A DNA stretch of 64,000 nt from Gautieria morchelliformis (taxonomy: Eukaryota; Basidiomycota; Agaricomycetes; Gomphales; Gomphaceae): assembly GCA_015179125.1 (NCBI GenBank), contig WHVA01000001.1:124001-188000 (forward strand), read 5' to 3'. Shown in pieces: positions 1 through 64,000 of the stretch. Every line of letters starts with the position of its first letter. Position 1 is the first letter of the stretch. Under the pieces are notes generated by a model that worked only from the letters and a program-made list of their open reading frames with translations, ran no database searches and was not told where the DNA came from. The position numbers and the translations under genes are program-made.

Positions 1-7
1 CCCATCC

Positions 8-240
8 CCAGCCCCCTCTGCCGCTTCGCGGAGGCTCGTCCCCGGGCCCTGCCGTGCCAATCGCGCGCACGCGCGCCCCGCCGACATGAAACTGGGGGTC
101 AGCCGCGGGTCTGAACTCCCGCGGAGGGGCCACCTCGAAGTACTCCCGCCGTCTGGGGTCGGTGTCATAGCACGTGCGCCCGCCTTTGAGTGCGCGCGAG
201 CCCCCTTCTCCGCCTCCGCCCCCGTCGCCGAAAAACGCAC
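8..240 (-). CDS. Conserved exon-like frame, copy A (partial, unknown protein)
   Basis: On the minus strand there is an open frame with the stretch REYFEVAPPREFRP followed by FHVGG and GDEPPRSG. The inverted copy at 11,695-11,935 keeps the same frame (REYFKVAPAWEFRP, FHVGG, GDEPPRSG), and the one length difference near the DTDP motif is exactly three bases. Frame-preserving change between copies suggests this was coding sequence. I do not recognise the family. Upstream it is glycine- and arginine-rich and very GC-rich, so chance open frames on both strands are expected. Start, stop and exon limits are unknown. Confidence 0.3.
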
Positions 241-1090
241 GCCGAACGACGCGGACGTCCCGCGGCCACGCTCACGCTCCAGGTGCCGATTCTTCTAGAG
301 CTCGCCCCGCGCACGCGCCTCGCACGGGCAGCGCGCGTCCTCCGCGTGGAAGCCCCCCCGTGTCGCGGTGGGCGTGCGCGTCGTGCGCGTCCGGCCCACT
401 GTGCGGGTGGGAGGGCGGTGCAGGACGTGAGGGGCGGGAGGGTGGAGTCTAAGGAGCAGCGAGTGGCGCGGGACATACCATCCGCGTCTCCAGGGTCCGT
501 GTTTGTGTCTGGGTCTGGGTCATGCTGGCAGATGGATGGATATGGATGGCGAGACGTGGGGCAGAAGGCCGTAAACGCGTCATGCAGGATGGACGGCCTG
601 TTTGTATGCAAAGGGAAATACCACACACTCTGCTCGTTCCTCTTGCTGGCCTTTTCTATACCCGGCACATACACACACGCCCCGCCACTGGCGGACACGC
701 CGGAAACATCATGAGCAGTTCATGTCCGTGCGCTGGAGAGGACGGTGGGTGATAAGAAGCCTGGGAGGGGAGGCTGTTAGTGTCATGTGAGGGGAGGTGA
801 CCTGAAGTTTGGAGTGGACGGGTAAAATGCGTCGTAATGCTATGAAAGACGAGGGAGTAGAGGGACGACATGTGCGTACCATGCAATGACGGCGTCAGGG
901 TTTGTCGGTGTCTGTGTCCGTGTCATGCTGTCGTTGTAACTACGGAGTCGACCTGCATGATTGTCTTTGTTTGGTGGGTTCCCGATGTCGCCGCGCACGA
1001 CGAAGCCTCACTTCGCTCCGGATTATCAGTATCCGGTGTTTACGAAGTGCGATGGGGATGTGCTATGTATGTGGATAATGTTGCCTATAT

Positions 1091-1499
1091 TTAGCTCTGG
1101 AGCCAACCAGCTACCAAGGGACACCAGTACCGTTTATTCTCGCTAGGTGGCACTGTCGTCATTCTAAACAGCTCTGCATCACCGTCACATCCGATACACC
1201 GAATGCTCAGCCTCGCGGATACCATGTTGTTGTGCTCCAAGTTTAAATTCGATAGTCCCTTCATACCACTTCTTTCCACGCCGTTCAGGACATGCCTCCC
1301 GAATGAGAGTGGTCTCGTGTCGCCACATCGAGCAATGTTGACACGAACTGATACCTCTTCCGAGATCATCCAGCATCGCTATAGAATTACAACCACGTGC
1401 AAACTCTGTGCATTGAGCTGGACAGCCTAAACCTCCCATATCATCTCGCTTGCTCGTGTTCTCATCTTCATAAATAACACTGGAGATGCGATATCTCAA
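1091..1499 (-). CDS. Conserved antisense open frame upstream of the DUF6533 gene (doubtful)
   Basis: Two overlapping minus-strand frames of about 90-105 codons are open here, and also in copy A' (10,527-10,818 on plus), copy B (12,984-13,389 on minus) and partly in copy D. Conservation follows from the recent duplication and does not prove coding. No domain is recognised. The stretch could equally be the divergent promoter region of the DUF6533 gene, which starts about 425 bp downstream on the other strand. Confidence 0.2.
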
Positions 1500-1923
1500 T
1501 TCACATCAGTGAGCTGTGTCGCAGTTGGTTTTCGTGTGTCGTTATGCTGACACCGCACTTGGAGTCGTCAATGAGTGCCAGGTGCGCTTACATTACATCA
1601 AGTTTTAAATGCATCTTCGAGATCATAACCAGTCCTGGCAAGGCCAAGAACCCAAGGTTCAATTTCTCGTCCGAGCGGACCACTGTATCTGATGCTTCGA
1701 CCTTGTATTAATTATTTTACACATGACGTTCTTCTATCAGACCGGCCCACCTGGCAAATTGTGCCATGCTTCGCACGGATGGGATGTTGTGAATCATATC
1801 TGTTGACCTGGCAGCACCCATGTCGAGAATCTTATTTATACACGCGCGATCTGTGACTCCACTCCCACATCGCTACGCACAACTCAGTCCCTCGTCTGCA
1901 TTCCAGTCCTTCTTTCTTATATC

Positions 1924-3721
1924 ATGTCTCAGGCGGACTCCTCGGCTGAAATCCAGGCGCTATCAGACTTGTACGTATTTACCACATTGAGTGAGATGCA
2001 GAAGAACTTACCTAAACTAGCTTTGCGTTCAAATTTACCATCGTAGCACCGCTTGGTATGCGTCCACGACCCCTATCTAATTCCATGATTTCCATAGCTT
2101 GTTATACAGCACTGCTCATCTATGACACTCTGCTCACTCTACCATCTGAGATCAAGCACATTTGGTGCAAGACCGTCAAAATCGGCACCATTCTCTATGT
2201 ATTCGCTCGTTACCTGCTCATGGCTCTTTTTGTTCTTGCCATATATGGCAGTTTCTCTAACCTGTCCGTTGAGGTATATTACGACAACACTCTCATGTGT
2301 AACACCCTTACTGATTGGAATGAGTATCTAGTATGAGTTGCATTCTTTATGAACAAGCAACCTAGAGACTCATATATTCAAAGGAAATGTAATACTATAA
2401 CTCACCTAGGTCGTGCTTTACAAGTTCCTTATGTGATTGGTGTACAGGGTGAGTGATTATACCCATATATTTCTCAGGCAGAAGGCTCAACACATTTTAT
2501 TATCTAGGCCTTCTGCTAGCTCGCACCTATGCTATCTCCCTTCAGAATCAAAAGGTTTTGGGTGTTCTTGGGCTGCTCATTCTTAGCCCTACTATCATTC
2601 AGGTGGTATGTCCCTGTGCAGACTTTGTGTAAATAGCATAAATTCATTTCACTGGATATAGTACTTGTCTGTTTTGGACCATTGCAATCTCACTAGTTCG
2701 CAATTTAATACATTGACTTTGTCAGTACTGACTAGGACTTTCTGCTTAGATTTATACTAACAAATTCTTCAGGTGTAAGATCTAGGGGTCTGTATTTGTC
2801 TGATTTGTCTCTGAATACCTTTGACAGGGGATACCATCAATGATGTTACTGTAATCCTTTTTGACACTGGAGTTGTGATGGTAACCATTCTGAGCTCAAT
2901 TCAAACCCTCAGGCCTTGGCGGAAAGGAGAGATTTGGGATAAGAAATCTCTCATTAGTCTAATGATTCACCAAGGTGAGCATACAACATATTGCTTATAT
3001 CTATGGACATATCACTAATCTACAGGTAAGGCTTGGTGAGATATGGGTATGAAACATTATTCCTAAGATATTGCATATGTTGATTCATATTTAGATTTGT
3101 GCTTACAATTACTTTGGCTGATACGGTCACAACAAGGGTATTGTTATTTACAAAGACATTGAACTTTGAGGACTTACTCATCTTCTTTTACATTTCAGGG
3201 ATTGAGGGTTCGTAATAACATTCATCATGATAAAAGAATGGCTAACTAAAGCGGCTTTATGGCATAAAGCCAAGCCTTCCAGGCATCTTAGCCTACCCTC
3301 AGAACAGGTATCTTCTCACCAATTTAAGAAGAAAGACATGTGATTGTACTAACACTGCACATACAGCTTGTCAACAATTATTGTCTGCCGGTTCCATCTA
3401 ACTCTCAAAGAGAGACACAGTCGACTTAACAGCCCCTCATTACCCTCTCTTTCATTCACAAGCTTCAAAGCAGCCAGAAAAAGTGTTCACAGTGCTATAG
3501 TGGCTGAATTTGGGAACCCTCACTTGAGCCAGGGACTTGGCACTGAGACAATGGAGGACACCATGGCTGATCAGGAAAGCCAGCCGTCACCTGAAGAGGC
3601 TCGGTCAGCTGGGATAGAATTGGATGTGTATCCTTGGGTGACTGGACGTCCTGGAGATGTAGAAATGGCTGGGCAGATTGCATCTGGTGAGCAGTCAGCA
3701 TCTCTTTCAGGCGCTGGTTAA
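1924..3721 (+). CDS. DUF6533-type membrane protein gene, copy A
   Basis: Multi-exon gene of a family expanded in mushrooms; its function is unknown. The start ATG at 1,924 opens a short exon (MSQADSSAEIQALSD). After a GTACGT intron at 1,971-2,020 and a second short intron at about 2,056-2,097 comes the family hallmark YDTLLTLPSEIKHIW followed by ARYLLMALFVLAIY, which is the DUF6533 region with its membrane helices. A further helix exon (ARTYAISLQNQKVLGVLGLL) lies near 2,498-2,602. Another (VTVILFDTGVVMVTILSSIQ) begins after the acceptor at 2,827. The last exon after 3,366 has the typical C-terminal FHLTLKERHSRLNS and PSLSFTSFKAA and ends at 3,721. I cannot fix every middle exon, and the 2,340-2,490 and 3,020-3,360 parts look intronic. 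It may be functional or a decayed copy. Confidence 0.65.
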
Positions 3722-3939
3722 TGGTTCCATAGGATCTGGAAGAACAGCAGAGGCTTAATAATAGCATCCAAGCTAAGCCATCATAGCCACAATTCCAATA
3801 CAAACCCACTAGCAGAGAAACATGCAGCAACTTATGTGGCTATCTGCTCACTCTGGCAAACCATACACTCAAAAAACCATGGATACATATATATTCTGTG
3901 ACATTTCAAATTTGACTTTCTTCATAATTTATTCAACTT

Positions 3940-4272
3940 GTGGTGGCCTGTGAGGCCTTGCATGTTTGTGAGTGGTTTAGGGAAAATGGCAGGCATCTGG
4001 CAAGATGCCCACCTGCAAATCAAGGCTCAACCATGGCAGGCAAAGTGTTTACCCAATCAAGTTCACTTGGTCCGTGCCTACACTGGCTTGAGCTCATAGA
4101 CTGTGAAGATGTAACAGGCAATGCCTTAATCGCTTATATTGAGGTGAGGCAGGTGTCAGGGCATGTGGAGGAATTCCAATTATTGGTGAGTGGGTGTCCA
4201 GGAGTGGAAGACAAGCACCTGGCTGAAGTGTCCCATTTTGTAATTGTTGAGGGGGTTGATAATTATCCTTAA
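3940..4272 (+). CDS. Conserved open frame in unit R, unknown
   Basis: A 110-codon frame (MVACEALHVCEWFRENG at the start) is kept in copies B (16,146-16,478) and C (36,118-36,480) with the same reading frame; copy C has a longer end. A minus-strand frame with MLDEYSRFVKEGLN overlaps it and is also kept in all three copies, so strand is uncertain. No family is recognised. It lies just downstream of the DUF6533 gene and may be part of its 3' region or a remnant of another gene carried in the same unit. Confidence 0.25.
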   Translation: MVACEALHVCEWFRENGRHLARCPPANQGSTMAGKVFTQSSSLGPCLHWLELIDCEDVTGNALIAYIEVRQVSGHVEEFQLLVSGCPGVEDKHLAEVSHFVIVEGVDNYP

Positions 4273-4512
4273 TATACTGATGAATATTCAGACCCTCCTT
4301 AACAAATCTTGAATATTCATCTAACATCACAACCATAAATTGAAATTTATTCTGTAAATTGCCTGCAATGGCAGAAGTGGCAGAAGAAGGCCTTTCTGCC
4401 CATATATCTACACTAAAACCATGGGACAAAGATAGATGGTACAGCAGATGTGATGGATGACCTGTGTGGCTGACGTCAGGCTCAGTAGACATCAGCCATG
4501 CTCAGTGCTGCC

Positions 4513-5001
4513 TGTCAGGGGACACCCTGTTTTCCTTTTCCAGTTCCGACACCACACCCAGTTCCGACTCCATTTCCGACTCCGCTTCCAGTTCCGATTC
4601 CATCTCCGCCTATGCTTTTGGAAATGATTCCGCTTCTGGGAGAACTTCCACCAGTTCTGTTCACCTTGCCAGTTCCACTCCAATTTCCGACTTCCACTCT
4701 CGGAACAGTGTCAGAAATCAAGCGACTCGCGTAATAGGTGGCATCAAGGGTCGATCAAGGGTCAGGGAGCTCAGGAGGATGCAGCGTTGATGGCGGGTGC
4801 CAAGTGTTGTCCCTGGCTGCGCAGCGTAGTATAATACGGGCTCGCTGACATTGGGGGTCCTTAGACTTTTCTCTTTGGATTTCCCCTTGTCAGGGAGAAT
4901 GCCCTCTCTTGTATACTCTGTTCATTTGTACATACTTTGGATTTCCCCTTGTCAGTTGTGTGGTAGTGTGATCTCCACAACCAGCCAGGGTCGCCCTTAC
5001 A
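4513..5001. mobile_element. Solo LTR, 489 bp, TSD CTGCC
   Basis: The segment starts TGTCAGGGG and ends CCCTTACA, and is bounded by CTGCC at 4,508-4,512 and 5,002-5,006. Copies B (about 16,757) and C (about 36,727) have the uninterrupted target, so this is a clean insertion after the duplication. It has no coding capacity. Inside are clustered TTCCGAC/TTCCAGTTCCG repeats (4,535-4,690) and a direct repeat of CTTTGGATTTCCCCTTGTCAG (4,874 and 4,938). TG...CA ends with a 5-bp duplication mean an LTR retrotransposon left as a solo LTR. Which superfamily it belongs to is not shown. Confidence 0.85.
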
Positions 5002-5247
5002 CTGCCTCTGGATCCTGATGTTCGTGCGTATAAATGTCCTCTTCATATATCTGCAGTGCTTGGCCTTGATCAGCACCTTTTTGTGCTTCAAGATCATATA
5101 CCTGCACTGCAGTGATCTCACTTCCTTCCAGTTCAGAATTGATAGAGTCATAGATTTACTGGTAGAGTATAGATGTGGGCTATAGCTCAAGGCCAAGTTC
5201 AATGGATAACACAAGAGGAAAATAACTTGAAGTTCAACTCAAGACTT

Positions 5248-5899
5248 TGTTATGACCATGCAGTTCTGACTTCTGACACTCAGTTCCACTTGCATTCCAA
5301 CCCTCTGATAATTCTGACATTCCCACCCCTTGTTATATCCTTTGTTCTTTCAACTCTATTACTCAGACCCACCGGACTCAACTCGCAGCACAGCAAGACC
5401 ATATGTCCATCCCCCTTTGGAGTCTCGTTGTTTCTTTATCTCAGATATACTTTCCGACCCCTTGTTCTTTTGCCATTGTTCCTTACCCTACCCTGCACCC
5501 CCTTGTAGTCCTTTGTTCCCAATTAGTTATTTACCCTGTATGTCTGTCTGACTTCCGCTTCCTCTGGAATTTGCTTAGTACTACCCCATTACCTGTTGCC
5601 TCAGCTCTTTGTATAAAAGGCCCTCATGTATGCTTGCTATCCTGCAATCAGATAATCGCCTTCAATATGTGATTTCCTTCACTCTATCTCCTGTTCTTAG
5701 CACAGTGAGGTTTGCAAGACCTCCATCTCTCTGCCTTCTGCCTTCCAACCCAACTTCCGACCCTTGTCAAGTTTGATACTTTCTGACTTCCGACTCACGA
5801 TCCGAAATACTTAGGACAATAGTTCATTGGGGGCATAACACATATGTTGAAGCCGTTGTCCTTTCTAGTTCCAACTTGGGGAAAGCTCGATACGTAACA
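5248..5899 (+). mobile_element. Gypsy-family solo LTR, 652 bp, TSD GACTT
   Basis: Starts TGTTATGACC, ends GATACGTAACA, with GACTT on both sides (5,243-5,247 and 5,900-5,904). It aligns along its whole length with the 5' LTR of the gypsy element at 18,283-18,926, including the TGTATAAAAG promoter motif near 5,610. Copies B and C of unit R carry the start of the same LTR at the same place, so this insertion predates the duplications. Confidence 0.92.
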
Positions 5900-5904
5900 G
5901 ACTT

Positions 5905-7226
5905 GAAGTCAATAAGTATGTCCAAATGTTCGTTCTCATTATTTTGCTCTTACATGGTTAGCTATTTATGTCAACTCAGAGAGCGGTATCGATACAAGGT
6001 AGTGAGCAACAGGATTGGTGGGAATATGTATATGGTAGGTGCATGTTTACTGCCTGCACTGTATACTTGCACTTCGACTTGCCTGCTCGGTGTGGCCTAG
6101 ACAAAAGGCAGAAGGGTTCGTACTCATTTCATGGCTCAAAGGATAAGGTGGAGAGGTAGGTGTAATCAAATAGGAGTTATAGATGTGACTCGGGTGTGTT
6201 GGAGGAAAGGTGTCATGAGATAGGGTTGGCAAGATGGGATCAAGGAGATGGGATTGGTCCAGTTGTATGGCTACTCATGTACACATATATTGCGTACCTC
6301 GACTTGACTCATTGTATATGCACTATCTCAGCTCAGCTTTATAGCTCGGTGTGTGATCCAGCATGTGCACTGGATAGCCTCAACTTATAACTCGTGTGTA
6401 CGCACATATGTGCACCTCAGTGAACTCAGATGCTCATGAGTGGTCAGATTCAGGTCATACAAAATATTGTCCATAGATGATATTGTGACAAGAATCAATG
6501 ACTGAACATTCTGCACCTTGTTATCAGACCTGACCTAAGTTTGGTCCAGCACGAGCAAACAAGATTGCAGCGAGGTGAGGAAGGTGGCAGCCATGATGGT
6601 GTAGGGTGCTATCATGACTTGTTTATTTGTTGTATCCAGTATCTCCATTTTCCCTTTCATCACTCCACTTATATGTTCGCTCCGTTCGCTCTTTGCTGAA
6701 TTCGCCGAACAGTTATTCACTATTCGCATCATTTGCCAGTAGGCACGCCATCAAACACGATCGACATCCTTTACCCGGCTTGATGGTTCATCACTGGTCC
6801 CATCATCTTCTTGACTCAACCCCCTTTGGGTGTTACTATGGCCAGAATGCATTCGCGGGATGTCCTACCCATAGATCGTGTGGGATCAACCCAGCAGACC
6901 AAGAGTCCGTGCAGGGCAACGTGTATGCAGGCCTTCAGGCATATTTTCTTGCATGGGTACCTTTATCCTCTTCCCCTCCGTTGTTTCATGTTCACACTCC
7001 TCCCTTCCTCTATTGCATACATTTCATCTATTTGTATCCTGACTGCGCACCCCTGTCCAACCCTGACTCATGACGGCCTCTTTCCTATTTGCTGATATCA
7101 TATGAGCATTCGGTATAAGTAGTCTACATTCACATGTATATTCCCCAGTTAGTTATCATACGTCTATCTTGTGCAAAACTTGACCTCACTGTGACCATCA
7201 CCTTGAGCCCTCTCCTATAGATTCCT
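5905..7226. other. Sequence without a supportable gene
   Basis: About 1.3 kb between the solo LTR and the hAT element. There are a few open frames below 150 codons on plus (6,627-7,073) with no recognised domain, and scattered splice-like signals. I see no tandem repeat and no terminal repeats. Confidence 0.5.
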
Positions 7227-7234
7227 ATCTTCGA

Positions 7235-8353
7235 TCGTGTTCTGCAAATCCCGGCTCGGCTCAAAAGCCCCGGCTTCGGCTCGGCTCACGCCGGCTCGGG
7301 CTCACAGAATTCAGGGCCAGGCCCTGAGTGCCGGCTTGGGCTCGGCTCGGGCTTGGCCCAGCTTAAGCCGGGGCTCTTCAGTGGGAAATATCGACCGAGG
7401 GGATGCAACGCCGAAGTGGAAATTCTATGTACTTTTAACTAGCTAGTCGTATTCTATATCGACTTCGCTCTCCCCCTCCACAAGCTCACAGTCACTGGAG
7501 AGGTCAATGACCTCTCCCGGTGTCTGAGGCACCTCCGGATCTTTGTCCATTAATTCGAGCTCATAAGAAGACGACGGAGCTGAATCCCGTAGTATCAACT
7601 TTGTCTTCAGTCCGCATTTGACGACCTGGAGTGCTTCAACTACATCTCCTTTGAGTCGGTTCCGCCGTTTTGTGATTGTAATTCCCAAGCTTGAATGCTT
7701 TGAGTACCTGAATCTTAGATCAATAGATAGACAATATTCTATGCAAAGATATGACTCACCAGTAATGCCGCCAGATTCCTTATTCATAACCATTTCAGTA
7801 CTACTGAAATCAGTAGGCTTGGCAACGGTCCTTGCATTTGGATCGATCACCAGGGCCGGCTCAACAATAGTCTTTTGTTTTTTATTTTTATGTTGGTCAG
7901 TAGTTTCTACCACCTTAGTCACGACCTTGGCATGCTCGCGTTGACCAAGAACATTGGCCACAATATCGGGATCCTTCAGTGTGGCGCTTGGCTTTAGCGT
8001 TCGGCCCGAACGGGCACTCTTGATAGGGAGCAGCTGAACCTCGTCCTCATCGCTGGGGTCCTGGATACGGGGCAAGGGCATGGCAGTGAGCAGCAGAAAG
8101 AGAATTTTTTCAAACTCAACCAATAGAGCACAGGATATACTCAAATTAGCTACCTGAGTGCCGCTTGCCACCCGAACAGTGCATACTGGGTAAGCGCCCA
8201 AAAGCCGTGGCTTCAGGGCTCGGCTCGGGCTCTCAAAACTCAAGCCGGGCCCTAGATCCCGGCCTCAGGACGGCTTTGGCCCGGCCTGGCCCGGATTTTG
8301 GGGGCCCGGCTCCGGCTTAGGCCGCGGCTGAAGCCGGGCTTTGCAGAACACTA
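7235..8353 (-). mobile_element. Internally deleted hAT element, TSD ATCTTCGA
   Basis: Terminal inverted repeats T(A/C)GTGTTCTGCAAA close a 1,119-bp element flanked by a perfect 8-bp duplication ATCTTCGA (7,227-7,234 and 8,354-8,361), the hAT signature. Subterminal regions on both sides (7,245-7,375 and 8,190-8,340) are rich in CCGGCTCGGCTC/GGCCCGGC motifs, a pattern seen in hAT elements and probably used as transposase-binding sites. The centre keeps only the two ends of a transposase gene, so the element can move only with a helper transposase. Confidence 0.92.
7443..8081 (-). pseudogene. hAT transposase remnant: N-terminus joined to C-terminus
   Basis: A minus-strand frame starts MPLPRIQDPSDEDEV (8,081), a low-complexity acidic N-terminal piece. 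After an intron-like GTGAGT...TTCAG segment (about 7,710-7,760) it passes into RNRLKGDVVEALQVVKCGLK, the end of the hAT dimerisation domain, and ends in an acidic tail at 7,443. The RNase H-like catalytic core is missing. The frame is open across the join and could encode a truncated DNA-binding or dimerising protein, but expression is not shown. A full hAT transposase would be three to four times longer. Confidence 0.75.
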
Positions 8354-8499
8354 ATCTTCGACCAGAGGAGGACTTAAGCATGACTGGTGAGCTTTTGTAC
8401 TTCACCTTCATCACCTTAGCCTTTGTACCATTATCCGCGCTGTCGGTGAAAGGATTGTTGCTGCTTAAACAACCTTTCCATGACACCTTGCACATTACA

Positions 8500-8990
8500 T
8501 CATCAAGTGTTACGGGCTACTTTGTTGGGTGCATATATGCTCCTGCACCAAAATCAAGCATAATATATTCGATTTACTGTATGGTGTTTCAATCTCTTCT
8601 CAGATTGTTCTTGTACCATGCATTCACTTCTCTGTTTATTTTCAAAATTTTCTAGTCACTCCCTACCTCTCCATTTCATTTTGTTATTCCTATTTTCACA
8701 AGCGGCTGCACCCAGCGGAGTTTGAAATGACTTCAACGCGCGAGCCCTTAGGCGCTAAAGGGCCGGGTGCAGGTATATGCGTTCTGAGACAGGATTGTAC
8801 TCCTCTCTCAGTGACAATAAATTCACTGAGAGAGGCGAGTAGTATTCTTTGTATTTTCATAACATGTTGACTGAAAATCATGTAGTACATTTGATTCTAG
8901 GTATTGTATCAATATAACAGTGACAATAAATTCACTGAGAGAGTACATTTGATTCTAGCTTTCTAAGAACTCTACCGAACCTTCCCTGCC
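8500..8990. repeat. Dispersed repeat P, copy 1 (with perfect hairpin)
   Basis: Nearly identical, on the opposite strand, to 42,310-42,790. It contains the hairpin at 8,802-8,835 (13-bp arms CCTCTCTCAGTGA/TCACTGAGAGAGG, 8-base loop). A second CAGTGACAATAAATTCACTG is near 8,920, and the phrase GTACATTTGATTCTAG occurs twice. No transposase is present. The structure suggests the fused ends of a small inverted-repeat element, but I cannot define its limits. Confidence 0.7.
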
Positions 8991-10145
8991 ATAGCCCCTA
9001 GTTGCTAACATACTTCACTACGACTGTAGATAGGGCGAGCTCCGTTCGGGCAGCCCTCATACCTTCTGAACATTTATTGGTTCACCTTATTTGCCAAACA
9101 GCACACTTCTTTGCACAAGCTATTTGGGCATTCGCTGTGTTCACTAATACACAATATTAATGCCTAAAAACCAATCTTGACAGGTGCGTTGGGTGCTGCG
9201 GTGGATATGTGTCTTGTGTGTGGATTGGGAAGGGGTGTGTATGATTATGAGCATCATAAGTGAGAGATGTGTGTTTGAAAGAAAGGGAGAAAGAAAGAAA
9301 GAGAGAAAGAAGGAATGTGTATGATGGGCTAGCCATCAAATTGCTCCATGGATCAACGCCTCTCGGGGTCGGGCTTTGTCTCAATTCAGGGGTGGATTTG
9401 CGGGTTGTTGGATCAGCCATATGTCCGTGGGTTGATGGGATGTTGTGGTGGATCATGTGGATGTGTGTGGGATAGAGGGGGGAATCAGAGGGATAGTGGG
9501 AGTGGATGTATTGCAGGTGGAAGGGGTTGTATGAGATGAAGTAAATAATGTTTTTGTGTTGGAATTGTGACAAAAACAGATAACTAAGGTACTGATGGAG
9601 ATTTTCCAGAGGCACTGTACAAGCTGAAACATCAGACTGAACAATACAGTTCAAAGGCCTGTATTGCCTCATAGATATATACAGCGGCACAATGCTAATA
9701 TGAATTCCTGAGCTCAATGCTTCCCACATCCTGGTTTCAAATCTACTTCCACACTACCTACATTGAAGTTCAGGGGGAAGGGCTTACTGCATTCAGTGCA
9801 GCCGAAATTGTTCTGAGTAAAAGATACATCAATATACTATGGAATGAGAATTTATTTACCATCATGGGCCTGCCCTGGGCAACTGCCTAATCCTCAAGCT
9901 CAGTGGCGAGCAGCATGCCTGCATAGGTAACCGGTCATGACTGCTTGAGGAGGGTGAGTAGGCCCAGTTTGATGACACTGCACAAGCATCTTCCATGTGC
10001 CTGCGCAAGACACTGTAGTAACTCAGCTTGGGCAAGTAGGAAGTTACAGACCAGTTGTATGAACAATGGGACTTGCAGGAGCTTAATAAACTATTTAATT
10101 TTCTCCTCAGTGATAGTCGACACTGAGTAATATAATTGAAGGATG
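8991..10145. other. Sequence without a supportable gene
   Basis: A minus-strand frame of 190 codons (9,157-9,729) is histidine/serine/proline-rich and lies over a GA-rich simple sequence (9,270-9,320), so I do not accept it as a gene. Nothing else is recognised in this stretch. Confidence 0.45.
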
Positions 10146-11925
10146 GGTCTGATAGAAGAACATCAAATGTAAAAGGATTAATACAAAGTAGAAGTATCGG
10201 ATAGCTATAGTTAGCTGCTCGGGCTAGTAATTGAGGCCTGCCAGCAATTGGTTATTACATCCGATTTTCCTGGGCGGAATATTGGTCTCCGAAATCCATT
10301 GAAACCTTGTCATCATGCACTTAACACTCATTGAGGACTCATAGTACGATGTCAGTAATGAACAACACATAAAAACACTGCCATAAAGCTCACTGATGTG
10401 TATTAATATGACGCATCTCCAGTGTGTTATTTATGAAGATGAGAACGCGAGAAGCGAGATGATATAAGAGATTTAGGCTGTCCAGCTCAATGCACAGAGT
10501 TTGCACGTGGCTGTAATTCTATAGCGATGCTGGATGATCTTGGAAGAGGTATCAGTTCGTGTCAACGTTGCTCGATGTGGCGACACGAGACAACTCTCAT
10601 TCGGGAGGCATGTCCTGAACGGCGTGGAAAGAAGTGGTATGAAGGGAGTATCGAATTTAAACTTGGAGTACAACAACGTGGTATCCGCGAGGCTGAGCAT
10701 TCGGTGTATCGGATGCGACGGTGATGCAGAGCTGTTTAGAATGACGACAGTGCCACCTAGCGAGAATAAACGGTACTGGTGTCCCTTGGTAACTGGTTGG
10801 CTCCAGAGCCAAATATAAGCAACATTATCCACATACACAGCACATTTCGTAAACACCGGATACTGATAATCCGGAGCGAAGTGAGGCTTCGTCGTGCGCG
10901 GCGACATCAGGAACCCACCAAACAAAGACAAACATGCACGCCGACTCCGTAGTTACAACGAGCAGCATGACACGGACACAGACACGGGCAAACCCTGACG
11001 CCGTCATTGCATGGTACGCACATGTCGTCCCTCTACTCCCTCGTCTTTCATAGCATTACGACGCATTTTACCCGTCCACTGCGATCGGTTCACCTCCCCT
11101 CACATGACACTAACAGCCTCCCCTCCCAGGCTTCTTATCACCCACCGTCCTCTCCAGCGCACGGGCATGAACTGCTCATGATGTTTCCGGCATGTCCGCC
11201 AGTGGTGGGGCGTGTGTGTATGTGCCGGGTGTAGAAACGGCCAGCAAGAGGAACGAGCAGAGTGTATGGTATTTCCCTTTTGCATATAAACAGACCGTCC
11301 ATCCTGCATGACGCCTTTACTGCCTTCTGCCCCACGTCTCGCCATCCATCCATCTGCCAGCATGACCCGGACCCAGACATAAACAGCGACCCTGGAGACG
11401 CGGATGGTATGTCCCGTTGCCCCGTCCCTCATGTCGCTTACCGAGCGCCACTCGCTGCTCCCTGGACTCCACCCTCCCGCCCCTCACGTCCTGCACCGCC
11501 CTCCCACCCGCACAGTGGGCCGCACCCGCACGACGCGCACGCCCACCGCGACACGGGGGGGCTTCCACGCGGAGGACGCGCGCTGCCCGTGCGAGGCGCG
11601 TGCGCGGGGCGAGCTCGAGAAGAATCGGCACCTGGAGCGTGAGCGTGGCCGCGGGACGTCCGCGTCGTTCGGCGTGCGTTTTTCGGCGACGGGGGCGGAG
11701 GCGGAGAAGGGGGCTCGCGCGCACTGAGAGGCGGGCGCACGTGCGATGATACGGACCCTCCCATACAGCGGGAGTACTTCAAGGTGGCACCCGCGTGGGA
11801 GTTCAGACCCGAGGCCGAAAGCCGGTTTCATGTCGGTGGGGAGCACGTGCACGGGATTGGCGCAGCGGGGTCCGGGGACGAGCCTCCCCGAAGCGGCGCA
11901 GGGGCCTGGGGCTGGGGCTGTAGAG
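10146..11925 (-). repeat. Unit R, inverted partial copy A'
   Basis: Reverse-complement match to 1-1,745, covering the GC-rich block and the upstream region but ending before the DUF6533 gene. Its distal end (10,146-10,690) also matches copy D (62,550-63,054). With copy B, which begins at 12,890 in the other orientation, it forms a large head-to-head inverted repeat around a unique GC-rich spacer at 11,925-12,890. Confidence 0.85.
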
Positions 11926-11935
11926 CGCGACCGAC
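11695..11935 (+). CDS. Conserved exon-like frame, copy A' (unknown)
   Basis: Counterpart of the minus-strand frame at 8-240. The motifs REYFKVAPAWEFRP, FHVGG and GDEPPRSG are in order, then a stop after WGWGC. The difference to the sister copy keeps the frame, including one 3-base indel. Family unknown; exon limits not fixed. Confidence 0.3.
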
Positions 11936-12889
11936 GTCGATGTGTCTTGGTGACGCTGTGTGTCTCGCCTGGGGGCCGCGTACGCGACGCACGTGAGCAC
12001 GTCCGCGTGTCGTCCCGCACATCCCCGCACCCCCGCATACACACGCCGCGGCCGCCCACAACAACTACAGCCGCACCGCAGCGCCACACACCCCCCGCGA
12101 GCCCCATTAGCCGCGCCCACCACCGGCGCCGCCAGCGCACCCTTACCTGCACCCTTGCCCATACCGGCCCCCCTGCCAGAGCCCCCCAGACCCCGCCGCC
12201 CGGCCCAATGTGTACCCCGCGCCCATCCTCCCCCCACACCCCGCCGCACGCGCACGCCTACCTGGGCTCGTCACACTCCCCGCGCCCGCATGCACACCTT
12301 GACCCGCCGCAGCACTTGAGCGCAAACGCAAACGCAAACGCATGGCACACCACACTCGCCTGCGCCGCAGGCTGTTACGGTCCCGGGGTGGGTGGGGCTG
12401 GTGCGGAGGTGCGGAGGTGCGGAGGTGCGGAGGTGACGAGTCTGGTGCCTGTGCAGTGGCATTAGGCGCATTTATTAAGGCTTTGGGTGTGTGGGATGCG
12501 TCGGTCGGTGTGTGGGTATGAGGTATGCGCAAAGTTGTAGTTCCCAGTCAGAGTCAGTAGATCACTTTACCGCACACGTGGTTTGCCACACGCCGCGCAA
12601 AGTACTCAGTTTGTTCATGTCGGATCACACCGCCACCACCACATCTCGATTCGGATCGATCTCGCCCGACAGCGCTAGTTCTGAACCGTGACGCGAACTC
12701 CTGACTCGGCTCAGGACCAGACTCTGCAACGGAGCCTGATTTATTTATGGACTAGGACGATACAGCGCGCTGTAATTGGAACCGTCGTGCAATCATGCAT
12801 CATGCGCACTGGCAGTCATGATGCACGACGACTGGCATTCGTGATGCGTCTGGAATATTAGGAGCAAGGCCAACATCATAGACGCCGAG
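11936..12889. other. GC-rich spacer with short tandem repeats
   Basis: Very C-rich on plus up to about 12,440, giving long proline/arginine frames on both strands that are compositional. It contains GCAAAC repeated three times (12,330-12,350) and GTGCGGAG repeated about four times (12,395-12,435). Near 12,790-12,830 there is an imperfect inverted repeat with arms CGTCGTGCA(A)TCATG. From 12,450 to 12,890 nothing is recognised. Confidence 0.5.
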
Positions 12890-13734
12890 TTAATTAAGCC
12901 TCACTTCGCTCCGGATTATCAGTATCCGGTGTTTACGAAATGCGATGGGGATGTGCTATGTATGTGGATAATGTCGCTTATATTTAGCTCTGGAGCCAAC
13001 CAGCTAACAAGGGACACCAGTACCATTTATTCTCGCTAGGTGGCACTGTCGTCATTCTAAACAGCTCTGCATCACCGTCACATCCGATACACCGAATGCT
13101 CAGCCTCGCGGATACCATGTTGTTGTACTCCAAGTTTAAATTCGATACTCCCTTCATACCACTTCTTTCCACGCCGTTCAGGACATGCCTCCCGAATGAG
13201 AGTTGTCTCGTGTCGCCACATCGAGCAATGTTGACACGAACTGATACCTCTTCCGAGATCATCCGGCATCGCTATTGAATTGCAGCCACGTGCAAACTCT
13301 GTGCATTGAGCTGGACAGGCTAGATCTCCCACATCATCTCGCTTGCTCGTGTTCTCATCTTCATAAATAACACACTGGAGATGCGACATCTCAATTCACA
13401 TCAGTGAGCTGTGTCGCAGTTGGTTTTCGTGTGTCGTTATGCTGACACCGCACTTCCAAGAACCCAAGGTTCAATTACTCGTCCGAGAAGACCACTGTAT
13501 CTGATGCTTCGCCCTTGTATTAATTATTTTACACATGACGTTCTTCTATCAGACCGGCCCACCTTGCAAATTGTGCGATGCTTCGCACTGATGGGATGTG
13601 AATCATATCTGTTGACCTGCAGCACCCATGTCGAGAATCTTATTTATACACCTTGCGCGATCTGCGACTCCACTCCCACATCGCTACGCACAACTCAGTC
13701 CCTCGTCTGCATTCCAGTCCTTCTTTCTTATATC

Positions 13735-15926
13735 ATGTCTCAGGCGGACCCCTCGGCTGAAATCCAGGCGCTATCGGACCTGTACGTATTTACCACATTG
13801 TGTGAGATGCAGAAGAACTTACCTAAACTAGCTTTGCGTTCAACTTTACCATGGTAGCAGCGCTTGGTATGCGTCCACGACCCCTATCTAATTCCATGAT
13901 TTCCATAGCTTGTTATACAGCACTGCTCATCTATGACACTCTGCTCACTCTGCCATCTGAGATCAAGCACATTTGGTGCAAGACTGTCAAAATCGGCACC
14001 ATTCTCTATTTATTCTCTCGTTACCTGCTCATGGCTTTTTATGTTCTTGCCATATATGACAGTTTCTCTAACCTGTCCGTTGAGGTATATTACGACAACA
14101 CTCTCATGTGTAACACCCTTACTGATTGGAATGAGTATCTAGTATGAGTTGCATTCTTTATGAACAAGCAACCTAGAGACTCATATATTCAAAGGAAATG
14201 TAATACTATAACTCACCTAGGTCGTGCTTTACAAGTTCCTTATGTGATTGGTGTACAGGGTGAGTGATTATACCCATATATTTCTCAGGCAGAAGGCTCA
14301 ACACATTTTATTATCTAGGCCTTCTGCTAGCTCGCACCTATGCTATCTCCCTTCAGAATCAAAAGGTTTTGGGTGTTCTTGGGCTGCTCATTCTTAGCCC
14401 TACTATCATTATTGTGGTATGTCCCTGTGCAGACTTTGTGTAAATAGCATAAATTCATTTCACTGGATATAGTACTTGTCTGTTTTGGACCATTGCAATC
14501 TCACTAGTTCGCAATTTAATACATTGACTTTGTCAGTACTGACTAGTGTTATTGGATTCTAGAGGGGTATTTCCTAGGGGCATGCATCATCATCAATGGA
14601 TTATCCTCCTAGGGGCATACACCATCATCAATGGATTATCCACCTAGGGGCACACAGCATCATCATTGACATCATTAGTGATGTATGCACTCCTAATCCA
14701 ATGTTCCATAGGGGTTTACCCCTGTTCACCACTGTATAAGTAGCTAGGACTTTAGCTACAACAAATCATTGGTTTCAGCCCATTCACTCACATTGTTGAG
14801 TCCAGTTGAGTGAGTTAACAGTGTCCTCACTATCAGTCTCAAGTTCTTTTCCCTACATCTCCTGCACTCGAGTTAATGTGCAGACTCCTCCCGGTCCTTC
14901 CCATCATGGCAAGGCAATGAAATAACGAAATAACAACTAGGACTTTCTGCTTAGATTTATACTAACAAATTCTTCAGGTGTAAGATCTAGGGGTCTGTAT
15001 TTGTCTGATTTGTCTCTGAATACCTTTGACAGGGAATACCATTGCTAATGTTACTGTAATCCTTTTTGACACTGGAGTTGTGATGGTAACCATTCTGAGC
15101 TCAATTCAAACCCTCAGGCCTTGGCGGAAAGGAGAGATTTGGGATAAGAAATCTCTCATTAGTCTAATGATTCACCAAGGTGAGCATACAACATATTGCT
15201 TATATCTATGGACATATCACTAATCTACAGGTAAGGCTTGGTGAGATATGGGTATGAAACATTATTCCTAAGATATTGCATATGTTGATTCATATTTAGA
15301 TTTGTGCTTACAATTACTTTGGCTGATACGGTCACAACAAGGGTATTGTTATTTACAAAGACATTGAACTTTGAGGACTTACTCATCTTCTTTTACATTT
15401 CAGGGATTGAGGGTTCGTAATAACATTCATCATGATAAAAGAATGGCTAACTAAAGCGGCTTTATGGCATAAAGCCAAGCCTTCCAGGCATCTTAGCCTA
15501 CCCTCAGAACAGGTATCTTCTCACCAATTTAAGAAGAAAGACATGTGACTGTACTAACACTGCACATACAGCTTGTCGATAATTATTATCTGCCGGCTCC
15601 ATCTAACTCTCAAAGAGAGACACAGTTGACTTAACAGCCCCTCACTACCCTCTCTTTCATTCACAAGCTTCAAAGCAGCCAGAAAAAGTGTTCACACTGC
15701 TATAGTGGCTGAATTTGGGAACCCTCATTTGAGCCAGGGACTTGGCACTGAGACAATGGAGGACACCATGGCTGATCAGGAAAACCAGCAGCCACCTGAA
15801 GAGGCTCGGTCAGCTGGGATAGAGTTGGATGTGTTTCCTTGGGTGACTGGACATCCTGGAGATGTAGAAATGGCTGGGCAGATCACATCTGGTGAGCAGT
15901 CAGCATCTCTTTCAGGCGCTGGTTAA
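13735..15926 (+). CDS. DUF6533-type membrane protein gene, copy B (LTR in intron)
   Basis: Same exon plan as copy A: start MSQADPSAEIQALSD at 13,735, then YDTLLTLPSEIKHIW near 13,930, a helix exon ARTYAISLQNQKVLGVLGLL (14,330-14,410), a further exon with VTVILFDTGVVMVTILSSIQ (15,040-15,170) and the C-terminal exon ending at 15,926. The 389-bp solo LTR at 14,547-14,935 lies between the third and fourth recognised exons, in sequence that is intronic in copies A and C, so the coding exons are not broken. Whether it is spliced correctly is not known. Confidence 0.6.
14547..14935. mobile_element. Solo LTR, 389 bp, TSD ACTAG
   Basis: Begins TGTTATTGGA, ends GAAATAACA, with ACTAG on each side (14,542-14,546 and 14,936-14,940). 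Copies A (about 2,727) and C (about 34,910) have a single ACTAG without the insert. It contains three about 35-bp tandem units with CCTAGGGGCAT...CATCATCAATGGATTAT (14,572-14,665) and a CTGTATAAGTAG promoter-like motif near 14,735. Size and the TGTTA...TAACA ends resemble copia LTRs, but no internal region is present to confirm the superfamily. Confidence 0.88.
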
Positions 15927-16145
15927 TGGTTCCATAGGATCTGGAAGAACAGCAGAGGCTTAATAATAGCATCCAAGCTAAGCCATCATAGCCACAATTC
16001 CAATACAAACCCACTAGCAGAGCAACATGCAGCAACTTATGTGGCTATCTGCTCACTCTGGCAAACCCATACACTCAAAAAACCATGGATACATATATAT
16101 TCTGTGACATTTCAAATTTGACTTTCTTCATAATTTATTCAACTT

Positions 16146-16478
16146 GTGGTGGCCTGTGGGGCCTTGCATGTTTGTGAGTGGTTTAGGGAAAATGGCAGGC
16201 ATCTGGCAAGATGCCTGCCTGCAAATCAAGGCTCAACCATGACAGACAAAGTGTTTACCCAATCGAGTTCACTTGGTCCGTGCCTACACTGGCTTGAGCT
16301 CATAGACTGTGAAGATATAACAGGCAACCCCTTAATCGCTTATATTGAGGTGAGGCAGGTGTCAGGGCATGTGGAGGACTTCCAGTTATTGGTGAGTGGG
16401 TGTCCAGGAGTGGAAGACAAGCACCTGGCTGAAATATCCCATTTTGTAATTGTTGAGGGGGTTGATGATTATCCTTAA
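16146..16478 (+). CDS. Conserved open frame in unit R, copy B (unknown)
   Basis: The 110-codon counterpart of 3,940-4,272, same frame and same terminal DDYP-stop. No domain is recognised and coding status is doubtful. Confidence 0.22.
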   Translation: MVACGALHVCEWFRENGRHLARCLPANQGSTMTDKVFTQSSSLGPCLHWLELIDCEDITGNPLIAYIEVRQVSGHVEDFQLLVSGCPGVEDKHLAEISHFVIVEGVDDYP

Positions 16479-16990
16479 TATACTGAGGAATATTCAAACC
16501 CTCTTTAACAAATATTGAATATTCATCTAACATCACAACCATAAATTGAAATTTATTCTGTAAATTGCCTGCAATGGCAGAACTGGCAGAAGAAGGCCTT
16601 TCTACCGAGTGTGGCAGAATATGGCAGAAAAGGTTTAGTGGCATACCATATATCTACACTAAAACCATGGGACGAAGACAGATGCTACAGCAGATGTGAC
16701 AGATGCCCTGTGTGGCTGACATCAGGGTCAGTAGACATCAGCCATGCTCAGTGCTGCCTCTAAATCCTGATGTTCGTGCATATAAATGTCCTCTTCATAT
16801 ATCTGCAGTGCTTGGCCTTGATCAGCACCTTTTTGTGCTTCAAGATCATATACCTGCGCTGCAGTGATCTCACTTCCTTCCAGTTCAGAATTGATAGAGT
16901 CATAGATTTACTGGTAGAGTATAGACATGGCCGATAGCTCAAGGCCAGATAACACAAGAGGAAAATGACTTGAAGTTCAACTCAAGACTT

Positions 16991-17116
16991 TGTCATGACC
17001 ATGCAGTTCCGACTTCCGACACTCTGTTCCACTCGCATTCCAACCCTCTGATAATGTTATGTATCGGAAATCCCGGAGGTTGGACCTAGAAAGGACAATG
17101 GCTTCAACTTATGTGA
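16991..17116. mobile_element. Two abutting gypsy LTR fragments in opposite directions
   Basis: 16,991-17,054 is the first 64 bp of a plus-strand LTR (TGTCATGACC). At 17,055 begins TGTTATGTATCGG, the terminal part of an LTR on the minus strand, running to about 17,113. Copy C has the identical junction (36,972-37,035 then 37,036 on), so the nested insertion is ancestral to B and C and absent from A. Confidence 0.8.
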
Positions 17117-17263
17117 GTACTGCGTTCAAGAGCCCAGATGGGGCTGCAGCTTTGTAAGGGCCCATTTTGCCGATTGTGCATTGGATTTGCCCATCAGTTA
17201 TCTGCGCATACTCAAACACAGGCTCTGGAAATGGCGTGTTGGGTTCCTGCTGGAGTTGTAAGG
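17117..17263 (-). pseudogene. LINE reverse-transcriptase fragment
   Basis: Closely matches 42,021-42,167, the part of a LINE RT gene with the TDGQIQ and IGKMGPYKAAGPSG motifs. It is short, bounded by an LTR fragment on one side and a gypsy pol fragment on the other, and carries no start or stop of its own. Confidence 0.7.
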
Positions 17264-17267
17264 CATG

Positions 17268-18282
17268 ACAACCCACTCAAAAGCACCGTAGTGGGTGTGG
17301 AAGGTGGTTTTCCACTTGTCACCTTCACAGATGCGGACAAGGTGATAAGTGTGCCAGAGGTCAATTTTGGTGTAGATCTTCGCTCTGTGGGGAGTGTCGA
17401 GAAGGTCAGAAATGCGCGGAAGTGGATATTTATCCTTCTTAGTGAGGGCGTTAAGTCCGCGAAGATCATTGCAGAGGTGGAGAGATCCATCCTTCTTCTT
17501 CTTGACGAAAAGGGCCAGAGTGCCATGTGGAGACAGTGATGGGTGGATGAAGCCCATGTTGAGATGTTCATCAATGAACTCTCAGAGAGTCTGGAGTTCA
17601 CTTTGCAAAAGGGAGTAGATCGGTCCAAGGGGCAGAGATGCTCCTTCTTCCAAATCTATCTTCAAATTGTAAGGTCAATGTTCACCAGGTTTATCGGCTT
17701 TGGCCTTGTTGAACATCTCCGGGAAGTTGTGATATTCTTCTGGAACTAAGCTCATGTCGACCGGAGCGAAAGTCAAGGTGGAACAAGCCTTGACTGAAGC
17801 TGAAGTGGAGAGATGAATCTGAAAGACAGTCGAATATTCTTGCCATTGCAATATGTGGAAAGCAGTTGCGGAAACAAGAGCAATTCGAAGAGCTTCGAGG
17901 GACAGAGTTGCTAAAGCGGGACCGGAGTGCGGAACTGAATCCGCGAGCGGAGTTGCAGAAGAGGTTTTAGCCATCTTTGTGGACGACGTTGGAATAGACG
18001 GAAGATGATCCGGGGTACAGAACTGTATCTGACCCAATGCCCAGTTAATTGACGGATTAGAGTGGGTGAGCCAATTGTGTCCTAGTACAATGGAACAGCT
18101 AGCATCTAGCGGAGTAATGTAAAACATAACTTCATGGTTGTCCCCAGTAGCGAAAAGGATAGACAGGTCTACGACTTGTGATATTGCCTTATTGGATGAC
18201 CCATAGAAAAGGCAGAGCAGAATTGTCCGAATATTGCGGGTCGGAAGCTTATGCTTCAAAACAAAGTCAGAGTCAAGGAAAC
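17268..18282 (-). pseudogene. Gypsy protease-RT fragment (antisense)
   Basis: Read on minus from 18,282: LDSDFVLKHKLPTRNI (just after the protease active site), VLGHNWLTHSNPSINW, then RT N-terminal motifs KKKDGSLHL and RGLNALTKKDKYPLP and IYTKIDLW down to about 17,268. It is homologous to 20,553-21,545 of the element next door but has frameshifts. The 5' LTR of the gypsy element at 18,283 is inserted directly at its end. Confidence 0.88.
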
Positions 18283-18926
18283 TGTTACGACCGTTCATTT
18301 CCGACTTCCGACCTTCAGTTCCGCAACACTTTCCGCCCCTCCGATATTTCTGACATTCCGCCCCTTGTTCTATTCCCTTGTTCTTTCGACTCTATTACTC
18401 GGACCCACCGGACCCGCTTCATCGTTCATCAAGACCATATGTCTGGCCCTCCTTGTGTTTCGTTGTCAGATATGTTTTCCCGACCCCGTGTTCTTTGCCA
18501 TTGTTTTACCTTACCCTGAACCCCCCTTGTACTCCCATTGTTCCCAATTAGTTAGTTCCCACGCATTGTGTACTCGACTTTCGCTTCCCCCGGAATTTGC
18601 TTAGTACCATCCCATTACCTGTTGTCTCAGCTCTTTGTATAAAAGCCTGTCATGTATCTGCAATCAGATAATCACCTTCAATACTTGATTTCCTTTGCTC
18701 TATCTCCTGTTCTTAGCACAGTGAGTCTAACAAGACCTTGGTCTCTCCGCCTTCCATCTTCTGCCTCCATTCTGCCTCAAGTTCTGACCAACCTTTAGTT
18801 CAGTACTTTCTGACTTCCGACTCATTTCTGAAATACCTAGGACGATAGTTCATTGGGGGCGCAACCTATAAGTTGAAGCTGCTGTCCTTTCCAGTTCCGA
18901 CTTAGCGGAAATCTCGATACGTAACA
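18283..18926 (+). repeat. Gypsy 5' LTR (644 bp)
   Basis: TGTTACGACC...GATACGTAACA. It contains a TGTATAAAAG TATA-like motif near 18,636 and many TTCCGAC words. The downstream leader 18,927-18,960 holds the primer-binding region. The preceding five bases (GAAAC) cannot be checked as a target duplication because the 3' LTR is missing. Confidence 0.9.
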
Positions 18927-18960
18927 GTATTATCTGATTCCCGCCCGATAACTATCACTA

Positions 18961-20369
18961 TGCCTCCTCGTACCACAGCTACTTCAGCTCGAGCAGGAGC
19001 TGTCGAAGCTCTCTCTTGCTTTGGCAGTCTCAGATCTGCAGCACCAAGGCACGCGGAACCTTAAGGCAGCTCTCGTACAGACAATGAGCTCTCCGATGCC
19101 ATTCCGCCACGTTTCGAAGAAGTTCCCGACACTAATCCCGACTATGACGGGAACTCGACGAGCAGCAGCGGCGAACAAACAGCAGCGTCGTTCTGGCGCC
19201 TAGCTCCACCACCACCACCTCCACCAGGGCCACCTCCAGGAGGCCCACCCGGTGGTACCCCAGGCGGTCCTCCCGGCGGTCCTCCACCTCCAATCCCACC
19301 TCAAATTCCCGCCAACCCAGTTCCACCCGTGCCAGTTCCGGATCTTGCACAAGCTATCGCCATGCTAGCCGGCCAACTTCAGCGCCCGGCCCAAGCACCA
19401 TCACCCCCCAAGAACAAAGTCCGTGAACCAGATCAGTTCGACGGTTCCGACCCCAAGAAGCTCCAGCCATTTTTGGTCCAGCTTCAACTCAACTTCCGCG
19501 ATCGTCCCGATGCCTTTCCCGACGACGAACGAAAGGTCAATTACGCCCTTTCCTATCTCCGAGGCACGGCTCTTGACTACTTTGAACCCGCCCTCATGGA
19601 TCCGTTCGCCCTTGTCGATTGGGCTGACGATTACCACAACTTCGTTTCCAAACTCCGCGGCAACTTCGGACCATTTGATATGGAAGCTGATGTGGAAAAT
19701 GAACTCGATAAGCTTCGTATGAAAGACATTCATAAGATAGCTAAATATATTGTCACATTCCAGCAGCTTGCTCCTCAAGTCCAATGGGGAGAAGCAGCAC
19801 TCCGACACCAATTCTACATGGGCTTGCCATCCCAGATCAAGGATGAAATTGCCCGCGTCGGAAAACCCGCCACCCTTACCGATCTCCGCAACCTAGCCCA
19901 ATCCATCAATTCGCGCTACTGGGAAAGACATTCCGAGATTGCTCGAGAAACCTCCGCCCAGAGCAAGAACGACAAGTCTTCCGACAAGAAGTCTGACAAA
20001 GACAAGAAGAAGACCAATTCCGGAAACAACAACTCCGGAAACAACAACAGCAACAACAACAGTTCCGGCTCCAACTCTGGCAACCGGAACAACAACTCCA
20101 CCCCTCGCAACAACCAGGACTCTGGTTCCAACACCAATGCCCGGAAGAGCACTCTGGACCTTTCCGACAAACTTGGGAAGGACGGAAAACTAACCCCTGT
20201 AGAACACCAGCGTCGCATGGACAACAACCTTTGCCTTTTCTGCGGCAAAGGCGGTCACGTCGCTCGCGACTGCACCCAAGCTTCCGCTTCCGCTGCTAAG
20301 GCCAAGGGCTACGCAGCGAAGACGGAAGAGAAATCCGAAGCGGCCCCCACTACGGATGCAAAACAATAG
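18961..20369 (+). pseudogene. gag: Gypsy Gag polyprotein (5' frameshifted)
   Basis: The likely start MPPRTTATSARAGA at 18,961 is followed by a frame break near 19,030-19,060. From there the frame is open through a proline-rich stretch (about 19,200-19,330), a capsid region (FDGSDPKKLQPFLVQLQ at 19,437), an Asn/Ser-rich linker (20,010-20,130) and a zinc knuckle CLFCGKGGHVARDC (20,230), with a stop at 20,367. Gag forms the virus-like particle and packages RNA. The intact part is over 400 residues, near the family norm. Confidence 0.85.
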
Positions 20370-22500
20370 TCAGCAGTCCTCCAGCCTCCGCACGAGCTGA
20401 GGGCTGTGTTGACCCCATTCGTGCGACAAACGAGGTTAAACTCAATGCATCCGCTCTTTCGTCCTCCGACACCCTCTCTGTTCCGCTCACTTCCGACACC
20501 ATTTCCGCACCCCCATTTACAGCATTGATCGACTCCGGTTCGACTCATTGTTTCCTCGATTCCGACTTTGTTTTGAAACATAAACTTCCGACCCGCAACA
20601 TTCCGACAATTCTGCTCCGCCTTTTTGACGGGTCATCCAACACGGCAATTTCCCAAGTCGTGGACCTGTCTATCCGTTTTGCTACTGGGGACAACCATGA
20701 AGTTACGTTTTACGTTACTCTGCTAGATGCTAGTTGTTCCGTTGTACTAGGACACAATTGGCTCACCCGATATAATCCGTCAATTAACTGGGCATTGGGT
20801 CAAATACAGTTCCGTACCCCGGATCAACTTCCGTCTATTCCGACGTCATCCGCAAAGATGGTTCAAGCCTCTTCTGCAACTCCGCTCGTGGCTTCAGTTC
20901 TGCACTCCGGTCCTGCTTTAGCACCTCCGCCCCTCGAAGCTCCTCGAATTGTGCTCGCTTCCGCCACCGCTTTCCTTGTATTGCAACGGCAAGAAGACAC
21001 GACTGTTTTCCAGCTTCACCTCTCCGATTCGGCTCCAGTCAAGGCTCGTTCCGCCTCGACTTCCGCTCCGGTCGACATGAGCTCAGTTCCGGAAGAATAT
21101 CATGACTTCCCGGATGTGTTCAATAAGGCCAAAGCCGATAAACCTGCTGAACATCGACCCTATGATTTGAAGATAGATTTGGAAGAAGGAGCATCTCCAC
21201 CCCTTGGACCGATCTACTCCCTTTCGCAAAGTGAACTCCAAACTCTCCGCGAGTTCGTCGATGAACATCTCAGCATGTGCTTTATCCGCCCTTTGCTGTC
21301 TCCGCACGGTGCTCCGGTCCTTTTCGTCAAGAAGAAGGATGGATCTCTCCGCCTCTGCGTCGATTTCCGCGGACTCAATGCCCTCACTAAGAAGGACAAA
21401 TGTCTGCTTCCATGCATTTCCAATCTACTCGACACTCCCCGCAGGGCGAAGATCTACACCAAAATTGACCTCCAGCACACTTATCACCTTGTCCGCATCC
21501 GGGAAGGTGACGAGTGGAAAACCACTTTCCGCAGCCGCTACGGTGCTTTTGAGTGGGTTGTCATGCCTTTCCGTCTAACCAATGCTCCTGCCGCTTTTCA
21601 GCGATTCATGAACGACGTATTTTCCGACCTTCTCAACGTATGCGTCCTAGTCTACATTGACGACATCCTCATCTATTCCAACACACCGGAAAAACATCGG
21701 GAACATGTCCGCAAAGTACTCCGCTGTCTATGCAAACATCATCTCTACGCAAAAGCAGAGAGATGTGAATGGCATCGCGACACGGTCGAATACCTCGGCT
21801 ACATCCTCTCCCCTACGGGTCGTACCATGGCAGAGGACAAGGTCAAGGCAATTCAAGAATGGCCAGAACCCCGACGTGTTAAGGATGTACAGTCTTTCCT
21901 TGGCTTCGCCAACTTTTACCCACGTTTCATTTACAATTTTTCCGACATTGCTGTTCCGCTCACACGTCTCACCAGAAAGGGTGCCCCATGGAATTTCATT
22001 CCGGAATGCTGTTCCGCATTTGAAGCCCTCAAATCGGCCTTCACTACAGCTCCTATTCTTGGTTTCTGGATTCCTGATGCCCAACTTGTACTCGAAACCG
22101 ACGCTTCCGACTACGCGCTAGCCGCAATCCTTTCTATCATTTCCCCCGACGACGGAGAAATTCATCCGATCGCTTTTCATTCCCGCACTGTTTCCGCCCC
22201 GGAACTCAACTATGACATCCACGATAAGGAACTACTTGCGATCTTCGAAGCCTTCAAAATTTGGCGACACTACCTCGAAGGTCCAACCTATCCGATCGAC
22301 GTTGTAACGGATCATAAAAACCTTGAGTATTTTGCGACTACTAAGATTTTGACTCACTGTCAAGTCCACTGGTCTGAATATCTCTCACAGTTCAACATGG
22401 GGATCCGCTTCCACTTCGGAAAGCTCAGAGCCAACCCTGACGTGCTCACTAGACATTGGGACGTCTACCCAAAAGAGGGAAGTAGCGACTATGCCGGCGT
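20370..22500 (+). pseudogene. pol: Gypsy Pol, first part: protease, RT, RNase H
   Basis: Pol lies in the -1 frame relative to gag. In order: the aspartic protease motif IDSGSTHCFLD (20,525), VLGHNWLTRYNPSINW, RT palm motifs (DFRGLNALTKKDK at 21,360; VYIDDILIYS with the YIDD active site at 21,652) and RNase H (LETDASDYALAAIL at 22,092; HDKELLAIFEAF at 22,220). It ends with DYAGV at 22,500, exactly at the TA target of the insertion. Beyond this the reading frame runs into the inserted terminal repeat and stops at 22,618, which is not native sequence. Confidence 0.92.
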
Positions 22501-22502
22501 TA

Positions 22503-22805
22503 CACCTGTTTGCAGTACGCAAGGCGCGCGTCAGGTTTGCCTCCGTTTTAGCGCGCAAGACTCGAACAACGATTTCTCGCTAGTTTCTGCTCGGATTGCC
22601 TTGAGATTTTGTACCTGAACATAAGTTGACCATAGCTAGGGCACAGAAGTATGAAATCCAAGTAAAACAAACTTTTGAGTTTTGGATTTTTGGCCACTAG
22701 GCTGGGTGGTCAAACACCCTTCTGTGAGCATCCAAAGGTTTGCATTACAATGAATAACTACATATTCTTCATGTACCTCTAGATAGAATAATGGATAGTC
22801 ATTGT
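22503..22805 (+). repeat. Left terminal inverted repeat (about 300 bp)
   Basis: Matches the reverse complement of 32,403-32,707 along its length, including CTGGGTGGTCAAACACCC and CTAGATAGAATAATGG at the inner end. In the outer 80 bp about one base in nine differs, mostly C/T or G/A exchanges. The inner end lies just before the transposase gene. Confidence 0.92.
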
Positions 22806-22880
22806 TGTCGATACTTAGCTAAGACTTTGAAGTCGAAGTCTTTGTTTCGGGAACTTCCGGAAACACTGTACGTCATCCGT

Positions 22881-24085
22881 ATGCCTCGCCCTCTCAACCC
22901 TCATCCTGTTCGCCGCCATTACAGCAAGGACTTGCGGGATCGGGTTATACACCAGAAATTCAAGCTTCAAAAGACATCAACTCAGATTGCCATTGATCTT
23001 GACAGGTCATTGCGCGTTGTTCAGCGCACAATCAAGCTCTGGCGCGATATCGGAGATGTTGTAACAGAGCCAAGACGGCTCTCTCGTGGTTCAAAGATGT
23101 CGCCAACTCAGATTGAAGTAAGCTGTTTGTACCTGGGTTTAGCTATCACTTATTTTATAATAGTTTCTTCTCGCGCTTCTTGAACGCTCACCTGACCTTT
23201 ACCTTGATGAACTCGTTGAAGAGCTAGAAGTACAGCATGGCGTTACAGTAAGTATTTCAACTGTATGGAGGACACTCCATAATCTTGGTTTGCAAAGAAA
23301 AAAGGTGAGTTGTTAAATCCTGCAGGAGCACACAATCCTTATTGCTTCCAATCCAGCTTTCCCGGGCAGCAGCAGAGCGCTGTGAAGGTTCACGGACAGC
23401 TTTCCAGTTATACATCGGTGCTGAGCCACCCGAACGCCTAGTTTTTACAGACGAAAGTGCGATAGATCTTCGTACGACTTACAGGCTAATGGGATGGGCT
23501 TCTAAGGGCTGCAGACCTCGTGTTCGGGCACGCTTCCAAAGAGGCGAGAGGTGACGGTCTGTATATAATTCTCTTTTATGTATCACTGACGTTGATTTAG
23601 GTTTTCAATCCTTCCGGCACTATCCCAAGATGGCATTATATATAGTGACATCAAGTTGGGCGCATACGATGGCGACGCGTTTCTTGCGTTTCTTGAAGGT
23701 CTGTTAGAGGTCATGAACCCTTATCCGGCACCTCAAAGTGTTCTCGTCATGGATAATTGCGCCATACATCACGTACCTGAGGTCAAGGTCCTGTGTGCCA
23801 AAAGGTATCTTACCGACTGTCTGTTTGCGCAAGCAGTGTCTAATAATGTTGTATGTTTGCAGAGGAGTCAAACTAGTATATCTTCCGCCATACTCGCCCG
23901 ATCTCAACCCCATAGAAGAATCATTTTCGTTTATCAAAGCTCACCTCAGACGTCACGGTGCTGAGTTCCGCGCCTGCGTTGCAAGTAAAGAGAAGGCCCG
24001 ACCATTCATGTTTCTGTATGAGGCACTGGATCAGATTACGTCGAGACATGCGCAAGGATGGATGAAGGACTCGGGTTATCTGTAG
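22881..24085 (+). CDS. Tc1/mariner transposase, DD34E, intact (332 aa, five exons)
   Basis: Exons at 22,881-23,117, 23,164-23,304, 23,357-23,550, 23,601-23,804 and 23,863-24,085 join without a stop, each intron starting GT and ending AG. The N-terminus is a helix-turn-helix pair ([16 protein letters not shown], then [20 protein letters not shown] and [19 protein letters not shown]). The catalytic triad is D in FTDESAID, D in VMDNCAIHH and E in [11 protein letters not shown], with 34 residues between the second and third. The start at 22,881 ([12 protein letters not shown]) is the family-typical one; an earlier in-frame ATG at 22,791 falls in the terminal repeat. The enzyme would cut at the inverted-repeat ends and insert at TA. 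No inactivating change is visible. Confidence 0.92.
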
Positions 24086-24199
24086 GACTGGAGGATATGC
24101 TACTGTGGGAAGCATGAGTCTGTAACTGCAGTGTACTTGATTTTTGTTGTAGCTCACGTTACCTGAGCAGTATATGACGAGTTTTGGTGTCATTAGTGT

Positions 24200-24779
24200 T
24201 TCACATCCTGTGAGGGATATGATCGTTCATATCCAAACTCCTCGAAACCTTGCATTTGCTATCCAACATAGTACATGGATATTCAAGAAACCTCAAATAA
24301 CAGTATACAGTAAGCCATCAATCAAATTCCTCAAGGGGGACTACAGCGTTGTTAAATGGTTCATAGCACTCTGGAGAGCTACATGTTTTACTGCCTTCTG
24401 AGCTTTCAGCAATGCTATTGAGTCCATCATGTCCTCCTTGTCCCTCAATTCTTCTTTGTTTGGGAAAAGGCGACTGCAATTGGTGAGTGTTAGTGACGTT
24501 CATCTTGCAGAAATGGCATACCTATTCCACCAGTGCAGCAGTTCCTGTACCTCTTCCTCAAAATCCGGGTCTTCTAAAAACTTCACCAGTGCCAGAAAAA
24601 CTGGGTGTTATCGAATGAACGGCTGATCTTTTTATTCGTCTCCTCCGAGGATAACGCGAATCGGGTCTGGGTGAGGTAGAGACCAGATCAACGGTAACCA
24701 GCGATTGTCAGGCCTTTTCTCACCTGTGTTGTGACATACGCCAGAGATCGGCGAGTAACCTGTAGCATGTCAGCCAGTC
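24200..24779. other. Interior sequence without a supportable gene
   Basis: Lies between the transposase and the TOM1-like pieces. On minus it may hold further broken exons of the same ligase gene, but I cannot align any motif. Confidence 0.4.
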
Positions 24780-27515
24780 ATAGACAGACAGGCATCGACT
24801 CGTAGAAGCCAAGGACGTACCCGACTTCCGTGTCCTTCTCGACATTCATGGCTGCCGTCTGGATAGTCTCGATGGTTTCATCTTGCTGCTCAACGAAAGG
24901 AGCTTCAAGCAAAACTGGAAGATATTTTGTCGAGCCGCGGATATGATGGTTCATCTGTAATGGCCTGTTGAGAAATTTCCTCATCTTCCTGTGGAATGGT
25001 AATGGTGTGAGGTTCATCCCCCATGACAAGGAGTGCCTCCGGAACTAAGAGATGAGGTGCTAACCATTTGGGGACGACGGAGGTCTCATTGTCAGCGTTA
25101 AAAGGATGCGCTAGCAGCAGAGCAAGCAAAACGTCCATCAGTTCCTTGGAGGCGTTGGCAGGCAGTCGGGTCTCCAATGATCCAACCTCATTGAGAACTA
25201 GCGCCAGCAAGCGGCAATGAACAGCAAGGGGTTGCTCGTGGATCTCATATGCACCCGGCGAGAAATCTTTGATATCTTGAATAATGAGAGGTAGAGTTCG
25301 TGATGAGTATCCATCTAAAGGCCCAATGAATGCGTTCTTGACGTCGAAAATAAGCGACGGATGTTCGTCTAGAAGACGAAGAGCGCCTCGACCGACATCT
25401 TCCTTGACTGATTCTCATTGCTCGCCAAGTCCTATTCGCCATTGCTCTGAGGTCTTCGCAACGGTTACCTCAGGTGCCGTGTCCTCAGGTTCGACACGAG
25501 TTGATGCCACGTTAGTGTCAACTACTGCAGTCATCTCGGTATCAGTTGGGGTGTCACAGACGCTGACCACAGGCTCTGCTTCGACACCTAAAGGTTCGTT
25601 TGAAGCCGGAGGGTCGAGAGCAACATCTTTGGAGTTGGCGTCATCTGGATCCACGTCAGGTGGGAATGGCAATGGTTGTGCTAGAAGGTACTCGGCGGCA
25701 GCGGTGACATTATTGCGCATTTGAACCAATGCACGTTCCGCGGCAGCGCGTGGAAAGCCCATGTCGCACAACTGTTGTATACCGTTTTCATCCGGCCCAA
25801 CATGGCGGTGAAGGACATTGGAACCCCCCACTGACGTAGGCAAGACATCGGGAGCAGACTCGCCTTTGGGCTCCTCGTTCTCGCCAGCCATGAGCTCTAG
25901 CATGGTCAGGACAACAGATTTGCAGACGCTCAGTGGCGCCTGAACCAACCACGGCGACTCCCATAGTTCGCGCACAAAGGGCAACACAGCCGATCTCAAT
26001 TTGACAAGAAAGTCTTGAGGCTCGAAGTATTCGGGGTCTGTGTCTTTCTTATCCCTGGTCACGAGCAAGAGCGTTTGCAGCGACTCAAATAATGGCTTTG
26101 ATGACACCAGCGAGTGCAACAGATGGAGTGCGACCTTCAGACCGCCAAAGACGTGAACAGGTTGCTGCTTGTCATCTTCGCTGCCGTCAGCAGTCTTGAT
26201 CTGAACAATACGATCCACGGCGGCGGCATATCGGCGACAGAGGCCAACAGTATGTCTAGGCCTCCAACCCTGCGGAAGGCCACGATGAGCATCATGTGGA
26301 TGTTGCTGCGCTCTGCAATTGTCCATTAATAACCCGTGAAATTGTGGCTCTAATTGCACATACCCTCAAACAGTAGGACCGTAATTAGGCCCATCATCAC
26401 TGTCCAATAAGCATAAGATGCCAGTATGTCGTCTTCAGAGCACATCTTAGTTAAGGTCGACTAACATGCAACAACAGCATACCAGATCCTTCCCACTCAA
26501 GATGACATAAGGCGACCTTCGCAACATGGCTTGCGATCGTAATAGCCTGACGCTTCTGTCCAGCGTCCGGGCTCCGCCTATGCAACGAAGGTAACTTCAC
26601 AACGGCTATGACAAATGGGTCATGCACAGAGGATAGGGTTGCTGCCACCGGGCATACCTTGAAAGAAAGGTGTGAGAGAGGTAGGAATCTGGGTCGCAAT
26701 ATGTTTCAACGCCTTTGCAGTGCGTTCCCACGGGCCATCCTTTTTTACACCTTCCTTTGATTTTCCTTCGTCAAGTGATTGCTCCGATTCTGGGAGAGCC
26801 GATCCAACTTCAACCTCGTTTGATAGGTCAGTTGCCTGACCGGCCAACGAGATACCATCTGAGGGGACGCCTGGATTACTACGGCTGACATTGACACCTC
26901 GTGCTGACAAAGCACTTTTCAAGACTATATTTTCCCAAATGCATGCACGGTGAAGAGCACCAATATCCGGAAGGATATCCGAAGCGTCAGTTCCTGTAAG
27001 GCCTGACAGCAACGACAGCGAGGCTCTCCCATGCGTATAAGTCGATGACGAAAATATATCGGCCATGAGAGTGACACGAGTATGAAGGGCGATAAGCTTG
27101 CGGAATTTTAGGTTACCCTCAAGTAGTTGTTCGTCCGCTGAGAATCTACGGTTAAACAAAGAAGGCACAAACGAACTCGAACTCACTCGAGATGTCCACG
27201 TAGCACAACAATTTGGACTTGCTGTCCATGGTGCCCCAGAATTCGCGAGTTTCGTCTAATGAAGCCCGGACTTGGCCCAAGACCTTGCTTATGGTCTGGG
27301 TAGGTGCTACATCTGTCATGGCACGTAAAACCTGAACCAGCGCGTCGGATCCAGGGGAGCTTGCATAATTGTAGGGGATGCACGGAAGTGTCACGATCCT
27401 ACCCAAGCGATCGAGGCCATCTGTTTTGGTGATAAAATCGCGACAGCGTGGAGTATGTTGGAACAGGCCCTCGAGGAACTCATCTAATAGGGATGAGATC
27501 ACAGCGCCCTGCGAA
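24780..27515 (-). pseudogene. Captured fragment of TOM1/HUWE1-type HECT ubiquitin ligase
   Basis: On minus, in protein order: FLEGLFQHTPRCRDFITKTD (27,475 down), KLIALHTRVTLMADIFSSS (27,100), then the DUF913 region and its end (FGGLKVALHLLHSLVSSKP, 26,140), a UBA domain (GIQQLCDMGFPRAAAERALV at 25,780) and the region after it (NEVGSLETRLPAN, LLVPEALLVMGDEP). The catalytic HECT domain and the N-terminus are absent. A frame break is visible near 26,240-26,330, so the piece is a pseudogene. The host protein is a very large ligase acting in protein quality control and mRNA export. It follows the syntaxin piece in the same direction. Confidence 0.82.
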
Positions 27516-27529
27516 GGTCTGCTAAGGAC

Positions 27530-28085
27530 TTACATCACTGAAGAGCTGCGCCAGCTCGCCCAGAGTACGCTCAATTCATTTAATGTCTTCGTGGCGCTCT
27601 TGGACATCACGATAGGCCGCGCGCGACTCACCGTAGCGATCGGAAGATTGAAGCTATTACGCGGGATGAGATAAACGAAGCACAAAAGGAATGAACCTTA
27701 CAGCTTGAGCGAAGATCTGTCCCCCTGGTCGTCGTTGACTACCACCTTGACTTCATTGGGGGTAGCATCAGGCTTGACTAGACAGAAATCAGCTTGAGGG
27801 CATCGACAGGTGACTATTGACTACCAATCTTGAATTGCTGCTCCATGCGTTGTTTGTACTTAGCCCGGTACTGCTGTTCCACCTGTTGATAGTTTTGAAT
27901 GGCCTCGACGAACTTCTGCTTCACCAAGCCCGTCTGCATTGTCCATCTACGGTGAAGCGAATATATTCGGTCTATCACAGGTGGTACGCACCTGTTGCTT
28001 GCGGATCTGTCCATCCCTTCCGCTGCCACCCTTCCTTTGAAGGTTCTTGATGTGAACCTTAAGTTCACTCACCTCTTTGAACCAG
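27530..28085 (-). pseudogene. Captured fragment of plasma-membrane syntaxin (SSO1-like)
   Basis: Minus-strand exons show GGSGRDGQIRKQQ (28,030), QTGLVKQKFVEAIQNYQQVE (27,930), KPDATPNEVKVVVNDDQG (27,770) and SNRYGESRAAYRDVQERH, then ERTLGELAQLFSDV (27,640-27,535). These are the Habc-to-SNARE parts of syntaxin in correct order with introns retained. It is broken by a one-base deletion after NDDQG (near 27,722) and a TGA before IERTL. The C-terminal SNARE end and membrane anchor are missing. The final exon ends in a GTAAGT donor, and the next acceptor leads into the TOM1-like piece, so a chimeric transcript is possible. Confidence 0.88.
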
Positions 28086-28199
28086 AGTCTGATGAGTTCG
28101 AAGGCGTATCAGACAGCGAAGATGACGAGGATACAAGGAAGATGATGAGGATGAGGATGGAGATGGTGGCGAAGGATATAGCTGTGTGAGCTACCACAC

Positions 28200-28640
28200 C
28201 GTGATGGTGCTAACATGATATCGATGAGAGAGCTGGAACGGATACTTCAAGCTTGTAAGTAGGTGAATCCCTTGGACAGTACTTACAGAGTCTCCATGAT
28301 GCTTATTCGATGATTATGATGGTTTGAAACGACTATAACATAATATATGGCAGCCCCAAGCCTGCCTGCACATTATAGGGCTCTGAGCGTGTATCGGCTT
28401 ACAAATTCCACAAGCGCTTATACGGTAGTAGCATCCGGTGCTCATATCCTTCATCACAGAATACCTATGTGCCCGGCGCTCACCTCCAATCACTCCCACT
28501 CCTCCACCCAAAGACGTAGCGCCCTCTGTAAAACACCGTACGTCCAAAGAGTCACTTATATTCTTGGTAGTATCATGCTGACATTCTTTGGTTACTGAAT
28601 AGCTCCCGGAGATCGTAGTCACATACCAGAGTCGTCTAAG
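28200..28640. other. Interior sequence without a supportable gene
   Basis: Only short frames on both strands with no recognised motif, between the divergently oriented syntaxin and SEC31 pieces. Confidence 0.4.
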
Positions 28641-29196
28641 CCCGCGTATAGCGTCCTCTCAGAGGAGCTGAGATGTTTAAGGCAAATTTCCCCCGTACGC
28701 ACGATTATTATGTTAGTTGCCCATTCCTGACCTGTTGATTTAGCCACAGCAAAAGCGTATGGTTGATGACACTGAATGACGACTGGATGCCCTTTTCGAT
28801 GCTCTCAACTGTGAGACGCTCTCAAAACCCGTTGTTGAGCAGTTGGTGAATTTGACAAACGGTACGATATTATCTTGGGGTAACTTTGATGATCTTCAAT
28901 GGAGTTTTCTTTCGCAGCGTAGAAATCGAGATGCGGCCATGGCTTCGAGTCCGTGTATCACTCTGCATTGCCTCCGACCATTTCGCAGACGCGATTTTAC
29001 TTGCAGTCAAAGGAGTCGTGGAGCTCTTGCAAAATACGCAGGCCTATTTCGAACGCCAGACGACTATTCTACCATACCTTCGTCTATATCAGTCGATCGT
29101 GACCAATGACCTCACGGACATCATTCAAAACGCAGACCTGCGCGAATGGCAGGAAATTTTCGTTGGCATTGGTGGCAAAAGCTCAAATTATTTTTA
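28641..29196 (+). pseudogene. Captured, scrambled fragments of SEC31 (COPII outer coat)
   Basis: Plus strand: YSVLSEELRCLRQISP (28,641), an intron ending CCACAG at 28,747, then QQKRMVDDTE-stop-RLDALFDALNCETLS (the C-terminal SRA1-like region). This is followed by SLCIASDHFADAILLAVKG and LRLYQSIVTNDLTDIIQNAD, then LREWQEIFV (28,950-29,160), which belongs to the middle of SEC31. So the C-terminal part precedes the middle part, the reverse of the gene. A CGA-to-TGA stop lies in DTE-stop-RLD near 28,776. SEC31 forms the outer cage of ER-derived vesicles; this piece cannot make it. Confidence 0.82.
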
Positions 29197-29239
29197 AATT
29201 TTATTGTTGGCTTTTACAATATTGTTCTGAGTAGGATTA

Positions 29240-29272
29240 AAAATATTAAAAAAAAAAAATTTTTTTTTAACG
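29240..29272. other. A-tract/T-tract palindrome
   Basis: A run of about twelve A followed by ten T near 29,248-29,269, between the SEC31 piece and the end of the cargo gene. It could be a nucleosome-free or terminator-like spacer. No further support. Confidence 0.4.
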
Positions 29273-29397
29273 TCTCGAGCTCCATATAACGAAGAACATT
29301 ATATTTAGACTGATGTTCGTCAACAACGCATGCGCTAAATCTATAGCAATGACTCGTGTTCTACTGATCCTCATAATGATCCATGACCGTCTCCCAC

Positions 29398-31041
29398 CTA
29401 TTCCCTGACAAGATTCCTAATAGCTTTCCTGACAGCCCGTGTGATAAAGTTAGCGTCACCCCATGACAATCCAATGTTTGCCATGATAGTATCTACCGCT
29501 ATGTCCTTTAGTTCGTTTAGAAAATACACCTGGTTTGTTTCAAATCTTTCTTTGAGGGAATCGATGTTTCGGCCTCTGGCTTCGGGCCAGGTACGAACCT
29601 CCTCAAGAAAGTCATTGATGCTAGGAAAATCAATGTTCCCAGGTGTTGTAGGAATGGGCTCACTCTTTCGAGAGTTGGGTGGAGTGGCGGGATGGACGGG
29701 ATAAATGTTTTGAGCAAGTGCTCGATAGTCGTATTGTGGGAAGAAGCCAGGAAACTGCATGACGGGAAAAGAGCCTTGAACGCCGAGTGGGGCATGACCG
29801 GGTATGTTCTGCATCGGCACCTCTTCAGACTTTTCTTTTGGAACCGCATTTTCTTCTTTACGGTAATGGAAGTCTCGGAAATGTGAATTGTTTGGTGGAG
29901 TTTTCAGAGTGACACCATGCATCTCAGAAACCTATTTGTGCATTATTAGCAGTGAGTAGCATGGATACAGTGTATGTACATACCAAGGCCACCACCCAGG
30001 ATTGCAGTTGGTTCCAGGACAAATGTGCATGCTCTCCATTCTTGGTTAGCTTGCAAACCTTTGCAACGCAAGTGCTCTTGCCGCAGTTAGAATATTCCGC
30101 CTTCAACGCCTCCATGTAATCCTTTTCCCGTTTTGTCAACTGGCCACGCTCTTCGATGTCAGACCCTGAATTGGCATCAGAATCAGCGTTCAAATCGTGG
30201 ATCCGAGCTTCTCTCTTCTTTCTGCCCCTGCCACCATTATTTGCCACCGTTTTTCCTTTTTTGCCAGAAAGTGCGTGCCGAAGTGATGCCATGTACTAAA
30301 ATACTACAATATCAGATACGGCTGCCATGACGATCCATATGCACACTTACATCTTCATCCAGGACGATCTCTACTTCTACCCCACTCGCATCACCCTTTT
30401 TCTTCTTTACCTGAGCGCTCTTCACATCATCCTTGAGAGTGGCCCAGTCATCTTCCTTGGCAAGCTTCGAGAGATGCTTGTCGCGCACTCCTTTGAGGCG
30501 GTAAGCTAGCTGGGGCATTTTTTTCACATTTTTGTAGCACCCAATGGCTTTGAAAACACGCTCCTCCACGTCATTGAAGTGCGCACTAGCTGGGATTTTG
30601 ACACGTTCAATAAATCCTTCCGGTTCGGTACAATCCGGAACACGCAAGACAATGTCTAGATAAAGCATGAGCATATATATAATAAAAATATTAAAATACA
30701 TACTAGGCTCATCCTTTACCTGTTTATGAACGACATCTACTGGCTCCTCAGATTCTGAGCCGTCCGGTAGCTCGTTGGACTCGGCCTCGGATACGGTTTC
30801 CGGTCGAAACTCTTCTTGATCTGAGGCCGGTTCCATCATGTCAGCGAATTGGACCTTTTTTGCTGCCTGACGCTTCGGTCGAGAAGTGCCGGTTTCATCA
30901 GCTGGCAGATCATTTTGTCAGTTTTTGATGAAATTCCATTATTATAACATACTGACCAGGTAATGTTCTTTCCAATGATTCATTGACCATATTATCTCTA
31001 CCAGACTTAGAAGGCTTCCTTTTGTTCTTACCATTCCCCAT
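29398..31041 (-). CDS. Intact cargo gene of unknown function with SAM-like C-terminus (477 aa, five exons)
   Basis: Exons on minus at 31,041-30,957, 30,901-30,704, 30,655-30,351, 30,295-29,984 and 29,931-29,398 join in frame for 477 codons with no stop. The first donor, GTCAGT, is unusual. The start MGNGKNKRKPSKSG is basic. An acidic linker follows (SEAESNELPDGSESEEPVD), then a helical block (NDVEERVFKAIGCYKNVKKM) and a Lys/Arg-rich stretch. A cysteine pair region (SNCGKSTCVAKVC) is next to WNQLQSWVVAL. The C-terminal 75 residues (SINDFLEEVRTWPEARGR to the end) look like a SAM-type helical bundle. I do not recognise a named family, though SAM-like proteins of this build occur in mushrooms. 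It is the only non-transposase gene of the element without breaks, so it may serve the element. Confidence 0.8.
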
Positions 31042-31049
31042 CGTTGCAG

Positions 31050-31539
31050 CGGCTACAGCAAGTCGAATCGGGTCGGATAACGCCGACTCATTTTTACGTG
31101 TGAGTAACGTACTTCACGCTCGCTCGTTCCTTCTACTCTGACATTATATCTTAGCGCACCTGCAGACACAGTGGAGGTAATTTTTCCTTCTTTGAATCTA
31201 CATTCATGATGCTGACTGGATCTGTGCTTTGTTGCATTGTGCTCTCTGGAGTGCTTGTCGCAGGCTTGTTTCTATCTTTTTTTCAAGTAAAATAGCAAGT
31301 CCTGTGCAAAATAATGGAAGGCCCCCTGCGCCAGTCAGAGCGTTTGGGCCAGCTTAGGTCTATTGGCAATTCCCGGCCCAAAGCTAAGGTGCGCATTCTT
31401 TACGATGTGACACGCATTGCCAGCAATCATATTATAATCTTAGATTTCACCTATACCTGTTTGCCCGCATTATGATCACCAAGATCATCATTCACAAGGA
31501 TACAATCATCCTGAAGAATTGTCTAATACATCATACGGT
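31050..31539. other. Upstream region of the cargo gene; no gene seen
   Basis: Holds the presumed promoter of the minus-strand cargo gene. A short plus frame near 31,315 (MEGPLRQSERLGQLRSIG) is not supported by anything else. Confidence 0.4.
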
Positions 31540-32040
31540 CTTCCATGCCGACCCCTTAATTCCCGCGACACCCGCCTGGGCGGTCGTTCCTCTGCGACCG
31601 CACCGGGCGCCGCCGCCTCTTCCTCCTCTCCTGCGCGGGGATGTCCCTCTTCTTCACGGTGCAGACCATGTGCAGCGCGCAGTTCGCGATCACCGGCTCG
31701 ACGGCGGCGCACGCGAGCTCCGCGCTGGGGAGGACGGCATCGACGCAGCAGAGCGCGCGGCGTGTGGCCTGACGCTGACGCGGAGGAGGCGCACGCGGGG
31801 CCGACGGTGAGCGTGCTGAGGCGTGGCGGGAGGCGCGCGGCGAGGGCGGGCCAGTGCGCGGGGGGCACGTTGACAAGGGCGAGGCGCGCGAGGCGGGGCG
31901 CGAGCGCGAGGATGCGGTGCACGGCGGCGAGGCACGCGGGGGGCCACGCGAAGGTGTCGAAGGGCGCGGCGGAGGCGGCGTCGTCCAGGGCGAGGGCGGG
32001 ACAGCCCGGGGCGCCGATGGGCACTCTAACAAAAGGCGAG
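31540..32040 (-). pseudogene. GC-rich host-gene fragment, leucine-rich-repeat/F-box-like
   Basis: The minus strand reads VPIGAPGCPALALDDAASAA, then FAWPPACLAAVHRILALAP and LARLALVNVPPAHWPALAAR, a Leu/Ala/Pro-rich repeat of the kind seen in mushroom F-box proteins. An acceptor-like TTGTTAG precedes it at 32,034. GC content is far above the neighbours. The frame breaks after about 31,800. The assignment rests on composition and leucine spacing only; another GC-rich gene is possible. Confidence 0.4.
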
Positions 32041-32402
32041 TTGCTTCTAAGGCACGCTGTTACGATCGATATACTGCGCGGTCCAGGCCCACTCGGGGAA
32101 TATTTGTGCATTTGATCCACGAGTTTACCCGGGCCGCGAGGATTGAAGACCTCCGAGCGAGCCAGTCGAGCGGTCGTAGTACGAGTACGAGTACTGCCTA
32201 GAGTAAGGAGTATTATATATGTGACATCTGGTAGCGCGGAGCGCATTACTAGTTACTGGTGTAGAGTCACCTTAAACCCGGTATTTATCATGCAGGAGAG
32301 GCACATTCGAGCATGAGGCGGCGGATGTGCGTCTGCTATCCTTGGTAGTAGGTCGAACAGTCTTCTCTTGGGGCTTATGGACGTGGCGGTAGCGGGTCAA
32401 CA

Positions 32403-32707
32403 ACTAGCCATTATTCTATCTAGACTGGTACCTATGAAGAATATGTAGTTATTTATTACAGTGATGCAAACCTTTGGATACTCACAAAAGGGTGTTTGAC
32501 CACCCAGCCTAGTGGCCAAAAATGCAAAAACTCAAAAGTTTGTCTTACTTGGATTTCATACATCTGTGCCCTAGCTATGATCAACATATGTTCATGTACA
32601 AAATCTCAAGGCAATCCGAGCAGAAGCTAGTGAGAAATCCTTGTTCGAGTTTTGCGCGCTAAAATGGAGTCAAATTTGACGCGCGCCTTACGTACTGCAA
32701 ACAGGTG
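32403..32707 (-). repeat. Right terminal inverted repeat (about 300 bp)
   Basis: Reverse-complement partner of 22,503-22,805, ending with CGTACTGCAAACAGGTG and followed by the TA duplicate at 32,708. The region 32,041-32,402 just inside it has no recognised gene. Confidence 0.92.
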
Positions 32708-32709
32708 TA

Positions 32710-34019
32710 ATCCGCACAATTTCCGCCCAGTATTCTCCACTGAGCAACTGGCATTGTCCCTGCGTGCCACAGCATTGCAGTTTCCGCTACTCCACACCTT
32801 GATTATTATGGACACCGAGTCTCTCCATTCCGACATCCATTCCGCACTTCGTTCTGACCCTATCTCCACAGCCCACCTCTATGACCCCACCAGTCCTGGA
32901 TGGTCCCTCGATTCCAACGGATTTCTCCAGTACAAGTCCCGGATTTACGTTCCGGATACCAACGATCTACGACTTTGCGTACTGCAGCAAAGCCGATCAC
33001 CCACTCTCAGGACACCAAGGCCAATACAAGACCCTTGACATAATCTGACGTACCTACACTTGGCCCCTTCTCCGCATGATGGTCCAAGACTATTGCAAGT
33101 CATGCACCACCTGTATGCATGCCAAGCCCCAACGTCACAAACCCTACGGCCTCCTGAAGCAACTTCCAATCATGGAACAACCCTGGAATTCGATATCCAT
33201 GGATTTCATTGAGAAACTTCCTACGTCATCTGGCTATGATACCATTCTAGTGATCGTTGACCGCCTCACAAAGCAGTCCATCTTCATTCTGACCTAGGAC
33301 ACCATCACTTCCGCCCAGCTCACGCAGCTCTTCGTGCTCCACGTATTTTCCAAGCACGGAATGCCTTCCCATGTCACTTCCAACTGTGGATCAGAATTCG
33401 TGTCCTCCTTATTCCGCACACTCGGCAAGGCTCTCGACATGAAGCTCCACTTCACTTCCGGTTATCATCCCGAAGGAGACGGACAAACGGAACGTACTAA
33501 TCAAACCCTTGAGCAGTATCTCCGCGTCTATTGCAACTATCAACACAGCAATTGGTCTGACCTCCTCCCGCTCGCAGAATTTGCTTACAACAATGCACCT
33601 TCCGCCACCACCAGAATTTCACCCTTTTATGCCAACAAGGGCTACCACCCGAATCTCGCCATCCACCCTGAACGCGACCTTGCCTCTGCCAGAGCCCGAG
33701 ATTTCATTGTGCAACTTGACGACCTTCACCAGCACCTCCGAGAGAACATTTCCGCTGCCCAGAAGATATACCAAACTTCCGCCGATCGGAAACACCTTCC
33801 GCAACCGGCATTTGAGATAGGCGACAAAGTCTTTGTCAAAGCGGAAAACTTCCGCACCACTCACCCCTCGAAGAAGCTCTCTGAGAACTACCTTGGTCCT
33901 TACGAGATCATCGCTAAGGCCGGCAGTCATTCTTTCACCCTCAGACTTCCTGACAATATGCGCGCAGTACACCCGGTATTCCATGTCTCCATGCTTGAGC
34001 CCGCAGTTCCGAATACAAT
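32710..34019 (+). pseudogene. pol: Gypsy Pol, second part: integrase (truncated)
   Basis: Continues the pol frame with NPHNFRPVFSTEQLALSLRA, then MDTESLHSDIHSAL. The zinc-binding region CKSCTTCMHAKPQRHKPYG (33,100) and the integrase core follow (SMDFIEKLPTSSGYDTILVI with the first D; TSNCGSEFVS; GYHPEGDGQTERTNQTLEQY with the E). The second catalytic D is N in TSNCGSEF, which would inactivate it. Further damage: a frameshift near 33,000, TGA for CGA at about 33,037 (DII-stop-RTY) and TAG at 33,296. It ends at VFHVSMLEPAVPN where unit R copy C begins. Confidence 0.9.
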
Positions 34020-34104
34020 TCCTTGCGCGATATGTGACTCCACTCCCACATCGCTACGCACAACTCAGTCCCTCGTCTGCATTCCAGTCCTTCTTTCTTA
34101 TATC

Positions 34105-35898
34105 ATGTCTCAGGCGGACTCCTTGGGTGAAATCCAGGCGCTATCAGACCTGTACGTATTTACCACATTGAGTGAGATGCAGAAGAACTTACCTAAACTA
34201 GCTTTGCGTTCAACTTTACCATCCTAGCAGCGCTTGGTATGCGTCCACAACCCCTATCTAATTCCATGATTTCCATAGCTTGTTAATACAGCGCTGCTCA
34301 TCTATGACACTCTGCTCACTCTGCCATCTGAGATCAAGCACATTTGGTGCAAGACTGTCAAAATCGGCACCATTCTCTATTTATTCTCTCATTACCTGCT
34401 CATGGCTTTTTTTGTTCTTGTCATATATGACAATTTATCTAACCTGTCCGTTGAGGTATATTACGACAACACTCTCATGTGTAACACCCTTACTGATTGG
34501 AACGAGTATCTAGTATGAGTTGCATTCTTTATGAACAAGCAACCTAGAGACTCATGTATTCAAAGGAAATGTAATACTATAACTCACCTAGTTCGTGCTT
34601 TACAAGTTCCTTTGGGGATTGGTGTACATGGTGATTATACCCATATATTTCTCAGGCAGAAGGATCAACACATTTTATTACCTAGGCCTTCTGCTAGCTC
34701 GCACCTATGCTATCTCCCTTCAGAATCAAAAGGTTTTGGGTGTTCTTGGGCTGCTCATTCTTAGCCCTGCTATCATTCATGTGGTATGTCCCTGTGCAGA
34801 CTTTGTGTAAATAGCATAAATTCATTTCACTGAATATAGTACTTGTCTGTTTTGGTCAATTGCAATTTCACTAGTTCGCAATCTAATACATTGACTTTGT
34901 CAGGACTGACTAGGACTTTCTGCTTAGATTTATACTAACAAATTCTTCAGGTGTAAGATCTAGGGGTATGTATTTGTCTGATTTGTCTCTGAATACCTTT
35001 GACAGGGAATACCACCAGTAATGTTACTGTAATCCTTTTTGACACTGGAGTTGTGATGGTAACCATTCTGAGCTCAATCCAAACCTTCAGGCTTTGGCGG
35101 AAAGGAGAGATTTGGGGTAAGAAATCTCTCATTAGTCTAATGATTCACCAAGGTGAGCATACAACATATTGCTTATATCTATGGACATATCACTAATCTA
35201 CAGGTAAGGCTTGGTGAGATATGGGTATGAAACATTATTCCTAAGATATTGCATATGTTGATTCATATTTAGATTTGTGCTTACAATTACTTTGGCTAAT
35301 ACGGTCACACCTCGGCTATTGTTACTTACAAAGACCTTGAACTTTGAGGGCTTACCCATCTTCTTTTACATTTCAGGTATTGAGGGCTTGTAATACATTG
35401 ATCATGATAAAAGAATGGCTAACTAAAGCTGATTTATGGCATAAAGCCAAGCCTTCATGGCATCTTAGGCTACCTTCAGAACAGGTATCTTCTCACCAAT
35501 TTAAGAAGAAAGACATGTGCTTGTACTAACACTGCACATACAGCTTGTCGATAATTATTGTCTGCCGGTTCCATCTAACTCTCAAAGAGAGACACAGTCG
35601 ACTTAACAGCCCCTCATTACCCTCTCTTTCATTCACAAGCTTCAAAGCAGCCAGACAAAGTGTTCACACTGCTATAGTGGCTGAATTTGGGAACCCTCAT
35701 TTGAGCCAGGGACTTGGCACTGAGACAAGGGAGGACACCATGGCTGATCAGGAAAACCAGCAGCCACCTGAAGAGGCTCGGTCAGCTGGGATAGAATTGG
35801 ATGTGTTTCCTTGGGTGACTGGACGTCCTGGAGATGTAGAAATGGCTGGGCAGATTGCATCTGGTGAGCAGTCAGCGTCTCTTTCAGGCACTGGTTAA
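34105..35898 (+). CDS. DUF6533-type membrane protein gene, copy C
   Basis: Same plan as copies A and B: start MSQADSLGEIQALSD at 34,105, DTLLTLPSEIKHIW near 34,310 with a one-base insertion in GCTTGTTAATACAGC that shifts the frame in the third exon, helix exon near 34,690-34,780, exon with VTVILFDTGVVMVTILSS from about 35,020, and C-terminal exon to 35,898. The frame break near 34,285 suggests this copy is a pseudogene unless splicing differs. The gypsy integrase ends only 85 bp upstream, so its native promoter is gone. Confidence 0.5.
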
Positions 35899-36117
35899 TG
35901 GTTCCATAGGATCTGGAAGAATAGCAGAGGCTTAATAAGAGCATCCAAGCTAAGCCATCATAGCCACAATTCCAATAGAAACCAACTAGCAGAGCAATAT
36001 GCAGCAACTTATGTGGCTATCTGCTCACTCTGGCAAACCCATACATTCAAAAAACCATGGATACATATATATTCTGTGACATTTCAAATTTGACTTTCTT
36101 CATAATTTATTCCACTG

Positions 36118-36480
36118 GTGGTGGCCTGTGGGGCATTGCATGTTTGTGAGTGGTTTAGGGAAAATGGCAGGCATCTGGCAAGATGCCTGCCTGAAAATCA
36201 AGGCTCAACCATGACAGACAAAGTGTTTACCCAATCGAGTTCACTTGGTCCGTGCGTACACTGGCTTGAGCTCATAGACTGTGAAGATATAACAGGCAAC
36301 ACCTTAATCGCTTATATCAAGGTGAGGCAGGTGTCAGGGCATGTGGAGGAATTCCAGTTATTGGTGAGTGGGTGTCCAGGAGTGGAAGACAAGCACCTGG
36401 CTGAAGTGTCCCATTTTGTAATTGTTGAGGGGGTTGATGATTATCCTTCATATACTGAGGAATATTCAGACCCTCCTTAA
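36118..36480 (+). CDS. Conserved open frame in unit R, copy C (unknown)
   Basis: Counterpart of 3,940-4,272 and 16,146-16,478 with ten extra C-terminal codons. Coding status is doubtful. Confidence 0.2.
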   Translation: MVACGALHVCEWFRENGRHLARCLPENQGSTMTDKVFTQSSSLGPCVHWLELIDCEDITGNTLIAYIKVRQVSGHVEEFQLLVSGCPGVEDKHLAEVSHFVIVEGVDDYPSYTEEYSDPP

Positions 36481-37625
36481 CAAATCTTGAATATTCATCT
36501 AACATCATAACCATAAATTGAAATTTATTCTGTAAATTGCCTGCAATGGCAGAACTGGCAGAAGAAGGCCTTTCTGCTGAGTGTGGCAGAATATGGCAGA
36601 AAAGGTTTAGTGGCATACCATATATCTACACTAAAACCACATGACAAAAACAGATGGTACAGCAGATGTGACAGATGACCTGTGTGGCTGATGTCAGGCT
36701 CAGTAGACATCAGCCATGCTCAGTCCTGCCTCTGGATCCCGATGTTTGTGCATATAAATGTCCTCTTCATATATCTGCAGTGCTTGGCCTTTATCAGCAC
36801 CTTTTCTTGCTTCAAGATCATATACCTGCACTGCAGTGATCTCACTTCCTTCCAGTTCAGAATTGATAGAGTCATAGATTTACTGGTAGAGTATAGATGT
36901 GGCCTATAGCTCGAGGCCAAGTTCAATGGATAACACAAGAGGAAAATAACTTGAAGTTTGACTCAAGACTTTGTTATGACCATGCAGTTCCGACTTCTGA
37001 CACTCAGTTCCACTCGCATTCCAACCCTCTGATAATGTTATGTATTGGAAATACCGGAGGTCAGAACGAGAAAGGACAACGGCTTCAACTTATGTGTTGC
37101 ACCCCTGATGAATTATTGGCCTAAGTATTTCGGATCTGACTTCCAGTCATCGGAGAAGGTGGAAGTCAGGAAGACAGTGCTGAAGGTCAGAGGTCAGAGG
37201 ACAGAGGTCGGAATGCAGTCAGGTAAGGCCATGGGTGGATGGCAACATTTGAAGTGTCTCTGCGTAGTATGTCAGTGTCTCAGATACACAGCCTGAGAGA
37301 GGCTTGGCAAGTGTCTCCATAAGAGCTCATTCGGCGGCGGATTTGTAATTCGCAATTAGAAAGCGCAATGTCAATTCGGGTGGTGTGGTATTGTGATCTC
37401 ATTTGCTCAGTTTCAGCCCGCCGAACGCGACACTCAAAATGCGTGATTTTGCTCAATTTCACCGAAGGCAGCCGAACACTCCAAACTGAAATTCTGTCAC
37501 GTGACACATAATTTTCCTCTGCACCGCTGCCACCGCACCACTTCAAAGAAAGCATGGCGCCAGTACATTCCCAATTGAGATGGGGCACGTCGGAGAGGCT
37601 CCAGAAACACTGAAAGGCCGCTTTT

Positions 37626-38890
37626 TTGGTGCTTACCAGTGCTCTTGCCAATACAACAACATTCTATCAAAAAAGGTACTTAGATAAAAAACTGCTCCAT
37701 AATTCAGTACTGTCAGGATGGGGCTGGGTGAAGGAACTTCTGGATGGCAATCCACAATGCATGAAGGACCAACTTGGCATGCATAAACACGTATTTCAAG
37801 CGTTGTGCTTGGAGCTTGCTAGCAAAAGTCTACTGGGCCATACCCGCCACATTTGCTTGGAGGAACAAGTTGCTATTTTCTTGTACACAGCCGTAACCAA
37901 CCTGTCTAATAGGAAACTTGCCGAACACTTTCAGCAAAGTGGAGACACCATATCAAAGTTATTGAGTTTACTATTTTTATGTGATTACCTGTTTTGATCA
38001 TGTCCCTAGATGCTTTCACAGAGTACTTGAAGCTCTCACCACGACCCCATTCTATAATACCTATGTCCAACTCCCTGATGAGAACACACCACTTGCTGAA
38101 GAGATTGAGAGCAACCCAAAGCTCTTTCCATACTTTCAGGACACACTAGGTGCAATCAATGGGACACATCTGGATGTTCATCCACCCAGTGAGCACAAGG
38201 CACGTTACTGGAACAGGAGAGGGGGGGTTACACAGAATGTGCTTGTAGCATGTACATTTGACATGCATTTTTACTATGTCCTTGCTGGCTGGGAGGGTAG
38301 TGCATATGATGGTGCAATCTTTGAGGATGCACGGTGCCATGACCTGAAGATACCAGCTGGGAAGTACTACCTTGCTGATGCTGGGTTTGCCTCATGTGAT
38401 GCATTGCTTGTCCCATATTGAGGTGTTCGCTACCATCTCCGGGAGTGGGAGGCTAGTCAGCACAAGTGAGTTGTGGAACCATAGGCTTATTATCTCCAAT
38501 ATTTATCACAGTTTATAGACCTGGAAATCCCAAGGAACTGTTCAATCTGCAACACGCACAGGCACAAAATGTGGTTTAAAGGATTTTTGGGGTATCTTAG
38601 AAACGATTTGCCATGCTACGATTTGCAAATGAGTTCCCAATTGCAGTGCAGGGTTGTATCATCTCTGCTCTTTGCATCTTGCATAACTTTATCCGCACCC
38701 ATGACATTGATGATGATATGGAATGGGATGGCGGGGAAGGTCCTCATGCAGTTCAAAAAGAGCATGTGCAGGAGCAACCTCATGTAGGCATCACATGAGC
38801 AGAATCCACAAGGGCAGCACATAGGCATGATGCTATTGCTGAAGCCATGTGGTTGGACTATGACACAGGGAACCATCGACATGCATAGGG
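37626..38890 (+). pseudogene. PIF/Harbinger (HARBI1-type) transposase
   Basis: Motifs in order: MKDQLGMHKHVFQALCLEL and EEQVAIFLYTAVTNLSNRKL (helical N-terminus), an intron near 37,960-38,010, CFHRVLEAL, then the DDE domain: DTLGAINGTHLDVHPPSE (first D in GAINGTHLD), RGGVTQNVLVACTFDMHF, LAGWEGSAYDGAIFEDA and YYLADAGFASCDALLVPY (second D). After that come RYHLREWEA, FNLQHAQAQNVV and ALCILHNFIR. Stops interrupt it: CGA to TGA after LLVPY (about 38,419) and TAA after QAQNVV (about 38,577). The intact family is about 400-450 aa. Confidence 0.88.
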
Positions 38891-39024
38891 ATACTCAGAT
38901 ATGACTATCAGACTTCTATTAAGCCTATGACATGTATCGCTTTGTCCTTCTTTTTCCGTGTTTGAGACGGTCTCGCCTAGCCTTTCATGCCCCTTTCTTT
39001 TCCTTCTTCTTCTTTTGCCTCTTT

Positions 39025-39737
39025 CTCGGTTTCCCTCCTGCACTCGCCATGTCTTCGTGGGCGTAGTGGGGGGTAAAATGCAACCTTTAGCAGGATACGG
39101 CGCATGGTCGGGTTTGTAAACGACTAAAGCCCAGTAAACGACTAAAGCTGAGTAAACGACTAAAGTGTCTGCCCACGCCATCATCCTGGCATGCGTTCTC
39201 CTTTTTCTTTCCCTCCCCTTGCCTTTTCTCCTGTCTGTCCGTGCTGTCATCCTGGCCTGCGTTCTCCTTTCTTTCTTTCCCTCTTATTGCCCTCCGGTTT
39301 TCCTTCTGTCTCTCACTTGCCTTGATGTCATATTCACTATATACTTCAACTTATAAGCAGCTGACTGTCGTGTTTTTCTGTTTGTCTCTTTCAAATGTCT
39401 GCCATTACCTTGGCTGCTAATGTTTGTCTTCAAGGTGGTTGTCATCAGATGACTACGCCCACTTACTATTGTTTTTACAACACCGTCATCCAGGGGGTCG
39501 CTGATGGCACCGTGCCTCTCGAGATGAGGCTTCACAGTCCCCCCGGGGAGACGTTCACAATGGCACTAAGTCTTTCATGTTGGAGTGCATCTGCGTTCCT
39601 TGCTTTGTTATAGTACCCTCACTTCTTCGTCTTTGTTAGTCGTTTACAAACCCGACTGTATGCCGTATCCTGCTAAAGGTTGCATGTTACCCCCCACTAT
39701 GCCCACGAAGACACAGCGAGTGCAGGAGGGAAACCGA
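39025..39737. repeat. Inverted-repeat element (about 105-bp arms), MITE-like
   Basis: Left arm 39,025-39,129 (CTCGGTTTCCCTCCTGCACT ... GGGTTTGTAAACGACTAAAG) is the reverse complement of 39,636-39,737. Between the arms is a small frame (39,395-39,613, MSAITLAANVCLQGG...) with no known relative. The left arm ends with three tandem copies of GTAAACGACTAAAG. A pyrimidine-rich 71-bp block (38,968-39,038) before it is repeated after it (39,739-39,809). Confidence 0.75.
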
Positions 39738-39738
39738 G

Positions 39739-39995
39739 GTCTTGCCTAGCCTTTCATGCCCCTTTCTTTTCCTTCTTCTTCTTTTGCCTCTTTCTCGGTT
39801 TCCCTCCTGTCTCTGACATTGTCGCTGTGTATCTCAACTTATAAGGTGGTGAGCGTGGTCTTTTCCCATTTGTCTCTTCCAAATGTCTACCATTACCTTG
39901 GCTGCTAATGTGTGTCTTTGAGGTGGTCATCGTCAGATGACTTCACTGACTTACTTACGACACCATCGTCCAGGGGTTTGCTGACACTGCCTTAA
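39739..39995 (+). repeat. Degenerate direct copy of 38,968-39,038 plus 39,309-39,500
   Basis: After the 71-bp pyrimidine-rich block, CTGTCTCT..ACATT, TCAACTTATAAG and MSTITLAANVCL-stop-GG reproduce the inside of the inverted-repeat element in diverged form. This suggests an older tandem copy into or beside which the inverted-repeat element was placed. The following 40,000-40,400 has no recognised gene. Confidence 0.6.
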
Positions 39996-40406
39996 AAAGT
40001 CTGCACTTCAACATGTTTCCTTTTTCGGTCATCGCCTGACTTCGGGTTTAAGACAGTGTCTTATTGTTCTTTCCCTGTCCCCTTTCAAGTTTCTCATCTT
40101 TGCTATACCTCCCAGAATCACTCGTCCCATGATCCTTCACCATACTTACCATGCCCTTGGTATGTGCCGTCCCCGCCGACATTTAGTGGACCTGTACCAA
40201 CGTAATATATCCCCTTTAACTTTTTTTCTTCCCATCTATGTCTGCCAACCCAATGTGTACCTCCTCCCACATGTGCTTTATAACATGGACTGGGTGGGTC
40301 ACATGCAGGAGGTATTATGGGTGCATATGGTGTGGTCTGTCAATGGTATCGAGAGTAGTTTCAATAGTTCAAACCCTACGGTGTCCGATTCTGAGTAGAT
40401 CAGTTT

Positions 40407-41630
40407 TTACTGTAACTCCGTAAGTAGTATACTTGCAAAATAATTTCTATTCTTCCCACGTAATAACCATCCGCCGAAGCGAAGCGCAGGCGAAGCTTGT
40501 ATACCGAATAAAGCTGCGTGTGTTCCTATTTCTTCACGTATCTGAGCCTCCAACCACAACCACCGCCTGGGCTTATTGCGCATTGCCAGATACATGTCTG
40601 CAGCAGCTGTATTGCGCATGAAAATCTCGGCCACAGTGACCACCTCAAGGTCTGTGAGCCCTTCCTCTTTGTCCTCTACCATTTGCATGGCTTTTGTCTT
40701 ACGTACCGGGGATGCACAAAGGTCAGTAGAGCTATTACCTTGATTACTCAAGGCTGCTGCCATGTCGGTGACAGCAGTACTCATGGAAAGTATCGCATCG
40801 GTACCACTTTTGTGAACCCGTTTGCATGCCAGCTTCGTCGCCGTGGCAGCCTTGCGTTTTTTGGATTTGTGGCTTGGTGTAACCTTCATAGTGTAAGAAG
40901 GACTGCGTATTAGTGAAAGAAAAGAACGGTTCACACCTTATCATCACTTTCATTGTCGCTACTTTTATTCCCATCTTTGTCTGCTGGCGCATCATGCCCC
41001 GAGTCCGCTAATTCTTCGTCGTCATCATCTCCCTCATCTATATCACCTACAAAAGGAGAACTACTCCTGAAAACACCTGTACCAGTGGAAATAACACCAT
41101 CAATGAGGTGCGCCATCTGTGCAAACAGGGGGAAGCTCCTTCTGCGGAAGGGATTTGCCTTCGGGTGGGCCTGTGATAGAATAAGCGATTAGAATAGATA
41201 CGCGGCACATGTACTCACCAGGATATACGCATCCCACACTTCTTTTGATGCCATGACGAGCTTCTTGCCCTCGTTCCATCCGAACCTGGATTGCTCACGC
41301 AATGTTTTGACTATCTTGTAATGTGTCTTGAACTAACTAGTAGATTAGAAACCAGTAGTATAGAATTGAAAAGGTACTTACGCGCTGCCAGCACGTCTTA
41401 CAGGGCCCTATTTTCTTGGCTACTGCAGGACTGAACTTCATTGCCAATGCCATGACAATGAGACTCCAAGTGGTGGCCTTCCAGCCTGATTCCGCTTGAG
41501 TACCACCCTCGTGTGCTTGGAGGAGTACAGCGACGAGCTCGGCCTCCTCTTCAGCTGTCCAGTCAACACATTCCTTTTTGGCTTGTCCGATCTGGGAACC
41601 GCCATGACGTAGTGCGTAGAACGACCTGGT
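40407..41630 (-). pseudogene. Myb/SANT-like DNA-binding protein of the Harbinger element
   Basis: Minus strand: start MAVPRSDKPK (41,605), then, after a one-base shift in a run of A, CVDWTAEEEAELVAVLLQAH and GWKATTWSLIVMALAMKF and KTCWQR, a trihelix Myb-type domain. An exon with FKTHYKIVKTLREQSRFGWN and KEVWDAYIL (41,330-41,220) follows, then AHPKANPFRRRSFP (41,175), an acidic linker and a basic tail with SHKSKKRKAATATK and a C-terminal helix. The missing base near 41,575 breaks the frame. Harbinger elements use this partner to bring the transposase into the nucleus and onto its ends. Confidence 0.8.
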
Positions 41631-41667
41631 GTAATGACGGAGGGCGATTCGGTTTTCAAAATAACGA

Positions 41668-41693
41668 GGAATTCTGGTCAGAACCAGAATTCC
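41668..41693. repeat. Perfect 11-bp-arm hairpin
   Basis: GGAATTCTGGT and ACCAGAATTCC with a CAGA loop, just upstream of the Myb-like start. Could be a regulatory or end-binding structure. Confidence 0.6.
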
Positions 41694-41857
41694 AACTTAC
41701 CTATGAAAATTGCAATCGCTGAAGTTGGCAATTTCCGAAATTGTGTCAGCTGAATGGTCACACAATCTCATGCAATTTTCGGAATCATCAGGAATCAATG
41801 TGATCTCATTTTGGGTGCGTGATTCCATGCGATTCCATAGTCAAACAGGATCTAAGT

Positions 41858-42270
41858 GTTATAGGGTGATACACCTTTGCTACCGTGTAATCAGGTTTCC
41901 CTGGTTTCCACAGGATGGCGATTGTGGAGGTTCTCCACTGTTGGGGGTAAGTGTTGAAATGAAGTGTGGCCTGGTAAATGCAGCCTGGGTAAGGGGTGAG
42001 TAAATCTGCACAATGAGTTAGTACTGCGTTCGAGAGCCCAGATGGACCTGCAGCTTTGTAAGGGCCCATTTTGCCGATTGTGCATTGGATTTGCCCATCA
42101 GTTATCTGCGCATACTCAAATGCAGGCTCTGGAAATGGCATGTTGGGTTCCTGCTGGAGTTGTACCCCTTGCGAAGGGAAAAAAGATGTGAACAGTATTT
42201 TGCTTTTCTCTGCGTTATCTGAAACTCTGGTTTCCAAATTGCCTATAACCTTGAGGGGAGGGATTCTCAT
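41858..42270 (-). pseudogene. LINE reverse-transcriptase fragment
   Basis: Minus: ITDGQIQCTIGKMGPYKAAG, PSGLSNAVLTHCADLLTPY, YQATLHFNTYPQQWRTSTIA, LWKPGKPDYTVAKVYHPITL. This is the linker between endonuclease and RT and the first RT block of mushroom non-LTR retrotransposons. It is truncated on both sides. The right end of the Harbinger element lies at or near 41,858. Confidence 0.88.
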
Positions 42271-42309
42271 GCAGGCTCCGTTGGTTGTGTTAGAAACTAG
42301 GGGCTATGG

Positions 42310-42800
42310 CAGGGAAGGTTCGGTAGAGTTCTTAGAAAGCTAGAATCAAATGTACTCTCTCAGTGAATTTATTGTCACTGTTATATTGATACAATACCTA
42401 GAATCAAATGTACTACATGATTTTCAGTCAACATGTTATGAAAATACAAAGAATACTACTCGCCTCTCTCAGTGAATTTATTGTCACTGAGAGAGGAGTA
42501 CAATCCTGTCTCAGAACGCATATACCTGCACCCGGCCCTTTAGCGCCCAAGGGCTCGCGCGTTGAAGTCATTTCAAACTCCGCTGGGTGCAGCCGCTTGT
42601 GAAAATAGGAATAACAAAATGAAATGGAGAGGTAGGGAATGACTAGAAAATTTTGAAAATAACCAGAGAAGTGAATGCATGGTACAAGAACAATCTGAGA
42701 AGAGATTGAAACACCATACAATAAATCGAATATATTATGCTTGATTTTGGTGCAGGAGCATATATGCACCCAACAGGTTGATGGCCCCAACACCAAATAA
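42310..42800. repeat. Dispersed repeat P, copy 2
   Basis: Reverse-complement copy of 8,500-8,990 with only scattered changes. The hairpin is at 42,463-42,496. It lies immediately beyond the LINE fragment; the region 42,800-43,080 on minus keeps an open frame continuing from it, without recognised motifs. Confidence 0.72.
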
Positions 42801-43080
42801 CTAGCTGTCCATATGCTGGACTCATCTGCATTTTGCAACCAATCAATGCAAAACTCCTGCTTGGTTGCATGTATCAGGTCCATGTATTCATTCTGATTCA
42901 CGATATTCCTGATGTGCTGTTCTGGAGGTGGTGGAGATGGTTGAGCGGCATGGTCGTAACAGTATCTCCCCTTCAAGGTCTAGCCCCACGAGACCACAAG
43001 TCAGATCATGTGACCTGTGAACAATGCGTCGGAGTTCGAAATATAGGCAGGAGAAGGAACACTCTTCAATCCACATCCAT

Positions 43081-44256
43081 CATGAGCTCCCCAGTCAACT
43101 TCTCCAAAATGACCAGCGCCCAAATGAAGGAGCATTTCACCAATGTGCTTGCTGAAAAAGAATTGGTGGAAAAACGCGAGGCTGAGGAGGCCGCTCAGAA
43201 GGAGAAGGAGCGGCTGGAGGAGGAGCGCAAGGAAGAGGAGCACAAAGAAACAGAGCGCAAGGACCATGAGGAGCGCGATCGTCTGGAGTGTGAGCCTGAA
43301 GAGCGGGAGGCTGAAGAAGTGGCGGAAAAGCTCGTGGAGGAGCAAGCTGCTGCGGAAAAGGCAACCACAGAAAAGGCAGAGAAAAGTCGCACGGCAATAA
43401 AGGTAAGTGCTTCGGTCCGCTTGATAAGATAGCCTGACTGTCAGAACAGAAGAAACTGGCCAAGGCAGAAGGGATTTCTGTTTGGAGCAAAACTCCATTG
43501 GAGGACACACCGGAAGAGACCCCGAAGCCCAAATACAAGGGCAAGGGGAAAGTGATGGCGGAGTGGCGGGTGGCACAGGAGGAAAAACAGCACCGGAAGG
43601 AGGCGCACCAAGTGGGTGTCAAGAGATTGGCACCGGAAGACGACGGCCCTTCAGAGCCTAGCTGTGAGGGCTGCTTAGAAAAGGAATTGCCGTGTGTGTG
43701 GGACCTGGCTGGAAAAACCACAGCCTGAAACCACTGCAAGGACGCGAAGAAGGCGTGCATTGTTGGTGGACTCACAGCCCGGTGTCGACCAAGCGGAAGA
43801 AAACCGGAGGGTCAGAAATCGGGTTGGAAAGGCCTTCGCAAGGAAGGAAACCCTTGTCCAGGGATGCAAAGGTGAAGGGAAACCAAGGGGGGCTGGAGGG
43901 GAGCAGGAGTGGGGTGACCGGACAGGAGGGGACTGCAGATCCTCTTCTGGATATCGCTCGGTCACTCCATGGATTTCTCCAACAAGGGGGAGCAAGGGTT
44001 GCGCATGCAGCATAACTTTTACAGTGCAGTCGTGGATCACCTCGGGGCCTTTGAGGATCACCTGGATCAGGTTGTTGTGGAGTTGAGGTGGATGCAGGAG
44101 ACGGAGGACTCGGAAGCGGGCACAGAAGTGTCGTAGGGCAAGGTCCAGGATGTCGTGAGGTTCAAGGAAGCCTATGGGAGAAACGGAGATGTGGAGGATC
44201 CAGAGGTGGATGACTGGGCGGGATTTGGGGGTGACAATACCATGGAGGAAGACTAA
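43081..44256 (+). pseudogene. Coiled-coil/cysteine-cluster protein, degenerate
   Basis: Starts MSSPVNFSKMTSAQMKEHF at 43,081, then a long charged coiled coil (EKREAEEAAQKEKERLEEER), an intron at about 43,402-43,449 and KGKVMAEWRVAQEEKQHRKE. A cysteine cluster follows (CEGCLEKELPCVWDLAGKTT, then a TGA where a Cys is expected, HCKDAKKAC). After a frame change comes GTADPLLDIARSLHGF, and HNFYSAVVDHLGAFEDHL, ending DDWAGFGGDNTMEED. Mushroom genomes carry many such genes of unknown role, perhaps zinc-binding. The stop inside the cluster (about 43,726), the frame change and a TAG near 44,135 inactivate it. Confidence 0.75.
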
Positions 44257-44299
44257 GGGTTGGAACAAGTTGTAGAATAGTTTTCTTGGAACGTCGGAA

Positions 44300-44702
44300 T
44301 AGATTAGATGAATTAATAATCAAATTTAACTTGTGACTTAAGGAGCGAAAATGGAATAGAATGTCGGAAGTGCCAGAATGACTTAGTGCATGAGAAGGGG
44401 TCCAGGCTTGGCAGGGTATGCCTTATGGAAATCTGAGACAAGTTCGGAGGCGTGGTTGAGTTCCGTGGCGGAAATCCAGGAAGTTTTTTCGTCGGTGTTT
44501 TCATAGCCTGCCCACTTGACTAGGTACTGAAGTTGACAATGGTATCACTTGTCGAGCTTGGAATTGAGAATTTCCGAAATCTCATATTCCGGTTCTCCGT
44601 CGATGATAACTGGCAGAGGTGGAGGTTGTTCTTGATTTGGGATTGTATTTGGAACTGTGGGTTCAAGCATAGACACATGGAATACCAGATGTACTGCGCG
44701 CA
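44300..44702 (-). pseudogene. Gypsy integrase C-terminus and chromodomain fragment
   Basis: Minus: NMRAVHLVFHVSMLEPTVPN, GEPEYEISEILNSKLDK, a TGA, then QLQYLVKWAGYENTDEKTSW, a chromodomain, ending KPGPLLMH near 44,395. This is the part missing from the element at 18,283-34,019. Confidence 0.88.
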
Positions 44703-45415
44703 TATTCTGGCTATGATACCATCCTAGTTATCATTGACCGCCTTACAAAGCAGTCTATCTTTATTCCAACCTACGACACCATCACTTCCGCCCAGCTCGC
44801 ACAGCTCTTCATGCTCCACATCTTTTTCAAGCATGGAATCCCCTCCCATGTCACTTCCGACTGTGGATCAGAATTCATGTCATCTTTCTTCCGCACACTC
44901 AGCAAGGCTTTCGACATGAAACTCCACTGCACTTCCAGCTATCATCCTGAAGGTGACAGCCAAACGGAATGCACTAATCAGACCCTTGAGCAGTACCTCC
45001 ACATCTATTGCAACTACCAACATCGCAACTGGTCCGACCTTCTTCTGCTCGCAGAATTCACTTACAACAATGCACCTTCCGCCACCACTGGAATTTCGCC
45101 CTTCTACGCCAATAAGGCTATCACCTGAATCTCACCATCCACCCTGAATGCAACCTCGCCTCTGCCAGAGCCTGAGATTTCATTGTGGAACTCAACGACC
45201 TTCACCAGCACCTCCGAGAGAACATATCCACTGCCCAAAAGAGATATCAAACTTCCGCCGATCGGAAACGGCTTCTGCAACTGGAATTCAAGATCGGCGA
45301 CAAAGTCTTCGTCAAAGCTGAAAACTTCCGCACCACTCGTCCCTCGAAGAAGCTCTCTGAAAAATACCTTGGCCCTTACGAGATCATCACTAAGGCTGGC
45401 ATAGGAAGTTTCTCA
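44703..45415 (+). pseudogene. Gypsy integrase core fragment (opposite strand to its neighbours)
   Basis: Plus: YDTILVIIDRLTKQSIFIPT, TSDCGSEFMSSFFRTLSKAF, NQTLEQYLHIYCNYQHRNWS, a frameshift near 45,120, then KIGDKVFVKAENFRTTRP. It starts exactly where the minus-strand fragment ends, so the junction is a head-to-head inversion. Confidence 0.88.
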
Positions 45416-45840
45416 TGAAGTCCATGGATATCGAATTCCAGCGTTGTTCTGGGATCGGAAGTTGCTTCAGGAGGCCATAGGGTTTGTGATTTTGGGGCTT
45501 GGCGCACATGCAGGTGGTGCATGACTTGCAGTAGTCTTGGACCATTGTGTGGAGGAGTGGCCAAGTGTAAGTGCGTCGGATGAGGTCGAGAGTCTTGTTT
45601 TGGCCTTGGTGTCTTGAGAGTGGATGATGGTGGCTTTGCTGAAGTACACGGAGTTGTAGATCATTGATATCCAGAACATAGATTCAGGACTTGTGGCGCA
45701 GGAACCTGTCAGAATCGAAGGACCATGCAGGACTGGTTGGGTTATCAAGGTGGCTGCGGAGATGGGGTCGGAATGGAGTGCAGAATGGATGTTGGAATGG
45801 AGAGACTCGGTGTCCATGCAGGCTAGCATGTATGCAGGTC
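45416..45840 (-). pseudogene. Gypsy integrase N-terminal fragment fused to the NLR 3' end
   Basis: Minus: MDTESLHSNIHSALHSDPIS, then, with frame changes, the zinc-binding stretch CKSCTTCMCAKPQNHKPYG. It joins the WD40 repeats at about 45,840, and one frame runs from the WD40 region straight into it. Confidence 0.85.
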
Positions 45841-45844
45841 TCAA

Positions 45845-48800
45845 GGTGTGTTCTCTTACAAGGTACCCATGGACCCAATCAGTGTGGCCTTCGAATGGTG
45901 CTGAAATGAGCTCCCCGGTGTCTGGATTCCATACACGGATCGTCATGTCATGAGACCCAGAGACGATGCGCTTCCCATTGTGTGAGAATGCCACTGACAT
46001 GACCCACTCGGTATGGCCTTCGAATGGTGCTAAAATAAGCTCCTCAGGGTCTACATTCCACACACGGATCGTCTTGTCATGAGAACCGGAGACGATGTGC
46101 TTGCCATCGTACGAGAATGCCACCGACGTGATGCAGTGGGTGTGGCCTTCGAATGGTGCTGAAATGAGCTCCCCGGTGTCTGCGTTCCACACACGGATCG
46201 TCTTGCCATCAGACCCGGAGAGGATGTGTTTGCCGTCGTGCGAGAACACCACTGACGTGACGCAGTCGGTGTGGCCTTCGAATGGTGCTGAAATGAGCTC
46301 CCCGGTGTCTGGATTCCATACACGGATCGTCATGTCACGAGACCCGGAGACGATGCGCTTGCTGTTGTGCGAAAACGCCACCGACGTGACGCCGTCGGTG
46401 TGGCCTTCGATTGGTGTTGAAATGACCACCCCAATGTCTGCATTCCACACACGGACCGTCGTGTCCCAAGACCCGGAGACGATGCACTTGCCATCATGCG
46501 AGAACGCCACCGATGTGACCCAACGGGTGTGGCCTACCAGAACGGTTTGAATAGGTGGCCACGACGTCGCTTTCCCGGTCTCGATGCTGAGTAGTCATGG
46601 AAATCGTGGGAGATAAGTCTCGCATATTTTCGACCTTTCAGGTGCAAACGGCAGTGCCGACAAATAGAGATGGGGCGCACTCTCGGAGATTACACTCCCA
46701 AACGCACCTACGAAATTGCGGGTATCCATCACGAATGTTGTAATGTCATTATCCTGAAGAGCATTTAACTCCTGTCGGAGCTCATAACAACTTGGGCACT
46801 CACCTGACTCCAGGCCATTATTGACGAGAGCACGGTTGATGCATCGGGTACCTTCTTGATCAAACTCAAAACTTCCAACCAGTAGAGTAGCTTAGTCTCG
46901 AAGAACTCCTTGATCTTTGCACCTATACCCGGCGTAAAGGTGGTGGCGTGAACATCATCCACCCACAAACGGCAAGCGTAGGAAAGTTGTGGGGATATAT
47001 ACTTCGTGGTCAGTGTCCCCAAGTCGACAACGTCGTCATTACGCAGATGTGAAGTTTCAAGCTGACAAATGTTGAAACAAAGTTCATCCTTCATTACGCG
47101 CAAACATGAGAGAGCAAGGCCGCCTTGGTGTGAAGATGTATCGATGTAGTATGGTCCACTCCCGTTGCGATCTGTCAAGAAGTCACGAAAAGACGTGTGC
47201 AGCAGGCTGATTGGGTCAGAGTTTTGAGTGGGAAGGCTCAACAGAGCCCCCATGTGTCCAACTATTGCATGAACCTTGGTACCCGACTCGACCCCATGGC
47301 ACAGCTTTTGCAGGGCAGACATTGAGAGCGGTTCTCTGGCAGTCAGGATACAGCCCATCACCACACGAAAGCGACACTTGACATCGTCCGTCAAGTCATC
47401 GCCATCCCTGAATATCTGCTTGAGGATACCGAGATACAGCTTAGCCATCCCACGGAGGTTCTTGACCAAAATTTCCTCCAGTTGCTTAACAGCAACGCGA
47501 CCACCCTTCCCATCTCCTTTGACAAATCGACAAGCCGTGGACGCCCATTGAAAGTGACCTTCAGACTTCTCCACTATTAATCGACACCAGCCATCGTTGG
47601 GCCATTTGCACTCCAGGGCCGTAATGTTACCTAGTTCATGTTTCACAAAGCGGGCGACGGCATGGGCAGGGTGCGGGTAAATATCCTTTAGGGACCTTGA
47701 AAGCACGTGCTTCTTCCCGAGAAGGGCAGTTTGGACGTCTTGTTCAGTACGGGAGGTGATGAGAACACGGAAGTTAGGCGGCAATTCTGCAGCTTCGTTG
47801 CCAAGGGCAGACAAGAGACTCTGGCGAGATTTCATGTCTCCGCTCTCATCCAATGCATCAATAACGATCATTGTTGGTCCGACGGTCGTTAGCCCATGGG
47901 CGGCGTCTAGAATGAACTTCTGGAACTGCAGATGAGGTATGCGTGTGGTCCAAAGGGCTGTCTGCTCTCCGACCACTTTCAGCAACGATGCTTTGCGTTG
48001 TGGGTCCAGATCTGCCAGATCACGAGCAATAGTGCTAAAGATATTGTCGGGGGATCGCTCTGCCAGATGATCGCGGGCAAAACAGTATGACGATCCGAGA
48101 CGTTTGAGTTTATGAAATCGTCGAGCGACCTCGTGAGCAATTGCAGACTTGCCAGAACCAGCAACATCATGCAAGAAAAATATCCGAGGAGCATCATCAC
48201 TATCCTGGTTCACCCAATCGCAGATCTCCCCAATAATCTTCTCGCGAGTACCCGGCAAACAGCCTTTTTGAGGATCGCATGCAGCTCCCGCTGCATAGGG
48301 CATGTCAATCAGCCGAACTGCGCCAGCTGGTAGCAAGGTGTATTAGGCTCGGGAAACGCCTGATACCAGAAAACTCACAGATGTCGCCGACAGCCTCTAG
48401 AACACGTAGTACCTCGATTTCGGTATGAATGACGGCGTGTTCCTGTAACGCCACCCTGAGTGTGTTGAAGGTTTGCTGGTATTGTGTGACCGTGGTGTCG
48501 ACATCCGACCGTAGATTCTGCGCGGTTCTTTTCCCTGAACAAAGATCATCAGTATGGCCATCTGATACACTGGGTCCAACATACAGAAGTTCATGTCTTT
48601 GGCATAGTCGCGGATAAAGTAACTACACTCGAGCGTTTGACTCGTCAAGGCTATGATAAGTGGCTTTTGCGATTCAATTTCCTTCAACGGCTCTGCGAAG
48701 TGGACGAACGCATAGGTGTCTCCAATGAGTTTCGCCAGCTCATTGATGCTATTGTCCCGGTCCCTCTGAGCAATGATCGTCTGGGCCAGAAGTCAGATAT

Positions 48801-49810
48801 GTCAACTCAGCCGGTGCATGGGACAGATCTACCTTTTGCACACTAGACAGGATAGACCATGCCATTTTGGCGTAAGGATGGATCTAGAATCAAGCAAAGC
48901 GTGTACACGAGATGAGCTGGGAGACCGCCGACGTCTGAACCATACCTCGGAGATCCCGTCCACTATCTTAGTAAACAGCTTGATCTTGTCCAGGAGAGGG
49001 TCCCAAGCCGTCACTGTCGGGATAACAGTATTATTGGTGGCGGAAAAGATGCCGTCGACCACATTCCCTGCATCAATAATTCTGGAAAGCGCTGGGTTCA
49101 TACTATCGACCACTTTCACGTCGCTGACTGCTTCGTTCAACTGGCATTCCTGCGCCTCGTCGGGCGTCCCGCAAGACGTAATGGTGAACGCTAGGCCAAT
49201 CTGAACCTCATGCATGTTCCCTGCCTCGTCGTATTTATGGAGTTTGAGAGGAACGGCAGCTGAGTTGGATGATTACGTGTGCACTCAGTCGTTGAGCGAC
49301 GAGGACTGACCTCCTGCTGCTCCTTCCTCAAGCAGTAACTCAATCCGCTCCTTCGCCCCGCCAATGTATTCATCGCTACCAAATGTATGATGCCTATAGA
49401 CTTCGATGCCTAATACGGAACCCACATTCAAGTCGTTGCTGGGCATGTATTTAAGATCTATGTGAAGATAACGCTGGAATTAAACGCACAAATAGAACGA
49501 CTCATCCCATGAGGCAGTATTGCCTCTCGCAGCTACGGCTGTCTTCTTGACATCCTTATCAACAAAGAGTTTCACGTAATATTTGCCAGGCCGTTTGCCG
49601 AACAGTCCGATATTGGGATGGTGTGTGCATTTCAAGTCTGTGGTCGACCGTCAAGAGTCAGTATACGACGGACGCAAACGAAAGAGTCCTCCCTGCAACT
49701 TTGATTGCTGCAGGAATACTTCGGGGTGGAGAGTGAGCAGTTGGCCCACCAGAAAGGTGATCGTGGACTTACGCTACTGTGGCCTTATCGTTGCCCTTAA
49801 CGTTGTTCAT
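45845..49810 (-). pseudogene. C2-NACHT-WD40 NLR-like receptor, 3' truncated
   Basis: A STAND-type innate-immunity or self/non-self receptor as found in mushrooms. Minus, in order: C2 domain (LFGKRPGKYYVKLFVDKD, SWDESFYL, 49,620-49,490), a linker with LHKYDEAGNMHEVQIGLAFT, helices (ELAKLIGDTYAFVHFAEP), then NACHT with Walker A HDVAGSGKSAIA (48,180) and Walker B MIVIDALDES (47,870). After an intron comes the pre-WD region, then five full WD40 repeats and part of a sixth (46,530-45,850), each near EGHTD.VTSVAFSHDGK..VSGS. Damage: TGA at 46,597-46,595 before LLSIETGK, and the 3' end replaced by gypsy sequence. The first exon is uncertain (an ATG at 49,810 is a candidate). The NACHT part is open and might still give a truncated protein. 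Confidence 0.85.
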
Positions 49811-49972
49811 TGTTCGCAGTGTACGAGGTGGGTGGTAGGCGGAAAATGACGACGAGAGGCACCGCATGGCACCGAAGCCTGCAGCTCACGTGTTCCCGGT
49901 GTCCAGGTGAAGCGCCCGTCCGTGTCCGTAGGCACTCGGCCGTCTTCGTAAGTACTTACAGCTGGCCCGTGT

Positions 49973-50193
49973 TGTTAGTAATCGGGACGATGACACCGCC
50001 GAGGCAGAGCCGGCACGCACTTAGCCGAAGGTTCGAGATCGCTCTCGACCCCGGATACTGGTACACCGGCACCGCATCGGCACAGCAGCTCGAAGGGATT
50101 GGTAATACAATGGACATCATATTTTGTATATAAGGCAGAACGATCTACTTGAGATCGTAGTATAACAGATTATTATATCTCCTTCGTCCCACA
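49973..50193 (+). repeat. Copia 5' LTR
   Basis: TGTTAGTAATCGG...CGTCCCACA with a TGTATATAAGGCAG TATA box near 50,127-50,140, so transcription would start inside the LTR. Confidence 0.95.
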
Positions 50194-50212
50194 GGTTATG
50201 GGCCCCGCGCAT
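50194..50212 (+). promoter_or_regulatory. Copia primer-binding site (half initiator-tRNA type)
   Basis: GGTTATGGGCCCCGCGC directly after the LTR is complementary, with two mismatches, to the anticodon stem-loop of eukaryotic initiator tRNA-Met (GCGCAGGGCUCAUAACC). Copia-type elements prime from the 5' half of this tRNA, so this fits the family. Confidence 0.7.
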
Positions 50213-50272
50213 AACTAAACTACTACAAATCTAACTACGCTCTATACTCCAATAACTCAATACCGATCGACG

Positions 50273-53200
50273 ATGTCGAGTAGCAACAACACGTACAAGA
50301 TCGACCCCTTGAACGGGGATAATTACGCGGCGTGGCGCCGGCGGCTCGAGTGGATACTCGATGACTCAGATCTGTGGGACATGGCTATCGGCAGGGAGAC
50401 GGAACCGAGACCGGCAGATGCCGACAACGTCACTGCAACCGAGCAGCAGGAAATCGACGATTGGAGAAGGAAGGACAAGAAAGCTAGAAAAGAGATTTGC
50501 CTCAGAGTTGCCGATGAACAACTAGTTTACATCAATCAGACGATGTCTGCGTTTGCTGTATGGACTAGTCTACAAGCAATATTCGAATCTAAGGGAGCAG
50601 TGGGGATTGTAAATCTCCGAAGAGATTTCTTCCGGACGCTTGCCGAGGACGGCGCGAACATGGAGGAGCACGTACGCAAGCTCCGCGGCATTCAACAGGA
50701 ATTGAATGCACGGGGGCATTACATCAGTGACACCGAGTTCTCGAACACATTGCTGACGTCATTACCAGATTCTTGGTCGGCGTTTATTACGGCAGTAAAC
50801 GCCAGTGGAGCCGGGACAACAGCTGATATATTAATAGCTCGGGTCCTCGATGAGGATCGAGCACGGAAAGCTGGATCGGCACGGCAGACGGCGCTTAAGG
50901 CGCAACAACGTCACAGGACCAGGAAAGATGACTCAGGAGCAACAAAGGGAAAGTGCCGAAATTGCGGCAAGAAGGGTCATTACGTGAAGGACTGTTGGGC
51001 GAAAGGTGGCGGCAAGGAGGGCCAAGCACCGAAATGGTTCAAACCAGGGAACAAAGAAACAGTCAAACAAGCAGAAGAAAAGGACTTCGCATTTGTATCT
51101 AAGGAGGTAGCATACAGTGCTATATCTGCATCCGACTGGTTAGCCGATTCAGCGGCAACAACACACATAGCTAGAAGCCGAAATGATTTCGCTAGCTATG
51201 CCGAGGAACCATCTGAAATCGAAGGAATTTCACCTGATGCGGTACTACATACACAAGGCCGAGGCACGATCTACATGGAATTCAAGGTCGGCGCCAAGAC
51301 GAACACGATCGAGCTACGTGACGTCAAACACGCACCAGATGCGCCGAACAACCTTATCAGCGTAGGGCGTTTAACTGATAAGGGCAACACGGCCACATTT
51401 TCAGGCACCGGCGTCGAATTCAAATCACGCGCCGGAGTTACCTTCGCACAGGGACAGGAGCGTGGGCGGCTATTCTGTATGAAGGCACGGGTCACTCGAT
51501 CAGTCGAGGCACGGGACTTTGCCGCAGCGGCAAAGGGACGGTCATGGGACAAATGGCACAGGATACTAGGGCACGTCAATATAAACTCCATAAAATTGTT
51601 GAAGTCTAACGATCTAGTCACCGGACTTGAGATCGACGAGTCAAACGAGCCGAGCCAGTGCAAGGCATGCATACAAGGCAAGCGGCATGTGGAGCCGTTC
51701 CCCAAAAGAGCCGAGGACACTGTAGAACAGGTCGGTGACCTAACAGTATCCGATGTATGGGGACCTGCCCAGACCGAGGGACCATCACGTGAGAAATACT
51801 TTTATTCTTTCACGGACATCAAATCGAGGTACACCGTAATCTATTTTGGGAGCACCAAAGATGAAGCGCTCAAACACTTCGAGACGTACAAGGCATTCCT
51901 CGAGACCCAAACAGGTCAGAAACTGAAGAGGTTTCGCTCGGATAATGGAGGGGAATATGTCAATAAAAATTTCAAGGAATTTTGTGCAAAATATGGCATT
52001 ATCATGGAGACCACAGCTCCATACTCCCCAGCCCAGAATGGAATTGCCGAACGACTCAACCGGACCTTACTCGAGCACGCACGGGCAATGCTATTTGCCA
52101 AGAACCTGCCAAAAATACTCTGGCCCGAGGCCGTGGCTTACGCGTGTTATATCAAAAATCGATCACCCACGCGAGCGCTTGGAGATGACGCAACGCCGTT
52201 CCAAGCACTATTCGGCAAGAAGCCGAACATAGCACGTCTAGAGGAATTCGGGACAAATTGTTGGGTTATGGTACCGGATCAACGTCGAGCCAAACTTGAT
52301 CCAAAAGCAGAAGAACATATATTCGTCGGAGTAGCTGAACATGCAAAGGCCTGGAGGTACTACAATAAAGCCTCAAAGCACGTTCAAGTATCTAGGAACA
52401 TTACATTTGACGAAAATGACAACCGACTCTACCCCATCCCAGATAACGACGATGACGACACGGCACCGCTCGAGGGGGAGCACTCACTGCACGAGCATGT
52501 GCCGGACCCGATCACATCTACCCCACAGACGTCATCACCCCAGACAACACCCGTTCCTGATCCACCTGAACAAGCGCCAGCTCCAGAGATCCGACGGAGC
52601 GCGCGTATCACCCAAAGACCGGATTACCGGAAGCTGAATGATTCAGGACGCACCGAGCAGGTTTACATAACGAAAGAAATCGTCACTGAACCTGAGAATT
52701 ACAGAGCGGCGGTATCACGTGATGATGCGCCGATCTGGGAGAAAGCGATGGAAATTGAGATGGACCAACACAAGACGTTAAGAACATGGGAGCTAACAGA
52801 ACTACCACCCGGACGAGTAGCTATCGGTTGCCGATGGGTATACGCTGTCAAAACACAACCGGACGGACAATTCGATAAGGCTAAAGCAAGGGTTGTGGCT
52901 CAAGGATTCACACAGAGGCCAGGGATGGATTACTACGAGATAACCTCACCCGTGGTCAAATTCGATTCACTACGTGTTCTATTAGCGATCGCAAACACAC
53001 TCGATTGGGAAATCGAAATGATGGATGTCAAAGGCACCTACCTCAATTCAACCATAGATGAGGAGATCTACATGCGCCAGCCTGACGGTTTTGACGATGG
53101 ATCTGGACGCGTTCTAAGAATATACAGAGCGCTCTACGGACTCAAGCAATCGGGGCGAGCTTGGCATCAGCGCTTACGCAAATTACTACTCGATCTCGGC

Positions 53201-54295
53201 TTCCATCAAAGTACAGCCGATGAATGCGTCTACATCAGACAAGATAAGGACTCAATCGAAGTCATATCAGTATATGTGGACGACTTTGGACTATTTGCTG
53301 ACTCCAAAGGAGGGATGATTAAGCTCAAGGGGGAGCTTCATGGGAAATTCCCTTTAACAGATTTAGGAGAAATGAAGAAAATCTTGGGAATTAGAGTTGA
53401 GAGGAATAGGGATGAGGGAACACTGATCATGTCACAAGGGCATTACATCGACATCATACTCGATCGATTCAACATGACAACAGCACATTCCGTATCTACA
53501 CCTCTGCATAAAATGATCAAACTCACGACATCCATGGACTCAACAGGTCCAACTGCCGAAGTACCCTATGCCAAAGCGATCGGATCACTCATGTATGCAG
53601 CACTCAGCACGCGACCTGATTTGGCTTTTACCGTACAACACTTGAGCCAATTCACTACTACTTACGGAACCGAGCACTGGACGGCGATCAAGCACGCGCT
53701 CAGGTACCTCAAAGGGTCACGTGACGACGGCATAATCTTCCGACGAGACGCTGGTCTCGACCTCGAAATATTTGTCGACTCGGATTATGCTAATAGAAAC
53801 GACGCACTATCTATTAGTGGCTATGTAGCTATACTAGGAGGGGGAGCTATCGCATGGAGCTCGAAAAAGCAGCGAACGATCGCGCTATCTACCACGGAGG
53901 CCGAATACATGGCACTTACCGAGGGCGCCAAGCAATTAATCTGGCTGAGGCGTTTTATCGAGGAACTTGGAATCGATCAAACCCAGCCCACGTCACTTCG
54001 ATCAGACAATCTAGGCGCCATTACACTATCGCATGACGCAACGTATCATGCGCGTACCAAACACATCAATGTCGCATATCATTTCATCCGTGAGAAAGTG
54101 GTCTCTCACGAGGCATCACTTACATACGTACCGACGAAGGAGAACGTAGCGGACATATTTACAAAGGGATTAGACATGCACCAACATAGGTATCTATTAG
54201 GGAAATTAGGATTTTACCGAAGGGACTTCTCGCTGAGGGGGAGTGTTAGTAATCGGGACGATGACACCGCCGAGGCAGAGCCGGCACGCACTTAG
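50273..54295 (+). CDS. Copia Gag-Pol polyprotein (1,340 aa), intact
   Basis: One frame from MSSSNNTYKIDPLNGDNYAA. Gag occupies residues 1 to about 220, with the zinc knuckle CRNCGKKGHYVKDCW at about 227. Protease DSAATTHIAR is at about 291 and the GAG-pre-integrase HRILGHVNI at about 428. The integrase triad is D in SDVWGPA, D in RSDNGGEYVN (about 555) and E in NGIAERLNRTLLEHA. The RT has CRWVYAVKTQPDG and the YVDDFG active site (about 1,001). RNase H has DSDYANRNDALSISGY and STTEAEYMAL (about 1,205), and the last residues overlap the start of the 3' LTR. The order protease-integrase-RT-RNase H is diagnostic for copia. Length is normal and all catalytic residues that I checked are present. 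Confidence 0.97.
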   Translation: MSSSNNTYKIDPLNGDNYAAWRRRLEWILDDSDLWDMAIGRETEPRPADADNVTATEQQEIDDWRRKDKKARKEICLRVADEQLVYINQTMSAFAVWTSLQAIFESKGAVGIVNLRRDFFRTLAEDGANMEEHVRKLRGIQQELNARGHYISDTEFSNTLLTSLPDSWSAFITAVNASGAGTTADILIARVLDEDRARKAGSARQTALKAQQRHRTRKDDSGATKGKCRNCGKKGHYVKDCWAKGGGKEGQAPKWFKPGNKETVKQAEEKDFAFVSKEVAYSAISASDWLADSAATTHIARSRNDFASYAEEPSEIEGISPDAVLHTQGRGTIYMEFKVGAKTNTIELRDVKHAPDAPNNLISVGRLTDKGNTATFSGTGVEFKSRAGVTFAQGQERGRLFCMKARVTRSVEARDFAAAAKGRSWDKWHRILGHVNINSIKLLKSNDLVTGLEIDESNEPSQCKACIQGKRHVEPFPKRAEDTVEQVGDLTVSDVWGPAQTEGPSREKYFYSFTDIKSRYTVIYFGSTKDEALKHFETYKAFLETQTGQKLKRFRSDNGGEYVNKNFKEFCAKYGIIMETTAPYSPAQNGIAERLNRTLLEHARAMLFAKNLPKILWPEAVAYACYIKNRSPTRALGDDATPFQALFGKKPNIARLEEFGTNCWVMVPDQRRAKLDPKAEEHIFVGVAEHAKAWRYYNKASKHVQVSRNITFDENDNRLYPIPDNDDDDTAPLEGEHSLHEHVPDPITSTPQTSSPQTTPVPDPPEQAPAPEIRRSARITQRPDYRKLNDSGRTEQVYITKEIVTEPENYRAAVSRDDAPIWEKAMEIEMDQHKTLRTWELTELPPGRVAIGCRWVYAVKTQPDGQFDKAKARVVAQGFTQRPGMDYYEITSPVVKFDSLRVLLAIANTLDWEIEMMDVKGTYLNSTIDEEIYMRQPDGFDDGSGRVLRIYRALYGLKQSGRAWHQRLRKLLLDLGFHQSTADECVYIRQDKDSIEVISVYVDDFGLFADSKGGMIKLKGELHGKFPLTDLGEMKKILGIRVERNRDEGTLIMSQGHYIDIILDRFNMTTAHSVSTPLHKMIKLTTSMDSTGPTAEVPYAKAIGSLMYAALSTRPDLAFTVQHLSQFTTTYGTEHWTAIKHALRYLKGSRDDGIIFRRDAGLDLEIFVDSDYANRNDALSISGYVAILGGGAIAWSSKKQRTIALSTTEAEYMALTEGAKQLIWLRRFIEELGIDQTQPTSLRSDNLGAITLSHDATYHARTKHINVAYHFIREKVVSHEASLTYVPTKENVADIFTKGLDMHQHRYLLGKLGFYRRDFSLRGSVSNRDDDTAEAEPART

Positions 54296-54464
54296 CCGAA
54301 GGTTCGAGATCGCTCTCGACCCCGGATACTGGTACACCGGCACCGCATCGGCACAGCAGCTCGAAGGGATTGGTAATACAATGGACATCATATTTTGTAT
54401 ATAAGGCAGAACGATCTACTTGAGATCGTAGTATAACAGATTATTATATCTCCTTCGTCCCACA
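54244..54464 (+). repeat. Copia 3' LTR
   Basis: Identical to 49,973-50,193. The polyprotein stop lies inside it. Confidence 0.96.
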
Positions 54465-57028
54465 CGTGTCTCCAGAGGCAACGCCACCCACCTGGGCGTC
54501 ACCATCAACCGCCGGTTAGTAACGGGTAACGGCACCGGGGCTGCTTTGACGCTGCTGTACCATTACGACCATAGGTTCAGAGCTCGGCGGTGTGACATGA
54601 AATTTTACCTGGTTCACTACTAGCTTAGAATACTATCCGAGTGTTGGTCCGGTTCCAGGTATAAAAGACTCGGTTCACTAATTCCGAATATGCAGCCACC
54701 AGTACGTGACTCGGACTGCAGCTGCACGTTGAACCATGATCCTCCCCCATGCCAACGAAAAAATTCTCAGAAAATTTCACACAGTACATGGGGACGCTGG
54801 AGACGTAAAGAAATGTGTTCAGCAGCGGAATGACGAAGGGACCACATTTCCAGACATCGCGAACAGGACTGTTAACTAGGTAGAAGAGTAAGCTATGCCC
54901 TTGATATTAGCCTGGATTTTGACAAACACTTGTCAAAAGATAACGAGGCATATAGAGCCTGTGGAGAGAAGAAGAGGTGCACAAGCGTATGTCCTGACGT
55001 TGAATCTTCTCTGGATGCATTGCGAGACGCCATCTCCCAAAGCAAGCGTGACTTTCAAGTGAGCTATCCCGTCATTCTCTTTGATCGATGTAGAGTAACC
55101 TCCCCCGTCGTCAGGACACCTAGGTTTATAGATTACTTGTCAAGCTAGCTGATTATGTTTCGCTATTCCAAGGGAGAAAGGTAAACAACTACAACTGCAC
55201 CTGCTAAGCTCTTGCATTATTGACGACTGTGCGATATCGTGAATCGCTTGAAGCACGTGAACCAGAGCAAGTGTTCGTCAATAGGCCAATCATGACTCAC
55301 GGCGATATGCATGCATTCATCTCCTCCCTAATATGCTGTTTTCTCTGGTCACTACACAAACTCAGTTAGTGTGGAGAAGGGGGAGGACGAGTGTGAAGTG
55401 GAGCTGGATTTCCCCTTCTTTTCGGTAACTTGCGCGGTTTCAGAGAGAAGTCGATGACCCCAAAGACAGGGAAATCCACCCCCACCTCACACTCCTCCCT
55501 CTTTTCTCTCCCTGCCTCCTCTGAGTCCTCTCCCCCACCGAGGGAACGAACCTCGAAATTATTTGGCCTCCCTCCACCGCCTGGAAGAACAAAGCAGCAT
55601 ACGACATAAACTGCAACGCGAACTTCAACCGAATCTAGGCGTACACGCAGCATCGATGTGGATTGCCAACCCAACAGCGACTGGTACGTCAAGTGACTCC
55701 AGCATGTAATGAACTAGTTGTCATTGTCATTCTTCTGGGATAGCCTCTCAATTCACCGCCACGACACTGTGGCGAGTAACGCAACATCCCTCAAACACGC
55801 ACCCTATGATGACAATGCCTAGAAGCCTGGTCATGTTCGTCAACAAACAGAGGCGTTTGGCCCCGACAGTTCACGAAGGTAAGCACTCATCTCACCGACG
55901 ATGTATTACGGTGACTCTCTGAGATGGCATTTATTACCCACAGTGGATATGGACACGGCCAAGCTAATCTCGGACGTGTCGCGTCTAGTAGTAGTTCTAG
56001 GAGGTAAGCATCGATGGATCGGGGTAATGTTCGTCTGCCAATCTTCACTTTTGGCAGGGACAGCCGTGGACGACACATCAGCCAAAGTTCTACCTCGCAG
56101 CACATCACGTCAGTACATGGTTTTCACTCTGTGCCTGGAGCGTAACATTTAACAATTCCCCAAGCAGCGGGAGTCAGGTGCACGCAGGTCCTTCCAACTA
56201 CCCGCAAGACAGTCTACAGACAACGTACGACCAGCTCGTGTGGTGTCTTCGGTTTCATACTCATATCTGTGAAAGATCTTCGCTAGGACCGCAGTCTCAT
56301 GTTCCGCATTCGGGGCAGGAAGATACGAATGATGAGTACGACATACCAGTATGATTTCCACGACAGTGCCGGCTGACCATTATGATGCAGCTCAGAGGAA
56401 CCATACGGTCATTCCTACCCTTCCTCTTCGACCCAACCCAGGCATGAGATTTCTCATGACATTAATACATTTATCATTGTGTACTAACTGCAAATTTCAG
56501 TCACCCGCAGTCTCGTAGCTTGACCCGTCGTTACTAGACTTGCCATGGCCCGGGTGGTGGCACGGGCTCTGATGATCATTTCTAGATACTGTGTCTCACC
56601 CACCTACCATTTCAGAAAGACCCTATTTCCTCTGTCATATGCACCATGCTTATTCTCTAGTAGTAGCCTGATTCACGTAGGCTATTTGTGCTTTGTTTCT
56701 TGGATCTAACATGCCCTCCGGCGAAGTTTGAATATATGTCGCATGCACATTATAACATTACGTTTCTGACTATGATTCACTAATCACGAAGTCAAGAAAG
56801 ACCCTGAGTTCTCGATCCTATTTAGAGAGTATGAGACTGGAACAATGCACCCGGCTGTGACATGTCATACACTGTCCTGAACGCAGCTTCGACCATTGGC
56901 AGATAACCGGCAAACCTTGTGGGATGATTCAAGAAAGTCATAACTGCGAGGCGGCTTCTGGCTCTCGCTTGTGAACATGGATTCCTTCCCCAAAAGACCA
57001 ACAGAAACAGAAGAATCTCAAAGTCAAT
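54465..57028. other. Region with splice-like signals but no recognised gene
   Basis: A TATAAAAG motif at about 54,660 precedes a short plus frame at about 54,737. A helical-looking stretch SSLDALRDAISQSKRDFQ ends at a GTGAGC donor (55,058). Near 55,965-56,100 two short plus exons are suggested (VDMDTAKLISDVSRLVVVLG, then GTAVDDTSAK between a GGCAG acceptor and the next stretch). This might be one broken host gene or the disrupted 5' part of the NLR neighbourhood. I cannot name it. The rest is without features. Confidence 0.35.
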
Positions 57029-57039
57029 TCAAAAGTACT

Positions 57040-57289
57040 CACCCTCCATAATGAGACACAAGTTCACACTGATTGGCACCGGCGTGTTGATCCACCCAAG
57101 GTAGCAGATGTATGCTCTTGCGATGGGGTCGAGGAAGGCGGTTAGCTGTGGAACAGGAGAGGTGTTAGTTTTGCTGGAGCGTCGGTGGCTTTTTACAATG
57201 GAGTACAAAAAGTGGTACGACAGTGGGATAACTAAATATGTGGCAACAACGGCGCATGGAAGGAGACAAAAGGCCGCAGGACAGGTCAC
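57040..57289 (-). pseudogene. Hydrophobic exon pair, unknown membrane protein (fragment)
   Basis: Minus: CAVVATYLVIPLSYHFLYSI, then after a short segment ending in CCACAG the exon LTAFLDPIARAYICYLGWIN with VPISVNLCLIMEG ending at a GTGAGT donor (about 57,045). Two transmembrane-like helices are evident. The family is not recognised, and the neighbouring repeat array cuts any upstream exon. Confidence 0.3.
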
Positions 57290-57399
57290 AGCGCGCCCAA
57301 TCGGAACCGGGGTAACCGCCAGACGCCCGCGGTATCAAATGTATACAGCCCGCTGTAAAATACATGTCCAGCCCGGTGTAAATACGTGTATAGCCAGGC

Positions 57400-58320
57400 T
57401 GTATATACAAATATATGGTTCACGTGCACCGTACGCCCTCTGCACCTACTGCACGTACGGTACATGTGCACCGTCCCCCCGTATGCAAGCACGGTGCACG
57501 CGCACCGTGCACCCTCCCGACGTACGGTGCGCTCGAACCATACGCCCTCTCCACTCTCCACGTGCGGTTCACGTCCACCGTCCTGCCATGCACGTACGGT
57601 GCCCGTGCACCGTCCTGCCGTATGCAAGTACGGTTCGCGTCCACCGTCTGCAGTACGCACGTACGATGCACGGGAACCGCACGCACGAACGGGGCACGGG
57701 AACCGACCGCCCCCTGTGCATGCACGTACGGTTCACATCCACCGTCCGCCATCTCCACGTACGGTGCACGTGCACCATCCCGCCGTATGCACGTACGGTT
57801 CGTGTGCACTGTCCGCTGTACGCACGTACGGTGCACACGCACCGTCCCGCCGCATGCACGTACGGTTCACATCCACCGTCCGCCATCTCCACGTACGGTG
57901 CACGTGCACCATCCCGCCGCATGCACGTACGGTTCGCGTGCACCATCCGCTGTACGCACGTGGACGGTGAACAGGAACCGCACCCACGGACGGTGCACAG
58001 GAGCCGTGCACGGTGAATGCACGTACGGCTCACATGCACCGTCCGCCCTCTGCATGTCCGGTTCACGTGCACGTGCGCCAGTAGCCGTCTCTGCGCGAAA
58101 TTTGGTCGTTCAGGACGAGATCAGCAAAAGATGGAGTATAGCAGGTACCATCCTCTCCATTCACGGATGGTGAAGGGTGTACAGCAACCGTAAGCCCTCT
58201 TCCCGGACGGTTCACGTGGACGGTCCGCCCTCTGCACGTCCGGCGCACAGGAACCGTACACCGTCGTCGCCACGTACGGTTCACGTGCGCCACAAGCCGT
58301 CTCTGCGGGTAATTCAGTCG
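57400..58320. repeat. Palindrome-rich GC array (ACGGTGCACGTGCACCGT-like units)
   Basis: At least twenty related half-units of 28-33 bp with core CACGTACGGTKCACRTSCACCRTCC, each near-palindromic around GTGCAC or CACGTG. A 134-bp higher-order unit is nearly exactly repeated (57,721 and 57,855). At the 3' side a 110-bp segment with AGATGGAGTATAG...GGTGAAGGGTGTACA (58,080-58,190) recurs at 58,290-58,400. A degenerate relic lies at 61,465-61,620. Long open frames on both strands here follow from composition and are not genes. Confidence 0.85.
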
Positions 58321-58504
58321 CTCAGCATGAGGTCTCCAAAAGGTGGAGTATAGTACGCACCATCCTTTCCACTCTCGACTGCTGAAGGGTGCACAACATA
58401 TGGAGCTACTCCACAGCTGTCATCCATGTCTCTCAAGTGAGTTGGCCGAGCTTGGCCTCACATCCAGCCGGATGGCGGTGAAAGTTGTCGTGGGAGAAGC
58501 AACA

Positions 58505-58630
58505 AGCATGCAACCGCGCGTCGTGGGCACCTCACGTGACGAGTATGCAACGCGCGTCGTGGGCATGTCACGTGACACCATGGAGAACCAAGCAACAATG
58601 CCTGCAACGGGTCGCGGGCACGTCACTTGA
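58505..58630. repeat. Short direct repeats GCAACGCGCGTCGTGGGCA
   Basis: Three diverged units of about 38-55 bp (58,510, 58,548, 58,604), each with GCAAC.GCGCGTCGTGGGCACSTCACGTGA. The flanks 58,321-58,504 and 58,631-58,700 have no recognised gene. Confidence 0.6.
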
Positions 58631-58839
58631 ATACATACAGACTGATCCAACTGGTCATAAACTGCCACTCCAAATAATCTCCCTATGACTCCTGATTCAT
58701 AAGGAAAGAAAGGCCCTGGTTCAGGTTACAACATTCTGCATGCAGGCATTCAGATTGTAAGGAATGAGAGAACTGTGGCAGGTTCACATGGATGCAATAA
58801 GGCAGTATAGGGGTGCTTTTCTCCTATGGCTTGTACATA

Positions 58840-60210
58840 AACACTATTACATGCTAGCTGAGATGGCCATTCTTTGTCTTTTCAGACGGTTCCATACAGA
58901 AATGAAGACATGGGTGTATATGTGGTTCAGATTTGGCGTCATGGGGCAAACCTGGATACGAGGGGCGGATGCAGATGGGCGGTTGTGTGTAAAAACACCC
59001 AGTCTGCATGAGCATGAGATCTGGTCAGGATTGAAGCACCAATGGGTCAGTGTGGTGAACACACCTCCTGCCAATCTGCGGGCATGGTCCCCCATGCTAC
59101 ATCTGACAGGCTCGAGCCGCATTCAAGCAGGCAGTCAAGTATCTGACGGGCTCGGCCCAGGAGCCATTTGATGACATCAATGACTGCCAGTGGGTATGGG
59201 TCATGATGCATGGCATAATGCTCAACAAGATAGTAGACACATGGCACTGATACCAATTGGGTGCGTGTGGTTTCATTAGGTGAGGTGATGAAGCGAAGGA
59301 GGTCTGCCTGAGCAGGCCGGGTTACGACTTGGAGCACAGATTCCTCGGCGCAAATCTGGGGCAGACATATGAGCCCCAGGAAGAAGAAGACATGAACAGG
59401 TGGGGGAGGGTAAGCCATCCCTGTGTGAAGAATGCTGTAATGGGAAGCACATTGGTGAAGGCCACATTGGCCGGTTCGGGCCTGGGGTGCACTTCTGGCC
59501 CGCCGACCCCAAAGCCGACATGGAACAGGGCCCCAAGTGCAGGACTCAGTTCTGCAAGCCCTGATTCAATCACGGGCAGTGAGTCTGCAAGGGTTTCATT
59601 GAGGTGCACGTGTTCCAGAGCATGTGGGCCCAAACCAGGGGGGGCCGAGTGCGCATCGGCCAGGGGAGACTGCATGCCCCATCGGAGTTCAATGAACCGC
59701 CTCAGGGCACTGCGGACTCACTTGTCTGGTATACACTGCTGGTGTGAAAGATGTCGCACCTCAGCGCGTGAGATGGTATCAGGTAGGCTAAGCGTTGGGG
59801 GAGTGAGGGATGGCAGCAGGTGCTTTTGATGGAAGGCGAGGGTGACGCCATCCCATATGGTGTGTGCTGGCGAAGGACCACAGAGAGGGCAGTCACCTGG
59901 GCACGAGTAGTCCTGCAGGGACACAAAGGTGAACCAAACACTGCGAAATGTGTCATCAGACATGAACGGGTGCAGAGACCCGTATGTGGTGTAACGGCGG
60001 GATACGCCTTGGGTCCACGCTGTAAACGGCGTCTCTGTAGGCACTTGTATACTCATCAAGGAGGTCGTGACTGACAAGGATGCGGTTGTTGAAGTTGAAG
60101 AGGCCAAGGTCCCGAGCATCAGGCCCAATATGGTGCCGGGCTTGCGGTGGGCAGGCAGGGCAGGCCTGCACCTCAAGCCGGGATATGTAGCCAGGAAGAC
60201 GCTGGGAGTG
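58840..60210 (-). pseudogene. KDZ-transposon-associated CxC5-like gene remnant
   Basis: Minus: LPGYISRLEVQACPACPP, then HHIGPDARDLGLFNFNNRIL, SHDLLDEYTSA, a frame shift near 60,035, and ETPFTAWTQGVSRRYTTYGS. CPGDCPLCGPSPAHTIWDGV follows, then HQKHLLPSLTPPT (59,830). Later exons read QICAEESVLQVVTRPAQADL and PLAVIDVIKWLLGRARQILD (59,360-59,160). The CPxC pairs and the IWDGVTLAF block are those of the cysteine-cluster proteins linked to Kyakuja-Dileera-Zisupton transposases in mushrooms. The N-terminus is missing beyond 60,210, and no KDZ transposase core is visible in the window. Confidence 0.75.
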
Positions 60211-60244
60211 TAATTAAGAAGTATAATTAAGTTTTGACTATTCC

Positions 60245-60545
60245 CAGGTGAAGGAATGAAAGAACCTAGTTCTGGTTGTGACACATGTCTCAAAGTGTGT
60301 AATCAGTTTGTAAGGAATCAAAGAACCTGGTTTGGGTTCTGAGCAGTGTCTGCATGTGTGTTTTCATTTTGGTAAGGAATGAAAGAACCTGGTTCTGGTT
60401 CCAACACATGTCTGCATGCATGTATTCATCTGACCAGTGTCTCAATGTGTGTATTTATTTTGGTAAGGAATGAAAGAACCTGGTTTGGGTTGCAACACAT
60501 GTCTGTAAAGTGTAGATTCATTTTTGTAAGGAATGAAAGTGTCAT
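60245..60545 (+). repeat. Minisatellite, about 62-bp unit
   Basis: Four to five units starting GGAATGAAAGAACCTGGTT and containing AACACATGTCTGCATG, with one longer unit. Two diverged units lie at 58,700-58,785 on the other side of the KDZ remnant, so the two blocks bracket it in direct orientation. Confidence 0.8.
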
Positions 60546-60702
60546 GAGGACAGGTTTAACAGCCACGGATGTAATTTTCACTTGATCTATTTCACGACTT
60601 CAGGCATGTGCCTAATGACTCATAACACCCTCTATAACTATTTCACAACTATTTCAATATCTCTCCACTCACTTTCTATATCTGAGTCCAATCCGAGCTG
60701 AG

Positions 60703-61390
60703 CAGGGCTGTCCACGAGTCAACCTGCAGGTTACCTGGACTTGGACTCGTAGGTTTACCAGCTTCCAGAAGTGGAACCTGGACTTGACCTGAGTTTTCTT
60801 GCAGGTTGACTTGGACCCGCAGGTTAAACCTGCGGGTGACTTGCAGTGACTTGCCAGATTATTCGGAGCTGACTCACCCCGTGCGAGTGCATGACACATC
60901 TCCTCCCATGGGGATGGGGGTGAGCTATTTCACACATCCTTACATCCTATTTTAACCATGCTCCTCTAGCAACATCCACAGATGTTGAACGTGCGTTCAG
61001 TCAGGGCCGGCTGACTGTATCACTGATGTGTCACTCTCTGAAGGAAGAGTTGACACGTGCCGGAACCATACTCGGCACATGGCTGTCATACGAATGACTT
61101 GTTCCTGAGGAATGTGTTGTAGAGTTGCTGCATGATAAGAGTAAGCATGTCAAGAAGGCTGTTGTGCAGAAGGAGGTAATAGTAGTTGAATGACATGTAA
61201 ATGACATGAATTCTTGGCATTTAAGGCTTGCAGGTCTGTGAGTCACCTGCGGAATTCCGAAGGCCAAACCTGGACTTGCCAGGTTTTTAGGCACCAGGTC
61301 ACCTGGACTTGTGGGAGTTGGATCTGCAGGTTAAAATCACAGGTTGAACTGCGAGTCACCTGCAGGAACCTGGACTCGTGGACAGCCCTG
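60703..61390 (+). mobile_element. Second internally deleted hAT element, TSD GAGCTGAG
   Basis: Inverted ends CAGGGCTGTCCACGAGTC, 688 bp, flanked by the 8-bp duplication GAGCTGAG (60,695-60,702 and 61,391-61,398). Subterminal regions are full of AACCTGCAGGT/ACCTGGACTTG words in both orientations. A different hAT family from the one at 7,235. Confidence 0.93.
60968..61185 (+). pseudogene. hAT C-terminal dimerisation domain remnant
   Basis: ATSTDVERAFSQGRLTVSLM, then LKEELTRAGTILGTWLSYE, a TGA, LVPEECVVELLHDKSKHVKK. This is the conserved end of hAT transposases; everything upstream is deleted. Confidence 0.88.
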
Positions 61391-61398
61391 GAGCTGAG

Positions 61399-62089
61399 GC
61401 ACACATGCACACCTATCCAAGCCTATCCAAGTTCATCCCAAGCACCCCAGGACACACATACACACCCGTAAACATACGGTGCACAGGGACCGTCCGACCT
61501 CTGCGTGTACGGCGAGGTGCACTGTCCACCGTATGTGGTACTTACAGTTCCTGCGCACTGTCCCGCACATCCGCGAACCATAGCTCTCCACCTATGGTGC
61601 ACTTGGACCGAACACATGCAAGCTTCCCCGCCTATGTTCATGTTGTCACAGAGCAAATGGGTCCTTTTCATCAGCACCTGATCTCACGAACCTTGAGAAC
61701 GCTGCACACTCACCCGCTGACATTTCATGTTTCAGCATACATGGGTCAAATAATAGGGCACGCAGTCCATTCCACCCACGAGTGAAATGCTAGTGTGGGT
61801 CGTAGCGCTGCCCCACGTCATGCGCCTCCCTACAACCTCAACTCCCTAGGACTAATCATGTGTAAATCCGTGTGCCAGGAATCATCAATATTAATTTTTC
61901 GTGGGTCTTGCTTGATCGACGCGACACGGTAATGGGCGGCCTACGAAGTGTGATGCTAGCCGTTAGGGGGACAGGACTTCGGTCTCAGCTATAAGTCTTA
62001 CAGTAAGGGATAACCTAGCCCTCGAAGTTAGAGTCACGCTGGTCACCACAAAGTGTTTGGCCATGGCGTATTTACGCTCAAGAATAAAT
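61399..62089. other. Sequence with a relic of the palindrome array; no gene
   Basis: 61,465-61,620 holds diverged ACGGTGCACAGGGACCGTCC-like units. The rest has no recognised feature. Confidence 0.5.
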
Positions 62090-62366
62090 AGAGAATGGTG
62101 CCAATTTTGACGGTCTTGCACCAAATGTGCTTGATCTCCGATGGCAGTGTGAGGAGAGTGTTGTAGATGAGCAGTGCTGTATAACAAGCCATGGAAATCG
62201 TGAAATTTGATAGGGGATATGTACACATAGTGAGCGAGCGCTGCGACAATGGCAGAGTTAAGTGCAAAGCTAGTTCAGGTAAGTTCTTCTGCATATCACT
62301 CAGTGTGGTAAGTACGTACAAGTCTGATAACACCTGGATTTCAGCCGAGGGGCCCGCCTGAGACAT
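62090..62366 (-). pseudogene. DUF6533 gene, truncated copy D
   Basis: Start MSQAGPSAEIQVLSD at 62,366, then LIYNTLLTLPSEIKHIW and a break after GTILYLF. Only the first three exons remain, and the downstream exons are absent. Confidence 0.7.
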
Positions 62367-63054
62367 GATATAAGAAGAAAAACTAGGATGCAGATGAGAG
62401 ACTAAGTTTTGCGTAGCAATGTAGGGTTGGAATAGCACCGCGAAGGTGTATATGTAAGATTCTGGCCATGGGTGCTGCCAGGTCAACAGATATTCACAGC
62501 AGCCTATATCAGTACCGAAGCCTGGCACAATCTGCGACCGCGGATGGGTCTGATAGAAAAGAATCACATGTAAAAGGATTAATAGTAGAAGCATCGGATA
62601 AGTATAGTTAGCTGCTCGGGCTAGTAATTGAGGCATGCCAGCAATTGGTTATTACATCCGATTTTCCTGGGCGGAATGGTCTCCAAAATCCACTGAAACC
62701 TTGTCATAATGCACTTAACACTCATTGAGGACTCATAGTGCGATGTCAGCATAACGAACGACACATAAAAACACTCCCATAAAGCTCACTGATGTGTATT
62801 AATATGACGCATCTCCAGTGTGTTACTTATGAAGATGAGAACGCGAGAAGCAAGATGATATAAGAGATTTCGGCTGTCCAGCTCAATGCACAGAGTTTGC
62901 ACGTGGCTGTAATTCTATAGCGATGCTGGATGATCTCGGAAGAGGTATCAGTTCGTGTCAACATTGCTCGATGTAGTGACACGAGACAACTCTCATTGGG
63001 GAGGCATGTCCTGAACGGCGTGGAAAGAAGTGGTATGAAGGGAGTATCGAATTT
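62090..63054 (-). repeat. Unit R, inverted partial copy D
   Basis: Matches copy A' (10,146-10,690) and the 5' part of copies A and B. It begins within DUF6533 exon 3 at 62,090 and ends at 63,054 (CGAATTTA), where gypsy sequence starts. Confidence 0.82.
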
Positions 63055-64000
63055 AGTGGGTGTGGAAGGTGGCTTTCCACTCGTCACCTTCACAGATGCG
63101 GACAAGGTGATAAGCGTGCCAGAGGTCGATTTTGGTATAGATCTTCATTCTGCGGGGAGTGTCGAGAAGGTCAGAAATGCACGGGAGTGGATATTTATCC
63201 TTCTTAGTGAGGGCATTGAGTCCGCAGCAATCGACGCAGAGGCGGAGAGATCCATCCTTCTTCTTGATGAAAAGGACCGGAGCGCCATGCAGAGACAGCG
63301 AAGGGCGGATAAAGCCCATGTTGAGATGTTCATCGATGAACTCGCGGAGAGTTTGGAGTTCACTTTGCGAAAGGGAGCAGATCAATCCAAGGGGTGGAGA
63401 TGCTCCTTCTTCCAAATCTATCTTCAAATCATAGGGTCGATGTTCAGCAGGTTTATCGGCTTTGGCCTTATTGAACGCATCCGGGAAGTCACGATATTCT
63501 TCCGGAACTGAGCTCATGTTGACCGGAGTGGAAGTCGAGGTGGAACGAGCCTTGACTGAAGCCGAATCGGAGAGGTGAAGTTGGAAAACGGTCGTGTCTT
63601 CTTGCCGTTGCAATACGCGGAAAGCAATGGCGGAAATGAGCGCAATTGGAGGAGCTTCGAGGGACAGAGTTGCTAACGCGGGACCGGAGTGCAGAACTGA
63701 ATCCGCGAGTGGAGTTGCAGAAGAGGTTTTAGCCATCTTTGTGGACGATGTTGGAATAGACAGAAGATGATCCGGGGTACAGAGCTGTATCTGACCCAAT
63801 GCCCAGTTAATTGATGGATTATAGCGGGTGAGCCAATTGTGTCCTAGTACAATGGAACAGCTAGCATCTAGCGGAGTAATGTAAAACATAACTTCATGGT
63901 TGTCCCCAGTAGCGAAAAGGATAGACAGGTCTACGACTTGTGATATTGCCTTATTGGATGACCCATAGAAAAGGCAGAGCAGAAGTGTCCGAATATTGCG
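63055..64000 (-). pseudogene. Gypsy protease-RT fragment, runs off right edge
   Basis: Minus: IVLGHNWLTRYNPSINWALG, STPVNMSSVPEEYRDFPD, FIKKKDGSLRLCVDCCGLNA, LTKKDKYPLPCISDLLDTP, WHAYHLVRICEGDEW, then stop at the junction 63,054. It is similar to the fragment at 17,268-18,282 and ends within about 15 codons of the same RT position. The frame is open through 63,889 and the upstream part continues past 64,000. Confidence 0.88.

What the first reader, a model, noticed from the sequence alone, without database searches (positions are those of the whole stretch)
22501..32709. A 10.2-kb Tc1/mariner-type element carrying four host-gene pieces and an intact cargo gene
One TA-flanked unit with about 300-bp inverted repeats contains an intact DD34E transposase, pieces of TOM1, syntaxin, SEC31 and an LRR/F-box-like gene with introns still present, and a complete unrelated five-exon gene. 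Excision of exactly this segment restores the gypsy pol frame, so it moved as one piece. Gene capture with introns is known for Pack-MULEs and large fungal cargo elements, but I know of no described Tc1/mariner family of this build in mushrooms. The novelty is inference.
Basis: partly seen in the sequence, partly recalled or inferred. Interest (0 to 1): 0.93.

Follow-up and report, generated by a model that had tools for sequence, protein, structure and literature searches.

The report
Mushroom transposon that collects host genes
In the genome of a truffle-like mushroom, a family of large jumping genes has repeatedly copied pieces of ordinary host genes into itself and spread them, carrying its own cutting enzyme and, in some branches, a second gene of its own; it suggests that a transposon class usually thought of as small and simple can work as a gene-shuffling vehicle.

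Summary
Window 22501-32709 is one TA-flanked Tc1/mariner (DD34E) element with ~300-bp inverted repeats, inserted in a gypsy element; 9 of 9 other gypsy copies examined keep the empty site. The genome is Gautieria morchelliformis. It is no single accident: 204 matching ends, at least 25 facing end pairs 3-26 kb apart, and three 10.2-kb copies over 99.6% identical at different places. TOM1, syntaxin and SEC31 pieces trace to host genes elsewhere. Copies without TOM1 show that it was copied into an older captured syntaxin piece, with 2-3 nt junction microhomology. Sister branches carry PRP8 and P450 pieces or a FunK1-type kinase gene. The 'intact cargo gene' is not random cargo: it recurs in two subfamilies at dN/dS about 0.2; relatives were found only in Gautieria. 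Insertions fall at TTAA, duplicating TA. The four largest copies read are enlarged by further inserts. New variant of a known kind: Pack-type, transposase-bearing Tc1/mariner; precedents exist in plants and one ascomycete.

The parts
22501..22502 (.). left TA of the target-site duplication (with T22500 the left part of TTAA)
22503..22804 (+). left terminal inverted repeat (about 300 bp)
   Evidence: recurs genome-wide
22881..24085 (+). DD34E transposase gene, exons 22881-23117, 23164-23304, 23357-23550, 23601-23804, 23863-24085; 332 aa
24777..24896 (.). captured syntaxin piece, left part (split by the later TOM1 capture)
   Evidence: 96.7% to C281; contiguous with the right part in C164 and C1004
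24894..27480 (-). captured TOM1/HUWE1-like E3 ligase piece, 2.6 kb with introns; decayed (one new stop, four frame-shifting deletions)
27479..28066 (.). captured syntaxin piece, right part
28290..28375 (.). short piece matching C371 and C288 (91-93%), identity unknown
28442..28480 (+). 39-bp piece matching the SEC31 donor locus
28493..28943 (+). captured piece from the downstream part of the SEC31 donor locus
28944..29163 (+). captured SEC31 piece from the upstream part of the donor locus (order swapped relative to the donor)
29398..31041 (-). accessory gene, five exons (31041-30957, 30901-30704, 30655-30351, 30295-29984, 29931-29398), 477 aa, no Pfam match; shared by subfamilies A and B
32403..32707 (-). 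right terminal inverted repeat
32708..32709 (.). right TA of the target-site duplication (followed by A32710)
20525..22500 (+). left part of the interrupted gypsy-type retrotransposon (observed only)
   Evidence: Pfam RVT_1, RT_RNaseH
32710..33010 (+). right flank in the interrupted gypsy element, used as query for empty sites

Best explanation
This is one copy of a large, recently spread Tc1/mariner family in Gautieria morchelliformis that captures host gene pieces. Shown: the ends, TA duplication within TTAA, an open DD34E transposase, many copies, donor genes for several captured pieces, layered captures in time order, and a second gene conserved between two subfamilies. Inferred: the element moves by cut and paste, and it grows when a double-strand break inside it is repaired by copying unrelated host DNA with little or no homology at the joints; later transposition then multiplies the composite. 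The second protein is probably a helper of the element (DNA binding, regulation or protection from silencing), but it is not needed in cis, because sister copies without it have multiplied too.
For: Ends and copies. Flanks of the 17 copies are unrelated except for one 47-bp match. Empty site 9 of 9. The donor TOM1 gene is still at C286 and matches 97.3% over 2601 columns; C164 and C1004 lack exactly that piece and read syntaxin continuously, like donors C281 and C560. Five junctions have a donor on both sides: shared bases 3 (CGA), 2 (CT), about 2, 0 and 0, and about 5 nt of syntaxin were lost where TOM1 came in. Other branches: PRP8 and P450 pieces joined end to end and a FunK1-type gene at all 40 loci scored of 131 candidates. 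Selection: transposase A-B dN/dS 0.08-0.095, A-RR 0.10-0.13; accessory A-B 0.18-0.20. The captured TOM1 piece, by contrast, has one new stop and four frame-shifting deletions.
Against: No transposition or expression was observed. Break-repair copying is read from five junctions only; nested insertion followed by recombination could leave similar joints. Accessory dS between A and B is about 1.2, near saturation, and copies C164, C316 and B156 carry stops (in B458 the one in-frame stop lies beside a misaligned first intron). 9 of 16 other copies lack the accessory gene. Within subfamily A, with few changes, transposase ratios are higher (0.31-0.65), and 3 of 16 other copies have exon indels or an insertion in the transposase. 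The accessory function has no direct support: no Pfam match, structure model of pLDDT 37.
Confidence: 0.82

Rival explanations
1. A nested accident: an ordinary Tc1/mariner copy into which other DNA was later inserted at this locus only.
For: The larger copies read are enlarged by nested elements: copia-type in C437, a Helitron in C141, gypsy-type and a DDE_Tnp_4 transposase in C316.
Against: The same junctions recur in copies at different places: C1, C425 and C271 over 99.6% identical with different flanks; syntaxin and SEC31 pieces also in C164.
Confidence: 0.04
2. The pieces entered as neighbouring DNA between two element insertions that was mobilised as one block, not by break repair.
For: Mobilisation of neighbouring insertions is the route described for plant Pack-TYPE elements (PMC8903248, passages seen).
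Against: The TOM1 piece sits inside a captured syntaxin piece with no element end beside it and replaces about 5 nt of it; the two SEC31 pieces are in swapped order.
Confidence: 0.1
3. The five-exon gene is simply one more captured host gene that happened to stay open, a passenger.
For: 9 of 16 other copies examined lack it: C14, C437, C714, C770, C347, C365, C722, B158, B226. No known domain.
Against: Present in two subfamilies whose transposases differ at dS about 1, with dN/dS 0.18-0.20. 25 of 38 loci carrying it have a listed element end within 12 kb, a lower bound because the end lists are incomplete. No homologue outside Gautieria was found.
Confidence: 0.3

Closest known systems
Tc1/mariner DNA transposons (IS630-Tc1-mariner, DD34E)
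   Same: DD34E transposase with helix-turn-helix domains, inverted repeats, TA duplication; transposase 57% identical to a protein of Panaeolus cyanescens and similar to others from Agaricomycetes
   Different: ~300-bp repeats, 4.7-10.2 kb without nested elements, captured host gene pieces, a second conserved gene in two subfamilies, near-exclusive TTAA targets; typical elements of this class are recalled to be 1-3 kb with one gene
Pack-Mariner / Pack-TYPE elements of plants (PMC8903248; start of abstract and passages seen)
   Same: host gene pieces between mariner-type ends with TA duplication, several copies
   Different: the plant ones are called non-autonomous in the abstract, and in one example cluster the captured portion is 280 bp; here 13 of 16 other copies examined carry a transposase without stop or exon indel
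Tc1/Mariner with an additional ORF in Pyrenophora tritici-repentis (PMC3538342, passages seen)
   Same: a fungal Tc1/Mariner carrying a second ORF between its ends, 46 members reported
   Different: there the extra ORF has an osmosensory coiled-coil domain; the passages seen describe no series of several gene pieces traced to donors
Gene-carrying Helitrons of Pleurotus ostreatus (PMC4289320, abstract and passages seen)
   Same: mushroom transposon with captured genes
   Different: Helitron with RepHel helicase, another transposition mechanism
Starship elements (recalled, no paper opened)
   Same: large fungal elements with cargo
   Different: recalled to be moved by a tyrosine recombinase; here a DDE transposase with inverted repeats and TA duplication

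Membership tests
Tc1/mariner superfamily | DD34D/E catalytic triad in an IS630-type transposase | tested here: met
   34 residues between D242 and E277; DDE_3, HTH_32
Tc1/mariner superfamily | terminal inverted repeats | tested here: met
Tc1/mariner superfamily | TA target-site duplication with intact empty site | tested here: met
   17 of 17 copies; 9 of 9 gypsy empty sites
Tc1/mariner superfamily | position in a transposase tree | not tested
   only similarity searches were made
Pack-TYPE elements | host gene pieces inside transposon ends, donor gene identifiable | tested here: met
Pack-TYPE elements | several copies with the captured piece | tested here: met
   TOM1 piece at 6 loci besides the donor, each on a contig with a listed element end; C400 and C667 were not read in full
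Pack-TYPE elements | non-autonomous (no transposase) | tested here: not met
   transposase region present in all 16 other copies examined; 13 without stop or exon indel, C1004 with an insertion, C271 and C714 with small deletions; fourth-intron donor site unresolved by the alignment in B156, B458, B158
Helitron | RepHel protein, no target duplication | tested here: not met
   TA duplication and DDE transposase
Starship | tyrosine-recombinase captain instead of a DDE transposase with inverted repeats | tested here: not met
   no such domain among the ORFs scanned (not every ORF was scanned); definition recalled

The most novel reading that the evidence does not exclude
A lineage of two-gene Tc1/mariner elements in which a dedicated second protein, known only from Gautieria, supports or tolerates capture, so that the elements act as a standing gene-shuffling system with layered, datable captures and strict TTAA targeting.
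Probability: 0.2. Interest if true: 0.82.

Novelty: new variant of a known kind. Interest (0 to 1): 0.66.

Why it matters
Gene capture by DNA transposons is best documented in plants and in Helitrons. Here one genome holds copies from before and after a capture, with the donor genes still in place, so the order, junctions and mechanism of capture by a Tc1/mariner element can be read directly. It also shows that a family of this class can carry a second conserved gene and a kinase gene, and that gene models in such genomes may be transposon-borne pieces of essential genes (TOM1, SEC31, PRP8, syntaxin).

Tried and rejected
Accessory protein structure: AlphaFold2 on six Gautieria homologues gave mean pLDDT 37.4; no fold search was made. 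A first dN/dS attempt was wrong because tblastn alignments ran through introns; one search replaces it, and there accessory C1004 was dropped (region too long, nested insertion). The empty-site alignment failed for two loci on the minus strand (L038, L044); one search repeats it on both strands and gives 9 of 9. Two searches for homologues of the accessory protein gave the same six Gautieria proteins and nothing else (the second scored only the 7993 candidates sharing most words). An ORF of C1004 over the SEC31 piece gave no PDB match and the PDB search with the TOM1 piece gave only UBA-type matches; the donor loci gave SEC31 and DUF908/DUF913. The LRR/F-box-like piece and the stretch 24086-24776 remain unidentified. 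Misassembly was rejected because the same junctions occur on several contigs with different flanks. Literature: no paper held Gautieria, transposable elements and mariner together; by their listings, searches gave the precedents cited and no paper on this family; most subscription papers are not in the library. Passages also seen without bearing on the verdict: PMC2572040, PMC10799480, PMC3864998, PMC10512250.

Full report
Check of the observation. The unit at 22501-32709 has inverted repeats of about 300 bp, 90.9% identical to each other, and TA at both ends. It encodes a 332-aa transposase in five exons with D158, D242 and E277 and 34 residues between the last two, a DDE_3 protein by Pfam. 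It interrupts a gypsy-type element. Of ten loci fetched with the right flank one is the window itself; the other 9 of 9 read through the target with 1 or 2 mismatches in 43 bases, the centre being GCGTTAATC or, in L044, GCGTTAACC. So one TA was duplicated and the segment arrived as one piece.

Organism. The accessory protein's only six matches are Gautieria morchelliformis predictions, one on a contig of 280,134 bases, the length of contig C1004 of this assembly. The genome is 122 Mb in 1113 contigs.

A family, not an accident. The 28-base terminus has 204 matches within 3 mismatches and none in the reversed control. I listed 132 ends by hand: 73, 3, and 56, whose list stops at 100 places and whose subfamily-B entries I took instead (one, on C186, was left out of the pairing). 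Of these, 25 facing pairs lie 3.0 to 26.0 kb apart, median 8.5 kb. Seventeen copies were compared (window, C425, C271, C164, C316, C1004, C14, C437, C714, C770, C347, C365, C722 and B copies C156, C458, C158, C226): all 17 have T before and A after the TA, and their 250-bp flanks are unrelated except for one 47-bp match. In subfamily B, 71 of 73 exact ends have T before TA, whereas 22% of TA dinucleotides in the window are preceded by T and 3.4% lie in TTAA. The target is TTAA, the duplication TA.

Subfamilies and cargo. Subfamily A: C1 (window), C425 and C271 are 10.2 kb; the window is 99.69% and 99.64% identical to the others and they are 99.88% identical to each other. C164 (7.5 kb) and C1004 lack the TOM1 piece; C714 is a 3.0-kb deletion form; C316 is rearranged and enlarged. 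The RR copies (C770, C347, C365 at 4.7 kb, C722 at 5.5 kb, C14 and C437 enlarged; C1083 seen only as a 4.7-kb end pair) match the left end and transposase at about 92% and lack the accessory gene. Subfamily B (C156, C458, C158, C226 and C141 read in full) has the transposase at 78% DNA identity; a FunK1-type kinase gene, whole in C156, C458, C158 and C141 and cut short in C226; and, in C156, C458 and C141, the accessory gene. FunK1 rests on one exon just above Pfam's cut-off (24.8 against 24.1 bits), another below it, and a catalytic motif seen by eye. The four largest copies read hold further inserts: copia-type ORF in C437, Helitron in C141 (splitting its accessory gene), gypsy-type ORF and a DDE_Tnp_4 transposase in C316, unidentified inserts in C1004; the 21-kb pair on C981 was not read.

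Captured host genes and their donors. TOM1: window 24894-27480 matches C286:107462-110062 at 97.3%, colinear through introns; the donor stretch carries DUF908, DUF913 and UBA domains. Syntaxin: 24777-24896 plus 27479-28060/28066 match C281 (two places) and C560, where they are contiguous apart from a few bases; the copy at C281:31 kb reads by eye as a full gene with a membrane anchor, and Pfam Syntaxin passes its cut-off for one of two ORFs. SEC31: 28493-28943 and 28944-29163 match C659 (also C36, C550) in swapped order; the upstream donor ORF is SEC31 by PDB sequence match, the downstream one gave no Pfam match and is assigned by its place in the same locus. In the RR branch, copy C722, a 1.8-kb P450 piece (C431, C782, C720, C572), a 0.8-kb PRP8 piece (C393) and a third piece (C380, C1004:151 kb and others; reads by eye like a P450 start, no Pfam match) follow each other directly. 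In B, the FunK1-type gene is present at all 40 loci scored of 131 candidates; no separate donor showed among these.

Order of capture and junctions. C164 and C1004 read syntaxin straight across the point where the window has TOM1, so TOM1 came second, into the syntaxin piece. At its left border element, donor and target share CGA, at its right CT; about 5 nt of syntaxin were lost. Of the three other junctions with a donor on both sides, P450/PRP8 shares about 2 nt, SEC31/SEC31 and PRP8/third piece none (donors differ by several per cent from the captured copies, so a nucleotide or two is uncertain). This fits break repair that copies DNA from unrelated places; it is inference. The TOM1 piece differs from its donor by 2.7%, the 10.2-kb copies from each other by 0.1-0.4%, so the capture is older than the last spread. 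The TOM1 piece has one new stop and four frame-shifting deletions: as a gene it is dead.

The second gene. It has five exons, 477 aa, no Pfam match. Database models of relatives join the exons at the same points where they align. It is at 38 or more loci (41 matches, 40 of 142 candidates scored; pieces of one locus merged); 25 of the 38 have a listed end within 12 kb, a lower bound. Between A and B dN/dS is 0.18 to 0.20 over 462-463 codons at dS about 1.2; the transposase shows 0.08-0.095 between A and B and 0.10-0.13 between A and RR. Against a vital role in cis: 9 of 16 other copies examined lack it, and C164, C316 and B156 carry stops. I take it as a helper or protective protein of the element with moderate confidence.

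Known and new. Pack-Mariner elements are known in rice and maize (PMC8903248, passages), a Tc1/Mariner with one extra ORF in an ascomycete (PMC3538342, passages), and gene-bearing Helitrons in Pleurotus (PMC4289320, abstract and passages). None of the passages seen describes Tc1/mariner elements that keep an open transposase, hold several donor-traced host gene pieces in layers and share a second conserved gene. Hence a new variant of a known kind.

Noticed in passing
L018:2101-2712 (C1004 copy): A nested insert in the C1004 copy holds an ORF that by eye reads like the start of a DEAH helicase, between two similar stretches; Pfam gave no match.
   Followed up: partly
window 37626-38421: ORFs that by eye resemble a PIF/Harbinger (DDE_Tnp_4) transposase; a DDE_Tnp_4 ORF also lies nested in the C316 copy (L015:8271-9245).
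   Followed up: no
G000:C400:24269-89148: On contig C400 the TOM1 part and the accessory-gene part lie about 50 kb apart in the same orientation, as if one element had been split by a very large insertion.
   Followed up: no
G000:C281:31331 and 139726, C560:638; C659, C36, C550: Syntaxin and SEC31 donors each lie at three genomic places; the C281:31-kb and C560 syntaxin stretches are 99.5% identical over 1.7 kb, the second C281 copy 95%. Segmental duplication or uncollapsed haplotypes are possible.
   Followed up: partly
G000:C267:125606, C927:26129: The two exceptions to the T-before-TA rule among 73 exact subfamily-B ends; both have G and both are right-hand ends.
   Followed up: no
P0005 (JB92DRAFT_3095475): A database gene model joins part of the accessory gene, on a contig of the length of C1004, to unrelated upstream sequence; it may be a prediction artefact or a chimera.
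   Followed up: no
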